NCBI GenBank assembly: GCA_001630475.1
Contig: KV419397.1
Coordinates: 875,758 to 939,757, forward strand
Direction of reading: 5' to 3'
Length of the DNA: 64,000 bases
Origin: Sistotremastrum niveocremeum HHB9708
Taxonomy: Eukaryota; Basidiomycota; Agaricomycetes; Sistotremastrales; Sistotremastraceae
The position numbers and the translations under genes are program-made. Shown here one piece after another: positions 1 to 64,000 of this stretch. The notes below the pieces were generated by a model. That model saw only the letters and a program-made list of their open reading frames with translations. It made no database searches and had not been told where the DNA came from. Every line of letters starts with the position of its first letter. Positions within the stretch are counted from its first letter, which is position 1.

Positions 1-476
1 GAGAAAGCGCTGGAGGTATAATATAGCTGTCTGATCTGCGGCGCAGCTGGCTCACGACTGTGACCGTCTTCTGGGGGCCGTGCTGATAGCTCTGACTTCG
101 GAAGGGGCGAGAGGGTAAATGGCCGATGGCCGATTTGACTCAAATAAGGGGCCATCATTATTGAGGCTCGAAAGCAGATGTGTGTACGGCTAATCAAAAG
201 TCTCAGCTTAAGAAAAAATATCTCCAAGTGTAGCTCACCAGTTTTGGGATTTCTTGGGGACGTCGGCGTTATTCGAAGGTTCGGGCTGCGGTCAGAACGA
301 TTACGTAAAGCGCACAGCATTCGACTCTGTGCGACCTGGCTCAGGAATATTGCTCAACGATTTATTACCTTGAGAAGGCAGAGAAAGGCAAGTATACAAA
401 CGGAACTCGGAACATATCGTTCAACATAGAGAGGATGATTTAGGAAGGCTCGACAGGAATATAGCTCCAGTTCCCA
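1..476. other. No gene seen
   Basis: Only one short uninformative open frame (178-429, + strand) lies here, with no recognisable protein pattern or splice context. It is the 3' flank of the Ser-rich protein gene on the minus strand. Confidence 0.5.
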
Positions 477-1631
477 CTAAATAGCTGTAACAAGCAAGTT
501 ATAGCACTTTCGGCCGGAATCTTCTCCCTTCCGCGCTCTCTTCTCGAGCCTCTCACCATGCTTATTTGCCCGCTTCATCGCCTTGTATTCTTGTTTCATT
601 GCCCTTCTCTCCATCTTCATTGCGTGTTTCTGTTGTCGTCTTTGTTCTTTAAGTTGACGCTTCATCTCCTTCCGAGCGACTCTATCATCTGGGAGGCCCC
701 TCCCGGATGTCAGCCCGAGCCCTTGCTGAGCAGGATTGTGGTGAGTTAGATAGCCGTCGTTGGAGGATGAGCTGGAGGATGAGGAAGATGAAGAAGAAGA
801 GTGTCGTCGCAGAGGAACGCCCTGCGTGAAATCCGACACATATGGCCCGTTATTTCCTGTGTTCATCAACGGACGCCTCCCTTTCAGAAGAGCGACGTGC
901 ATCTTTCGAGGGCGGAAGAAATGCTACATGAGTTATCGATCAGAACCTGAAGTCGGGTAGCAAGGAAATGACGTACGCTATTCCAAGCTTCGATGACTTG
1001 GATCGCTGCGAGCTCTTTCTGAGTTTTGTGTCCATTGGAGCTAGCATGAGCCGCAGCCTGCATATCCTGAAGAAATCTGACACCAAATTAATACTCGTAA
1101 GCTTGTTCGACATAGATCTTACCTCGACCAATCCATCTCAGCGACGTCATGCGTCTCAAAAGGATGAGGGTTCGTGTGTGTAGGAGGCGGCATGACCACA
1201 AAGCATGATTTCAGATGCTTGCTCGTGCCCTGGAGGGACATAGGTTCGAAAGGTTGGTATGTACCCATTGGACTCGGCTGACGAGCGAAAGATGAAGGTC
1301 CTTGTCCAGGAGTTTGGTTTAGATGTGGATGTCCTATCCACTGTGCAGAATGACCGTTCAAGTTGGGCGGAGGGAGAGCAGGGGGATATTGAGGTTGATG
1401 TGGAAGACCGCCATAAGAAGGGCCATTTACATGGGAAGTGGGAGGCAGACCAGCTCCGCCTGGGCCATAACCGGGCCCCGTTGGCATCGCTCTTGACGAA
1501 TCGTGATTCTGCGTGTACGCAGGAGGAAATCCAGCAGGAGGCACGTATGAGGTATCCACGTGAGGAGATGGCATCCGAAGAGGCTCCTGAGCCTTAGTGT
1601 TGTCGAACGGTCGAGATTTGATGTCGTACAT
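477..1631 (-). CDS. Pro-rich/Ser-rich basic-tailed protein, copy 1
   Basis: Three exons on the minus strand: 1123-1631, 977-1076 and 477-923, joined by two short GT-AG introns, giving 351 residues. The N-terminal 170 residues are rich in Pro, Gly and Tyr. A short central part follows, then a run of 13 Ser and a strongly basic, probably helical segment with many Lys and Arg. The C-terminus reads YNLLVTAI. The gene at 56398-57601 has the same three-exon plan, the same intron phases, similar sequence around both junctions (RFLQDMQ versus RFVEDIQ) and a matching end (YHLFVTPA). That match is the main reason to believe the model. I know no function; composition suggests a disordered nuclear or RNA-associated protein. 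The central exon is shorter than in the other copy (100 versus 184 nt), so this copy lacks part of the conserved middle domain. Confidence 0.75.
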
Positions 1632-2250
1632 AGTGGGTTTGTAGTTGAGGGTGAGTGTCTTCAGACTAGGCTTGTCCTGTTAAATAGCATAGGTGGCTCG
1701 GTGTATATTGACGTTCATGCAACGTTCATGCCCGGTGCCCTGCTCCACTGGCACCCATCGTACAGTTCCACAGCATGATGATGCCCCATCTCACTCTTGA
1801 ATAAGCCAAAGACCGGCGACATTAGAAAATTAGCTTGGGTATTGTTCAAGAAGGAGGCATATGTACAGCGAAACTTGGAAACGGATCCTCAAGCATACGC
1901 AGAATTGTGACGCAGATTGACCAGGAGCAAAAGCAGATCATACAGAGTTCCTACGATTAGGTTCAAGATAAAAACGAGGTCGTTCCCACGAATACAATTG
2001 TCGTCCCTCGGCAGTTTCCGGTATTAGTCTTTTCTTACTCAAAGCTTCACTGTAGTGCTGACTTGAAAACAAATAGAATCCACGCGATGTTTTGGATTAA
2101 AGCCATCTCCCCGAACGCTCTCGATACTATCTCAGGAACTGATATTTGGCCAAACATAACGCACTACAAGTACTAATACATCGGTTGTCCGCTATTCGGT
2201 GCAACAAGTTTGAAGTTTTCTTTCTTTTCACTTTGACAACCCCCTTAGAT
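1632..2250. other. Intergenic, no gene seen
   Basis: This is the upstream region of the Ser-rich protein gene and the 3' flank of the secreted-protein gene. I see no convincing open frame or repeat. Confidence 0.5.
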
Positions 2251-3119
2251 TTAATCGCAGAAAGTAATCGCGAGGTCAACCTCAGAAAATCAAGTGTCAG
2301 GACTGCCAGCCCGTTTAAAAATACGGTGTACTCACATTCGGAGCGGTGCAGCTTACGATCGCTCCGTTAGTCGCATCGGTAAATGCACCGGGACAATCAG
2401 CAGAAGTACCTAAATAAAACATTAATATGTTACGAGGTGACGTGCGTATGGCTTACAATCTTCTCCGGTACCGTCACAGCCATTGAAATATCCAAATCCG
2501 CTCGTAACTGAGAATACGTGCCTGAAAAGGAGGATTGCATCTCGTAAGAATAACATCAAAGTGGATCAGATATCAAAACACCCACGGAGGGACCAGAGAG
2601 ATATCGGCGGCCGAATTACCCTCGTTGGTGAGATCTCCTTCTACCAAAGTGCAACCTTCGCCGTTCAAACCACAACCACCTATATCACAGAGCTCAGAGG
2701 CTTGTAAAGACAAAGGAGAGATATCAAACCGAGCTGGAGGTACCTGTTTGAAATGAGCAATGAGATGAGAACATTACACATATTCTTAAAAACGACTTGC
2801 GCGATGAAGCTGGTCAAAGGGCCATTAGAGGTGAAATCCTCGCCCGTGGAAAGTATGTTTCCGGCTTGGACCAGAGTAGGCTAGACGTCAAGCCGTAGGT
2901 ATTAGAGAATTCAAAGGTTGATTTATTATGTGGGAAATCTCACGGTTCCGCCCTGTGGACAGCTATAAAGTCATTAATCATTAGCGAATGCTCTCTGTAA
3001 TGATGAGAGAATGCGCCTTACAGGTTGGTAAAGTGAACGGTGTGCGACTCTGCGTTCGCTGCGGCGAACAACACGCTGGCCAAAGCGAAATGCATAGCGA
3101 ACTTGACGGCCGTGAACAT
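2251..3119 (-). CDS. Small secreted Cys-rich protein (basidiomycete glycopeptide-like)
   Basis: Eight exons on the minus strand: 3022-3119, 2944-2962, 2801-2880, 2730-2743, 2586-2679, 2457-2521, 2336-2409 and 2251-2280, giving 157 residues. The first 23 or so residues (MFTAVKFAMHFALASVLFAA) form a signal peptide. The mature part starts ESHTVHFTN and carries PTLVQAGNILSTGEDFTSNG, CGLNGEGCTLVEGDLTN, SGFGYFNGCDGTGEDC and a final VDLAITFCD. From memory this order matches a family of small secreted proteins common in Agaricomycetes, often labelled glycopeptide. The introns interrupt the frame so often that no long open frame exists; exons of 14 and 19 nt are needed to restore the family pattern. 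The intron after exon 3 uses a GC-AG pair (GCAAGT donor). The role is unknown; an extracellular, possibly fruiting-body or wall-associated location is inference. Confidence 0.8.
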
Positions 3120-5703
3120 CGTGGAGAAGGCTCGGTTTACTAGTAAGTCTGATGATGAAAGAGAGGATTCGATAGAGGAGCTCTGAGCGGTACCAGTGCA
3201 ATCCTCTGGGGGTTATATACTCGATGTCAAACCCCAAGTCTCACCGCGACTGCCTCCGCCGATACACTCCGGTCTCGATACCGCTCATAGACAGGTCTAT
3301 TTCTGTAGCATGCAATGGAGAAGTGGAGTATCATGAAAATTATGAACACAGAGGGCAAACTCAGGGAGTACACCGTGGACCATCAAACGTCAGCTGTTGG
3401 ATGACGGAAGTCGCATGTAACAATGCAGTGCGCAAGTCGGCACGACACCTCGAACTGACCAATCAGGTCGTCGTAATGAAACCTCTTGCTGACTCGAGCG
3501 CTCGATTTCAGCCAACGTTCATGCTTTAGCATCGACGTCGAGAAAGTGTTCGGGTGAACGATACTGTCACTAACACGAGACTGGTTTGTATGAGGTCATG
3601 CATCAAAGATGTCCACGGCCATACTTATGCAATCGTTGGCACATAGCTCGGCATGCATCTTGTTGGACCTGTAGATCTGAATCGAAGCATCCAAATTAGA
3701 GCGCGCGGAGGGAGGTGAGGGCTCAATTCGCGCAGCCGCTGCCAGTGGCCGCTGAGAAACGCTTCCTGAGATGCTATAGGCACGGGTGGAGATGGTGGAG
3801 CAGGAACAATAAAGAAGTGCATCCATCGTAGACGGCGATATTGAGCTGCTCAGATCCCTGATATGACATTCACGAGACATTGAGTCTTCCTGCCGCGCAG
3901 TCTAAATTTAACTTAGCTGTCGTTGGGCAAGGCCGCCGCACAAGGATTCAACAAGAATTCATCGAGATCCGCACGCCCAAGTTCCAATTGTTAATTTTTT
4001 TGGAAAGTCTGAGCAGGAGCGCTGGTGCTAGTTTTGCTCTGAAGAAGGCAGATAGAGGACAGAACAAGCCTTGTAAAAAACAAAAACAAACGAAGTAGAC
4101 GCCATGTCACAGATGCCGTAACCGAACAGAAGCCTTGAAGCGCCCGGAATGCCGGCCGTGCCGAAATTTGCTTCCATCAACCTTGTCATCAACGTTCATT
4201 GAACGTTCATCCACTTGGTCCCTCGACCTCGCTCGAGAGGTCAAATGCACCAAAATACACCGCTCATTGAATCCAAGAAGGCCGATATCGGCCTTTTTTC
4301 TCACAGGACACTCTTCCTTCAACCCAGTGACCTACTCTTCTTTCTGCAGGCAACGAATCAAAAAGTACAGCGGTACGCCGGCCAACCGATTGAGCTCGAT
4401 TGGCTACTAGCGTACATAATGCGAGCACCGCACATTGCATCTTCGACATGAAACAGAGTTTGTATGTGCTGATTCTAGGTACTACTATTCTCAGACTGGT
4501 ATACGTATTGGATGAAGTCCCACGAGCGACGAGCCAGCAAGTTTTGCGTTTGCCTGGAGTGAGAAACTATTATTCAGATTGATGGAGACCCGAATTGTGG
4601 CGCTGCTCCGTGGCATCTCAGCGGTTGTTTCTCCTCAATCGACATGCAAGCTGCAAGTATCCAGCTTCCTCGCTCGTCTGGTGTCGAACATCACGAAAAG
4701 AGCTGGGCTTTCACGCGCTCTTAAGAGTTCTTCCTGGCCGCCCACCATTTCTTCATCGTTCCGTGATTGAATCGTTCCTTGCTTCGTCAGTGGAGCAAAT
4801 CCAGTGCACGTTGCTCGGCTTGACTTGAAGCCATCGTCCTCTGGGTTCCCATGGCTTCGTCATTGAGGTTGCACTACTAGTGCCCTTAGTGAAGTTACCC
4901 TGTCTCACTGAGCTCCGGCATTGACAGAACTGCGATCCTGTCCTCGAAGAGCTTCTAAAAGATCAAAATTGATGACTCGGAGGCCTGCGGGTGGACTGAG
5001 CGATCCCATGTCAGAATCTTCGAGATAGACTTGGTGACCGTTCTCAAATGACACCCCAATCACTCCTTTCAGTGCTCGTTGAAGTACCCTGAACCAAGAG
5101 ATACAAACTCAATACCGGAGCATCAGCAGATGGCACATTCGCATATTCACCAAATCGCATTGGAATGTTGAAGACTTAAGTCTCTAATTCAGCCATCTTC
5201 CTGGAAATCTTACATGTAGATTCATATACAATAGCAAGATCAACGCCTCTACAATACCAGCATCCCAATCTCAATCCATACTTCGTTCAACGAAAGCTTA
5301 TCTTCGTACCTCCTACCCTGATATAGGCGCTGAGTCGACCGGTCCGCAAGTATGCGGTTCGCGAAGGGCTTCTGGAAGGGGTGCTTTGTGCCACACGTAT
5401 CCTCCGATATCGCCCGTGTACCTCTCGCATGTGAATCGACCAAGACCGAAGCAGGATCAAGGATGCGAGGCAGAAAGTGCACCGAACTCTACAAGAGAGG
5501 ATGCCGTCGGGGAGGGACGCGTTCAGGTATCATCGACCAAGGAGAATAAAGATGGTCGTGTGGAGTAGTAGCCTGAGAGAGCAGGAAGATCTGCGTAATA
5601 TCCTCTTCAATCATTGAGCAATAACGTCATGACCCAACCAACGCACCGAGTACCTCTTGAGGCGATCTTCCTGGGGGACAGAACCAGATAACACTCTTCC
5701 CAC
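3120..5703. other. 2.6 kb with no confidently named gene
   Basis: Two coding-looking patches are present. On the minus strand 4905-5088 reads as a terminal exon (contains VIGVSFENGHQVYLEDSDMG and ends GAQ before a stop), preceded by a plausible intron with donor GTGAAT near 5148. On the plus strand 5329-5568 is open and ends in a hydrophilic tail (STKENKDGRVE, stop at 5566-5568). A minus frame at 3596-3880 is also open. None matches a family I know, and the first two cannot be assembled into complete genes by eye. Confidence 0.3.
3213..3219 (-). promoter_or_regulatory. Probable TATA box of the secreted-protein gene
   Basis: On the minus strand the sequence reads GTATATAACC about 95 nt upstream of the proposed start codon at 3119. 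Position and sequence fit a TATA element. Confidence 0.5.
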
Positions 5704-6390
5704 TCAATTATCCCGCCACGTAACTTTCCCCGCGGCCCATTTCTCCCCCCAAATAACCCTCTTATGATAAACCTTTCGCGTCTCCTTAAATTCCTTGATG
5801 AAGGCATCGATATCATTCGCTTCGGGCGGAGATTTTATAAACAACGCTGCGAGTGCTTCTGATTTATCGTCTTGGGCTGTCGTTGCGTGACGTAGCCTTG
5901 TATGGAGGAAGGAAGGATCGTAGCGCTGTTACACCACAACAGGGGATGTCAGAAGATGTGACGATGGGAGAGGAAAGGAGGCGTACTTGATAAACTTCTT
6001 TTTGTTCTTTCGAGAGCTCTTTGAAGTGCGATTCGAGATATCGAGCTTCGTCATACGCCGCTTTGGTCTCGCTACGTAGCTGATATAATTCATCTTGCAG
6101 CGCTAAATTATTCTCTTCACCTCCATGAGTACCAATAACATAATTTCAGCATGCTAAGAGACTGACTGGCTATTGCCATATTTGCTGAACCCAGTTCTGC
6201 GAGAGCTTGAAGCATGGCTTGGACACGAGGGAGAGTATGTAATATTGATTGGAAATATGCTGGATCTGCCAGGAGATCTTCGAGATCTTCACGTCTAATT
6301 GAAGCATCGGTATAGCTCTTAGATGTTATGACAGACGACGAACGTAAGATGCGCAAGTTCGGGGAAGTTAGCTTGGAATGGAGTCGTCAT
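5704..6390 (-). CDS. VPS37: ESCRT-I subunit VPS37 (Mod_r domain)
   Basis: Four exons on the minus strand: 6344-6390, 6167-6294, 5987-6120 and 5704-5925, giving 176 residues. The start MTTPFQANFPELAHLT is followed across the first intron by REDLEDLLADPAYFQSI, then a long helical coiled-coil-like part (ALQDELYQLRSETKAAYDEA), the classic Mod_r/VPS37 layout, and length agrees with fungal VPS37. The last exon carries RYDPSFLHTRLRHATTAQDD and ends WGEKWAAGKVTWRDN. VPS37 helps form the rod of ESCRT-I, which sorts ubiquitinated membrane proteins into multivesicular bodies on endosomes. Introns are 46-61 nt with GT-AG ends and consistent phases. The start codon lies only 75 bp from the RRP40 stop on the same strand, so its promoter must be very short or overlap the RRP40 3' region. 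Confidence 0.9.
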
Positions 6391-6465
6391 CGGCGTGAGC
6401 GTTGCGGCGGTTGAGGGTGTAGAGCAACAAGTACAAACAGCGGTAAAATATTGAATTATGGCTGG

Positions 6466-7377
6466 CTACACTTCTATTTTTGCGAATAAAGACTTGACTT
6501 GAGACTCGGACATCGCTCCTCCTTCTGGATCTGCAGCCTCGATACAACGAGCGATCGCGATTGTCTGTTTCGGCTCGCTCGTTGATATCCACACTCGCCC
6601 ATTGACTCCGACGACTACTTCCAGTGGAAATCGAGCCCCTATGAGCTTCAGGAGGTAATATTCGGGATCCAGAAGCCTGCCAAATTTTTCATGAGTCGTA
6701 GCTTTGCTGCAGAACAGGAGGTACGTACCATCGACATAGGATGAGACTGCATTTCACCATGAAGCCTCCTTTCAATTCTCCAAAATCACCAGCTTTATGC
6801 GTTTGACTATCAAAGCACTCGAGCTCAGGTTCCATATCTTTATGTGCCAGCGACACTCGAGCGAACACGAGCGATCCGACCTGAATAGCATGGTCAACGC
6901 TATTGAGAAAGGAATGCATGGTGACGGACGAACCTTCAGATTTGGTCTATTTCGTTTCGTCGCACCCTCAAAAGCGAGCGCGTCCAACGTGGCTTGATGA
7001 GCGGCTCCAATATCCACTCTCCAGCCCTCTTGTCCAATCCGGCCTGTTACGACTCCTACGACAGATTCTTGCGCTGCAGGCACATACTACTTTATCACCG
7101 TCAGTCAACACAAAATACTATGAGAGATAGACTGTGAGATACGTACCCGCTTCGCATTGCTTTCAATCCACCATTTAGTCATCTGCGGATTATGATGCAG
7201 TGATCCAGCTTTCGTCGAAAGGAGCGCATTTGCACTTGACGACTCGGACGAAGAGCCAGCTTGTGCCGAGGAAGAAGAAGCAGATGACGAGAGCTGAATC
7301 AACCCTGGACCAAGTTTGAGCTTTGCATGTTGAACAGGAACGAGATCGCCAGGCAAGACAGCTGAGGGCAATGACAT
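6466..7377 (-). CDS. RRP40: RNA exosome cap subunit RRP40
   Basis: Four exons on the minus strand: 7147-7377, 6934-7086, 6729-6880 and 6466-6676, giving 248 residues, close to yeast Rrp40. The start MSLPSAVLPGDLVPVQHAKL gives the N-terminal domain, followed by a Ser-rich insert. The S1-like part contains VVGVVTGRIGQEGWRVDIGA and VGSLVFARVSLAHKDMEPEL. The KH-like C-terminal part has LLDPEYYLLKLIGARFPLEV and VGVNGRVWIS, which includes the GxNG signature of the family. RRP40 is one of three S1/KH cap proteins of the nine-subunit exosome core that feeds RNA to Rrp44 and Rrp6. Splice phases close exactly. The gene is divergent from SUS1 with 58 bp between start codons. Confidence 0.95.
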
Positions 7378-7435
7378 TTTGACCGAAAGAAGCGTGACAG
7401 TCACACCGTGACGAACTCTTCGCAGCTCGTCTGCC
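7378..7435. promoter_or_regulatory. 58-bp shared promoter region of RRP40 and SUS1
   Basis: The start codons of the two divergent genes are separated by only 58 bp. Both 5' leaders and the core promoter elements must lie here or within the neighbouring coding sequence. No TATA box is visible. Confidence 0.6.
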
Positions 7436-7773
7436 ATGTCGGAGGGTGATGCCACGTTCATCGAGATCCACAAGCGGTTCACTGAGAAAGGCGAATGGGA
7501 CAAGATCATCACGAGCCTTTTGGAACGCTTGAATGAGACGGGATGGGTGGACTCGTTGAGGGATAAAAGCAAAGAGTCGGCGAGGTCGATGGAAACATTG
7601 CGATTTGAGAAGCTGATGGAGACTTTGAATCCACACGCTCAAGGTTTTATTTTCCTGCTTGATGCAACGTTGGCGTTGGCTGATTTTATTTTGTTTTAGG
7701 ATCTGTTCCGGAGGGCGTCAGGGCCGAGTTCGTCGAACAGATACGCAAGTTTCTCGAGAGTCAGATCGAGTGA
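7436..7773 (+). CDS. SUS1: SUS1/ENY2, SAGA and TREX-2 subunit
   Basis: Two exons, 7436-7643 and 7700-7773, giving 93 residues (yeast Sus1 has 96). The EnY2 pattern is clear: EIHKRFTEKGEWDKIITSLL, then LNETGWVDSLRDKSKESAR, then across the intron LMETLNPHAQGSVPEGVRAE and a final FVEQIRKFLESQIE. SUS1 belongs to the SAGA deubiquitinase module and to TREX-2, linking transcription to mRNA export at nuclear pores. The intron is 56 nt with a GT donor and a T-rich TTTTAG acceptor. The paired orientation with RRP40 joins two genes of RNA metabolism on one short promoter. Confidence 0.95.
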
Positions 7774-9025
7774 TTCGGTTATCTGTCAACGTCCAGTACG
7801 GCATGTACGTGTGGCGGGTGTACTGCAGCACTAGCAATGTTTATGATGTGAGAACTTCAATTGTCAGAAATTGCTCAGAGAAGCAAGAAGATTCAGACTT
7901 TAGCCTCATCCTCTTGCCTCCTCATGATGCACTCGCCACTCCTACATCAGGATATCCTCCGCCCTTCTGCTCCACCCGGGGATCTGTCGTGTCCTCAGAC
8001 AGCTATGGACCAGAATACGGTCCATTCGCCATGGTGAAGCCCCACTGTCATGTGCGATTATTATTCGCGATTTACCCAGGCATGTCTCTCTACCATCTCG
8101 GCTCTCGCAATGCCGCACGATTGAGCATCCGCGCTCTCCTTTGCTGTACCCCCTTAAACAACGTCGATGTCATGTCCTTGAGCATTCTCGTATGGTCGTC
8201 CTTCAGTACCATCTTTCACTGGCTCTCCAATGTTTTCTGAGTCGGTCAACGTTGCATCTTCCTTTGGCAGACTCTTGCGAGTGTACATCGTGCGAACCAC
8301 GATCCATGGGTTCCGGAAAGCAAGCCGATAGGCAATCCGCCCCACCGTCTTCGCGAGCCCAACCGTGATAACCTCCTTGAATATCCTTGCTCATCACACA
8401 AACATGAGGATTAAGTTCTCGATACAGGGCTGCGATCCGGCCAAGTCAGTGTTGACTGGCGCTCTGTTCCACAGACCCATGTCGCTGTATGGCAGTGTGT
8501 TCATTGTGTGCCACCTGAGACCCAGGAGGGACAACTCCATGTCCACTCCATGGCATGGCCTCTGCACCGAATTATGCTACCTTGCGGTTGTAGACTATGG
8601 TCTCTAGGATCGCTAGGATCTACTACCTCTTTCAGGATTATTGAGGGAACATGATCCCTTCTTGAAGCGCTCGTTGATTGTCTTGTCACGCGCTCCTGTG
8701 GCTTTTGCTTTATGGATACATGGAATATGATCGCACAAGGGCTGTTAACGGTTGACGACGTCTACTGGCAGTCGTTGACCCGGGCCGTACTGCTGCACTA
8801 CTGCATGAGCTGACTAAGCCTGCCATTGCACTTGCTGTGGGCTGCTCTGGGTGACTCATAAGTTTAGCAAACCTAATGTGAGAGATTGTCCTACAGCACT
8901 TTCTTTGCTGTTTTTCGCAAGTGTAGGAGGCTGCGAGCAGCTCAACCCTTAGGGAACGCGAGTGTCACGCACTTAGTCACGCGTTCTTACCTATCTTGGA
9001 AGTCACGCCGAGTCGGCCGGAGCCG
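7774..9025. other. Intergenic 1.25 kb with one possible exon
   Basis: On the minus strand 8154 to about 8370 reads as a possible C-terminal exon: VITVGLAKTVGRIAYRLAFR followed by an acidic tail ending in DIDVV before a stop. I could not find its upstream exons and do not recognise it. Nothing else is convincing. Confidence 0.25.
8976..8984. promoter_or_regulatory. GTCACGCGT motif upstream of reductase 1
   Basis: GTCACGCGT lies 42 bp upstream of the proposed start of the first aldo-keto reductase. The same nine bases occur inside a perfect palindrome upstream of the second copy (10874-10885), so this may be a shared control site. That is inference from two occurrences only. Confidence 0.3.
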
Positions 9026-10697
9026 ATGACGCAAGGTACTTACCAACCACCACGAAGCATTAGCAAGTGCAGTCCGAACGACTCAAGCATCCTGCCTAAA
9101 AAGCCCACGGTGTCCAAGTCCAAGTTCACGAGTCGTTCACTCCTCTTTCTTTCTCTAGCCGTTGTCATGGTCGCTGCTCTCGCTTTACGATCAGGCGGAA
9201 TTGCAAGTGGTGCAACGTCGAGGTTGAAGGGTGTTTGGAACCATTTGAGAGGCGTACAGACGTTGGCGGAGACGAGGGGAGGACTGCCAAATTATTATGT
9301 TCTACCCAGTGGAGATAAAATTCCAAGCGTGGCTCTAGGTATGATTCTATTCGAATTGCATGCATAGCGGTCGCTGATTATAGGAAGGGTGTTGGAGAGC
9401 TCGTGAAGGCGAAGTTGGAAATGCTGTCAAGGTAAGCCAATGAGCACTCAGTATGATTCTAGTCTAAAAATGTACTACTTGGAATCATAGACCGCATTGA
9501 AAGCTGTGAGTTACTTTGAACCCCATTCTGGCTTGTCTAACGTTCTACAGGGATACCGACACATTGACGGCGCTTGGGCTTACGAAGTATGCAGTCTAGC
9601 TTATTGAAGTGGGGTGGAACTAATTCAAGGGCACAGAATGAAGCCGAAGTCGGTGCAGCAATCAAAGAAAGCGGTATCCCAAGAGAAGAAATCTTCATCA
9701 CTTCAAAGGTGAACACGACCATAACCAATCCTGTTCCACGCTAATTCGTGTCCGAACACAGCTCTGGAACTCCTACCACTACCCGGAAGACGTGGCTCCC
9801 ATATTAGAAGACTCGCTTCAAAAGCTCGGAGTGGATTATATTGATCTTTATCTCATTCATTTCCCAGTCGCTTTTAAGAAAGAAAGGACACCTGAAGGAA
9901 AGCCGGTCGCTGACTTGGAGTTGACGGAGAATACGTATGCTACTTGGCAAGCGATGGAAAAGTTGGTTGATAGCGGGAAGGTCAGGAATATCGGTGTCAG
10001 CAAGTGAGCGTTACTTTATGCACAAGTTGATCATCGGCTGACCCACATCTTAGTTTCAATATCCGAAGGTCCTGTCTTGTGGCTTCGAAAACATTGACTA
10101 TCTAAACATCTCTCCAGGTTGACTAACCTCACTTCAAACCCCTTGAAATATCAACCTGCAGTCAACCAAGTAGAACTTAGCTTTGGCAACCCTCAGCCCG
10201 AATTGTTGGCGGTAAGTTGTCGTCGACGACGGCGCGTGTACTTCACAGCTAAACGGGTTTCATCAGTGGTCAAAGAAAAATGGAATCCTACTCGAGGCGT
10301 ACTCGCCCCTAGGGAGCACTGAACAAGTCAAGCAGACATTACAGATCCCAGAGGTCGTCGCGATTGCGAACGAACTGGGAATCACCCCGGCACAAGTGCT
10401 TATCTCGTGGCACGTTCAACGAGGAGTAAGGCATCTACTTCTGGATTCCACACCTAGTCTAACCCGTTGATCAGACTGTAGTTTTGCCGAAGAGTGTTAC
10501 TCCATCGCGAGTTGAACAGAATTTCCAAAGTGAGACACTATGCTCGTCGTTCTGTTTAGTTATGTTAACGTTGTCTAGTTTTCAAGCTGCCGCAGGATAA
10601 ATTCGACGCGCTTGAGAAGGCAGCTGTATCTCATCCTCCAAAACGCGTTGTGGATCCCAGCGGTGCATGGGGAGTGAATATCTATGAGGACCAATAA
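9026..10697 (+). CDS. Membrane-anchored aldo-keto reductase, copy 1
   Basis: Eleven exons: 9026-9338, 9388-9431, 9491-9505, 9551-9586, 9637-9708, 9762-10003, 10054-10068, 10118-10211, 10267-10425, 10475-10529 and 10579-10697, giving 387 residues. It is an NADPH-dependent (beta/alpha)8-barrel reductase of carbonyl compounds. The tetrad is visible: Asp and Tyr in [13 protein letters not shown], Lys in FITSKLWNSYH, His in [27 protein letters not shown] near the end is the cofactor-binding signature. Unlike ordinary soluble members it has about 90 extra N-terminal residues with a hydrophobic stretch near 39-54 (LLFLSLAVVMVAALAL), so it is probably a signal-anchored membrane protein. The exon 2 acceptor was chosen to give GCWRAREGEVGNAVK. 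Start at 9026 is the first in-frame ATG. The next gene is a tandem copy with identical intron positions. Substrate unknown. Confidence 0.9.
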
Positions 10698-10873
10698 ACG
10701 GAAATATATTGTTAACGAGATATTTTATCGATGTTATTGGGTCGCTAGCGTGATTTATGACTGGATCGTGGTAATTTCACGACCCTGTCAATGGCACAGA
10801 GGCAGTTTAACCTCGTGAATTTCTCAGAAAGCCTTTGGATGTCAGGAGCAAAACACGCGTACGGCACGCGCCT

Positions 10874-10885
10874 GTCACGCGTGAC
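10874..10885. promoter_or_regulatory. GTCACGCGTGAC palindrome upstream of reductase 2
   Basis: A perfect 12-bp palindrome lies 75 bp upstream of the start of the second reductase. Its left nine bases match the site upstream of copy 1. It could be a binding site for a dimeric regulator; no factor is identified. Confidence 0.35.
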
Positions 10886-10959
10886 GACTCGTGATAGCAC
10901 GCCATGTGATGTCACCTTGACGTTGCCGGATAAGCGGCCGATCGTTCACACGCTCCTTG

Positions 10960-12612
10960 ATGTCGACCATCAAGTACGAACCCATTCCCAACGACGTCGA
11001 CGTCGAGAACGTCCTCCCTCGTCAAAGGCGCTCCGACTTACGTTCAAAATTCCGGATCTTTCACGTCTTTGCTCTCGCTGCTCTGATGTACGCTGCTGTC
11101 TCTGGATTCCGAGCAACAGGATTGGGAAGAATCTTGCGCACGCATTGTACGGGGTTCAAGAGCATCAGTACTGCAGCGACGAGAGGTGGATTACCGAATC
11201 ATTATACTTTGCCTAGTGGCGATAAGATTCCTAGTGTTGCTCTGGGTACTGTGAATATTCTTTCTGGATCGCCGCAGGGAATTAATACTGAATTTAGGGG
11301 TTTGGCAGGCTGCTAAGGGAGAGGTTGGAGCAGCTGTTAAGGTGTGTTATGTCTTCTCAATTCACCCTGCATGGAATGCTAATCCTGGTGCTCAGACCGC
11401 TCTCAACGCTGTTCGTAGCCCTGCTTGTGCGTGGTGTCGTGCGAAAGTTCTCACATTCAAATTAGGGTTATCGTCATATTGACGGCGCGTGGATCTATGG
11501 TGTAGGTCGTCCTTTCATTGCGCTTTCCTACTTCTCATGCAAAGTCAGAACGAAGCCGAAGTTGGTGCCGCTATCAAAGAAACTGGAATTTCGAGAGAAG
11601 AGATTTTTATTACATCAAAAGTACGTTCCTTCGTCTGGTGCTTGATACAACTGACTTGTGCTTCAAAGCTCTGGAACTCTTTCCATCAACCAGATGATGT
11701 TGCTCCAGCCCTGGAGGAGTCCTTGAAGCGCCTGGGAACGGATTATCTTGACCTCTACCTGATCCACTGGCCCGTTGCGTTCAAGAAAGAAACAACATCA
11801 GACGGAAAACCTATAGCCGATCTGGACCTTACGAACGATCCATATCCTACTTGGAAAGCACTGGAGAAACTGGTCGATAGCGGAAAGGTCAAGAACATTG
11901 GCGTCAGCAAGTGAGTTCAAATCTTTATTTTTATATTGCTACTCCTTATCGCAATCCCGCTAGTTTCAACATCCGCCGGTATGCGCCTTCTATTCTGGGA
12001 ATATAGCCGATCAATTCGATGTCTTGTAGATTGCAAAACTTGACCGCCAACAACCTCAAACATCAGCCTGCCGTCAATCAGGTTGAATTAAATTTCTGGA
12101 ACCCTCAACAGGATCTCGTTTCGGTGAGTACTCACGATTGACACTGGATTACCCCCAATCACACGATCAATCTTTAGTGGGCCGGTAAAAATGGTGTTCT
12201 TCTGGAAGCGTATTCTCCTCTGGGAAGCACACAGCAAGTCAAAGAGACCTTGAGTGTCCCAGAAATCAAAGCTGTCGCGAAGGAGCTAGGAATTACTCCT
12301 GCGCAGGCCGTGATTTCGTGGCATGTCCAGAGAGGAGTGAGTACCCCTATTGATGCTCCGGTGGCGTTTTCATTGACGTTGTTCTAGACTATTGTTCTTC
12401 CGAAAAGCGTTACTCCGTCGAGAGTTGAGGAAAATTTCAAGGGTACGGGTTTGTTTTTGTCACATGTTCCTCGTCGTTGACCCGTCTTATTTGCAGTTGT
12501 GAAGTTGCCTCAGGAGAGCTTTGACGCAATCGAAAAAGCTGCTACGGCGCACCCCCCAAAACGTGTCGTCGATCCTAGCAAAAACTGGGGTGTAGACGTC
12601 TTTGAAGATTGA
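10960..12612 (+). CDS. Membrane-anchored aldo-keto reductase, copy 2
   Basis: Eleven exons: 10960-11245, 11298-11341, 11396-11410, 11466-11501, 11549-11620, 11669-11910, 11964-11978, 12030-12123, 12178-12336, 12388-12442 and 12497-12612, giving 377 residues. All ten introns sit where they do in the upstream copy, and exons 2 to 10 have the same lengths, including two 15-nt exons. The tetrad residues are Asp and Tyr in [12 protein letters not shown], Lys in FITSKLWN, His in [14 protein letters not shown]; the cofactor signature is [15 protein letters not shown] hydrophobic segment ([17 protein letters not shown]) near residues 34-50 again suggests a membrane anchor. The N-terminal cytosolic tails of the two copies differ strongly (this one is acidic), while the barrels are similar, as expected for duplication followed by divergence of targeting or regulation. 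Confidence 0.9.
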
Positions 12613-13640
12613 AGATTAAAAAGAAGATAAGAAGATATTTATATATCTGTAGAATTTCAGTGTACGCATTTGTTATCGTTGTATTGCCGTTTCCCAATCT
12701 CCACCGTCAGATAAAGAATGCCGGCAAGGAGTGCGGGAAACGGTGAAATTGTGGGGGGAACCATCGATATCGGAGAGGCGGAGTTCAATTTTGAGTGCTC
12801 ACTGGCAAACGAAGCTCAGTCCTTTGGCTCATTCTCTCAATTTTCAACGCTGCTTCTTGGTTTCACTCATTGCAAGGCACAGCAATCAGTGGTCAGGACA
12901 TGGATATGTACGTCAGATTGCATGAAAATCCCTATCGGCGGCGCATTCTTGACACAATGCTGAATGAAGCAAATTGCCGCCGTCATCTAGCACGACTAGT
13001 CAGGGACCGCTGGAGCATAAACAGATTGTACCTTGCGAATCATACTGAGAAGATCTTGATCAAGTCAGGCGTGAAGATCGACCAAGACGCCGCCGCTGCC
13101 GCTAATCCGGCCAGGAAAGCTCGACCGCCGCACTCTAGGTCGCACCGTTCATTCTTTCTGACAGAATCGCGGTTCAATCGCGCGAGAGTATTACGGTCTC
13201 CTATACAATGATGCGGGGATACACGATCAAGTCCAGGACATCGCTGTTCAGGCCGCTTACAGTAACGTCGACGTTGTAAGCCCAGCGAGACGGCCGGCAG
13301 GTCACATTCAGTCAGGTTTGACCGAAGCACCTGGTCTTTCCCTCATACGCCTCCGCCACAGGAGCATGATCCGTCATCGAACCTCAACTTTGGGACACGC
13401 TAGCCTTGATCAATCATAGCGTTGTGTTCGACAAGGGGAGTACGTGTTTCCGATCTCAGTTTTGAGGTACTACCTTACGGACCGAGCAATGGATTTCATC
13501 TAAAAGCGGCTCTCCGCATTAGAAAGGAAGTATAGGAACCAGGGCAATCAGATTGCTCTCCGCTCTTTCCGTTATAGAAAGCATGTCTTGATATCAATAT
13601 ACCCCGGCCTTTCCCCCCTTTCCACTTGACTATCACCATT
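12613..13640. other. Intergenic 1.0 kb with one unassigned frame
   Basis: An open frame on the plus strand (12795-13211, first ATG context weak) includes YVRLHENPYRRRILDTMLNE and a Lys/Arg/Ala-rich tail. It resembles no family I know and may be chance. The 3' part serves as upstream region of the first helicase gene. Confidence 0.3.
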
Positions 13641-16600
13641 ATGACCGACGTCGCAGAAATCTGTAAGAATCTATCCATCAGCGGGACTTGTGATGTCCCC
13701 AACTGTCCTTTTAACCACGACATTCATCTATGCAATGTCTGCGATACTATTTGCAAATCCGACTTCACTTGGAAAATGCATCTGCAAGGCGCATTTCATG
13801 CTAAACGAAAGAGACAGCTAATCTTGAGGGCCGCGAGGACAGGCAGTTATAGCCCCGTTTACTGTCAGATCTGCAACTGCAATCTCTACACCCACGACGA
13901 CTTGGTGAACCACGCCTCGGCCAAACGTCACCGTAATGCGGCGTTCAGAGCTGGGCTGGACCCAGGTCGCGGAAATGGCAGAGTATTCACTCCCATCGAC
14001 TTAATCCACTGTCCCACCTGCAACAAAGACATACGCGCCGAAAAGTGGGATTACCACAGCGAGAGTGTCTCTCATCGTCGCGCGGAGGGTTTCAAAACCA
14101 TCTCTGCTGCCTTCGAGAATGCCGAAGAGGACAAGAACGGCATCACTATCACCGAAGGCAAGATCGATTTCGGCGTTGTGGAGTGGATTGAGAGTCCTAT
14201 AGGTCCAGACAGAACTCGAAGACGGGAGATTTTGGTCAAGAATACGATTCCTTCATCTTTCGTCGTCTTGAAAGAAGTTCGGCTTTCCTCTTCTCATTCC
14301 CAATCTTCGAGTTCTCCGTACGTTATGTTCTTCGCACTCATTCACATTCACATACTGACGAGTCGCTTCTTCGCAGTTTCAAAGTCCTACGACCGACTCC
14401 ATCCATCAGAGTCACGACGACGAAGGCTCTCCCTGTGACTTTTACCTTATCGACCGAGCATGCGGGTCGTTTTGAAGAGAGAGTCAATTTCGTTTTCCAC
14501 GACAATCAACTCAATCAGCAATTCATCATCATGCGCACCCTTGTCGCTATCGTCGGCGACCAGGCCGACTACGAAGCTTTCAAACCCAAGGCTCCGTATG
14601 TCCGGCCAACCCGAAGGACTAGGAGTGGCGTCAAAGATATTGTCCCTGGGATTGCACCTCCCGCATTGGACGTAATCCCTTGGGTCGTCAAACTTCCCCA
14701 GTCGCCTATTCCAGATTATCTCTCCCAGATGATGAGCACTGGCTCTCATCACGATATCGAGCGAAGCATCAAGGACTCTATCCTTCCTCGCGTGTTCGAC
14801 TCTGACACATATGGGTCATACCTCTCTACTCTCTTGCACGTGGAAGAATACAAAATGGAGTGAGTAACGTGATATGTTTGTTTGTTCCGTGTGAACTAAC
14901 TATGTTATCAGAGCAGATCTTCAAATTTACGACTTGTCAGATGTCTTTGCCGATCCAACGCCCGGCGGCTATTCGACTTACATGTAGGCAACGTATTTCA
15001 CTTATCCTCGGAAAATTCTAACTTGGCGGATGAAAAAGAATCAAGGTACCCGGACTGGCCGAAAAGCGGCCGAGCGTTATCATAGGAGACGGCATCCTAC
15101 TCCAGGAGGTCGGCCACGAGGAAACTGGGAAATGGTACGAAGGCCGTGTCCACGAAGTACTGCAGCTGGAGGTCGTGCTCAAATTTGCGCCCACATTCCA
15201 CGGCCTCAAAGGGATGAAGTACAACGTCCGATTTCAATTGAATCGTTACCCCCTTCGTCGCATGCACCAAGCTTTGCGAAGCGCCTTCCAGTCCTCCCGA
15301 GTACTATTTCCGACACTCAACGACCTCAAAAGGAGAACTCGTTCAACTTCCGCAGAATTGGGCGCTTTGACTGTGGTCAACAAACTGATTGCGAGTAATC
15401 CTCCTCAGCTTGCTTCGGTGGCTGCGATAGTTAACCTTCCCGCTGGGAGCCCGCCTTTCGTTGTTTGGGGACCGTAAGTCGAGTTCTGCTTTGGGATAGT
15501 TGATGACATAAGCATTGTGTCTTACAGGCCAGGAACGGGAAAGACGGTGACTGTTGTGGAGGCCATTCGCCAACTGCTCATCAAGGATCCCGCCGCAGTA
15601 ATCTTTGCATGCACCCCGAGCAATTCGGCCGCAGACTTGATCGCAGAACGTCTCGAAGACTTGGGCCCCTCAGTATTGTTCCGACTTGTCGCACCAACAC
15701 GTTCGCCGAGTCAAATCCCGGCGTCCTTGAAGAAGTTCACGTCAATCAATGATCGCAATCACTTCTCCGTCCCGAATTTGACCGTGTTGAAGCGATTCCG
15801 AGTCATCGTTTCGACATGCGTATCTGCAGTCATTCCATTCGGTATGGGGCTGGGCAGAGGTCATTTCACTCACATCTTTATCGATGAGGCTGGACAAGCA
15901 TCGGAACCCGAAGTCATGATTCCGATTAAAACCATGTCCGACACCAAGACGAACGTTATCCTGAGTGGAGACCCTATGCAACTCGGGCCAATTATCCATT
16001 CGCCCGTGGCGATTCGTCTTGGTCTTGACAAGAGCTATCTGTGTCGCTTGACCGAGTTCCCCGTGTATGACGAGGAATCTCAGGATGGTGTGACGTAAGT
16101 GTTATCGCTAGCCGGGATATAATTGGTTGGCTAAGCTTGATCGAATTGTCTTTCAGGATCGTCAAGCTCCGCAAGAATTGGCGCTCGCACGCTGCCATTC
16201 TCAAATTCCCCAACGAGAGATTCTACGGCGGAGATCTTGAATGTTGCGCCGATTCTGCAATCACATCCAGCATGCTTCGTTCTGACATCATAGTCAAACC
16301 GAACTTCCCGATCGTGTTTCATGCGATCGCTGGCAAAGATGATCGAGAAGCGAGCTCTCCGTCATTCTTCAACATTGGCGAAATATCTCTGATCAAGAAA
16401 TACGTGAATGATCTCGTCAGTGATCAGCGTCTACGTCTTGGTATGTGCCTTTGCTCGCTTCTGCGAACTGGGATTGTAGACTCAACGGTTGCTCATTAGC
16501 GAACACGCAAATCGGAGTTATCGCACCGTACCATGCACAATGTCAGAAAATTCGGATGGCTCTGAAACCTTCTGCACCCGGAGTGAAAGTCGGCTCCGTG

Positions 16601-17139
16601 GAGGAGTTCCAAGGACAAGTACGTATCTCAGCTCCCATATTCGCCCTCATATTGACGCGCTTGCAGGAACGCCGAGTTATACTGATTTCGACCGTGAGAA
16701 GCAGCTTGGATTTTATCAAGTTTGATATCAGACATACACTTGGATTCGTCGCGAATCCTCGAAGATTCAATGGTATGCATCGGCTTCTTTTATCGAGGAA
16801 CTCTCGTCTGAGAAATGTTGGACGGCAGTCGCAGTAACCCGAGCTCAGGCTCTCCTAATCATCGTCGGCGATCCAAAAGTCCTTTCGCTTGATCCTTTGT
16901 GGCGCTCCTTCATGAACTACGTCTACAACGGTGGTGGATGGAAGGGACCAAAGCCGGATTGGGATACGTCCGAAGCCGTGAATGAGGCTGGAGGGTACGA
17001 CAAGACGATACGTGTCCAAGCTGAGAAAGAAATGAATGAACTCGAGGAGTTACTCAAGACCGTTGTACAAGGCGGTGAGGCTCCAGGGCAAGGTGATGAT
17101 GAAGTTGTTTATGATAAGGTTGGAAGAGTGGAAGAGTGA
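13641..17139 (+). CDS. Zinc-finger MOV10/SDE3-type SF1 RNA helicase, copy A
   Basis: Nine exons: 13641-14317, 14377-14859, 14912-14983, 15039-15473, 15528-16094, 16157-16440, 16500-16618, 16667-16772 and 16829-17139, giving 1017 residues. At the N-terminus is a CCCH finger (C8, C17, C22, H26; C-x8-C-x4-C-x3-H), then three C2H2 fingers of the U1/JAZ spacing (C-x2-C-x11/12-H-x5-H). A middle domain precedes an Upf1-like helicase core: motif I PPGTGKT (split by an intron), Ia CTPSNSAAD, II DEAGQASEPE, III SGDPMQLGP, IV KNWRSHAAIL, V VGSVEEFQGQERR and VI VAVTRAQALLIIVGDP. The DEAG box and the C-terminal DPLWRSFMNY pattern point to MOV10/SDE3/Armitage, which act on RNA in silencing and transposon control. 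RNA silencing here is inference. Exon 9 acceptor was set by alignment to copy B. Confidence 0.9.
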
Positions 17140-17496
17140 ACGGACGCGGAGCGTCAGTGCACAGGCGATGCGACAGCGAGAGGGGCATCCTTGGGGGCAT
17201 CGACGAGCTCATCGAAGGCGGCGATGAATTCATGACTTCTTGACTTCTTGATTTCTTGATAAGGGAGAGATGACAGGCCACTGGAAGTATATTCGCCTTC
17301 AGAGACTGGTGCCATACCTTGAGTTCCCTCCGTTCGACTTGAATCTCGCACTCGAACACTTGCACTCGAAAATAATCGCCTGGACGCGACGGCAGTGACA
17401 GAAGTGTGACAGGCTCGAAATTTGAGACTCCGAAAGGCTTGTCGCCCTGACAGAAAAAATGTCCCAGATCTTGCTCAGATCTTGTTCTCAGACTTC
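17140..17496. other. Intergenic between the two helicases
   Basis: A short imperfect repeat of CTTCTTGA/ATTTCTTGA units lies near 17235-17262. Otherwise nothing is seen. The downstream copy's promoter must fit within these 357 bp. Confidence 0.4.
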
Positions 17497-20400
17497 ATGG
17501 ACAAAATCCCAGTCTGCAGAAGACTATTCGAAGCTGGGAGCTGTACCATCCCCTTCTGCCGTTTCAATCACAATGTTAGATTGTGCACTGTCTGTGGCAG
17601 CATTTGCAAGTCGGACCGAACTTGGCAGCTTCATCTAGCAGGTTTCAAACACCTGAACGCTCAGCGAGCTCGTGAAAGGGCTCGACGTGAGCCTCAGAAC
17701 CCTTCAGAACCACGACCAGAGACTACCTCTTGTAAACTCTGTGGATGCCTGCTATATGGTCCGATGGTCGTGTCGAGCCACCTGCGAGGACGGCGGCACA
17801 TCGAGAATGCACTGGCGGCGGGCAAGAGTCCATCATCGCGGGACGATCTCCACACAGTTGAGATGAAGTGGTGCGATACTTGCGAAAGAGACGTGCCGTT
17901 GAACGATTTTACATTCCATTGCCAAGGCGTTCAGCATCGTCGAATGGAAGGTTCCAAATCGCTCGCGGCCGCCCTGAGAGAGGCGGAAGAAGACAAGAAC
18001 GGCATCACCGTGGCGGAAGGAGATGTCGACTTTGGCATTGTGCCTTGGGATTCTCATTTCGCAGAGGATGAGCCAACAAGAACTGTGGCCTCTCGAGAGA
18101 TCTTCGTCCGGAATACAGTGCCGAATTCTGATGTCGTCTTGCTGGATGTTCGACTTGCATCCTTTCCCTTGTTCTCATCTCCGTATGTCTTTCTCTTTTG
18201 TCCCCGTGTTCATCGTCTGAACCACCGCAATAGTTTCAAAATGCGATCTCAGGTGACGAGACCCGTAGCCCTTGACAACGTAATTCGTGCAATCGCAATC
18301 GAGTTCTACCCTCAGCATCTCGGAAGCTTCGAGGAAAGAGTCACATTACTCTTTGAGGATCGTCGACTTTCTCAGCGATTCGTGGTCATGCGCACTCTGA
18401 AGGCCATTGTCGGAGATGCTGCCGACTATGAGGAACTCAGACCTTCGGCACCCTACGTGCGGCCCAAATGGCAGGCAAGGAATGATGTGGGAGAAGTCAT
18501 CCCCGGCGAAGCTCCACCAGCGTTGAGTTCCGTTAAATGGGTGGTCCCGCTTCCTCTAGCCAAGATACCTTTGAATCTGGCGTCTATTTTGTGTCTGGGC
18601 TCAGACCGTGAGGTTGAAGACAAGCTCCGTAGCACAGTTCTCCCTCGCTCGTTCAACGCCGATACATATGGAGCTCACTTCAGAGTCCTATTGCACGCCG
18701 AAGAAAAGAAAATGGAGTGCGTTATACTGTCATAATAGCCGTACTGCGACTAACCGATCCAAGGGATGATCTTCAAGTTTACGACATGCAAGACACGACA
18801 CTGACTAAGGACTATCCCTTCTATAGGTGCGTACGGTATCTGAATTATATTCACAAGTTGTTCTGACAACATGCTAGCGTTCAAGTTCCCGGCTTAGCCG
18901 AGAAAAGACCCAGTGTGATCGTGGGCGACAGCATCCTTGTCCAAGCATCATCTTCATCCGGTTCCGGGAAGTGGTTCGAAGGTCGTGTCCACAGAATCCG
19001 CCAACTCGCCGTGGAGATGAAATTCGATTCATCCTTCTTCGCCTTATCGGGCGAAAAGTTCAGCGTTCGGTTCGAACTCAGCCGTCATCCATTGCGCCGC
19101 ATGCATCAGGCTCTTTCTAGTGCCTTCAAGCAGCCTCGAATTCTCTTTCCACTAGACGAGCATCTGAAAACCATAAACGCACCAAAATCCTCCTTCCAGT
19201 CGGAGTTAAGAATCGTCAATAGAAATATTGCTTCCAACGAACATCAGTTGTTAGCTGTCGCTGCTATCGTGAAACAACCTCCCGGAAGTGTTCCATTCAT
19301 TGTTTTTGGCCCGTCAGTACATCTTTCCCCCTTTGCATCTCACTTATAATGACGTAATGCGATTGATTAGTCCAGGCACAGGGAAGACTGTCACCATAAT
19401 TGAAGCTATCCGCCAAGTTCTCATTTGGGATCCGGAGGCAAAGATTCTAGCATGTGCACCCAGCAATTCCGCAGCAGATCTCCTTGCGGAACGACTTCTG
19501 GATCTTGGCCCTACGGTCCTGCTCAGGCTCAACGCTCCTTCACGACCGCTTGATCTCATCCCAACCGCCCTTCGAAAATTCTCCTCTATTGAGAATGGCC
19601 ACTTCACCATTCCAGATCTGAGCGCTCTCAAGCGGTTCCGTGTTATTGTTTCGACATGCATCTCAGCTTCTCTCCCTTTCGCCGTCGGGATGCCACGTGG
19701 TCACTTCAGCCACATTTTCGTCGACGAAGCTGGACAAGCTCTTGAGCCTGAAATCATGATTCCTATCAAGACTATGGCTGATAATGATACTAACGTCGTC
19801 TTGAGTGGAGATCCAAAGCAGCTGGGCCCAATCGTGCGGTCAAGCGTCGCGATCAAATTCGGGTTAGGTCAGAGCTACCTAGCGAGGCTGATGGAGCTTC
19901 CGTTATACAATGAGAAGGATTATCGCGGCGTCTCGTGCGTTCTTCATCTAGATGCTCCCTGTGTAGTCCTTGCTAACTTGGCGATCTTTAGCATTGTCAA
20001 GTTGCTGAAGAATTGGCGCTCGCATCCGGCAATTCTTCGCTTCCCGAACGAACGATTCTACAAGGGAGATCTAGAGTGTCATGCGGATCCTCTTGTCACG
20101 CACAGCCTTCTTCGCTCGCATGCATTGGTCAAACCCGACTTCCCTGTGGTGTTTCACGCTATCGCTGGAAAAGATGCTAGGGAGGCTCAATCACCTTCGT
20201 TCTTCAATATTGGAGAGGTTTCTTTGGTCAAACGTTATGTTCAAGACCTGCTCGGTGATCAACGTCTTCGACTAGGTAAGTATAGCGGCACCTGTTTGTG
20301 GGTACGCGTCTCATTATGTATCGGAATTAGACCCCGAACAAATCGGTGTGATCTCGCCGTACAACGCTCAATGCAGAAGAATCAGGCTTTCTCTCTCCAA

Positions 20401-20971
20401 GATTGTACGCGCCGATCGCATCAAAATCGGTTCCGTAGAGGAGTTCCAGGGACAGGTATGTCGAATATTGGACGAAATTGAGTAGTAATAGCTAAACATA
20501 TTTTCAGGAGCGCCGCGTTATCATAATATCCGCCGTTCGCAGCAGCCTAGACTTCATCAAGTTCGATTTGAAGCATACCCTAGGTTTCGTCGCGAATCCT
20601 AGAAGATTCAACGGTGCGTTCGTCCCATAAAACGTCAGCTTATCTAATCGTCCTTCGCAGTCGCAATTACGCGCGCTCAAGCTCTTCTGATCGTCATCGG
20701 AGACCCTAAAGTCCTTTCGTTGGATCCTTTATGGAGGTCGTTCATGAACTACATCCATACGGAGGGAGGTTGGACAGGTCCAGTTCCCGACTGGGACACG
20801 TCAGAAGGTGTTTCAGAGAGTGCGTCGTACGATAAGCAACGACGTGCCAAAGCCGAACAGGAGATGACTGAGCTTGAGGATCTGCTGAAGTCGCTTGTGA
20901 TCACTACTAGTGAAGACAGAGCTGGAGGCGCCGAAGCGGCTATTGATCAACCATGGAGACCGGATGAATAG
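17497..20971 (+). CDS. Zinc-finger MOV10/SDE3-type SF1 RNA helicase, copy B
   Basis: Nine exons: 17497-18182, 18234-18716, 18764-18826, 18878-19312, 19371-19934, 19992-20275, 20331-20455, 20508-20613 and 20661-20971, giving 1018 residues. The intron after 18182 is open in frame, so an uninspected translation would wrongly read through it. The N-terminus has the same CCCH finger (C7, C16, C21, H25) and three C2H2 fingers as copy A. Helicase motifs are PPGTGKT, CAPSNSAAD, DEAGQALEPE, SGDPKQLGP, LLKNWRSHPAIL, IGSVEEFQGQERR and VAITRAQALLIVIGDP. Exon lengths match copy A in exons 2, 4, 6, 8 and 9. All eight introns share positions with copy A, so this is a tandem duplication. The start at 17497 was chosen because it places the CCCH finger as in copy A; an ATG at 17459 is out of frame. 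Confidence 0.9.
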
Positions 20972-21538
20972 GAGGATCGACGCTTTTGATCTGCGATTTA
21001 TATCTTGGCCATCTATTACTTATCTTGGTTCAGATTTGATGTCTCTTGTACTATCAGCATACACTACTATCCCTAATACTAAATTCTACTGCTATTCAAG
21101 TGTCTAGTCCAACAAATTTTGATGCTGACAAATGTCCAGCAGGGGGACCAACTCTTGGAACGACCTGGTCCCCACATCCGAATGTACCTGATCGTATGAC
21201 TACAAGTGAGAGATCTGCGAATGATCTTTTCGGAACTCCACGGTGTCGTTGGTGCCGTGCTGGCTAATTCGTCAGCTGTCCTTATAATTTAAAAAAAACC
21301 GACAAGAGAGTGCGTCGAGTCAATTTGCCAATCATGTGGAGAGATAAATTGAGATAGCTTGTCACTCTGATTCAGTCTCTGAACATATAGCGGGTACACA
21401 AGTTATATTTGAATCGTCAGAAATGTTACTAATAAATACTATAGATATTCGTGTAATATTCGTTTAAGCCCATAATAACCAAGAAAGAGATAAATAGACA
21501 CCATACTCCCAAGAAATCATACAATGCAGTCTAACTTC
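20972..21538. other. Convergent 3' flanks, no gene seen
   Basis: AT-rich sequence between the helicase stop and the peroxygenase stop on the opposite strand. I see no open frame of note. Confidence 0.5.
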
Positions 21539-23063
21539 TTACTGACCAGGTGTACCGGAGGGTCTGACTTTGGTAGGGTCAACACCGAAAGGCTTGGCGA
21601 GGGCAGCAAGGAGAGTCTCGACATTGGTCTTCAAGTCGCCGGTAACATCGTTCAAGCTGGAGGAAAGACTTTGCATGATGTTGAAATGGACATCGGTGAA
21701 AGTCTGAACGCGTATTCAGATCGGTTGAAGAAGTCTCGAAGAAGAAGCACTTACGTTCCCGGTGTTAAGAGGCGCATCAGGGGTCCACACACCGTTCTTA
21801 TTGGTTCCAGGGACGAGAGGGTGAGCGCCCAGGATTTCGGCGGCAGCGTCCTGGATGAAGGTGAAGTTACCAGGTTCACCTCTGCGGTGCCAGTTGTAAG
21901 GGAAGGTCTGGTTGCGGAAGAAGGATCCGAGAATGGTGGTGTCGATGATGTTATCGGTTCCTTCGGAAAAAATTTAATGACGGCGCAGGTATAGGGAAAA
22001 GAGATGATTTACCGTTCGGGAAGAAGTTCAAGACGAACGCGGCTTCGTCGTAACTGATGATCATGCGGGCGATGCTGAATTGCAACTGCGGGACCTCTCA
22101 GTCTCTATGTCAAGTGCGATAAAGGTTGGCACTCACGTTAGGGTCGCTAGCCTGTTCGGACAAGAATCTGTGGTATTTGTATTCTTGCAATACGGGGAGA
22201 GTGACAACGGTGGCATTGCCCGTGACGGCAGAGTCGCCTCCGTAGCGACCGACGTAAGTCAAGAACTGTTATCTCGATTAATGCCCAAAAATCGATTGAT
22301 GCAGCACCAAGACGTGCCTGATCGTAAAGGTCATCCTGGAAGTTCTGATAATCGCCTTCGCCGATATCGTGGCGGGTCTGAGAGACATCACCCTCGAATC
22401 TTCCGTGTTTGGCGAGACCACCAGCAGTCGGGCCGTCGATCTTTCCAGGGAGAGGTGGGACTTGTTCGGCTACTCCACCGATGGAGACCAAGTTGATGTA
22501 TGCGTTTCCTCGTCCGAGCTGTTGGAGAGTCAATCCGAATCTTGCTAAGTGCCAAATCGAATACGGACAATTGCGAGAGCCGAAAGGGCAGAAGCCAAAT
22601 CATGCTCCATGTTGTAGCCTTCTTCTACACCTTCAATGAGCTGCTCGAACGAAGCGACACCACTGTTTTGCTGAATATCAGAGGAGCTCTTCTAGATGAC
22701 GAACTGAACGTACTTGTGGGGAAGATATCCGTGGTTGGCGAGAGTGTTGAGACCGGCTGTTCGCATTCAGCACAGAGCATAATGAATGAGAAGACTTCAG
22801 ACTCACGGCAAGGACCACGCTTATCGTTGGGCCCGGGAGCGACGAAGGGGTGTGCGCTGTCTATAAGATTGTCAGACATTTCGAACGAATATATATTTGA
22901 AGTGCCTACCGGGGATGACTTTCAGAGAAGTGTCGGTCGGGAAAGGAGGGACAGAGATCTTGACGAATTTCTGTCCGTCGCTGTTGAAGCTTGCCACCGG
23001 GTTTGCCTGAGCTCTCAAGAAAGCGGAAGCTGCGAGGAGAAGAGCAGGGGTGATTGTCAACAT
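21539..23063 (-). CDS. Unspecific peroxygenase (heme-thiolate peroxidase)
   Basis: Nine exons on the minus strand: 22910-23063, 22807-22860, 22714-22756, 22569-22662, 22318-22518, 22137-22265, 22013-22085, 21755-21960 and 21539-21703, giving 372 residues. MLTITPALLLAASAFLRAQA is a signal peptide. The peroxygenase signature is complete: proximal heme ligand Cys69 in RGPCPGLNTLANHGYLP, the EGD motif at about 157-159 in RFEGDVSQTRHD, and Arg232 and Glu239 seven residues apart in ARMIISYDEAAF (acid-base pair). These enzymes use hydrogen peroxide to hydroxylate or epoxidise diverse compounds outside the cell. The SAHPFVAPGPNDKRG lead-in resembles the Marasmius rotula enzyme as I remember it, while length and EGD-R-E pattern resemble the Agrocybe long type. 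The intron after exon 5 uses a GC-AG pair (CAG|GCACGT). Long frames on the opposite strand here are shadows. Confidence 0.93.
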
Positions 23064-23152
23064 CTTGTAGTCCGCTTGTAGAGAGAGTTAGAGAGCTGGA
23101 GAAGGAGAGGAGGATGAGGCTGATGAGGAAAATATCGAGACGATTGCCCATC

Positions 23153-23159
23153 CTTTATA
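23153..23159 (-). promoter_or_regulatory. Probable TATA box of the peroxygenase gene
   Basis: The minus strand reads GTATAAAGGA about 90 nt upstream of the start codon at 23063, a good TATA sequence and distance for a regulated secreted enzyme. Confidence 0.6.
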
Positions 23160-26100
23160 CTGTTCGAGTCGAGCCTCCCAGTGGCTTCCAATCCATAAGG
23201 GGAATGTTTCTACATATAGGTATGTAAGAAACACTTCGTTGACAGTTGGGCTGGCGTCGCTTGGAAATGCCATCTGACGAATACACCACACACCACATTG
23301 CCATTGAACGCCATGCGAGCTGGTGTTTCGGCCGGGTAAAACTGACCGTTAAATCCGGGTGGGGTTCCTGGTCAAAGAAGTTGCAAGAAGTGGAAGCTCT
23401 GAGTCATCGAATCAGATGTCCGGCTAACCACCGCTATGCCCCTGGACCTCCGGGCTGGATTAAGATTCCTTTCCCTGGGCGCGCAACACTGGAGGTAAAC
23501 TCCGTTATGTCCTCGGCCTCCGTCCGGCGTGGATTCCGCTTCCTCATGTCGAGTTTCTCAAAGAATAGAGCGAAGGAGAGTTCATTGTCTAGAAGTGAGC
23601 CAGCATTGTTGATCTGTGGAGTTACAATATCTCGATGATCCAGGACATCGAAGCAAACGGCATCGGTTTGCTGAACGAGCTGAAAATCGAGAACGCCACA
23701 TACTCATGCGTGGAGCGTACCAGGAAATTGGAGCAAAGGACCGATCGGCTGACGCGAGTGAGTCGACATCGCTCATCACAGACATTTCTTCACAGAAGCC
23801 AGTGAGTTAGGCCGCGCCCATGCCACCAATCACGAAACCGGGAGTTTGATTTGCTGAGCCAGCCGCGCCAAACGAGAGGTTGTTCAATTATCCATCGCGA
23901 AGGTATGACTTGCTCTGCTCGCCCTTACGAGATCGATCATAGAAACCACGCGCCGCTCAGACTAAGCTCACAAAATGCCGTCCTAGCGTGGCAGCTCTGG
24001 TTCGGCTATCTAAAACCGAGACATTTACCGAGACTTGTATTCTCGAGTTCAAGGATTGCGTTGAGACAGTGCGGCCAGTGAGAGCGATTTTTGAGCAAGA
24101 GGATCCGGCCGGTCAGTAAGAATTTGGTACAAACTTAAACGCTTCAAGTTGAGCCTGAAGGTCGGAGCGTCGCACAATCAATGAAGAGCAGTGTGAGGCA
24201 GATCAGTTAGCTACCCTAACCGAGGCATCGTTTGTCCAGAGATGATCCGAATTTGTCATTCGAGTCACTAGAGTGCTATATTTATCGTAGGAGCAGGCTC
24301 GGAGTGTACAACCTTGAAGTCCATTTGTCTCTTCATCGGAATTTTGCTTTGTCAGTTTAAGATGAGCCTGAGTGAAAAGATACGAATCTGGAGAAGTTGA
24401 GGCGGCAGGAGGTTCGATTTGAAACCCGTTGACCGGCAGAATAGTCTACGTATGCCTCTCAGAGCATGGAGAGTTCTGATAAACAATACCGGTAAGATAT
24501 TCGGCCTTGCTAACCAGGTTCTATTCTAAATTCAGTTGCTGTCGAATTGAAGGCATTCCAGTCCTTTCCGAGTCGGTCCTATGGTCGGGCACGGCCCCGT
24601 CAAGCCTTCAAAGTGGAAAGAAAAATGAGTCTGGAAATTCCAGCTCCGCTAGGCACGCCCTTTTGGTTTCAGCGCCGAAACACGTGCCGACCAAGTGGAA
24701 GCCTTCTTCAGCTTCCAATCATTGGCTCACCAATTCTCTTCTCATCTTCTGTACGTATTACCCATGTGGAACTACTTCAGCCGATTCTTCTTCAAAGAAC
24801 TACGAGTCATCTTGAAACATCACTAGACGCTCTCAAAATATTACTCGAAAGCTTGACTGAAGTCTTGAAAATATTGCTGGGATATCCAGATGGGGAAGCT
24901 CGAGCTGAGTACTATCAGAATGAGCAGCTAGCTTCCATGATTGCGGATGGCATTGATTGATCTTGGTCCTTCTGAGACGAGCGCCCAACTTTCCTGATAA
25001 TTAATTTTCGTCCGTGTCGGATTCATTAACCCAAGGCACACTGAAGTCCGAGAAGCGAATAGTGAGTTCAGAGGTCTCGAGGTCATTCACGATATTAATA
25101 GGACGTGCATTAGATGTCTTTCACCCCACACATTGAACTCTCCTCCATCAAGCCATCAATCAACACAAGCGACACGGCTTCGTGATTTCGGCGCTGACCC
25201 AGAAAGGCAGAGAGAAAGAATTTCGAGCGCTATGTCGAGGACCGTGCCAACGAGACGTTCTTTTTTTAGCCCGTCGTCGACCCTTATCTTACTCATCTTC
25301 GAGTCTATTCTTCTTCGGACGAAGTTAAGAAAGCTGTTGAGCCCGGAGGCTAGGTCCAGATAGAAGCCGTTTCATCGATGCTGGCGTTTATTCTTCAGGT
25401 CGCTCGTCCGCAGCACTCCCTAGATCCAGTGAATTTTGCCATAAACAAGGCGCAGTAAGGAACTTTGTGGAAAGGCACGCATGTCTTTGCGCTCTGTTCC
25501 ATGCGTCCCAGGGGCGTGTGAGATGAAGAAGAGGTGCGCCACAGGGCTCCGCTCGACAATTTTGCTGACGGAGGTGCCGTAATAGCGCATTTCGCGGACG
25601 TTTTCAGCAGCAATCTAACTTGATGGCGCAAGATCACGTTCGTCTAGCACACCGAGGCTCTGTAGTCGAGGTGCGGCGTTGTTGAAGATGCGTAGAGTGC
25701 GGTACGTGTCGTCATACATATTGTCACCGATTCACGTAATATAAAAGAAAATCGGAGCACTGAATTGAAGGTTAGTGGACTCGCAAGATAGGTGCAAAGA
25801 AAGGAGGTGCTCGCAACGATACTCTGGCCTCGGATTTGTTCTTGCTATATCGAGTATCGTCCTTCTCGCGCTGATCGGTCATTGAAGCCAGACATATTCA
25901 CGCAGTCACGGCGTTGACGAGCGGAACGCTCTTGTCTTTCGTCCTTCTCCATGGAAGAACTCGGAGTGACAGAGGTAAGGAGAACTGTTGCCACTTGTGT
26001 TTTGACCTCAGACGATCAACTTGGGACCAGCGCGAAACGGCGCAATGTAGCGGATGCGGATCCGTGTCCATTAGATTATTATACTAGTATTCCATATGCA

Positions 26101-26372
26101 AGGGTCGATATTGAGATCTATGGCCAGCTTTATTGGAGCGGTAAATGCGAGATGAGGGGTAAACTTGGCTTCCGGTTTCGTCGACGAGAAGCAGTGGTGA
26201 GGCCGGAGTGGTTCGGCTACGAGAACAGCATTGTCGCGGGTTGAAGGTGTCCGGTATGAGATGTCTTCGCCTTGCCTACATGTAGCCTGTGTATAGCCTC
26301 CTCCTGAGCCACGCTCCTGCAATGAAAAAGGTGGACTCACCAGGCTTTCCCGCCCATTGTTTCCAGAAGAAA
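23160..26372. other. 3.2 kb with no confidently named gene
   Basis: Several short frames occur on both strands. The most protein-like is on the plus strand ending at 24960 (a leucine-rich helical stretch SLDALKILLESLTEVLKILL and a final MIADGID). A second, on the minus strand at 25395-25637, is open but featureless. I see no domain, no clean splice pattern and no repeat boundary. The stretch may hold degraded genes. Confidence 0.3.
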
Positions 26373-26746
26373 TCACTGAATCATCATGCTAACCGCCATA
26401 GCGAAACACGACAGCGCCACATAAGGCGATAATCTCTCCCCTAGACCTCAGTTAGTCGATGTGGGCTACAGAGCGAGCGAGTCGCGTACCGATCCTTGCG
26501 AGCTTGAAGCAGACTCCTGGAAACCTGTTCCCCCATAAGGTGGCTGGTCTCTTGCGAATCAAAGGAAGAGAACATACCCTTGCTTATTTCTATCAACTAA
26601 GCTTGGCGCGACCGAGCGCACGTACGTGCAGGTACAGATGAGGAGCAGGATGACATGAAGCAACGATTGAAAGTTGAAGAGAGCCGACTGAATGATGAGT
26701 GTTGACAGATGTTTCATGGATGCAGGATGGATTAATGACAAACCAT
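26373..26746 (-). CDS. KSH1: KISH/KSH1 small Golgi membrane protein
   Basis: Four exons on the minus strand: 26744-26746, 26578-26687, 26490-26524 and 26373-26440, giving 71 residues (human KISH-A has 72). The protein begins [20 protein letters not shown], continues [10 protein letters not shown], and ends with [20 protein letters not shown] and a second hydrophobic stretch. This is the two-membrane-segment KISH family, needed for early secretory traffic at the Golgi. The first coding exon is just the ATG: a 56-nt GT-AG intron follows it directly, and only this splice gives the family's invariant M-SALFNF start. Without it an in-frame internal ATG (giving [16 protein letters not shown]) would add nine residues. 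The last-exon acceptor was chosen to restore ARIGERLSPY. Confidence 0.93.
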
Positions 26747-27058
26747 GGCTGGAAGTCCCAATCGTTACAGTTACTTCAAGGCCGTCGACGTTGCTGAAGC
26801 CGTGGTCGCTTCTAGCGGGTCGGAGACCGGATGTACTTCCGAACGAGTCCAGGCAGCTGTCCAGGCTGATCGGAATTTGCTCGCTGTTCAAGCTCTCTGA
26901 CCTGGATTGTTGGTAAAAAAAAATGCAACGTTTATATCATTCAATAATTTAAAAGAGCAAGTGGGTGCTCTAGTACTGTCGCATCTGGAGCAAGATCCAG
27001 AGGCCACTGGCATCGTAGCACAAACATGTCCATCTACGAGCGGGAACAGTCCTAATTA
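26747..27058. other. Intergenic between KSH1 and F-box gene 1
   Basis: No gene seen in these 312 bp; a poly-A tract of nine bases lies near 26918. Confidence 0.5.
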
Positions 27059-28329
27059 TTACACGGATTTCCTCCTCTTTTCTCGAGAAGAGATAGTGCC
27101 GTCTTCGTCGAACTGAAAATACAGATGAGTACACTCCGCATCCGCGTGACCATGTCCGACTGGATGGACACAACGAGTGACGTATCTGAGACTCGGGAAC
27201 ATATGTGGCAGGTGAATGATCGCTTTTTCGAGACGCGAGTTATCGTGCACATCCATATGCACCATAGCTTCGTACAGAAGTTCTTTCAGCTTCTGTAGCT
27301 TGCCTCTAGGTCCTCCTTTCGAAGACAAAAGATCATCCTAACGGGTAGGTAAAAATATTGTCAACGGCTAATCATAGATTCTCAGAGGCTTACCACCATG
27401 TCGCCATGCAAGTCAACCCCTTGTAGGACCTCGAGATTGGGAAAGCAACGATTGATTTCTTCCAGCAGGTCGCAATCGAGAAATGGTCCCGTTTCGCACA
27501 TCATTTCGAGGTGTGTAACGTAAAGGAATGGGCCGTCTACATCTTTCAGATCACGGAAAAGGTCCTCCTGATCATATTCAATTATCCCAAGAGGGTTGAC
27601 CCAAAGCGTTACTTCTTTGAGTGAAACAGAAGGACGCAAAAGCTTGATTTCCTCGGGTCCTCCGGTGAAACTGATCAGGTTCGGAAGACACTGTGGGAGC
27701 TCCCGAGTTTTGGTCCATGGAACTCGTATCGGCGTGAGGGCCGCCTCGGAGTTGCAGTTGAAAATATAAAACGAAAGCTCCTGGAGTCCTGGGTGACTGA
27801 CGAAGAATAAGTCTAATCCGTCGGGAGGCGGAATGAAGTCAATGCCTAGACCGTCATCCGCAAGCGAGATATGCATCGTCAAGTCACGAAGCACAGGGAA
27901 GTGGCATCGGTATAAATGTGGCAGAATGAGTATACCCCCTGCTCTGTAGCTCGAGATCCACAATGTATGCACATTAGTGGCGGTGAGGAGAATATGAACG
28001 ATTTTATCTCGCAAGGAGAATCTTTCATCGAGATATCTTTTCTCCTCAGGCCACGTCTCGAAGTTGAGACCAATCTTGAGGTCTCGGATATAATGACCAT
28101 ATCCTTTGTTAACGATGAGCGATACCATTGCGGCGGTGCCGCGAGGCTCCGCATTCCCTTTATCGTCCTCGTCAATGACCACTTTGTACCATAGAGAGCG
28201 AAGAGCCTCAGGTCGCCAAGTCTTCGAGACAGCAGAGAGACTGGCGAGCGTCTTCTCCACAACAAATCTGTTATCCCACTGGCGAATCGCACCACAGATT
28301 CTGCCGCATATTTCGGGCGGAAGCTGCAT
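27059..28329 (-). CDS. F-box-like protein 1 (subfamily A)
   Basis: Two exons on the minus strand, 27394-28329 and 27059-27337, giving 404 residues. The N-terminal F-box-like motif starts MQLPPEICGRICGAIRQWDN and continues VEKTLASLSAVSKTWRPEAL and RSLWYKVVI. The rest has irregular leucine-rich, LRR-like segments (FPVLRDLTMHISL, HPGLQELSFYIF, CFPNLEVLQGVDL). F-box proteins usually link substrates to SCF ubiquitin ligases; no substrate can be read from sequence. The start at 28329 is chosen because all subfamily A genes begin at the Met just before LPxE; an upstream in-frame ATG at 28446 exists. The single intron follows GDMV and precedes DDLL, a position shared by the group. The gene is divergent from F-box gene 2, with 216 bp between starts. 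Confidence 0.88.
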
Positions 28330-28545
28330 CCTGAGTGTTTCCAGAACGCGTCGGAGGGCGCGGACAGAGTTGAGTGGACGAGGGGCGGCGTCAAGAAGAA
28401 AAATGTCGGACTTCGGATACCAAACTTGCCAAGCGCCCATTTTCACTCCGCTCCATTTTCATTATATATAGTGAGACACCTCAAAGGGTTCGCATCTCAG
28501 GCATCGCCCCTTCTCAACACTCGCCATTGAACCGGGAGAGAGACG

Positions 28546-29795
28546 ATGTATATCCCGCCTGAAGTAGTTGGTGAAATTGCCCAAGCCATCCGCGGATCCA
28601 GTTGGGAGTCAATTCGAAGCAAATCACAGGACGAATGGCACGCCGAAAATGCAACACTCTGCACCCTTTCTCTCGTATCTAAACCATTCATGTGGGAAGC
28701 CATCCCTGTGCTCTGGTCCGAAATCTTTCTCGAACAAAAATACGATCAAAGCAACCTCAAAAAACTCTTTATTCTCCTCAAGAAAATCGTCGAGTCCCTT
28801 CAAACTTCGAAGCATGGCCATCGCTATGCATCTTACGTCCGATTATTCTCCCTCGATGCTGGCTTCAGCTGGATCGAAAGACTTTATCCATTTGACCCAA
28901 CTTCCAATGTCACCGAAATTCTCTCCCGCACGTCGAATCTTCAATTTCTTCGAATGTCGAATGCAGCGGGGGATGTCGTTTGGACGTCAGAGATATCCTC
29001 CCTACGATTCCCTTCACTAAGAGTTTTCCGGCTCGAAAACTCCCCGAATAAGAAGAAAGCGTTGAAGCTGGCGAGTCAGTTTTTCCTCGGCCATCCACAC
29101 CTCGAGGAACTTTATCTACAAGTCATGCCCGATCACTCATATCCATGGGAAAATCTGAGGGCCTCCAACCCTCTTCCCAAATTAAAGATTTTTACGGGTG
29201 CCCTACCGGAGCTGAAATTGCTTCCGGCGCATCATAATTTGGAGTCACTGAGCTTAATTCATGGGAGCTCCTTCCTCAAGCACATTGCGCTAATTGCCAA
29301 TCCATTCTCCAATGTCACAAGTCTCAGTGTCCTCAGCGGCCGCTTCTCTTTGGAGGAGGACATACTCTTGAGCCTGTCCTCCAGCTTTCCCGCGCTCCAG
29401 ATGCTCAACGGAATAGGAGCAACCAACGAAACTGTTGTGAGTATAGTCACAAATTTATTCTTGGGACCGTTACACATTCAAATCTTTAGAAGTTTGTCCT
29501 TCTCAACGACGAGGATCTCACTTGGTGTCTCCCGAGACTCCACACATTGATCATCCACGAGGTCTCGAACGCCGGGCAGTCATTTCTCAGCAAATTTTAT
29601 CTGACGCTCACCGATGATGCCATCGAGCTCACATTCTCTGCGCTCAGAAAATTTTTCCCCGTTGTCACGACGGCCGTACACATGAGGGACGACTTTACTC
29701 CTGGGCGTGAGATTTTGAGGGAGACGCGGTGCTCGATCACTGCTGATGGCATTCACGTAGAGCGGAAAGTGCGACCAATGTATTCAGGAGCATGA
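28546..29795 (+). CDS. F-box-like protein 2 (subfamily B)
   Basis: Two exons, 28546-29436 and 29490-29795, giving 398 residues. It opens MYIPPEVVGEIAQAIRGSSW with LCTLSLVSKPFMWEAIPVLW and SEIFLE, the subfamily B form of the F-box-like motif. Leucine-rich segments follow (LRFPSLRVFRLEN, HPHLEELYLQVMP, SFPALQMLNGIG). The intron sits after ETV and before KFVLLNDED, the same place as in the other intron-bearing family members. It is closest in this window to the gene at 57904. Function beyond a likely substrate-receptor role is unknown. Confidence 0.85.
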
Positions 29796-30127
29796 GGTGA
29801 GGGTATTGCAACGAAGAAGAAAAGAAAGGACTCAAGCCGCGCAGTGTACAAATTAAGATGCCCTATAATACGATAATGAATGTAATAATCATACTCGCCA
29901 AGAGATCGCCTATATGCATGGATCATGGCTTGGTGTCTAATTGACGGGCGTGATCCAGAACTGCGACAAGCGTCTGAGAGCAAGGAACAAAAAGAAGATG
30001 CATCGCGAATTTTTCGGAAGATCGTTCGAACAGACAGAGATACCATCACTATGCCTATGTTCCTGATTTTTAGCCGTGTAAAAATAATACTTCGGTGTTC
30101 GCTCACCCATGAGGTTACGGTACCAGT
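29796..30127. other. Convergent 3' flanks of F-box genes 2 and 3
   Basis: No gene seen. Short open frames on both strands have no family pattern. Confidence 0.5.
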
Positions 30128-31387
30128 TTACTTGAACCGTAAATGAATACGGCTTGCTTTATGAGGGCTCCGTCTTTGCCCTACGGGTAGCTTCATAGGC
30201 TTGGAGGATCTGACAGCTGACTCGATGCTCGGGAATAGTTCCGGAAATTTCTCCATGGCTCGTTTGACACGACGAAAGCTGGTGTGGACGGGCGCTCTCT
30301 CAATGGCATAATATCTGAGCTCTTTCAGTTTACAGAGGTATGGTTTGAAGACATAATCGGGCTCCAGAAGGTCATCCTACAGCGACGAATCGAGTTCTCA
30401 ACTGAGCGAAAAGTAGGTGATTGGACTTACAACGAAATATTGATCAATATCAAGGCCGTCTAGATGTTCGACGTTGGGAAAACAACTTCCAATGGCTTCC
30501 AATACTTCTTCAGAGAAGAAAGGTCCGGAGGAAGACTTGAACCCGAGACGGCGGACATTCGGAAAGGGCTTATCGAGGTGCCCTAAGTCCCGAAGGAACC
30601 AGTCGTAATCGTAATCGCCGATTGCTTGCGGATTGACCCAAAGTATCATCTCCCTAAGAGACTCTCCAGCGCGTAAAAATTTCGCAGCTTCGGGTACTCC
30701 GATGAATTTGGTTAGGTTGGGGAGGATGTCCGTGGTACTCTGTTTACTGCGCAACCAAGGGAGTTGTATGATATCATATACCACCTTCTCGCCACTGAAG
30801 ACATGGAAGGTCAATTCGGTAACTTGAGGATGATTGACGAAAAACGGGAGATATCCGTCGGGCTCTTCGATCAAGTGTCTATATTTTATTTCGCCATAGT
30901 CATCCTGCTCTTCTTCTGGAAGACAGAGATGGAGTTTGAGCTTGCGGAGAAGTGGGAATCGGCAGAGAAAGAGATGGGGCAAGATGCGTAGACCGCCCAA
31001 TTTGGAGTTTTTAATCATCAACCTCCGTACATTCACCGCAGTATACAGAATATGGATGATCTTATTCTGCAACGGAAACGCACGATTGCGATATCGAATC
31101 TCCTCGAGATACGATTCCATATTCAGATCGATAGTAAGATCGTCGATATTCGGTGCGAGGCCCTTTTCAACGATGAGGCCGACCATACGAATTGTTCCTC
31201 GCGGTTCGGCTTTTCCTGTGTCTGCGTCGTCGATGACCACTTTTGACCAGAGAGCACGAAGAGCTTCGGCTCGCCAGTATCGTGCGACAACGGAGAGGTT
31301 GCCCAGGGCCTTCTCTTCGGCGAATCTGTCGTTCCATTGACGTATTTCGCCCGTTATCTGAGCGCAGATTTCGGCGGGAAGGTGCAT
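30128..31387 (-). CDS. F-box-like protein 3 (subfamily A)
   Basis: Two exons on the minus strand, 30431-31387 and 30128-30376, giving 401 residues. It begins MHLPAEICAQITGEIRQWND followed by EKALGNLSVVARYWRAEALR and ALWSKVVIDD. Repeated leucine-rich segments (FPLLRKLKLHL, HPQVTELTFHVF, CFPNVEHLDGLDI) follow. The intron separates DQYFV from DDLLEPDYVF. Compared with genes 1 and 4 the C-terminal exon is shorter and ends in IHLRFK. The C-terminal tail in the other A members reads LYFQF or LTFDE at the same place, so this copy simply stops earlier. Confidence 0.87.
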
Positions 31388-31719
31388 GACGAGCTGTAGA
31401 GGGATCGGAACAAGAGATAAAGCTTGAGCCGCAGTCAGATAGCTAGGGGTGTCATTCTCTGTGCCACAGTAAATATGTACAGGAGGGACCGTGAAGGTTT
31501 ACAGTGCCAGGTGGTATGATAGCGGACTTCGGAAGCGAATTGGAAGTTTTCGGCAGCTTCACAGTTTTTGTATTCGTGGGAAACTCCGGTATTGTAATGA
31601 TTTCTTTATTTCATTAAAAAACTGAAGATTCATGCAAATGTCTTGATCGAATAATGTACAAAGCCTGCAGAAAGAATCCCACGAACGTCGACCTAGTAGC
31701 AGATATCTGATACCAGCTT
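31388..31719. other. Intergenic between F-box gene 3 and ATG18
   Basis: No gene seen in these 332 bp; the sequence is the 5' flank of F-box gene 3 and 3' flank of ATG18. Confidence 0.5.
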
Positions 31720-33278
31720 TCATGCACCCTCTGAACCATCCTCGTCCGAGTTCAACAGTTTATACTGCTTCATCAGCGAACATTCGCCTCCGTTCTCGAG
31801 ATCGATACTATATGAGTAGAAATATCCTTCTGAAGAGAGGACCATCACGTGTGGCATCGTACTAGACGGATCGAATAAGCATGAATGTCGAGATGTGCCA
31901 TGATCAACGTACCCGCTTAACGCGACGATACTTCGTGCTCCAGTACTTGGAAGCTTGAGCCATGCAAAGTCCCGAGCGGGTTCCCAGAGCTCCGTGAATG
32001 TTGTAGGAAGGTAGCCTCCAACGGAGGATGTGATCCCTTTCGTTATGTTCAGTGACTTCCGCCGTAAGCTCGAACTAGAAGCAGTCAGAATTGATAGGTA
32101 TATACCAGCCAGGGAGACTTACGAAATTGAAGGCCCTTTCTTCTTTCCGTCAATATATGCTTCATATCCTCCCTCCATTCCACCCGTCCCTTCTCTACTC
32201 TCAATTGACGGCGTCGGACTCACGGGAGGTTTAGACCCAGAAGCAGCGCCTCGCTGCGAGGTCAGTTTGAAAATGTGGACCGTATCATGTGCGGAGCTAA
32301 CAGCAAGCAACGTTGACATAGAATTGAAGTTCATCGAGTAGATCTTCGCCTCCCTCGTCCCTCTTCGGAATTGATACAACTTCTCAGCTCCAGGTACACT
32401 CCATATCCGGATCACAGTTCCTTTATCGGAAGAGGTAGCAAGTAAAGTTCCAGTGCTGTTAATAGCTAGGAATGAGATTGGAGCTTTGTGCGCTTGAATC
32501 ACGTTCGCAACTGCCAGTGAGCGTGTTGAAAAAAGAAGGACATCGCCAGTTTGGGAAACTCCAGTAGAAGATGGAGCGTTGGATTTGTCCGCGGCATTGG
32601 CAGGACTCGTAAGCGGTGAAGTAGGTGACGGAATCGGAGATGGGTAGGCCAGGTATGAGTTATCGGAGGAAGGGGATAGGGCGCAAATAGCTGATTCAGA
32701 GCGTGAGCCCGAAAATCCAAAAATAAAGTTGCTCGATCATAATCATACCTTCGGGATTTGGAGTCGTCTCGATCACATGGAGAAGCTTCATATTGGAGAT
32801 GTCGTAGATGTAGATCTCGGACTCCAGGACTACGACGAGCGTCTTGCGATTTAATTTGACGGCGAGAATGGATGAGGGGAAGAGAAGCTCGCAGATCATT
32901 GATTGTCGCTATAGATAGGTGGTAGGTTGAGTTTCTGAATGAGATTTGGCAATGAGCGACATACCTTCGTATTGACAATCTGGAGCTTCCGGGGACTCGA
33001 CTGCATCTGGTCTGCAGCCGCTCCAACCAAAGCCACCAACGACGTCGTAAACAACATCTCAGCGATCCCTCGAGCTCCATCATCTGCGCCAATGCCACTC
33101 TGTCAGAATCGCACCAATGAGACTACCCAACGTGTTCGGCGGACTCACTCTGAGTATAGACTCGGCCGAATGGATCGCAGTTGGTAACGCTGTATCCCTT
33201 CCGCGTGCCAACGGAGATGCAGGAGAAGTCTTGATTGAAGTTTGCGAAGAGCATCTGTGAATTTGCGTTGGGTAACAT
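31720..33278 (-). CDS. ATG18: Autophagy PROPPIN ATG18 (WIPI family)
   Basis: Six exons on the minus strand: 33149-33278, 32965-33083, 32749-32908, 32123-32690, 31913-32074 and 31720-31861, giving 426 residues. Seven-bladed WD40-type beta-propeller. Key marks are [20 protein letters not shown], then [20 protein letters not shown], and the phosphoinositide-binding [14 protein letters not shown] (FRRG near residue 244). A Ser/Pro-rich loop ([14 protein letters not shown]) lies before blade 5 and a further Pro/Ser-rich insertion near residue 290. ATG18 binds PI3P and PI(3,5)P2 and works with Atg2 in lipid transfer to the growing autophagosome and in vacuole size control. The first in-frame ATG is at 33278; a second at 33254, after eight residues, would also fit the family. 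Confidence 0.93.
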
Positions 33279-33565
33279 CGTCTTTGCTCAGCCGGTGGGC
33301 TCAAGGCGGGTCAGGGGTGGGCGAGCGTTCAGCTTTCGAGTCTCGTTTGGCCTCAATCCCAGCGATTGGGTTCGTTCAAGAGAGAAGATTGGATGATATG
33401 GAAGCTTTATGAGCTGGGGTATACTAGAGCAGATGACAAGAGAGAAGAGAGAGCTCTGTGCTGGTCGATGACGATGAGGTCGCAGTCGTGAGTCACAGTT
33501 GTGACGCCCGTGCCAGAGCCTTCCAAACTCGCTCAACTTGAGCCAGGGCGCCCGGACGCGCCTGG
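33279..33565. promoter_or_regulatory. Divergent promoter region of ATG18 and glycosylase 1
   Basis: These 287 bp separate the two divergent start codons. No clear TATA box is visible. Confidence 0.4.
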
Positions 33566-34997
33566 ATGTCAGGACGTCCTGATGAAGTGCCTATCACCAC
33601 TGTATCATCCAGGAAAAACCAGATTTTCTCGCATGTCGAAATCGTCAGAACTGGGCAACCATTCCGAAGCAGGGCGGTCGTCCGTGAGATCACCTTGAAA
33701 GAGGAATATGATGCAGACCTGAAACCCACGACGACAACGCCTCAGAGGCGTCGAGTTAAAGATCCGGACAGCGATCTCTACTGTTTATCTCCAGATACAC
33801 CGAGAAAGAAGAAAAGAAAGCTCGGAGGCTTGCCCAAAACACGCGTATCTGCTAGTGACTCTGCCCAGATGTATTCACATCTTAAACCCCTGCCAGACCA
33901 TCTGGATTACGATCTTGATAGTATGATATTCCTCTCGGGTCTGAATTCGGAGCTGATGTATCCCTTGCAGTCGTTTTCTGCGGAATAAAGTACACCCTCA
34001 CCGTTTACCCAAGACCGCTACGATCTTCTGACTGCGAACTGATTCTATAGCCCAGGGAAACTATCTGCTACAACCGGACATCATTTTTCGAAGTCTTCCA
34101 ACAGTTTCTGGAAGTGCCTAAGGGATTCAGGTATTTATCGCCCGATATTTGTTATCTCTGTTCATAGATTCACAACTAATCAGGACTGACTCCTGGCACG
34201 TTGATCCCGCCCGACCAAGACTACACCTTGCCAGAGCGATATCGTTACGGACTGGTATGATTAACAGATTCGTTCATATACTTCCACTGAATTTCCTTCC
34301 TCTAGACCAATGTTGTCGAACGGCCTTCGACATCGGTACGTACATCTCGTCGCGCTCACTCATCGATAGCTCTAATTTGATGATTCGACAGGAATCTGAA
34401 CTATCTGCTTCCGAAAAGGCAGCCTGCGTCATCCCTTGCCTAACGAAAATTATGCGATACAGGCCGAAAATTCTGTGCATCCTTGGCATAGGTATCTGGC
34501 AAGTCATCGAAAAGCAACTGAAGAGTTTGTCGACTTTGAGCGGCCTTCGGTTGGAAACTCCGCCCAATCCGGAGGACGTTTCACCCCCTGTTATCATTGG
34601 AGAGAAGAGTGTGGCAATGGGCGACAATGTGGGGCTGCGTCCTTATGTCCTTGTCTACAAAGCAGGTCGTGGTTTTATCGCTCTTGGTGGTCATGAAACC
34701 TGATTATTCTATAGAAGATGGAACGGATACAAAGGACGCGACCTTGATCTTCGTTACGATAAACACCTCGGGTGTTGCTACTATTCCGGTGCGTTTGGAA
34801 TTCCAGACTATGTCACTGAAATTGACGCCATCCTACAGTTAGTAAAGAAAGTCGAAGCCTTCATTCATCTTCGCCAACTTCTCGACAAATATAAATTTGG
34901 CGAAGTTGACATCTCCAATGCCATCAAAATATATTTCAACTCGACTTCGGATTCCGAGGATGCAAGCTCCCAAGCCACTGTCAAGTTGGAATCATAG
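33566..34997 (+). CDS. TDG: Thymine/uracil mismatch DNA glycosylase (MUG/TDG), copy 1
   Basis: Eight exons: 33566-33920, 33971-33989, 34051-34130, 34184-34254, 34306-34335, 34392-34665, 34715-34788 and 34839-34997, giving 353 residues. A basic N-terminal region with KRKLGG- and RRRVKD-like patches precedes the catalytic domain at [25 protein letters not shown] holds the catalytic Asn of the Mug/TDG family; it is assembled from a 19-nt exon and the next one. HHFSKSSNSFWKCLRDSGLT, PPDQDYTLPERYRYGLTNVV and [17 protein letters not shown] follow the family order. The enzyme removes T or U from G:T and G:U pairs, products of cytosine or 5-methylcytosine deamination, in the nucleus. The next gene is a tandem copy with the same eight-exon plan. 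The region between exons 6 and 8 carries an insertion relative to bacterial Mug. Confidence 0.92.
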
Positions 34998-35324
34998 TCC
35001 TTCGTTTTACTCATAATCACTCATCCGTTTGCTTGCCTTGAGCTCTCCTACGCTATTCTACGCTTTCTTGATCTATTTCTCATCTTGCATATCCATGTCG
35101 ATTATTTATTCTTCAGTTGACTTGCATCAATGCCATTGTCTGACGTTTTCCAATACAATGTAGATGCTTATCAGGCTGGGCTAGAGCTAACAAGACATGC
35201 GCGCAGAGCGTGTTCGACGACGACTAGACCCCGTCGCCGTCGCGCGTCACGATCGTGACCCTCCGTTCCAAAGCCTTCGAGCACCAGTGACCCTGGTTCA
35301 GAAACAAGAGTCCAATGCGCTTGG
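34998..35324. other. Intergenic between the two glycosylases
   Basis: 327 bp between tandem copies; no gene seen. It must carry both the copy 1 terminator and the copy 2 promoter. Confidence 0.5.
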
Positions 35325-36756
35325 ATGTCCGACGAAGATGACAGAGACCAGAAGAGCACCCTCGCCCTACGGAAAACCCTCAGCGTCTTCTCCTATGTCA
35401 GCTTCGAAAGCCCACGACGATCTTCTCGGAATCCTGCTCTTGTGAATACTCGAACTAAAAATGCCGACGTGAAGGAGGAAGAGCCTAGAGATGACCTCGT
35501 CGCAGTGACTCCCAGGAAACGTCCTCAGGCTGTCGATGATAAGGAAGGGCTGAAGGATCTCGAGCCTGAGGATCCCACACCGAGTCCCGTCAAGAAGGCT
35601 AGAAAATCCCCCTCAAAGAAGTCACCGAAACCACGACGAGGATATGCGCCGCCTGAGACTTACGCACACCTCAATCTCTTGCAGGACCATTTGGATTATG
35701 ATCTTGACAGTACGCCGCTCTTTCATCTTCCTTTTCGTCCCGTCTGATTCGCCCCCCAGTCGTATTTTGCGGAATAAAGTACGTCTCCTAGAAGATGATA
35801 AGTGGATGGCGGTTGATTGACCTTGTGCAGTCCTGGAAAGATGTCAGCGACGAAGGGACACCATTTCGCCAATCCTACGAATCACTTTTGGAAATGTTTG
35901 CATCGCTCAGGTACTTCGACTCATTTTCTTGATCGACTTGTGCTGAAGGATCTGAGGTCTTACGACGGAGCTCATCCCTCCTGAGCAAGATTTCACGCTT
36001 CCCGAAAGATTTTCTCTTGGCTTGGTATGTCTCTTTCTAGACTGGTGTGGGACGACGTACTAATTAAATCACAGACTAATCTAGTCGAACGACCTTCAAG
36101 CTCGGTACGTTCCTCTTCCTCGTCCCCATCCCGCTTATGCTCATGCATAAATCAGGAGTCTGAACTCTCCGTCGCCGAAATGGCAGACTCCATCCCCGCC
36201 TTTCTAGCCAAGATCACCAAGTACAGACCGAAGATACTTTGTATCGTCGGAGTCGGTATATGGAGAGTGATAGAGAAGAATATCAAGAACAATTCTGTGA
36301 ACGGCGTTCGGCTAGAGGTACCTGAGATGAATGGCGTCGATGATTCGAAGGCTAGTCCTAAAGGAAAGAAGAAGGTGAAGGACGATGATCTGGCGCTACG
36401 CCCGTATGTTCTCGTATATCATTCTGGTAAGGACCCTTCATGTGTCCGGATCCCAAGAGACTGAGGCTGCATAGAGAAAGAAATTGAGTCGAAAACATTG
36501 ATATTCGTCTCTCCGAGCACGTCAGGTCTCGTCACTTCTCATCAGGTTAGTCGTTTCATTGCTTCGCTATCAATTCTTCATCTCACTCTCCCATTAGCTG
36601 CCGGATAAAGTCGTCATTTTCTCTAGCCTCCGGGATCTTCTCCTCAAGTATAAGTTCGGGGAGATTGATATCGCGCCGATGACCAAGGTGTATATCGATC
36701 GATCCTCCCTTGTACAGAAGAGCCTGGAATTCGAAGGCGTCAAAATGGAGCGCTAG
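35325..36756 (+). CDS. TDG: Thymine/uracil mismatch DNA glycosylase (MUG/TDG), copy 2
   Basis: Eight exons: 35325-35709, 35760-35778, 35831-35910, 35957-36024, 36075-36104, 36156-36426, 36475-36545 and 36598-36756, giving 360 residues. Intron positions equal those of copy 1, including the 19-nt exon that carries most of the catalytic motif. The N-terminal tail is longer and more charged ([17 protein letters not shown]) and the catalytic domain reads [60 protein letters not shown] and [37 protein letters not shown] is closer to typical fungal TDG than copy 1, so copy 2 may be the conserved one and copy 1 the diverged one. Both keep the catalytic Asn. Neighbours on either side (ATG18, PET8) are unrelated. 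Confidence 0.92.
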
Positions 36757-36936
36757 TCCCGCCTTTCATGTGCAGCAGAATGCATGCGCTTGTCGCACGT
36801 CTGTCCTCTTGCGCAGGACCTCTATCATGTTCTATATATGTCTTCTCTATGTTTATTATCTCTAAAATATTTGAGGATCTGAATGCCCTACATACTATAT
36901 TACTCAAGTATATCGATGGTCAACACCTCTTGAATG

Positions 36937-38032
36937 TCATGATATCGCATCATATGCCATCAATCCATGCACGGCCCACTCATACACACCCAAGAATACA
37001 GCACCTCCTGCACTGATCCATAACGTCCGTGGGACAATTCCAGCAAACAACGCCCGCATTCCCTCCTCGAGGTATATCGACTTGAACCTCCGTAATAACG
37101 GAATTTTGCCAGTCGACGAATCCTGTCCGGACGTCAATGAATGGTGTGGAGAAGAGAAGAGATCAACTCACCCGCATGTCGAGCATCACACGCGTTTTCA
37201 ATACGTCGAGAGGAGTTGTTAGAGCAGCGGCTGTTCCACCTGCGATGCTGCCGCAGATAGCAGCCTCGTGAGCATAGAGCGGTTTTCGGTGAAGTTGAAG
37301 GGAGAGTTGATGTTTGAGGATCTCATAGAGAGGAAACTGAATGGAAGTGAAAGGGATCTTTACGAAAGGGTAAGTGACCAGAAGAAGAGGGGCGAAAGTT
37401 GTGGCAGTACCTCTCGGAATATCGTGGAACTGAATCCGCGATAGAAACCTTCGAAACCGCTGCTCGTCCATACTGACTTCGCGGCGAACAGACTGCCTGC
37501 TAGAGGGCCGTAGGCTGAGGTTTGGGTTCGGGTTTTGATCACTTCGGTGGGGACACGAATCAAGCATGCAGCCTGTCAACGCGTCAAGGTCTGGTAGTTT
37601 TTAGCAATCAATAAATGGACACACCACTTCTGCCGTCGATGCAGAGAGTACGTGCGTTAGGGGAGCATAACTTTCGGGCAGAGGAGAGATCCGTTTTAGC
37701 GTGTCATAGCAGGAGAAGAAAACAGCAGCTATATCCCCAAAATCAGCTCAGTGTCTAAGTCAAATCAAGACTTCATGCGTACCTCCAGGTGCACTCCCAA
37801 CAACTATACTGCCAACGCCCTTATATATTCCTCTAAAGCCACCTGCTTTCGCAAACCCTTGAGCCGACTGTAACCGAGTCTTGACAGTGTCGATAGGGAA
37901 GAATAATAAATCGACGGCTGTCCCAGCAGCACCTCCTGCCTCCAAAGTTAGAAATTAGGTTCATTTAATGAATATAATATAATGCTGAAGGAGACGCACC
38001 AAAAGAGACTGGCTGAAGGTGGGTGAAGACAT
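36937..38032 (-). CDS. PET8: Mitochondrial S-adenosylmethionine carrier PET8
   Basis: Six exons on the minus strand: 38000-38032, 37783-37939, 37625-37728, 37411-37572, 37172-37357 and 36937-37122, giving 275 residues (yeast Pet8 has 284). Three tandem carrier repeats are seen, each with the PxD/ExxK signature: [20 protein letters not shown] and [30 protein letters not shown], the [16 protein letters not shown] stretch and [18 protein letters not shown] match the SAM carrier subfamily. It exchanges SAM for S-adenosylhomocysteine across the inner membrane, supplying mitochondrial methylation and lipoate and biotin synthesis. The first coding exon encodes only 11 residues. Start codon is 54 bp from the ARP6 start on the other strand. 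Confidence 0.93.
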
Positions 38033-38086
38033 GCAAGCCGGTTTGCGCAAAGCGCCGACCTCAACGCGACCTTGAACGGATGGACG
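38033..38086. promoter_or_regulatory. 54-bp shared promoter region of PET8 and ARP6
   Basis: Divergent start codons lie 54 bp apart, so both leaders and core promoters are confined to this sequence or intrude into coding exons. Confidence 0.6.
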
Positions 38087-39937
38087 ATGAGCTCGCCTGT
38101 TCTCATCCTCGATAATGGAGGTCATACTATTAAATGTGGATGGTCGACTTCATCTGTCGACGATGTCCAGTAAGTGATTAGTCCTATACTACTAAAGCGG
38201 ATGATTTATGCCACTTTAGGGTGATACCCAATGCCGTCGTGCGGTCAAAATCTGAGAAAAGACAATATATTGGACATGAGTTTTCCTCGTGCACGGACTA
38301 CTCTTCATTGAATTGGAGATTGCCTGTTGAAAAGGTCTTTACACGGCGTGGTGGTGCACGAAATCAAGCTAAAGCTTCCAAGGATCCAGGGCTTTATCGC
38401 AGATTGGGACGCTCAGAAAGCCGTATGGGATGGCATCTTTGATAAAGTGCTCAACGTCAGTGCTGTATGAGATTGGTCTGGATGTCATCTGACTGGTACG
38501 AATAGGTTGAGCCGAGCCAGACGTCGCTCTTGATCACCGAACCTCCCTTCAACTTGCCCAACATCCAAGAACAATACGACCAATTGATATTTGAGGAATA
38601 TGAGTTCGAATCATACTATCGTGCTCCAGGTACGCTTCTTCTTCTTTTCATTCCCCTCTGCCAGATTCTGACTTCACCGCAGCTGCTTTCTTCGCCCCAT
38701 ACAAAGATCTCTTCGCAGAGCCGAATTCATCCTCCCCTCCTCCCGAGTGTACCCTCATCGTCGACTCCGGCTTCAGCTTCACGCACGTCATCCCAATTAT
38801 GGAAGGCTCGATATTCTGGCCCGGCGTCAGGCGCATTGACGTGGGCGGCAAGCTCCTAACGAATCACCTAGCAAACTTGGTCTCATATCGTCAATGGAAT
38901 ATGCTCGATCAAACGCATATCATCAATGACGTGAAGGAGAGCTGCTGCTATGTTGGCAATACAGCTGCGAGATTCGGTCTTGATCTTGAATTGTGTCGGT
39001 ATGTCGTATGAGTTCTGATCGTCCTCAGTGGGATTCTGAGTGCTTGAATCATCCTACAGGGCGAAGCCGAAGAGAAATCCGATCATTCAAGAATATCTCC
39101 TCCCCGACTACTCGCGCAATCGTCCGGGGAGACTGCATAATCCACAAGATATCATCACAGACAGCGATCAAATCTTATACATGGAAAATGAACGCTTCTC
39201 AGTTCCCGAAGTCCTCTTCCGACCAAGCGACATCGGTACGCATACCTTTCCTCTAAATCAAACGATCGACTTCCATGAAACTGAATGACTGCCAGGTATG
39301 GACCAAGCGGGCCTCGCCGAGACCATAGCAGCATCGATATCCACACTCCCCATCGATCTCCAAGGCATGTTCTGGGCGAACATAGGTCTCATAGGAGGCA
39401 ACACACGAATACCAAGCTTTGAAGAACGACTGTAAGCAATCTTCGCCCTTATCAGTGCCCATCTCACGACGTCGTGCAGGTTATCCGATTTACGTCCCTT
39501 AGCGCCTGTAGACGCGGAGATATCGCTATATAAAGATGAAAAGTGCGTACGCGTCGCTCTCACGAACGTACACTGGGCTCATCGATGCTGGATATAGTCC
39601 TATACTCACGGCTTACGGTTCCGCTCATGAATTCGTATCGCAAGATAACTTCGCTCAAGTTTGTGTTACGCTTGAGGAATACAATGAAGGCGGAAGCAAT
39701 GCGGTGCGCCGGAAGATACGGGACTGGAAGGACGTCGGCGTCGCTCCAACTCTACCATCTCGACGGCAAAACACAAAGGAGAAGGAAAAGACGGAGCAGG
39801 AAAGAAACACTCCAAGTAGGGGAACACCGGTTGGCAAAGGTACAGCACGCAGACAATCAGCAGTCGGTGTTGGAGCATCATCAAAGCAGAAGACAGCATC
39901 AAAACCGCAGGCTGTCCGAGCGCTGAGAGGGAAATAA
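38087..39937 (+). CDS. ARP6: Actin-related protein ARP6
   Basis: Nine exons: 38087-38169, 38220-38334, 38390-38455, 38506-38629, 38683-38998, 39060-39235, 39296-39431, 39480-39542 and 39598-39937, giving 472 residues. The actin fold is evident: phosphate loop [15 protein letters not shown], then [66 protein letters not shown] and [13 protein letters not shown]6 is a subunit of the SWR1 complex, which places histone H2A.Z. Beyond the usual end (RRKIRDWKD) it carries a basic, Thr/Ser/Lys-rich tail of roughly 75 residues that ends ALRGK; this tail is not part of the actin fold. The third intron acceptor was selected to read [15 protein letters not shown]. It shares its short promoter with PET8. 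Confidence 0.93.
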
Positions 39938-40177
39938 CAACCCCATGCCTGTCCTTTATTATGTGGTTGTGTGGCTGCTCATTGATCACCTGTTACCCAA
40001 GCAGTCTGGCTTAGTGTATGTCAATATCTCATAAATATTTTTAAGTAGGTTAAACCACATTGGAAGAATGAATAAGATGACCATGTCATCAGATATAGAT
40101 ATTTACAGATTAGGCAAGTCATGGATGGATTTAACCATGTACATTTGAGAGTACAAACTAGATAACAGCATGATGAT
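39938..40177. other. 3' flank of ARP6, start of CpG-poor block
   Basis: No gene seen. From about 39945 the sequence becomes almost free of CpG, continuing into the NLR-like gene. Confidence 0.5.
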
Positions 40178-40510
40178 TCATGCAGGGCAACTGGGCATCT
40201 GTAAGAAAATTAGATTCTTTGATCCATATCTCAGACAGATATGTGATCCATGAAATCCCATAATTTCAGCAGCTGAATAACAAGGAGAAATACACCACTT
40301 GCAGTCATGAAAAGGATCTATGAGCCATTCTTGTCCATTTTCATGCTGAATAGAATAAGCTGTTGCAATGCTGGGATGATGAGTAACAGAGTGCCCAACA
40401 GACATGAAGATATTGGGATTGGCTGCTTCAGATTGTCCAGTCAAGACTTGCTCCTGCTCACCATTGACAACATCCCAAATCCTGACAGTGTTGTCTCGGG
40501 ACCCTGAGGC

Positions 40511-41028
40511 AACATGTCTAAGGATGTTACGTGGGTTTTGGGTACCCAGGTACCTGCTGTGGGTACCCGAGATGCCAAGGTACCCGACACCATGGGTAAC
40601 CCAAGCCAATTACCCAATGGGTATGGGTCAAGCACTTGGAGACCTCGGGTACCCGGCACAGGTGATTAGGTCATAGGAACAGCCAAGGCTCCAGACAAAT
40701 CATCTGGTTAGAGACCCAGATGAAGAGTCCAATGAAGACAGAGTGCAAGGCAGTGATAATAAAGAAGACTCTGAGCACTCTGCAACATTTTTATGGTTCT
40801 TTTATATTAGTCCTATTGCAGGTACCTTTAGAATACCCAGGTACCTTTGCAGGTACCTGTGAAATACCTGGGTACCAATCACCTGAGGGTTACCCAATAC
40901 CTGCCTGGTATACCTGTGGGTATCAGGTACCTGAAGTGGAATACCCAATGGGTCAGGGTCAAGGTTTTGAGAATATTTTGGGTACCCATTACCCGCTGGT
41001 ATACCCACATAACATCCTTAAACATGTC
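40511..41028. mobile_element. hAT-like MITE, 502 bp, with 8-bp target duplication
   Basis: The element runs 40519-41020. Its ends are inverted repeats of 18 bp with one mismatch: TAAGGATGTTACGTGGGT at the left and ACCCACATAACATCCTTA at the right. Perfect 8-bp direct repeats AACATGTC flank it (40511-40518 and 41021-41028). Sister WD40 repeats in the same gene show the uninterrupted sequence at this place, confirming the insertion. The interior has no open frame of note but many GGTACC or GGTAYACC units, like the subterminal binding motifs of hAT elements. The 8-bp duplication fits hAT. It is a non-autonomous element dependent on a transposase from elsewhere. Confidence 0.88.
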
Positions 41029-42260
41029 TACCATCAGGTGAATATGCCACAGATTCCACCCCATATGAATGGCCCTCTAACAGTTGCTCCTGTTGGCCAG
41101 TGGCAACATCCCAAATTCTGACAGTCTTGTCTTGGGAGCCTGAGACAATGTGTCTACCATCAGGGGAATATGCCACAGATTCCACTGCATATGAGTGGCC
41201 CTGCAATAGCTGTTCCTGCTGGCCAGTAGCTGCATCCCAAACCCTGACAGTATTATCCCAAGATCCTGAGGCAATGTGTCTGCCATCAGGGGAATATGCC
41301 ACAGATTCCACCCAATGTGAGTGCCCCTCTAACAGATGCTCCAACAGACCAGCCTGATTACATGTATCCCATATCCTGATAGTCTTATCTTGAGACCCTG
41401 AGGCAACATGTTTACCATCAGGGGAGTATGCCACAGATTCCACCCAGTGTGAGGGGCCCTCTAATATCTGCTCCTGCTGGCCAGTGGCAGCATCCCAGAT
41501 CCGGACAGTATTGTCTCTGGATCCTGAGGCAATGTGTCTACCATCAGGAGAATACACCACAGATTTCACTGCATATGAGTGGCCCTCTAACAGCTGTTCC
41601 TGCTGACCAGTGGCAGCATCCCAAACCCTAACAGTATTGTCCCAAGATCCTGAGACAATGTGCCTGCCATAAGGAGAATATGCTACAGATTCCACCCAAT
41701 GTGAGTGGCCCACTAATAGCCGCTTCTGCTGACCAGTAGTAGCATCCCAGATTCTGACAGTGTTGTCTCGGGACCCTGAGACAATGTATCTACCATCAGG
41801 ACAATATGCCACAGATTCCACTGCATATGAGTGGCCCTGCAATAGCTGTTCCTGCTGGCCAGTAGCTGCATCCCAAATCCTGACAGTCTTGTCTCTGGAT
41901 CCTGAGACAAAGTGTCTGCCGTCAGGAGAATAGGTCACACATTCCACCCAATGTGAGTGGCCCTCTACTAGCTGCTCTTGCTGACCAGTGGCAATATCCC
42001 AGATCCTGACTGTGTTGTCCTGGGACCCTGACGCAACATGTCCTCCATCAGGGGAGTATGCCACACATTCCACTGAGTGTGAATGGCCCTCCAACAGCTG
42101 CTCCTGTTGGCCAGTGGCAACATCCCAGATCCTGACAGTCATGTCCTGGGACCCTGAGGCAACATGTCCACCATCAGGAGAATATGCTATACAGCATACT
42201 CTATCAGAGTGCCCCACAAAGGTGTGCCAAATGGCATCCCAGGTGAAACGGAGCCCTTTG
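41029..42260 (-). repeat. WD40 array, ten 126-bp repeats
   Basis: Ten 42-residue units of the type GHSxxVESVAYSPDGRHIxSG followed by SxDxTVRIWDxATGQQEQLLE. The nucleotide identity between units is high and blocks such as CCACAGATTCCACCCA recur every 126 bp. The tenth unit is split by the transposon. High identity suggests ongoing unequal exchange between units, as known for WD40 repeats of fungal HNWD incompatibility genes. Confidence 0.9.
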
Positions 42261-45200
42261 ATCACCTGTGGCCAATGGGACTGTGGTGATTGTTTGCAGA
42301 TGTAATGTTGTCTCATTAGAGAACTCTTTGGTAGCCATAGCAGTCCAGATTTGTACAGCTCTGATGGATTTTTGTTTATGATGTCAAAGTTTTCCAGAAG
42401 AAATCTTTGAGCATCTACAACCAAAGATAGAAGGGTAGGATATCTTTGCTAGATCATAAGAGTCAAATTCTACCTATAATATTCTAGTGGTGCACATACC
42501 AAAATGGGTTTCTGGCTGGAAGCCAGTGCCTCAACTGCAACATGTAGTTGACCAGTATACTGAAGGTACTCCAACCAATGCAATACTTGGGTTTGCAGGA
42601 AATAGGAAAGCAGACCCTGAACTTTGTCATCTACATCACTGCAGAGTGAAAGATGGAATGCCCAGAAAGAACAGGAATATGTGAGGGCTTGTGACAGGAG
42701 ACTAACTGAAGTAGGATGGTGCATAGACTCATATTTGGTGGTAGTGAATGTGGTATTGATTAATGTGAGGCACTGTTGTGTCAAGATATGATGAGACTGG
42801 CCAGGTTCAAGGTAGTATTGCTTTGAGCGTGATTTGTGGGTCAAGAAATCTGGGAAGGATGCATGGAATGGTGAAATCTGTGGATTGTCTTCTGAGGTGA
42901 CAAAAAGCACAGATTTGAGTGGTTCCATCAGTCTCTTGACAGCATTCCCATTGGCATTCATATCACCCTTAAGGAGACATGCAATGCATTGAGAAGTCAG
43001 TGGTTCTGAGGCAGCAATGATTATGCGGATGATGCACTCCATAGATTCATGCTGAGATGGCCGCAGGCAAGTAAACAACTGACCCATAACTTGAGAATAG
43101 AGTGAGTCAAGTGCACTTGTTTCCCAATCTGACCGCAGCAAAAGTTGGAGACGCCCTTCAGGATCATTGATTAGGGGATCACTGATGAACTTGAAAGCAG
43201 TGGAAGCAAATATAAACAAGTTATCTGCTTGCTCTGCAAGAGCTTTGACATCACTGTCTGATATTCCCATATCCCTGAGGCTCCTGAGGCTGTTAAACTT
43301 GTCATTGAGGTATTTAGTGATGTCGGCCTTCACTAAATCACCTTCAATGTTGTGGAGTATGAATGAATGATACAGATGTGCATCCTGGTACTTTTGATGC
43401 TCTGTTTCAGGTCGACTGGTGACAAAGAATTTCACAGGAAGAGATGGTGCACGTTGGAAGAGGGTCCGGAGAAGCCGATGGACCTGCTCTGCATCTGAAC
43501 ATTCATCAAGCGCATCAATGATGATGATGGGGAAGAAGCCTGAGTCCCGCATGCTGATGTTCAGTGGATCAACTAGAAGAGCCTGGCATTGCTTCTCGAG
43601 CATGGCCGTATTTGCAAGACTGTCGTCACGCGTCAAAGCATTGATTATGGAAGATGCAAAACGGGCAGGAAGATGCCGATTTTCAGCCAATGTATGAACG
43701 ATGGTAGGGATTATCCGATGCACGTGTCTTGTTTCTTCGACCGCCCGAGAGCAGAAGAAACTTGCACCTAGAAAGTTCTGCTGACCGAGAGTATCGCAGA
43801 ACGAATACGCGATTGTTGTCTTGCCGGTGCCGGCCATTCCGTTCAGCCAGTATATCCGTTCGGTCAAAGGGTTCTGGCTCCATAACATCAGTTCCTGAAG
43901 GAGAGCTTCTCGAGTGCCTTCAGTGCACCCATTGCGCGAGATACCGGTGTCAGCAAAGTCGAATCTTGCGGCATCAACGGGACGTAACTTCCGCAGCAAA
44001 TCGTGCTGTCAGCGGATCAGTATCAGCCAAGACATTGTAGAGATAGGCACATGAAATACCTTGCAAGCGTCTTTAGCTGATGTGGCAACCTTATTTAGGA
44101 CCGAGTGAATGGCCTCTGTTCTGGTATCGATGCTAAGGATGGCATCAAACTGAACGCAGCATTAGGGCCATGAAAGACAAGTCATGATCATGCGGTGGCG
44201 TACCTGGTAGTTCTCGCAGACACTGTTGATGGCACGGAAGCAGCCAGCAATGATGCCGGCATCCTTCGATCCTTCAGCGATGCGTCGGGTAGTTCCATGT
44301 CCATCCAAGGCCTTGATGACCTTTGTTTGTTCAGCAAAGGCGCTGGAAAGGGGAAGGTCAAAGACGAGAATGACGTTGCGCCATGAAGTTGCTCACTCTG
44401 CTAATGTGATGAGACAATTATGGATACGGGGAGTCAGAACGTGGGGTGATTGTACGTGATTTGCAACAATGTCGTTGACCCATTGGAGTTTTTCTCCGAG
44501 CTCCTTCAGACTATCTTAGTTGGTCTGAGATAACTTGGAAGAGACAAGATGTCATCACTCGGTCAACTGCAAAATCTTAAATGGACGTACTTCGAACGCA
44601 TCGATGCAGGCCACAAAGCCGCCCAGAATCGACTTCAAGATCGAGCTGAAGTCTGAGCTCTCTTTCAGTATCTTGACCAGGGTCTTAGCGCCCTCCCAGA
44701 CGATGCCTGACTTCGAAGTAGACTTCTGGTAGGGATCAGGGCTCAATACTTGAATTGAGGTGCCTTCGATGGTACCGGTCGCATCGTCTGGGGCAAGCTG
44801 CGACGCAGGAGGAGAAGCAATGGGAATCAGTGATGTAGACGACTTGATAGACATGGCGGCCGACGGTGTGACTACAGTCTGTATATGTGACTGTGAAGAC
44901 TGTACCACCCCAGGAGGATGTACTGAAGACGTGGAAGACGGATGGACAGACCCCTCCGTCGGTGAAGAGCGAGCAGAAACCTGCGAGGCCGGCGCGGTGT
45001 CAGAAATCACACCTGAGGCTGAGACTGGGGCTTGGGTTTGCAAGGATCCCACAGTGGCGCCAGGTGGCACTACAAGCACAGATGATAGATGTGCAGTTGA
45101 GCTATTAGTTGACGCAACAGGTGAAGCAGACGACGCGACGAACACCTGGAGTGGTGGAACGTTGGCCTCGGTCTGCCCTCCCGACGATTCCAGGGAGGCA

Positions 45201-45661
45201 GGAGGCTGTACTGCAGGCATGGAGGATGACTTCATGGACGGACTTGTGGGAGATGAAAGAGGTGGAATCCGCAAAGTGGACGAAGTGTCGGAAACTAGAG
45301 AGGATGCTGGGGCGACAGCTTGGGTCTGAGATTTCAACGTCGCCGCCACATCGGGAGTGGACGCTACAGCGGATGAAGGCTGCGCATACGTAGTCGTGGG
45401 CACTGGATTCGATACATACGATTGTGAGATAAGCGGGGAAGGTGAAGACATATGTGAAGAAAGAGTTGGGGGGCTGAACATGGTAGAGACGGGCATTGAA
45501 GATCCAATGGGAGGCGTCGGCGCGGAGCTCGTAGCTTGAGCTACGTGCGAAGATGTCGAAGCAATGGAAGGAATTGTTGTATGGGATTTAGTGAACGGTT
45601 TCAAGGCATCCTTGACTTGGCGAAGAAATCTGGGTTTCTTCGGGCTGGCTGATTTGGGCAT

Positions 45662-48600
45662 CGAACATTCGAGTAGACGGGCGAATGGATAGGCGAGTAA
45701 ATCGACAGGTGAAGAGACAGGTAGCTGGAAGGACCACCAGGTGTGACAGTACTTGTATACATGTACCAGTGCACCGTGGAATCGAACGCATCTACTGCGG
45801 CCCTGTCCGGACTCGGTACGCGTAGACGCCAGCGAATATTCTATATCCTCATCAGAAAGAGAACGAAAATGCGTTTGTCGTAGTTGGCAGCATAGGGTGG
45901 TTCGACGCGTTCTGTATTATAATACGCTGAACAAAGTAGGTTAGTACGACGTCTCGTGACTATTGCAGTGAGGCTGTTGAGGCTGTTTTACCATTGTACA
46001 AGGTGCGGTTGCAGTCAAGCCTCCAAACTGGTGTAACGGTTGGGTTCCGATATCCGAGCCGATCAAGTATAAATTATAGCCGATAGAAATACAATGTATT
46101 CAGTAAGATTTCTCTCGGTCAAGACATTACGATCTCGAGGCCAGGAACTCCTGTGTTTGGGGAATATCCAACGGATTCCAACGCTTGTGGGTTCTTTAAA
46201 TTTCGGAGACGCGGATTGACCGAGAGAACCTCTCACATCGCAGTCACAGTCGAGTCGAGGCGAAACGTTTTGATGAACTTAAGACATCCAGATGCAAGCT
46301 AAATGCTTAAGTTTCCAAGGTCCTGCCAGCGTCGGCCTACCCTGGTGAAGTTGATTTACTATCTCGAAAAGATTTTACTCTCACGAAGAGGAGCAATCGG
46401 GTATTTGCCATCGCATAACTAAGCTCAGACCATCACAATCGAAGACAGACGCAAGATAGCTTGGAGCAGCAGCGGTCTCCATCAACAGTTCTAAAGATAT
46501 TGCCTTTGTTTCACCCGCCAAGCCAGAGGCCATGCATTGACAGCCCGCTGGTGACCATGAAAGCGATTGCGAAGCAGGGAGGCGTAGATGAATAGAAACC
46601 ATGTCAGAGGTTGATCTCGATTGATCTTCAAATTTTAACGGTGAATTACGGATTGCAAGCGCAGAGCCCAGGGTCACTGAACGAGAGGGTCGAAACGGAA
46701 CGCATTTGTAGGTCTGCTCTCTGGCTGAGTCATTTACGGCGCTCGAGATCTCCGAACGATGGGATGATATCTGTGTTCGAGAACGTCGAGATTAAAGCGC
46801 GGATCAGACCAGCCTGACTACGTTTGGTCTGCTGTAGTCGCTAGCCCAGATTCTTGAGTGCAGGTCTCGAAGAAGAGACATCTTTCCAGACGTTAGGTCT
46901 AGCATGCTTCTTGGAGATGCAAAGTAGACCGCCGAGGTCTTTTCCGGGCATGTAGCTTGACAACTTGAAGCTTGAAGCAGTAATTTATGATACCGAGATG
47001 TCGCCCAGGACGAGTGATATGAAAGGATGAGAGGCTTCCGGCACCAGAGCCTAGATGTCACAGACCCAAGACTGAAGGCAGAGCGAATGCGCATGAAAAG
47101 CTCATTGATGCAGGACACAGAGCTCAGCAACATTTTTTGCGACGTTATGACAGATGATATCAGGCAATTTCGAGACAAAAAACGTCGCATAAATGCCTAC
47201 ACGAGCACATTGTTGAGATACAAGGATAAGCGGAGGTCATCATGCCACGGGACCAAAGTTGGCTTGTCATCACTAGAAAGTTGATCGTAAATCGTTGGCC
47301 GTCGTCGTCGTCGCTGGCAAGCCTCGGAATTCCGAATTCCGAAAACTTGCTCTCGTCCACCAGCACTCATCCAATCCAACATCGATTTTATATAGATAGT
47401 CTGGTCTTCGTCAGGACCAGCGAAGCATTCAGCTGAAATACCTCGGACCCGTGTGTCTTCGGATATTCAGCGTAACTTGTCGTGAGTGCATTTGTGTCGC
47501 AGCTTGTTTAGACGGCGACTGACCTTGGGTTAGATCATGATGGTCTGCGATTTCGGAATTAATTCGGGATGAATGGATCAGAGATGTCAGGCTATCAGCG
47601 AAATAGGAGTGTGGGTTTTGCGTACGTCGTACGAATCATACTCTTGAACTTACGGTTTGACATGAGATTCGCATAGGTTGAGGCCTCGATGGCTATCGAT
47701 TTAGTCTCGGTTGACAGCTTGGCTCCTCTTCTTCCTCTACACGCTGTCGACGAGCCGTATGGGTCGGACGTCCAACGTAGCTTATTCATGGCCCTCAACG
47801 CTCTCTAGAGTTCACAGAGTTCAGACCCTCGACGACCTGAGTAAGCTCTATGTCTTTTGGACTATTCTAGTACTGATCGTCTCTGATATCAACAGTGATG
47901 GGTCACTCGTGTCTGACGAACGATGAATCCCTGTCTTCTACGGACTTCCAATTCCGACGAGCCTGTACTGTAGCTCACAGCCCACCGACACCTTCAGCAT
48001 CTTCCGAAGCCAGGCTTCGGGGCCACAACCACGCTCCAAAGCATTCTTTCGATGGCTCGAGTCCCTCAGGTCCTTCTACAGACTCGCTGTCTGGAATACA
48101 GGCGGCCTCGAGACGCGATCCCCTGGATCTTAGACGAGGAGCATCGATAGACTTGTCGACTTCTTTGCCATAGAGGACAGTGACGGCTTAGGCATGGGTT
48201 CCTCACGTATGTACTCTTTGGGTTTCGTAGCTAACATCTGAATGCTAACTTCCTAGCAGGTCCACCTTGTGAACCCGCCCATCCTCTTCGATGCGCTCAG
48301 CCATCTCATCTACCGCGTAGACCCTCTGGCAATTTCCTTTCCATGCGATGATGCGATCCGCTTCTTCGTATACTATCCACGTCATCCCTGTTGCCTTCAA
48401 AGCCTGAAAGATGATGAGACTTCTCTGTGCCTGTGCGAGGCGTCATTGTCCCAATGACAATTCGCAGACTATGTCGAGGATAATGATGTATCCTTCACGA
48501 TGTTCAGCCTACCTGTAAAGCGGAAGGATCTGACGTGAAGTTGGATTACTCGCGGCTCTCGCTATCTCCGGGGACGAACCCTCATGCGCTGGGCGCCTTT

Positions 48601-49259
48601 CATCAGATGAGCCCGAATGTGAGGCCTGCTTGAGGCTCTATCATGGGACGATTCCGCCGGGTCACCCATTCTTTGGCATCGTTATGCCGTCTAGATCATC
48701 CCGTCCTGGACATCATCCTTCGATGCTCGACCTCACGCTTTACCCGCGCGCTGTGGTGTTCTTCGTCGCATTGAGCCAGAGTCATTCGCCGCTTGTGCGA
48801 CTTACATAGGTCGACCGGTGCAGCTGCAGCATCTGTCACTGCGGAAGTCATGCCCCGCAATGTCGTGGTGTATGTCAAGTTTAGATTGTCATGGAAGTAC
48901 TCCGAGTCCTCGGAATGGAGAGTCATTCAGAGCGCGATGGGCGGTGGTGCTATTGGGAGAGGATGGCCGCAATGTACACGAGGAATGGAACAGGTGTCGT
49001 GAACATTAGATGACACTCCCAGTGTCGCAGGAGCGCAATCAAGTTTGCAATGATGCGGATGGGAAACGGGATATTGCTGAGGGACTGCTTTCATTAAATT
49101 TCATTACTGGAGTGACTTCTCACGAATACAAAGTGAAACAACGGCCTCGCGGCCGATATATCCGATTAGGAAAAGACTTTCCGAAGTCCGCCAGTGTTCA
49201 GAAAATTTCAAGCGCTCAACACGTCCCTTGCGTCGCGCTCTATCATATCGACGCGTCTG
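45662..49259. other. 3.6 kb with no confidently named gene
   Basis: Many short frames on both strands, none with a family pattern. On the plus strand 47895-48173 and 48269-48457 read like fragments (for example HLVNPPILFDALSHLIYRVD), and on the minus strand 46804-47190 is open. Frames stop and restart without good splice sites, which looks like decayed coding sequence rather than intact genes. Confidence 0.3.
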
Positions 49260-50556
49260 ATGACCCACCTCCCCGCAGAATTATGCGCCAAAATCGCGCA
49301 GGAGATACGACAGTGGGACAATAGGCTCGCCGAGGAGAAAGCCCTGGCCAATCTCTCCGTTGTCTCCAAAACCTGGAGGCCAGAGGCGCTTCGCGTACTC
49401 TGGTCGAAGGTCGTCATAGACGATGAAGATACAGGCAAGGCCGAACCCCGTGGCACGACTCGATTAGTGTCTCTCATCGTCAATAAAGGCTATGCCACCG
49501 AGATTCGAGATCTCTCCATCGACCTGAACATGGAATCGTGGCCCGAGGACGAACGATATCGGGAACGCTCCTTTCCTCTCCAAAGCAAAATTATCAACAT
49601 ACTCTACACTGCTGTCAACTTACGACGCATTTCCATCAGGAGCACCCAGTCCAAAGGCCAGCGCATTCTATCTCACCTCTATCACTGCCGCTTCCCTTTG
49701 CTTCGCGAACTGAAGATGCGTCTCTCTTTTGCCGATTGGGACGAGGAGATTGGTTGTTCGCGCAGCTTTCCAGGTGGCTTAGACCGCTTCTTCTTCAATC
49801 ATCCCGGACTCGTTGAGCTCGATTTTAACGTGATGAACGACAACGAGTTTGCGGATGAACCGATCAGACTCCCATCGCACACCCCACTAGCTGCGAATAT
49901 TCTGCCCAATCTCACGCGTTTTATCGGAGGTGTTGAGGAGGCTAAATTTCTTCGACCATGTGCCTCTTTAAAAGAGGTCGTCCTCGTCGTTAACATTGAC
50001 TCTCACATGTGCTATGAATCTCCAGAATTCCTGAACGATTTCGAACACATCAAAGGACCCCTCTTGAATGTTCGGAGCCTTGAATTCAGAGCGGTGGAGG
50101 GGCTATACATCGACCTGGAGGAAATCGAAACCATCGATTCGTGCTTTCCTAACCTGGAGACTTTGAGGGGTATCGATCTTGATCCATGGCTAGTGGTGAG
50201 TCATCTAATCCCCGCTCCAGGAAAATCGCTGAACTAAGTTATAGGATGCCCTCCTTCTTAAAAAACGAACGCTCCTACAAGTCCTGCATAAGTTAAAAGA
50301 ATACACTTACTACGGCGTCGAGAATAAAGGGACGCCTCCACATCGCAAGATCAGGCGTGTCGAGAAGGCAATGGCCAAACTTCCACGCATCTTTCCTCAC
50401 CTAGAGTACGCGTCCAGATGCGTCGATCCCGGACCGCGAAGGCGTCCAGTCTGCGCTCCGAGTCGCCTGTATTTCCAGTTTGACGGTAACGGCGGCATTA
50501 TATCGAGAGAGGAGCGAGGTACTGTGAGCATTGCCCCTGAAACAGAATCAGACTAG
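49260..50556 (+). CDS. F-box-like protein 4 (subfamily A)
   Basis: Two exons, 49260-50195 and 50245-50556, giving 415 residues. The first exon has exactly the length of that in F-box gene 1 (936 nt). It begins MTHLPAELCAKIAQEIRQWD, continues KALANLSVVSKTWRPEALRV and LWSKVVIDDEDTGKAEPRGT, a long match to gene 3. Leucine-rich segments include FPLLRELKMRLSF and HPGLVELDFNVM. The intron lies between PWLV and DALLLKKRTLLQ. The second exon ends LYFQFDGNGGIISREE plus an acidic tail. The start was placed at the Met before LPAE as in the paralogs; the frame is open upstream to 49194 but without an ATG. Confidence 0.88.
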
Positions 50557-51156
50557 GTCAGTCCTTTGACTATGCGTCATGAAGAACTGATCGTCGCTGA
50601 ACATCTCTCTTCCAGGCGTCGCGAGCATCCGACTGTCTCTGGCCTAAAAATCGAAGGCATTCTGCTCATCTACTTTATTCTTCATCTACTATTTATTGGG
50701 TTTCCTTGGATGATGGACCTTCTTTCTGCACGTTATTCAATCTATGCCCACATTGACTTCGGATTACTTCTGGGATTATGTGTAAAGCAGTGAAGCTCTG
50801 ATTTATTGATAATTGTATTTTAAACATTCTCTGTCATATATCTTGATACACAGGCGGACATCCCGAAAAAAGATAAGCGTATCTTTCAGGGAACCATACG
50901 GATAGCATAGAAAACATAAAATTTTCGCACAGAAGTAACCGATTTGCTAACATGAATTCCGACATTTCTGGATCTTTAAATCCAAAAAATTCCAAAGAAA
51001 TCTAGTTTAATCCAGTCGGCAGCTGTTCCGCGGCTCGCTTCTTGCAGATAGTTCCTTTTTTGGTCCTTACTACGGCAGAAGAAAATCAATGTAAATGATA
51101 AATATATGACTAGAAGCTACCCCACGAGATACATGCTATCGTCCTATACATTGGTC
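50557..51156. other. AT-rich 3' flanks, no gene seen
   Basis: Between convergent genes (F-box gene 4 and the unresolved gene at 51157). Only short frames; 50810-51110 is AT-rich. Confidence 0.5.
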
Positions 51157-51847
51157 TTAGTCTATGTCTACTGATTCTCCCCGAAGACGGTGTACTTGCG
51201 CTCTCTCTGCATACAGCTCAAACCCCACCTCCCCGGAACTACCTTTAACTCGCCATATCACCATCCCAAACGGCTCGTCCAGCTTCGATAACGCAATACA
51301 ACCTTGCGACGTCATGACATACGGTACTCTTTTAACTCATCCCGCCGCAAGCCTGGTGGTGAAAGGCAAGGACACTAGATCGTGCAGGCTGGGCAGCTAA
51401 CGTGCCGATGGTGAAAGAATTTTTGGAAATTGAGCAAGAATATTCAGATGAGTGATAAGGCCGCCAGAGAACGAGCTGACGACAACGATACAGGGTGAGA
51501 GAAGTCAAGAGCACACAGTACAAACAGCGGGCCTGACTCACGGACCAGAACGACAAATTATTCGAACAACTTGAAGTCTTGAACCGACAGTTGGTCCGAG
51601 AGTCCGAGACACATTCCGCGCGAGAATCGAGAGATGATGCATTGTAGCTCCAGTGGGACAGATGCCGAAAGGACATAGACACACGTTGAGTAGTAGTCTC
51701 GGGTGCAGGGACGAGAGTGGATGCATCGGCGGAGGCAAGGGTGGAGGGGGGGGGGCGCGATGCGTAAGTTGAAGATGAGGGTGGGATGAGAAGAGTTTGA
51801 GGCTCCGACAACAAGTTGGCTTTGGTTTCAACGTTTAAGACTGACAA
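51157..51847 (-). CDS. Unidentified gene, splice model unresolved
   Basis: The last exon on the minus strand, 51157 to about 51322, is convincing as protein: PYVMTSQGCIALSKLDEPFG, then MVIWRVKG and VGFELYAERAQVHRLRGESV before a stop. A preceding exon of about 75 nt (about 51402-51475) fits best as SFSGGLITHLNILAQFPKIL. The 5' part up to 51847 is less certain; two frames are open and Pro/Ser-rich. I do not recognise the family. The size and the fold-like final domain suggest a small globular protein, but no function can be given. Confidence 0.4.
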
Positions 51848-52271
51848 AAGTGAATTTGGCTCTCAAGAAATGCCATTTGTGACTCATATTAAATGTCAAG
51901 TAATGACAGTCTCGCTAAGACTCGCTTAGCTATCCTTTATGCCCTTTAGAAACGGACGGAGGCTCCGAGACCCTGATTTACTAGGATATCAACTCGAAAG
52001 AAAGACTTTCGGCCACAAGAAAATCTCATTATTCACTTCACGGGTTTCTTTTTCTGGGATGTCTGGCCGTGTACACACACTTCTCGCAAGAGCATTAATA
52101 TTTCATCTCAGACGCGTCTTCGTCCTTATTTTCCTAGAAAATCGAATCTCTCAACGCTGGCTTGGGTCAAATTTTTTGCTTCCGATTCGCGAAGCGCCCG
52201 CGGCACTTCTCCTTATTCGCACTCGCTGCAGTCAAGCTCTTCATTGCATCAACCCAGCGACGCGATACAGA
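51848..52271. promoter_or_regulatory. Upstream region of F-box gene 5
   Basis: The frame of F-box gene 5 stays open back to 51939, but the paralogs all begin at the Met before LPxE and the extra 111 residues have no counterpart. I read it as 5' leader and promoter. Confidence 0.4.
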
Positions 52272-53662
52272 ATGTATCTTCCTACCGAAATATACGCAAG
52301 AATAGCAGAAGAGATAAGGGCATGGGACGATCGTCTAGTCGAGGAGAAGACCTTGGTCAATCTCTCAGCGGTATCCAAGTCCTGGAGACCCGAAGCTCTG
52401 CGGGCTCTATGGTCCAAGGTCGTCATCGATGATAAAGACAAAGGATCCATGAACCCACGCGGCACTAAAGGTACCATAGCCATGGTGTCCATCATCTTCC
52501 AGAAGGAATATTGTCACTATATCCGAGACCTCAGGATTATTCTCGAGATGGCAAACGCGACTGAAGAACCCCAATACGTTGTGCCTGGCTTTTCTATGGA
52601 GGATAAAATCATTTATATCCTCTACAACTCTCACAACCTACGCGCACTCCAAATTCGAGATATGGCGATGCATTATTCGAGGAAGGACGAGAACGTCGGT
52701 AGCATGATCATCCAGTCTGCCTATCGATGCCGCTTTCATCAGCTCCGGAGGTTGAAGTTGATGCTCAACCAGAACGATGACTATCGTGAACCCGACTGTT
52801 CAAAGAGCGGGGATGCCTTACTGCGATTCTTGAGCAATCACCCTGAATTGACTCATCTGGAGCTGAGTGCGGAAAACGAATATTCACTCGAGCCCGGAGG
52901 AAGATTTTCACGTCTTCTCTCCAACCTGAAATGCTTCAAGGGCAGTCCTGAAGAAGCGAGCATTCTTGCAGGGTCATCAAGTGCACTCGGCTCAAGCTTG
53001 ACCGATATCACTCTCGATATCGATCCTATGGACGCAGACGATTATGATCACGCTCATTGGTGTCTAGTCAGAGATTTGGGTTTACTTGACAAGCCGTTCA
53101 ATTCTGTTCGCAGTCTCGTATTCACTGCCGACTGCGGACCGTATCTCGACGTACCGATGCTGTTAGCGATACACCGCTGCTTCCCAAACGTTGACGATTT
53201 ACGGGGTGTTGCAATCTCACCATACCTTGTTGTGAGCATCGACTCTTTGCGTTTATGAGTTGTATATTGACCCTCGCAGAACATCCTGTTAGCGGAAACA
53301 AGAATCCCTAACGAAAATCCTCTCCCGAAATTGAACTCGCTGAAGTTCGATGGTTATGAAATCGAAGGCATGCATGACAACGAGTGGGAAGTCGAAGAAG
53401 CATTGGGGAATCTCCCGTGTTTATTCGAATCCCTGAGGACGGCATTCAGAAGCGTCGACTATATGTCTCTTTCCAGAAATCGGCGTCCCGATCGACTTCA
53501 TTTGACATTTGACGAGAATGGGTCAGTAAAGACCAGAGAACGAGAGCGGCATCTTGATTGGCAAAAACGAAAACGAGCGTCATCAGTGCAAACGGTGAGT
53601 CATGATTATCTTGAGTCAGGAGTTGAAATGATAAATAATAGGACAAGTCGGAAGATAATTGA
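52272..53662 (+). CDS. F-box-like protein 5 (subfamily A)
   Basis: Three exons, 52272-53231, 53280-53594 and 53642-53662, giving 431 residues. The F-box-like start is MYLPTEIYARIAEEIRAWDD, then EKTLVNLSAVSKSWRPEALR and ALWSKVVIDDKDKGSMNPRG. LRR-like segments include FHQLRRLKLMLNQN and HPELTHLELSAENE. A tiny third exon of 21 nt adds the acidic end DKSEDN; the same arrangement exists in gene 6. Intron 1 separates SPYLV from NILLAETRIP. The gene directly upstream of gene 6 is its tandem twin, with the first exon of identical length (960 nt). Confidence 0.87.
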
Positions 53663-54066
53663 TGCATCGCCGCCGTACAACTACGTCGATCGAACATACT
53701 CTTGACATTGAAAGGGAATGCTCTCTACTCTTGCACACGAGAACGGAGGTCCAGGGTTCAGAGGAAACTTCTGGACGCAACATCTTGTTGAGAGCTTGCG
53801 TTGGCATGAAAAAAAGGAGTTTGGCTTTCCGGATCCCAGCACTGAGATTGATTAGATTATTGATTCATATAACTATGACATTCTTCCGCCTAAATCATAC
53901 AATTTCGGCCTGGAAGCGTCTTTATATTATTTTTGGAGGGAAATTCAGATTTCCGAACACCGACCGATGCCGTCAAAGATTTGGTTCCGAAGCGCCCAGG
54001 TGTGGCACGTCTCGCGCTCAGTGCCTTTGTCTTCCTCCTTCCATCATCACGGCAACGCACTACGAC
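53663..54066. promoter_or_regulatory. Spacer and upstream region of F-box gene 6
   Basis: 404 bp between the tandem F-box genes. As with gene 5, the frame is open upstream (to 53659) but without family support. The spacer is not obviously a copy of the region upstream of gene 5. Confidence 0.4.
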
Positions 54067-55460
54067 ATGTCTCTGCCTTTTGAACTCTGTGCAAGAATTA
54101 CAGACGAGATCAGAGCTTGGGACGACCGCCTAGTTGAAGAGAAGACCTTGGTCAATCTCTCTGCGGTATCCAAGTCCTGGAGACCCGAAGCTCTACGGGC
54201 TCTATGGTCCAAGGTCGTCATCGACGATAAAGACATGGGATCCGAGAACCCACGCGGCACAAAGGGTACTATAGCCGTGGTATCCATCATCGTCCAGAAC
54301 GAATATTGTCACTACATCCGCGACCTCAGGATTATTCTCGAGATGGCTAACGCGACTGAAGAACCGCAATACGTCGTGCCTGGTTTTTCTATGGAGGATA
54401 AAATCGTTTATATCCTATACAATTCCACCAACCTACGCGAGTTGCACATTCGAGATTTGGCGATGCATCATTCGAGGATCGAAAAGAACATCGGTGGCAT
54501 GATCGTGCAGTCTGCCTATCGATGCAGATTCCCTCAGCTTCATTCGTTGAAATTGATCCTCAACCAAAACGATGACTATCGTGAACCCGACTGTTCGAAA
54601 AGCGGGGACGGCTTATTGCGATTCTTGACCAATCATTCCGACTTGACTCACCTAAACCTCAGCGCAGAAGACGAGTATTCTCTCAAACCTGCAGGAAGGT
54701 TTCCACGCCTTCTCTCAAACCTGAAAGGTTTCGAGGGCAGCCCTGAAGAAGCGAGGATTCTCGCAGGGTCATCAAGTCCACTCGGCTCAAGCTTAACCAA
54801 TATAACCCTCAATATTCATCCCATGGACGCACTTGATTATGATCATGCTCATTGGTGTCTAGTCGAGGATCTCGGTCTGCTTGACAAGCCATTCAACTCA
54901 GTTCGCAGTCTCGAATTCTCTGCTATGTGCGGACCCTATCTTGACGTGGACATTTTATTGGCGGTCCACCGATGCTTCCCAAATCTGGAAGAACTCCATG
55001 GTGTTGCTATTCCTCCGGAGATTGTCGTGAGTGTCTGTTTCTTCTTTGATTGATTGAAATACAACGATACCCGCAGGAAATTCTCTTGACAACAGGAACA
55101 ATCCGCGATGAAAACCCGCTTCCAAAACTGAACAAGCTAGAATTCACGGGAGATGAGCTCATATATCTTCATGAGAGCGAAGGAGACGTCGAAGAAGCCA
55201 TGAAAAAACTACCACGTTTATTCCCAAGCCTTCGGTCCGCATCTCGACATGCCTGCTATGCCTACCCCTCAAGAGCAGATAGTCCGGATCGACTTCTCCT
55301 GACCTTTGATGACAATGGGTCGGTGAAGAGTATGGTGAGAGAAAAGCCTCGTCGATACTCGGCCGCATCATCTCCAGCACAGACGGTGCGTCATCCGATG
55401 TTGAGCGAGCTCCGCCCTTGAACTGATAACTTTCCATGGTAGGAAGACGCTGAGGAGTAG
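54067..55460 (+). CDS. F-box-like protein 6 (subfamily A)
   Basis: Three exons, 54067-55026, 55077-55385 and 55443-55460, giving 428 residues. It starts MSLPFELCARITDEIRAWDD and shares most of its sequence with gene 5, for example YCHYIRDLRIILEMANATEE and LNQNDDYREPDCSKSGD without change. Differences cluster at the extreme N-terminus and in the leucine-rich surface segments (HSDLTHLNLSAEDEYSLK). The final 18-nt exon gives EDAEE. High identity, equal first-exon length and head-to-tail order show a recent duplication. Likely SCF substrate receptor; target unknown. Confidence 0.88.
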
Positions 55461-56397
55461 TTCACGAGCAACCCTCTACAGTTCTCAGTTGATTCTCCCC
55501 TCTCGGATCTTGCGCGACGCAGGCATACGTATTGGCAGGCAGTAAAATTTAAAATTCATCTCGGTCCATAGTATTGCAGAACGATTATCATCATCCTTCG
55601 CTATATAACTCGCTTGTTTCGTCCTTACCTTGACCCGCACATATGTTCATAGTATGTGCATAATTTCATACCCGTCGCCCAAGACTCAAGTCGAATCTGA
55701 ATATCTGAAGTCTGAGATAACATTTGCTGGCAAAGCTTCCGATTCCCGAATTCCGCAACGCATTTTCCTTTGCTTACCCGTTCGTCCATGCGCGACTCTC
55801 GTCCTCAGCATCGCGCCAGTCCCTATCATGTCTTTGAATAATGCTGTACCCGGAAATGATATTCGAAGCCTTGACTTGATGACCCTCGGCACAGTTTTGC
55901 ACTTGACCGCTGGTGGGGCTAAGGGTTGCGTCGGGCCATGCCCAGCAGCCGATCATGAAAAGCTTTGAAGTCTTGTAACACTTTTACCATTCCGGGCTTC
56001 GAAGCGAGAAGTTGTCGTATTGCGGCTATCGATCCCCTTCTGCCAGTGGTTTTCAAGTCTCAAGACCAGCGATTTGTCTGGCGATATCGCGATCCCCTTA
56101 TGATAAGCGGCCAGATTCCAGATTCCAAAGGATCACTTCTTCTCGAATAAATTCCATTGCAGGAACTGCATGAAGCGGTACGAAGAAGCTGTTGATCAAC
56201 TTACTGAACTATCGCCTGCCCGTGGACCGTTTTAATTCCCGTGCGCTTAATCTTGCCCATGCTCGGTCTCGGTCTCGGCCATGTAGCTCGTCCGATGCCC
56301 CCTCCGAATATTGGCCACTGCGCGCTTGTTTCAAAATGCTATATCTTCTTGACATTCTGAGCCTCGAAAAGTATCCAATTTCCTACCCGTACTCGTC
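55461..56397. other. Intergenic 0.94 kb, no gene seen
   Basis: A plus-strand frame at 55630-55968 is open but without pattern (contains LMTLGTVLHLTAGGAKGC). The 3' part is upstream sequence of the Ser-rich protein gene. Confidence 0.4.
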
Positions 56398-57601
56398 ATG
56401 GACTCGAAATCTTATAGCAACAAAGCTGAAGACCGCTACGACGAACAAAGACTCTACGGAACGTCTATGCCCCCTCCCGTCTCCTACTCTGGTTTCGTAC
56501 CTCCTCCTGGTCCTCCACCAGGATATTATGCCTCATATCCCTCTCAAAATCCTTTCTCGCCTCGACAAGTCGACTCTTCGTTGGCCTCATGGGACGGGTC
56601 TCCTCCCCCACTTCCCCAACGACCATACCAAAATGGAGCACCTCCTTTCCCGCCTCCTCAGAGGTCGTACGAAGATATGGGATATTCATCCCAAGGCCTG
56701 CAAGGACCGGATTCATCCGGGTATGCTGGATATCCTCAGCCTGGATCATCCTCCGTATCCCTGGGCACTCCTTCCACGAGTTCTCGTGCCAGTCAGCTCT
56801 TGGGGAAAATCGTTAAACGCGATCCTCTTAACCCTCCCCCACCGTCCTTCTCTCGAGCACCAGATCCTCGATATCCTTACCCGGCCTTCCAGCCAATGTG
56901 GCTTCTCGGCTCTGGCAAGAAGGGCCTGGATTCATGTTTCCCTTCTATACTCCCAACGTCGTTCATGAACCCTCACCCTTTCGCGAGTCATGATGTCGAT
57001 CAGTCCGATTGGACAAGGTGTGTCTGTTTATTGATTTTCTAATCGAGCTGTCCTCAAACTGTCACAGATTCGTCGAAGACATCCAGATCGCTGGTGGATT
57101 AACAGGGCAGCAACGCGTTGTCTCCAACGTCGTTCCTCTAGTCGCCCAAATGTCTTTTGTCGTCGGTCTTTTTGCGACGAAGGCTATTGAGACGCACATG
57201 AAGAAGGGCAAAGAACAGCCTGTGATCGAGCTCATCGAGATCTGGAATAATGTATGTCAATTTGAGTACGCCGAAGTGCTCTCGATCTAACTCTTATGCA
57301 GCAATTCTTCCGACTCCGACGAATGAACGTCATCCTTGTCAAAGGAAATCAACCTCTTATGGGTCCTATGTATCAGACTCTCAACCCTCCCGTCGTGGCA
57401 GCTCCTTATGGCCGCTCGCGTTCTGCTTCTTCGTCGAGTTCGTCGAGTTCATCCAGCGATGATCGAAAAGGAAAAGGGCGGGACTATTCTCGGAAACAGA
57501 TGAAACGAGTTAGAAGAGATCAGAGACGTGGTCGTAGGAGCCGCAACTCAGACAGTGACGCCACCAGCGATTCGTATCATCTCTTCGTTACCCCAGCGTA
57601 A
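56398..57601 (+). CDS. Pro-rich/Ser-rich basic-tailed protein, copy 2
   Basis: Three exons, 56398-57017, 57068-57251 and 57302-57601, giving 367 residues. The N-terminal 200 residues are rich in Pro, Tyr and Ser (for example SGFVPPPGPPPGYYASYP). A conserved middle follows: FVEDIQIAGGLTGQQRVVSN, a hydrophobic stretch VVPLVAQMSFVVGLFATKAI, and IELIEIWNNQFFRLRRMNVI. The tail has a run of Ser, then Arg/Lys-rich sequence ending SYHLFVTPA. Introns are in the same places and phases as in the gene at 477-1631. The more complete middle domain suggests this is the ancestral form of the pair. No function is known to me; the hydrophobic stretch could be a buried helix or membrane-associated. Confidence 0.8.
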
Positions 57602-57903
57602 ATCTCGATATCCAAAGTAGTAATATCACTGCACCATGCATCAGTACCACCTCGCTCCAACTAGCCCCAAATCAATATTCGGAGGGATGCTTATGTATAT
57701 GAGGCTCAACTTTCAAACGACCATGCTTCCAAGCTTCGAGCTCCCTGTTGCCTGTAGGAGAAATGTATGTCCGAGGACTAAATTGACGCGCAGTTGAAAA
57801 AGGCGCCGACGGCGCATGTTATTCTGTGGCTGCCAGCAGCGCTGCACATCCACACCCAGTCAAGTCAACCAATCACATCGCTACGCTGGCGTAGACATCA
57901 CAC
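57602..57903. other. Intergenic, 302 bp
   Basis: No gene seen; 3' flank of the Ser-rich gene and promoter of F-box gene 7. Confidence 0.5.
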
Positions 57904-59185
57904 ATGAACTTGCCTCCCGAATTATATGGGCTGATCGCGGAAGCCCTACGTGCGTCGGACAAGGCGAGCTTGAGGACCAAGACGAAGAAAGACTGGAGCA
58001 CTGAGAATAGGGACCTACTGTCTCTTTCGTTGGTCTCCAAGACATGGTACAACGAGACCGTTCCAGTTTTGTGGTCGGAGATCTTCTTGGAAGAGAAACA
58101 AAACGACGACCCCGCCGAGCATCAGCTTACCAAAGTTCGGAACCTGCTCGCTCGCTCGAGCTCCTGTTATGCCACCTATTTCAAACACTTATTCGTCGAC
58201 TACAACCCTCTTTTCGAAAGAGAACCAGCTACGGCAGCTCTCTCATCGACTCTCGAGGAGATCCTGTCTCTATCCACCCATCTCCAAACTCTCCGACTCT
58301 CATGCGACACCCATTGGGCACCTTCACTTGTCGATCATTTATCGTCGCGCCATTTTCCATCTCTGAAGATATTGCACCTCGCAGTAGTCCGATCCGGAGA
58401 GGAGACGCAGAGGCTGTTAGGAAAGTTCCTGGTTCGGCATTCTGGCCTGGAAGAAGTTGCGTTGCAGATTCCCGGCCCCTTTCCTTGGGAAGACCTGAGG
58501 GATGCAAATCCACTTCCAAACCTCATCACATTCAGTGGTAGTCTGGCGCAATTGAAGCTCCTGTCCACTTCACAGCACCTGAAATTCATCAGGTGTTCAC
58601 GAAGTATGTTCACCCTCGTCAGCCGCCTGGCATTCATCCACGAACTCTCGCTTCTCTCCAACCCATTCCTAAACGTTACACATCTCAACATCATGGGTTT
58701 CTGTATATCTTTGGATGCCGACACTTTGCGGGCATTAGCGCAGAGCTTTCCGTCTGTCGAGACGATTGACGGATTAGGAGTGACCGGGGCCTTCATCGTA
58801 AGTTCTTCATACACAAAGCTCTGTTTATCACCCTCATCATTGAATTTAGAAATTCATGGATACGAAAGTCGAAACGATGGCCAGATGCCTTCCCAAGCTT
58901 CAGAAAGCGACTATGTACGAGTCATCCCGGTTCGGCGAATCAGTGATCGATGGAGGATTACTTCCAACTCCAACCGATTCCGCCGTGGATGGTGCCTTCA
59001 TCCGTCTCCGCCGTCTATTCCCCAGAATCATCTCCGCAACGAATACGAAAAGCGAGTATTCGACCGCCTACAGAATCAGACGCGTTCAGACGATCTACTT
59101 GTTCGAGAAAGGAGGCACTGAGCCTTTCATCGAACGGATGCAACTGTGTCCGAGATCCAGGCGCGATACTGGCAGTTGGCTCTAG
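57904..59185 (+). CDS. F-box-like protein 7 (subfamily B)
   Basis: Two exons, 57904-58797 and 58850-59185, giving 409 residues. It opens MNLPPELYGLIAEALRASDK with LLSLSLVSKTWYNETVPVLW and SEIFLEEKQ. LRR-like segments include HFPSLKILHLAVV, HSGLEEVALQIPG and SFPSVETIDGLG. The intron separates GAFIV from KFMDTKVETMARCLPKLQ. The gene is nearest to gene 2 in its F-box part and to genes 8 and 9 in its C-terminal part, where those two lack the intron. The 3' end is the least certain part, as its last 15 residues have no match in the paralogs. Confidence 0.83.
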
Positions 59186-59794
59186 CTGCTGTCAAAGGCT
59201 CCCTTCGCTTTCACATACTTCGATCAATTTCCTTGATCTTCACTATTCCGGCATCCTCATCCACGACGTTCCACATCTCATTGCATTCAACTCACGCGCA
59301 TCTTTCAACAAGGTGTCTTTAGCTCATAACGGATTCGCCATGGCTTTCCCTTAGGACAGCATCAAAGCGAGTCCAGCGATTTAGCAACATATCAATTATC
59401 CGTTACTTGCCATACAAACCGTATCTCAACATACATCTTAATATTAATCAAGTGATCCACCTTCATTGTTCCGGCGATTTTGATTCTTTGCGCTCTTCAC
59501 TGGCTTGGTTTGTTCATGTATCTTGATTTCTTGATTTCTTGATTTCTTCAAGTCGCCCTTGAATATAATTTGACTTTTACCAAGGAGAAATGTCAGTATA
59601 CATATATACAATGCTGAGAAGAACAGCTATAAATTTGTGATCCAGTTGCGACAAAGCAAGTCAATGAAATAACAGACAGAGGTAAAATGAATCCAGGCCT
59701 ATACCACAGCTATGACCGAGGGCAGATCGGTCATAGTACAACGACAACGCAATCACATGTAACTTGGAACAATCGATAGCAATTCCAAACGAAA
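59186..59794. other. Convergent 3' flanks with a short repeat
   Basis: A short tandem repeat of TTGATTTC occurs three times near 59524-59549. No gene seen. Confidence 0.5.
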
Positions 59795-60520
59795 TCATCT
59801 GCGAGCGAGCAACTTTTCGGAAACGACGGACATGGGCTCAGCCCTGATCTCGTCTACACTGCCTCTTCGAGGCCCCCTTCGGCCTCTACTCCTCTCGAAA
59901 GGGGGAGGTGACGGTCTCCTTCTCCTCGGCCCACCTCTCCTATCGTCGATATCGTCGTCGTCGTAGGAGTCCCGCCTTCGTGGAGGGTCCCTCCTATCAT
60001 CACGTTCCCGAAGTCGTGATGGCGGCATCCAATAATTGGTACGAGGATCTCGCTCCCATCCTCGATACCTGTCTCTCTCCGCAACCCAGGAGTCGTACAT
60101 CTCCTCAGGCTGACCACGTCCGCCTCTCCTAGGCGGCGGAGATCGTCGAGCACGTACGTCAGGAGAGATCCACGTGTCGGCTTCGTATGCAGGTTTACGA
60201 CGGCCGTTGTTCGATTTCGAGCGCTTTCGTTTACGATTACCGTTGCCGTTGCCGTTCTTTCCCGCTGGCTTGCCGTTGGAAGGCTCTGCGGGCGAACCGT
60301 CGGCCGTGTCTGGTTTGGATATGGATTCGTCGCCACCTGGATCCTTCCGACTCTTATTCATCAACGTCGCGAGACGATCCTCATCCTCTTCTGCACCTCC
60401 CCCTCCGAATGGTTCTGTTGGACTCCTGGCGATCCGCGGTTCGACACCGTTGTCTACGGGTGAATGCGTCCCGTTCATGCGCTCAGAAGTGGCGCTCGCA
60501 GGGGGCTCGTCGTCGGCCAT
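59795..60520 (-). CDS. Basic RS/RGG-like low-complexity protein
   Basis: A single uninterrupted frame of 241 residues on the minus strand, starting MADDEPPASATSERMNGTHS. An acidic part (GGGGAEEDEDRLATLMN) is followed by basic clusters (NRKRKRSKSNNGRRKP) and a long Arg/Asp/Pro-rich tail with RD, RS and RGG-like pairs (DDRRDPPRRRDSYDDDDIDD). A short ordered piece reads YDSWVAERDRYRGWERDPRT. Composition suggests a nuclear RNA-binding or splicing-associated protein; no RRM or other domain is present. Lack of introns is unusual for this window. Opposite-strand frames are shadows of the low-complexity coding. Confidence 0.7.
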   Translation of the reverse strand: MADDEPPASATSERMNGTHSPVDNGVEPRIARSPTEPFGGGGAEEDEDRLATLMNKSRKDPGGDESISKPDTADGSPAEPSNGKPAGKNGNGNGNRKRKRSKSNNGRRKPAYEADTWISPDVRARRSPPPRRGGRGQPEEMYDSWVAERDRYRGWERDPRTNYWMPPSRLRERDDRRDPPRRRDSYDDDDIDDRRGGPRRRRPSPPPFERSRGRRGPRRGSVDEIRAEPMSVVSEKLLARR

Positions 60521-61193
60521 GGGTCGTTATAGTGTAGGGGATGACGAATGGTAATGGAATGTGCTGGTGGAATGAAGATGGAGGATAAAATGCAAAGCAA
60601 CTCTGGGTCAAGGAGCGCTCGCCGACGCAGCACGTTTCCTGTCCAAGGAATATATTCCGTTGTGGTAGAGGTGGTTGGGGAGGCTGCAGCTCCCGCTTTT
60701 TCGCCTTCTCAATGAGAGCTCGTGGTAGTGTCGTACGCTCGTGTCGTCTATCGACCTGGATGCCTATACGCAGGCAATCGTCGTCTCGATCCAAGATAAT
60801 TCAAAGTGTCGATGAGATGGAAGAATTTTTGCAGTTCGTGACCAGGAATAGCCAGCAAGAGAAATATTTACAAGATGGGCGTGAACAGCGTCGTCTTCCG
60901 TAGCTCACAGACGACGAAGGGCCTGAGCGTCGTGGCAAGCTTCAGGAAGGGTAGCAGATTCGGTCACACAGCCGGATTCAATCAGCGCATCGGCCCCATC
61001 GGGCTCGGCTACTGAAGCCGGAGGTTCTCCAACTCCGAGATTTTTCAATCTCCGATATGTACTTCGCTTCCGGCCTCGGTGGAGTTCGGAGATAGTCTCC
61101 AATTTTTCTCGTGATTTATTCGAAGGATTGATAGCTTACGACATACAAGGATCTACAATTCCAGTGCATGGTCCAGCATGGATATCAAAATTT
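60521..61193. other. Intergenic 0.67 kb with unresolved frames
   Basis: On the minus strand 60483-60794 and 60905-61102 are open (contain ALIEKAKKRELQPPQPPLPQ and STYRRLKNLGVGEPPASVAE). They could be exons of a small gene, but I found no splice model or family. The 3' flank of F-box gene 8 is also here. Confidence 0.3.
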
Positions 61194-62390
61194 CTATCGG
61201 AATCGTGGTCGCTCCTTCCGCTCGATGACCGGCGCGTTTTTGTCCGAGAAGAAAACTTCCATCTCTTTGATCAGACGCAAAGGAACATGTGTCTTTCGAT
61301 GTTTGGCGGAAACGAGTCCTGGGAATAATCGAGGAAGTGCAAAGAATGCCTGTTCCATAGAGGCATCGTCAGGCGTAGGAAAATCTCCGTTGTTGTTCGA
61401 ACGGGAGGAACCGTTCAAGGCGACAAACTCGCGCATGACAAGTCTGCGAAGTGCGGGAAGACATTGCGCCATGTCCTCAACCTTAGAATTCATGAATTCC
61501 ATGAAATCTGGGGCAATCTCCATTCCTTCCAAGGTCTGAAGAGCTGGGAAACATCGACCGATAGCGAAGAGAGTATCTGCATTCCAAGGGACGAAATAGG
61601 CGGAGATGGATAGGTGGATTACTCCAGAGAATGGGATCGACAAGGAGGAGAGTTCGCTGGCGAAGTTGATACACATCGCGATGTCAATAATCCACAGTTT
61701 GACTTTACGTAAGTAGAGCGAAGAACTCAGCATTTGCATATGGGAGAGAGAACCCGCAAACGTCTCGAGGAGGGGCAGCGGTCCCGAGGCTCGATGTGAC
61801 TTCCAGTCATGGTTCCCCTCGCTCGGGAATCTCCATAACCTAACCTCGAATAGATTTGGGTGAGCGATTAAAAATTCCGCCAACGGCTGGTCATCGTTCT
61901 CAGGTTCGATGCCCAAACGGAAATGTCGCAAATGAGGAAATCTCAGATGCAACACATGTTTGAGAAGTGGCATCCTATACTCGTGGCAGAAAATGCGCAA
62001 ATGCTGGACCTGCAAGGAAACCGATAGAATTTCCTGAATAATGGAGGTTACACCCTTCAATGAGTCCGAATGTCGAAGACGTTTATATGGGTGTAGGATG
62101 ATGAGTCGTTTGAGATAGATGGCATAATGAGTCTTTGGATCCTTCAGGAGTCCCAGAATTTGGGATGTCCAAGCCTCTAAATATTGAAGAGTTTCGGCGT
62201 CAGCGATGAATAATTCGGACCACAAAACCGAAGTGGCTTCCCTCATCCAAAGCTTGGAGACGAGTGTTAAGGCCAAAAGCGTCTGGTTCTCGACCTGCCA
62301 GGTTTTCCTCGACTTGTGTCTTTGTGCCTCCACTGTCAAGTCGCGCACTTCTTCGGCGATCTTTCCGCATATCTCTGGAGGGATATACAT
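61194..62390 (-). CDS. F-box-like protein 8 (subfamily B, intronless)
   Basis: A single frame of 398 residues on the minus strand. It starts MYIPPEICGKIAEEVRDLTV with LLALTLVSKLWMREATSVLW and SELFIAD. LRR-like segments are RFPHLRHFRLGIE, HPNLFEVRLWRF and CFPALQTLEGMEI. Where the other members have an intron, the sequence here runs straight through (IAPDFMEFMNSKVEDMAQCL). The start is the Met before IPPE as in gene 2; the frame is open to 62456 upstream. A MITE-like element begins 89 bp upstream of the start codon and may contain or displace part of the promoter. Confidence 0.88.
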   Translation of the reverse strand: MYIPPEICGKIAEEVRDLTVEAQRHKSRKTWQVENQTLLALTLVSKLWMREATSVLWSELFIADAETLQYLEAWTSQILGLLKDPKTHYAIYLKRLIILHPYKRLRHSDSLKGVTSIIQEILSVSLQVQHLRIFCHEYRMPLLKHVLHLRFPHLRHFRLGIEPENDDQPLAEFLIAHPNLFEVRLWRFPSEGNHDWKSHRASGPLPLLETFAGSLSHMQMLSSSLYLRKVKLWIIDIAMCINFASELSSLSIPFSGVIHLSISAYFVPWNADTLFAIGRCFPALQTLEGMEIAPDFMEFMNSKVEDMAQCLPALRRLVMREFVALNGSSRSNNNGDFPTPDDASMEQAFFALPRLFPGLVSAKHRKTHVPLRLIKEMEVFFSDKNAPVIERKERPRFR

Positions 62391-62472
62391 CTCGAAGTAA
62401 ATGTCAGAGTAGGCAAGACGACTCAGCTGTCGTCGAGAGTGGTAGAAAAAGAGCACGTCGGAGCCGTCCAGG

Positions 62473-63099
62473 TTGACTCAGGACCTCTGTTTATGTCATA
62501 TAAGGTTTGATCCAGAGCTCCGGCTCACTTATCCGAATCCACGGCGACCCCGGTTATCCGAAACCCTCCTCATAGCTCGAAATTTGGGTCGATTTTATCC
62601 GAATCATGGATGAAAGATTGCAAAAAAATCCCAAAAAATTCTAAACGATGGCCTGAGCGGCCATGACACCATAGCGATTGAAACTGAATGTAATCCATCC
62701 TCTCGTCATTTTCTGCCTTGACTTGTATTTTTCTCTCGCCAGTCGTGTAAATGGCCCACAATATTCGCTTTTCCGCCTATATAGTATCTAGAACTCCGGC
62801 CAGAATGATAAGACACTGCATTTTGCGTACAATCCGACCCATACTTAGGCAACATGATAAACAAAAATCGGTCAGGTACAGGGATATTGGGACGTGCGAT
62901 CTGGCTGAGGTCCATTTATCCGAAGCCCCGCCCAAAGATGGCGAGCTGGGGCTCAACTTATCCGAGAACCTCCTGCAAGATTTTGACCAGTTTCAAGTCA
63001 TTTATCCGAGTACTGATCCAAGATTTTCGAAAATTTCGCCTCCGGCTTATCCGAGATCGGATGAGGCCCTACACCTAACAAACAGGGGTCCTGTTGACT
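62473..63099. mobile_element. MITE-like element, 615 bp, with TTATCCGA motifs
   Basis: Proposed element 62479-63093. Terminal inverted repeats of 14 bp differ at one base: CAGGACCTCTGTTT at the left and AAACAGGGGTCCTG at the right. Both ends are flanked by TTGACT (62473-62478 and 63094-63099), read as a 6-bp target duplication. The interior carries at least seven same-strand copies of TTATCCGA near both ends (for example near 62527, 62552, 62594, 62915, 62953, 63001 and 63046) and no coding frame. Such subterminal repeats suggest transposase binding sites. The superfamily is open; the CAGG ends recall hAT, though hAT usually makes 8 bp. Confidence 0.65.
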
Positions 63100-63615
63100 C
63101 CGACTCTGATGTGCTCGGAGTTTCAATGAGTTGCTATTGCTACCGCTTTGCAACGTTGCCTGCCTTCCATTTTGCCTGCCTCAGTCGGCGAGAGGAAAAA
63201 ACAAGAGTTTAAGGCTGATCTAATGAAGTTTGAAGAAATATTTGCTCAGAACGCCAGAGTCAACTAGAACATCGGAAAATCGATGACATGGTCAATCGCT
63301 GACCAGTTGTGACGCTTGGGTTCAACCAAACAGACCGTTGATCCTGAATCTAGATTCTGTGAATTCGACGGACAGGCAGACCAAAAACAATGCATTGCGA
63401 GATTACAGCACTCAAAGCAATAATATCTAATTCTCAAGCGAATGTTGGGAAACCAAGTGAACTGCGGGCAGCGACATTCACATTCCAAGGACCCAAATTT
63501 CACCTCAAGAGCTTCATTATACTCCGTCTAGATTTTAGTCACCCTAGAACGTCGTAAGAGAATGTAAAAACTTGAGCATACCAAGTGGACGCTTAGTGAA
63601 TCATGCAAACTGTTA
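63100..63615. other. Intergenic, no gene seen
   Basis: Between the MITE-like element and the 3' end of F-box gene 9. No convincing frame. Confidence 0.5.
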
Positions 63616-64000
63616 TTATTGGTATGCGGGTTGTGCTCGCTCACGCCGTTCGATGACTGTTCCTCCATCCGAGAAGACCATTTTCATCTCTCGAATCCCC
63701 CCCATAAGGACAAGAGTCCGATGGTGTTCCGCACAAACTATGGCTGGGAATGCTCGAGGAAGAGCGGCGAAGGCCTGTTCCACGGAGGTATCATCTGGAC
63801 GATCAAACTCCCCGCTACTGCAACGGCTAAAACCGTTCCGGGAGAGCCATTCTTGCATGACTAATCTGCGAAGTGCTGGAAGGCAATGAGATAGAACCTC
63901 GACCTGAGATTTCATCAAATCCATGAAAGCTGGGGAGATCTCCATTCCTTCCAATGTATGGAGTGCTGGAAAACTTCGGCCGATGACAGAGAAAGTATTG
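63616..64000 (-). CDS. F-box-like protein 9 (subfamily B), C-terminal part only
   Basis: The minus-strand frame enters from the right edge of the window, so the F-box part lies outside. The visible 127 residues read FSVIGRSFPALHTLEGMEIS and continue MDLMKSQVEVLSHCLPALRR, closely parallel to gene 8, including the run-through at the site where other members have an intron. The end (REMKMVFSDGGTVIERRERA) matches gene 8 (KEMEVFFSDKNAPVIERKER). Genes 8 and 9 are thus a tandem pair on the same strand. Confidence 0.85.
   Translation of the reverse strand, partial: NTFSVIGRSFPALHTLEGMEISPAFMDLMKSQVEVLSHCLPALRRLVMQEWLSRNGFSRCSSGEFDRPDDTSVEQAFAALPRAFPAIVCAEHHRTLVLMGGIREMKMVFSDGGTVIERRERAQPAYQ

Follow-up and report, generated by a model that had tools for sequence, protein, structure and literature searches.

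The 64-kb window (the whole stretch of DNA analysed here) contains an NLR-like gene on the reverse strand, whose product has a NACHT-then-WD40 architecture, with Pfam matches to NACHT (40.7 bits; cut-off 26.7) and to WD40 (398.6 bits, nine stretches). Exon 1 (44558-45663), with its probable start at the first in-frame ATG, is CpG-normal, and a Pfam search with its open frame gave no match. It is followed by a NACHT open frame of 512 aa (42473-44008), in which the NACHT domain comprises residues 52-208 (approximately 43385-43855), a probable short intron (42449-42502, splice sites assigned by eye; 0 CpG, 1.4 expected) and a WD40 open frame of 476 aa (41018-42448; 6 CpG, 87 expected), which harbors a tandem array of 9.2 copies of a 126-bp WD40 unit (41025-42187). 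The last WD40 unit and the C-terminal segment (40178-40510, reverse strand, part of an open frame at 40178-40609) are separated from the array by an insert, and the C-terminal segment resembles the protein end of the paralogue L031. A non-coding gap (39938-40177; 0 CpG, 8.0 expected) lies between the stop codon of this gene and that of a CpG-normal neighbour on the forward strand, arranged tail to tail with it, the last open frame of which is found at 39512-39937. This frame yields a weak Pfam Actin match (E 0.0053, 15.8 bits vs a cut-off of 27); the name ARP6 rests on the call made in an earlier, sequence-only reading of the window.

The insert is a hAT-like MITE of 502 bp (40519-41020, no strand assigned) with terminal inverted repeats, flanked by an 8-bp target duplication (40511-40518 and 41021-41028), the length of which presumably points to hAT. 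All five full copies in the genome share these two features (duplications read by eye), and the four other copies are CpG-poor, as is the one in the window (6 CpG vs 28.4 expected). The insert introduces a stop into the WD40 frame, and a search by eye for a splice path that would excise it gave none that was convincing. The earlier statement that the reading frame stays open for about 500 codons did not mention the insert; the WD40 and NACHT frames are both open.

The 3′ part of the NLR-like gene is strongly depleted in CpG. The maximal-scoring CpG-poor segment extends over 39922-43413 (no strand; 19 CpG, observed/expected ratio, o/e, 0.10), such that the NACHT frame is CpG-poor in its 3′ part, up to approximately 43413, and normal in its 5′ part. 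At 39945-43400 there are 19 CpG vs 182 expected (o/e 0.104), and a recount over 40021-43380 reproduced the 19 CpG given previously (o/e 0.107); 6 of the 19 CpGs in the block fall in the MITE insert. The o/e of the entire window is 0.995, that of the flanks is 1.08 (38000-39945) and 0.94 (43400-46000), and no 1-kb window beyond 39.5-44 kb falls below 0.76. The eight longest stretches without CpG anywhere in the window (579, 576, 508, 340, 219, 217, 198 and 172 bp) are all located inside the block. The block had also been described as sharply bounded, which is correct for the low edge, where the final CpG (39921) lies next to the stop codon of the neighbouring gene (39935-39937) and the next one is found only at 40497, i.e., a step at approximately 39.9 kb. 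At the NACHT side, near 43.4 kb, the profile instead rises gradually, with o/e values of 0.12, 0.50, 0.57, 0.89 and 1.21 in 200-bp windows starting at 43201, 43301, 43401, 43501 and 43601, respectively.

The CpG deficit (approximately 163) is accompanied by an excess of TpG (approximately 133) and CpA (approximately 94); the abundance of TG and CA noted before is seen in the seven 500-bp windows of the block (TpG o/e 1.21-1.86, CpA o/e 1.24-1.67). The signature of classical RIP, i.e., CpA preference with raised TpA and stop codons, is absent: CpA is in excess, the TpA o/e of the block (0.73) equals that of the left flank (0.73), and the WD40 and NACHT frames are open. In the coding parts, NCG codons account for 16 of 952 codons in eight repeat frames vs 374 of 1480 in control C parts, and arginine is encoded by CGN at 41 of 158 positions vs 336 of 422. 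Silent CpGs are thus almost absent, arginine has been recoded to AGR (AGA/AGG), and the CpGs surviving in frame are mostly those of arginine codons. Five comparisons of the CpG-poor NACHT part gave dN/dS values of 0.22-0.31, which demonstrate purifying selection.

Each of the seven members found in one NACHT clade has a CpG-poor block, and none of the 25 other NACHT loci read has one. These 32 loci represent 33 of 57 NACHT matches, and among the unblocked ones L001-L006 were read as 3.4-3.5-kb pieces, one of them incomplete, which may stop short of the repeats. In the clade, the centre of depletion coincides with a WD40 array whose 126-bp units are similar, and depletion fades over approximately 0.5 kb on the downstream and 0.9 kb on the upstream side of the array (in the window gene the array border was set by hand so as to take in the insert); the seven genes have CpG-normal N parts. 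Low CpG along the whole length is thus not a general property of the NACHT loci read. Separate trees of the NACHT exon, one for its CpG-rich N part and one for its CpG-poor C part (26 rows; L001 and L004 were left out by choice, and L012, L023, L027 and L028 had no open frame with the P-loop pattern used), place the seven genes in the same three groups.

Loss of CpG with gain of TpG and CpA is tied to repeated DNA. Among arrays of high identity 9 of 10 are CpG-poor (seven WD40 and two TPR), compared to 0 of 16 degenerate arrays (15 WD40 and one TPR). Fisher's test gives p 3.2e-6 with related genes treated as independent, which the affected arrays are not, because seven of the nine belong to one clade. 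Self-similarity values cover 19 of the 25 unblocked NACHT loci, 15 of which have a WD40 match among the 150 of 660 candidates scored, and the CpG counts of some arrays cover part of the array. The outcome for the TPR arrays was forecast beforehand, and o/e values of 0.20 and 0.14 were found for the two high-identity arrays and 1.24 for the degenerate one; the part read of these genes, which are not necessarily NLR genes, begins after their N-terminal parts. The exception is polyubiquitin, which has a self-similarity of 0.89 and is spared (CpG o/e 1.07-1.08), so identity alone is insufficient as a trigger. Repeats are referred to as HIC (high internal conservation) when their identity exceeds 85% over at least 100 aa, according to the available part of PMC4986451. 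By a crude, ungapped measure over 100 aa, the window gene (0.86) and the two TPR arrays (0.88 and 0.86) lie above this value, while L035 (0.81), L021 (0.79), L031 (0.68) and L033 (0.60) lie below it, i.e., some of the affected arrays are of modest identity (L031 reaches 0.84 over 120 bp). Outside the arrays, some transposon copies are CpG-poor, five of eight retroelement loci are CpG-normal (8 of 30 matches read), and a DNMT1-like locus, found in a single copy, is CpG-poor (o/e 0.10). Two loci with cytosine methylase domains are present in the genome.

These observations suggest that the block probably reflects CpG methylation triggered by the repeats, which decayed by deamination under purifying selection. 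The array of near-identical 126-bp WD40 units would be handled by the cell as repeated DNA, and an enzyme would place CpG methylation on it; the mark would spread approximately 0.5 kb downstream to the gene end and 0.9 kb upstream into the NACHT exon, and the methylated cytosines would deaminate to TpG and CpA, presumably across many generations. Because the receptor is kept readable by purifying selection, silent CpGs vanish, arginine shifts from CGN to AGA/AGG and the residual in-frame CpGs are mostly those of arginine. Unequal exchange may keep the units alike, and in that case the trigger would stay in place. The earlier suggestion that methylation spread from the repeats fits well with the array-centred depletion, its fading with distance and its recurrence at high-identity TPR arrays, although the methylation itself is something we infer. 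The CpG-poor transposon copies and the two loci with cytosine methylase domains also speak for this reading; the spared polyubiquitin, the CpG-poor DNMT1-like locus, the CpG-normal retroelement loci, the shared clade of most affected arrays and the modest identity of some of them count against it. De novo methylation of repeated sequences in the mushroom Coprinus cinereus was reportedly described by Freedman and Pukkila in 1993; methylation of the present arrays is predicted from their sequence.

An active RIP-like process could also deaminate CpG in repeats, e.g., before meiosis, without a lasting methylation intermediate, and the sequence pattern by itself cannot tell such a process from passive deamination. 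CpG-to-TpG hypermutation, commoner near repeats, is known in Rhizoctonia solani AG8 according to the accessible text of PMC4014442, but the CpA-to-TpA signature of classical RIP is absent here, and basidiomycetes are reported to lack a RID/Masc1 gene (PMC4352252). We therefore consider this process unlikely. The chromatin or expression state of silent or rarely expressed genes, where arrays merely tend to sit, might alternatively set methylation. This would account for polyubiquitin, presumably highly expressed and spared despite its array, and for the CpG-poor DNMT1-like locus with no second copy found; yet the depletion is centred on the array, these genes have normal 5′ parts, and the 15 WD40-bearing NLR loci with degenerate arrays are CpG-normal, such that this explanation appears quite improbable.

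The sequence-only reading had also proposed a chimeric gene, with its 3′ part acquired by recombination from a CpG-poor relative. The CpG change does fall within one exon, and two of five gene pairs have a smaller dS in the C part (0.38) than in the N part (0.77 and 0.88), consistent with some exchange among L021, L035 and L007. However, the grouping is identical in both exon parts, which rejects different closest relatives for the two parts, each of the seven genes has its own block, and dS between the window gene and L031 is 0.71 and 0.64 in the two parts; a chimera is accordingly very improbable. Similarity between paralogues was considered as the trigger, and the closer resemblance in the CpG-normal N part than in the C part counts against it for the window gene and L031 (78% vs 71% aa identity) and for L033 and L034 (82% vs 64%). 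It may apply to L021, L035 and L007, where the C part shows slightly greater similarity (77% vs 79% for L021/L035 and 74% vs 79% for L035/L007, N vs C; dS 0.38). The MITE, CpG-poor like its four other full copies, might have been the source of spreading methylation, but when the genome was searched with the insert, no copy turned up at the other affected loci, where blocks are nevertheless present, and this source can practically be dismissed. Equally little weight can be given to codon or RNA selection against CpG, for which no support was found, because the non-coding gap is depleted as well, and CpG is at a normal level in the 5′ part of the NACHT exon. Sequencing or base-calling errors at methylated CpG, likewise with no support found, are hardly conceivable since C-to-T miscalls cannot yield AGA or AGG and dN/dS is well below 1.

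Repeat-triggered methylation and decay at this locus would be a familiar type of process in a new context. CpG-directed methylation and decay have been described in basidiomycetes (available parts of PMC4352252 and PMC13297926), and transposon decay, likewise from CpG to TpG/CpA at repeated DNA, has been ascribed to Masc2-type methylation and deamination (PMC4352252, in part); here, in contrast, the target is an array of short units inside coding genes, and the spread into their single-copy flanks was measured. In R. solani AG8 the change is also from CpG to TpG and includes coding regions, but the hypermutation is spread genome-wide between nuclei (PMC4014442, in part), whereas here repeat-centred blocks are found in an otherwise CpG-normal window. 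Fungal NLR genes with HIC WD40 repeats, such as het-d and het-e of Podospora anserina, share with the present gene the NACHT-WD40 architecture and the near-identical tandem WD40 units, and both sets of repeats are proposed targets of repeat-directed mutation (excerpts of PMC4986451, PMC1805685 and PMC12222747). In Podospora, RIP was found in the NACHT region and flanks of two pseudogenes and not in their WD repeats (PMC1805685, in part), in contrast to the present repeats, which bear a strong signal, at CpG only, in genes kept by selection. In one paper collection, as far as its accessible text extends, a literature search turned up no account of CpG depletion at the repeats of basidiomycete NLR genes.

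More tentatively, with a chance slightly short of even, basidiomycetes may sense high-identity tandem arrays in their own genes, with units down to 126 bp, as the starting event and methylate them in cis, with the mark extending a short way beyond them. Receptor arrays would then persist in a CpG-exhausted form, and genome defence would coexist with a fast-recombining receptor repertoire; repeat-built receptor genes would survive because CpG-only mutation is mild and because further decay, once CpG is exhausted, is nearly cost-free. The data suggest that functional receptor genes are within reach of a repeat-directed process and yet are not destroyed by it, and it becomes testable how receptors built of repeats can persist in a fungus that defends itself against repeats. 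They also suggest that in such a genome the CpG profile alone may point to genes with homogenised repeats. Ankyrin matches are also present in this genome.

The segment at 39945-43400, which covers the 3' part of an NLR-like NACHT-WD40 gene, contains 19 CpG where 182 are expected from base composition, against an observed/expected ratio (o/e) of 0.995 for the whole window and at least 0.76 in every 1-kb stretch outside 39.5-44 kb. The CpG-poor block reported from the sequence-only reading is real, strong and recurrent within the genome; its maximal-scoring extent is 39922-43413. The description "sharply bounded" holds for the low edge, where the final CpG (39921) is found next to the stop codon of the neighbouring gene (39935-39937), but not for the NACHT-side edge, where CpG climbs across ~0.4 kb within the NACHT exon. 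The non-coding sequence between the two stop codons is depleted too (0 CpG, 8.0 expected). The gene, on the minus strand, is composed of exon 1 (44558-45663, putative start), an open frame for the NACHT domain (42473-44008), the WD40 open frame (41018-42448), which holds a tandem array of 9.2 copies of 126 bp and is probably parted from the NACHT frame by a short intron, and the last WD40 unit with the C-terminal segment (40178-40510), separated from the array by a 502-bp insert.

The genome contains 57 NACHT matches, and among the 32 loci examined, which represent 33 of these matches, blocks are found in seven and are absent from 25 (top segment ≤185 bp, score ≤7.5), so that low CpG along the whole length is not a general property of NLR genes here. 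The seven block loci score 32 to 133, where the lowest values are those of pieces of one locus of which only part was visible. In a genome search with the N part of the window NACHT domain (the 5', CpG-normal portion; 45 matches), these seven were found at 54-100% identity and the remainder at ≤36%; they also grouped with full support in unrooted trees of both exon parts, i.e., by sequence comparison they form one clade. Their arrays are self-similar at 0.84-0.95 over 120-bp stretches (7/7), compared to 0.46-0.60 in the 19 control loci measured. Repeats of high internal conservation (HIC) are already described from fungal NLR genes (PMC4986451); the window gene, at 0.86, exceeds the HIC threshold of 85% over 100 aa, while others reach down to 0.60-0.81. 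Because several arrays fall below this threshold, we use the term "high-identity arrays". Similar frames adjoin two of the seven genes (L021 ~619-1372, acetamidase/formamidase-like by Pfam, and L032 ~2064-2606), which hints at a segmental duplication behind these neighbourhoods.

When the seven genes are aligned on the array borders and o/e is pooled in 200-bp steps outward, the values are 0.21, 0.00, 0.24, 0.36, 0.62 and 0.91 upstream, and 0.24, 0.16, 0.61 and 1.12 downstream. CpG depletion is centred on the repeats and fades on both sides, in agreement with the earlier suggestion of spreading from repeats, with methylation as the presumed agent. Two loci deviate downstream: L031, the closest paralogue of the window gene, has o/e 0.00-0.53 throughout 1.8 kb, and L033 reads 2.22 in its first bin, perhaps because few letters are visible there. 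Past the L031 block there is a long stretch of intermediate CpG (~6700-9000, mostly 0.2-0.7), perhaps old repeats. The bin 200-400 bp upstream has o/e 0.00 in 7/7 genes, below the array itself.

Because clade, repeat identity and CpG loss coincide in the seven genes, arrays elsewhere were examined. TPR_10 matches led to three long open frames on contigs C64, C26 and C54, for which CpG loss in the high-identity arrays was predicted before the sequences were obtained; the prediction held. The first two arrays have self-similarity 0.97 and 0.96 and o/e 0.20 and 0.14, respectively (the first 300 bp of the C64 locus, outside the array, are near normal), while that on C54 has 0.59 and 1.24. Overall, 9/10 high-identity arrays are CpG-poor vs 0/16 degenerate ones (15 WD40 regions at o/e 0.80-1.16 and one TPR array). 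The exception is polyubiquitin (L047/L048, contig C2, around 301 kb), with self-similarity ~0.89 and o/e 1.07-1.08; that high expression protects it is a guess.

Within the block, the CpG deficit (~163) is accompanied by excesses of TpG (~133) and CpA (~94); in the flanks, the two dinucleotides together exceed expectation by ~18 on one side and ~62 on the other, and TpA in the block is not elevated. The pattern fits a process in which CpG methylation would be laid on repeated DNA, would extend a short distance beyond the repeats, and methylated CpG would then be lost through deamination, where the methylation itself, the responsible enzyme and the timing are inferred. A 1993 study of Coprinus cinereus reportedly found repeats to be methylated de novo. 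In basidiomycete transposons, CpG signatures have been tied to a MIP-like process and to enzymes of the Masc2 type (PMC4352252), the maintenance of CpG methylation in Basidiomycota is ascribed to DNMT1-RFD (PMC13297926), and CpG-biased hypermutation near repeats is described in R. solani AG8 (PMC4014442). In Podospora, the account of two pseudogenes places RIP in NACHT and flanks, absent from the WD repeats, and invokes concerted evolution (PMC1805685); in contrast, the strong signal here sits in the repeats, in genes subject to purifying selection. A literature search of limited reach revealed no earlier report of CpG-depleted repeats in basidiomycete NLR genes. Our best reading is a known kind of process on an unexpected target, i.e., internal arrays of coding genes maintained by selection.

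Cytosine methylase domains are found at two loci in this genome. A DNMT1-like gene fragment (L038, contig C15, around 401 kb) lies in CpG-poor DNA (14 CpG in 3162 bp, o/e 0.10), and a DNA search of the genome found no second copy. Because this single-copy-like locus is depleted and polyubiquitin is spared despite its high-identity array, a chromatin-based trigger, which repeat identity may merely accompany, stays a candidate. Among eight retroelement loci examined, three are CpG-poor (0.00, 0.07, 0.34), whereas the other five, at 0.94-1.23, are close to normal. One of the CpG-poor loci (L040, contig C1, ~2.4 kb from the contig end) has 0 CpG in 3486 bp but still carries an open frame of 1303 aa where the match lies; another, with 0.07, lies near an end of contig C27 (L041).

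The alternative that the window gene is a chimera, made by recombination with a CpG-poor relative, was addressed by dividing the NACHT exon at the block edge and building one tree per part (26 rows each). It is made very unlikely by the same three groups in both trees (window gene with L031; L033 with L034; L021 with L007 and L035), and dS between the window gene and L031 is similar on the two sides of the edge (0.71 and 0.64). Branching order within L021/L007/L035 is weakly supported in the C-part tree (3', CpG-poor portion), and two pairs in this group have a C-part dS of 0.38 vs 0.77 and 0.88 in the N part, which makes exchange or loss of variable sites possible among these paralogues.

Across eight repeat frames (WD40 in six, TPR in two), NCG codons account for 16/952; the figure is 25/544 for the NACHT exon C parts of the seven genes, 56/342 for their N parts and 374/1480 for control C parts. 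Arginine is encoded as CGN in 41/158, 79/118, 71/84 and 336/422 cases, respectively, and 10/13 CpGs of the window NACHT C part and WD40 frame (edge CpG 43413 counted) are within arginine codons. In five comparisons, dN/dS is 0.22-0.31 for the C part vs 0.09-0.19 for the N part; selection accounts for the open frame, and these ratios suggest a somewhat weaker constraint on the C part.

The 502-bp insert in the WD40 exon ends in terminal inverted repeats, is flanked by an 8-bp target duplication, and is a copy of a hAT-like MITE (40511-41028 including target duplications). Because it carries a stop, the gene product is probably truncated unless the insert is spliced out. The family has five full copies, the other four (L049-L052) being 90-94% identical, and the 8-bp duplication is seen at 5/5, judged from the flanks. 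The insert is itself CpG-poor (6 CpG, 28.4 expected), and the four other copies have o/e 0.23-0.38.
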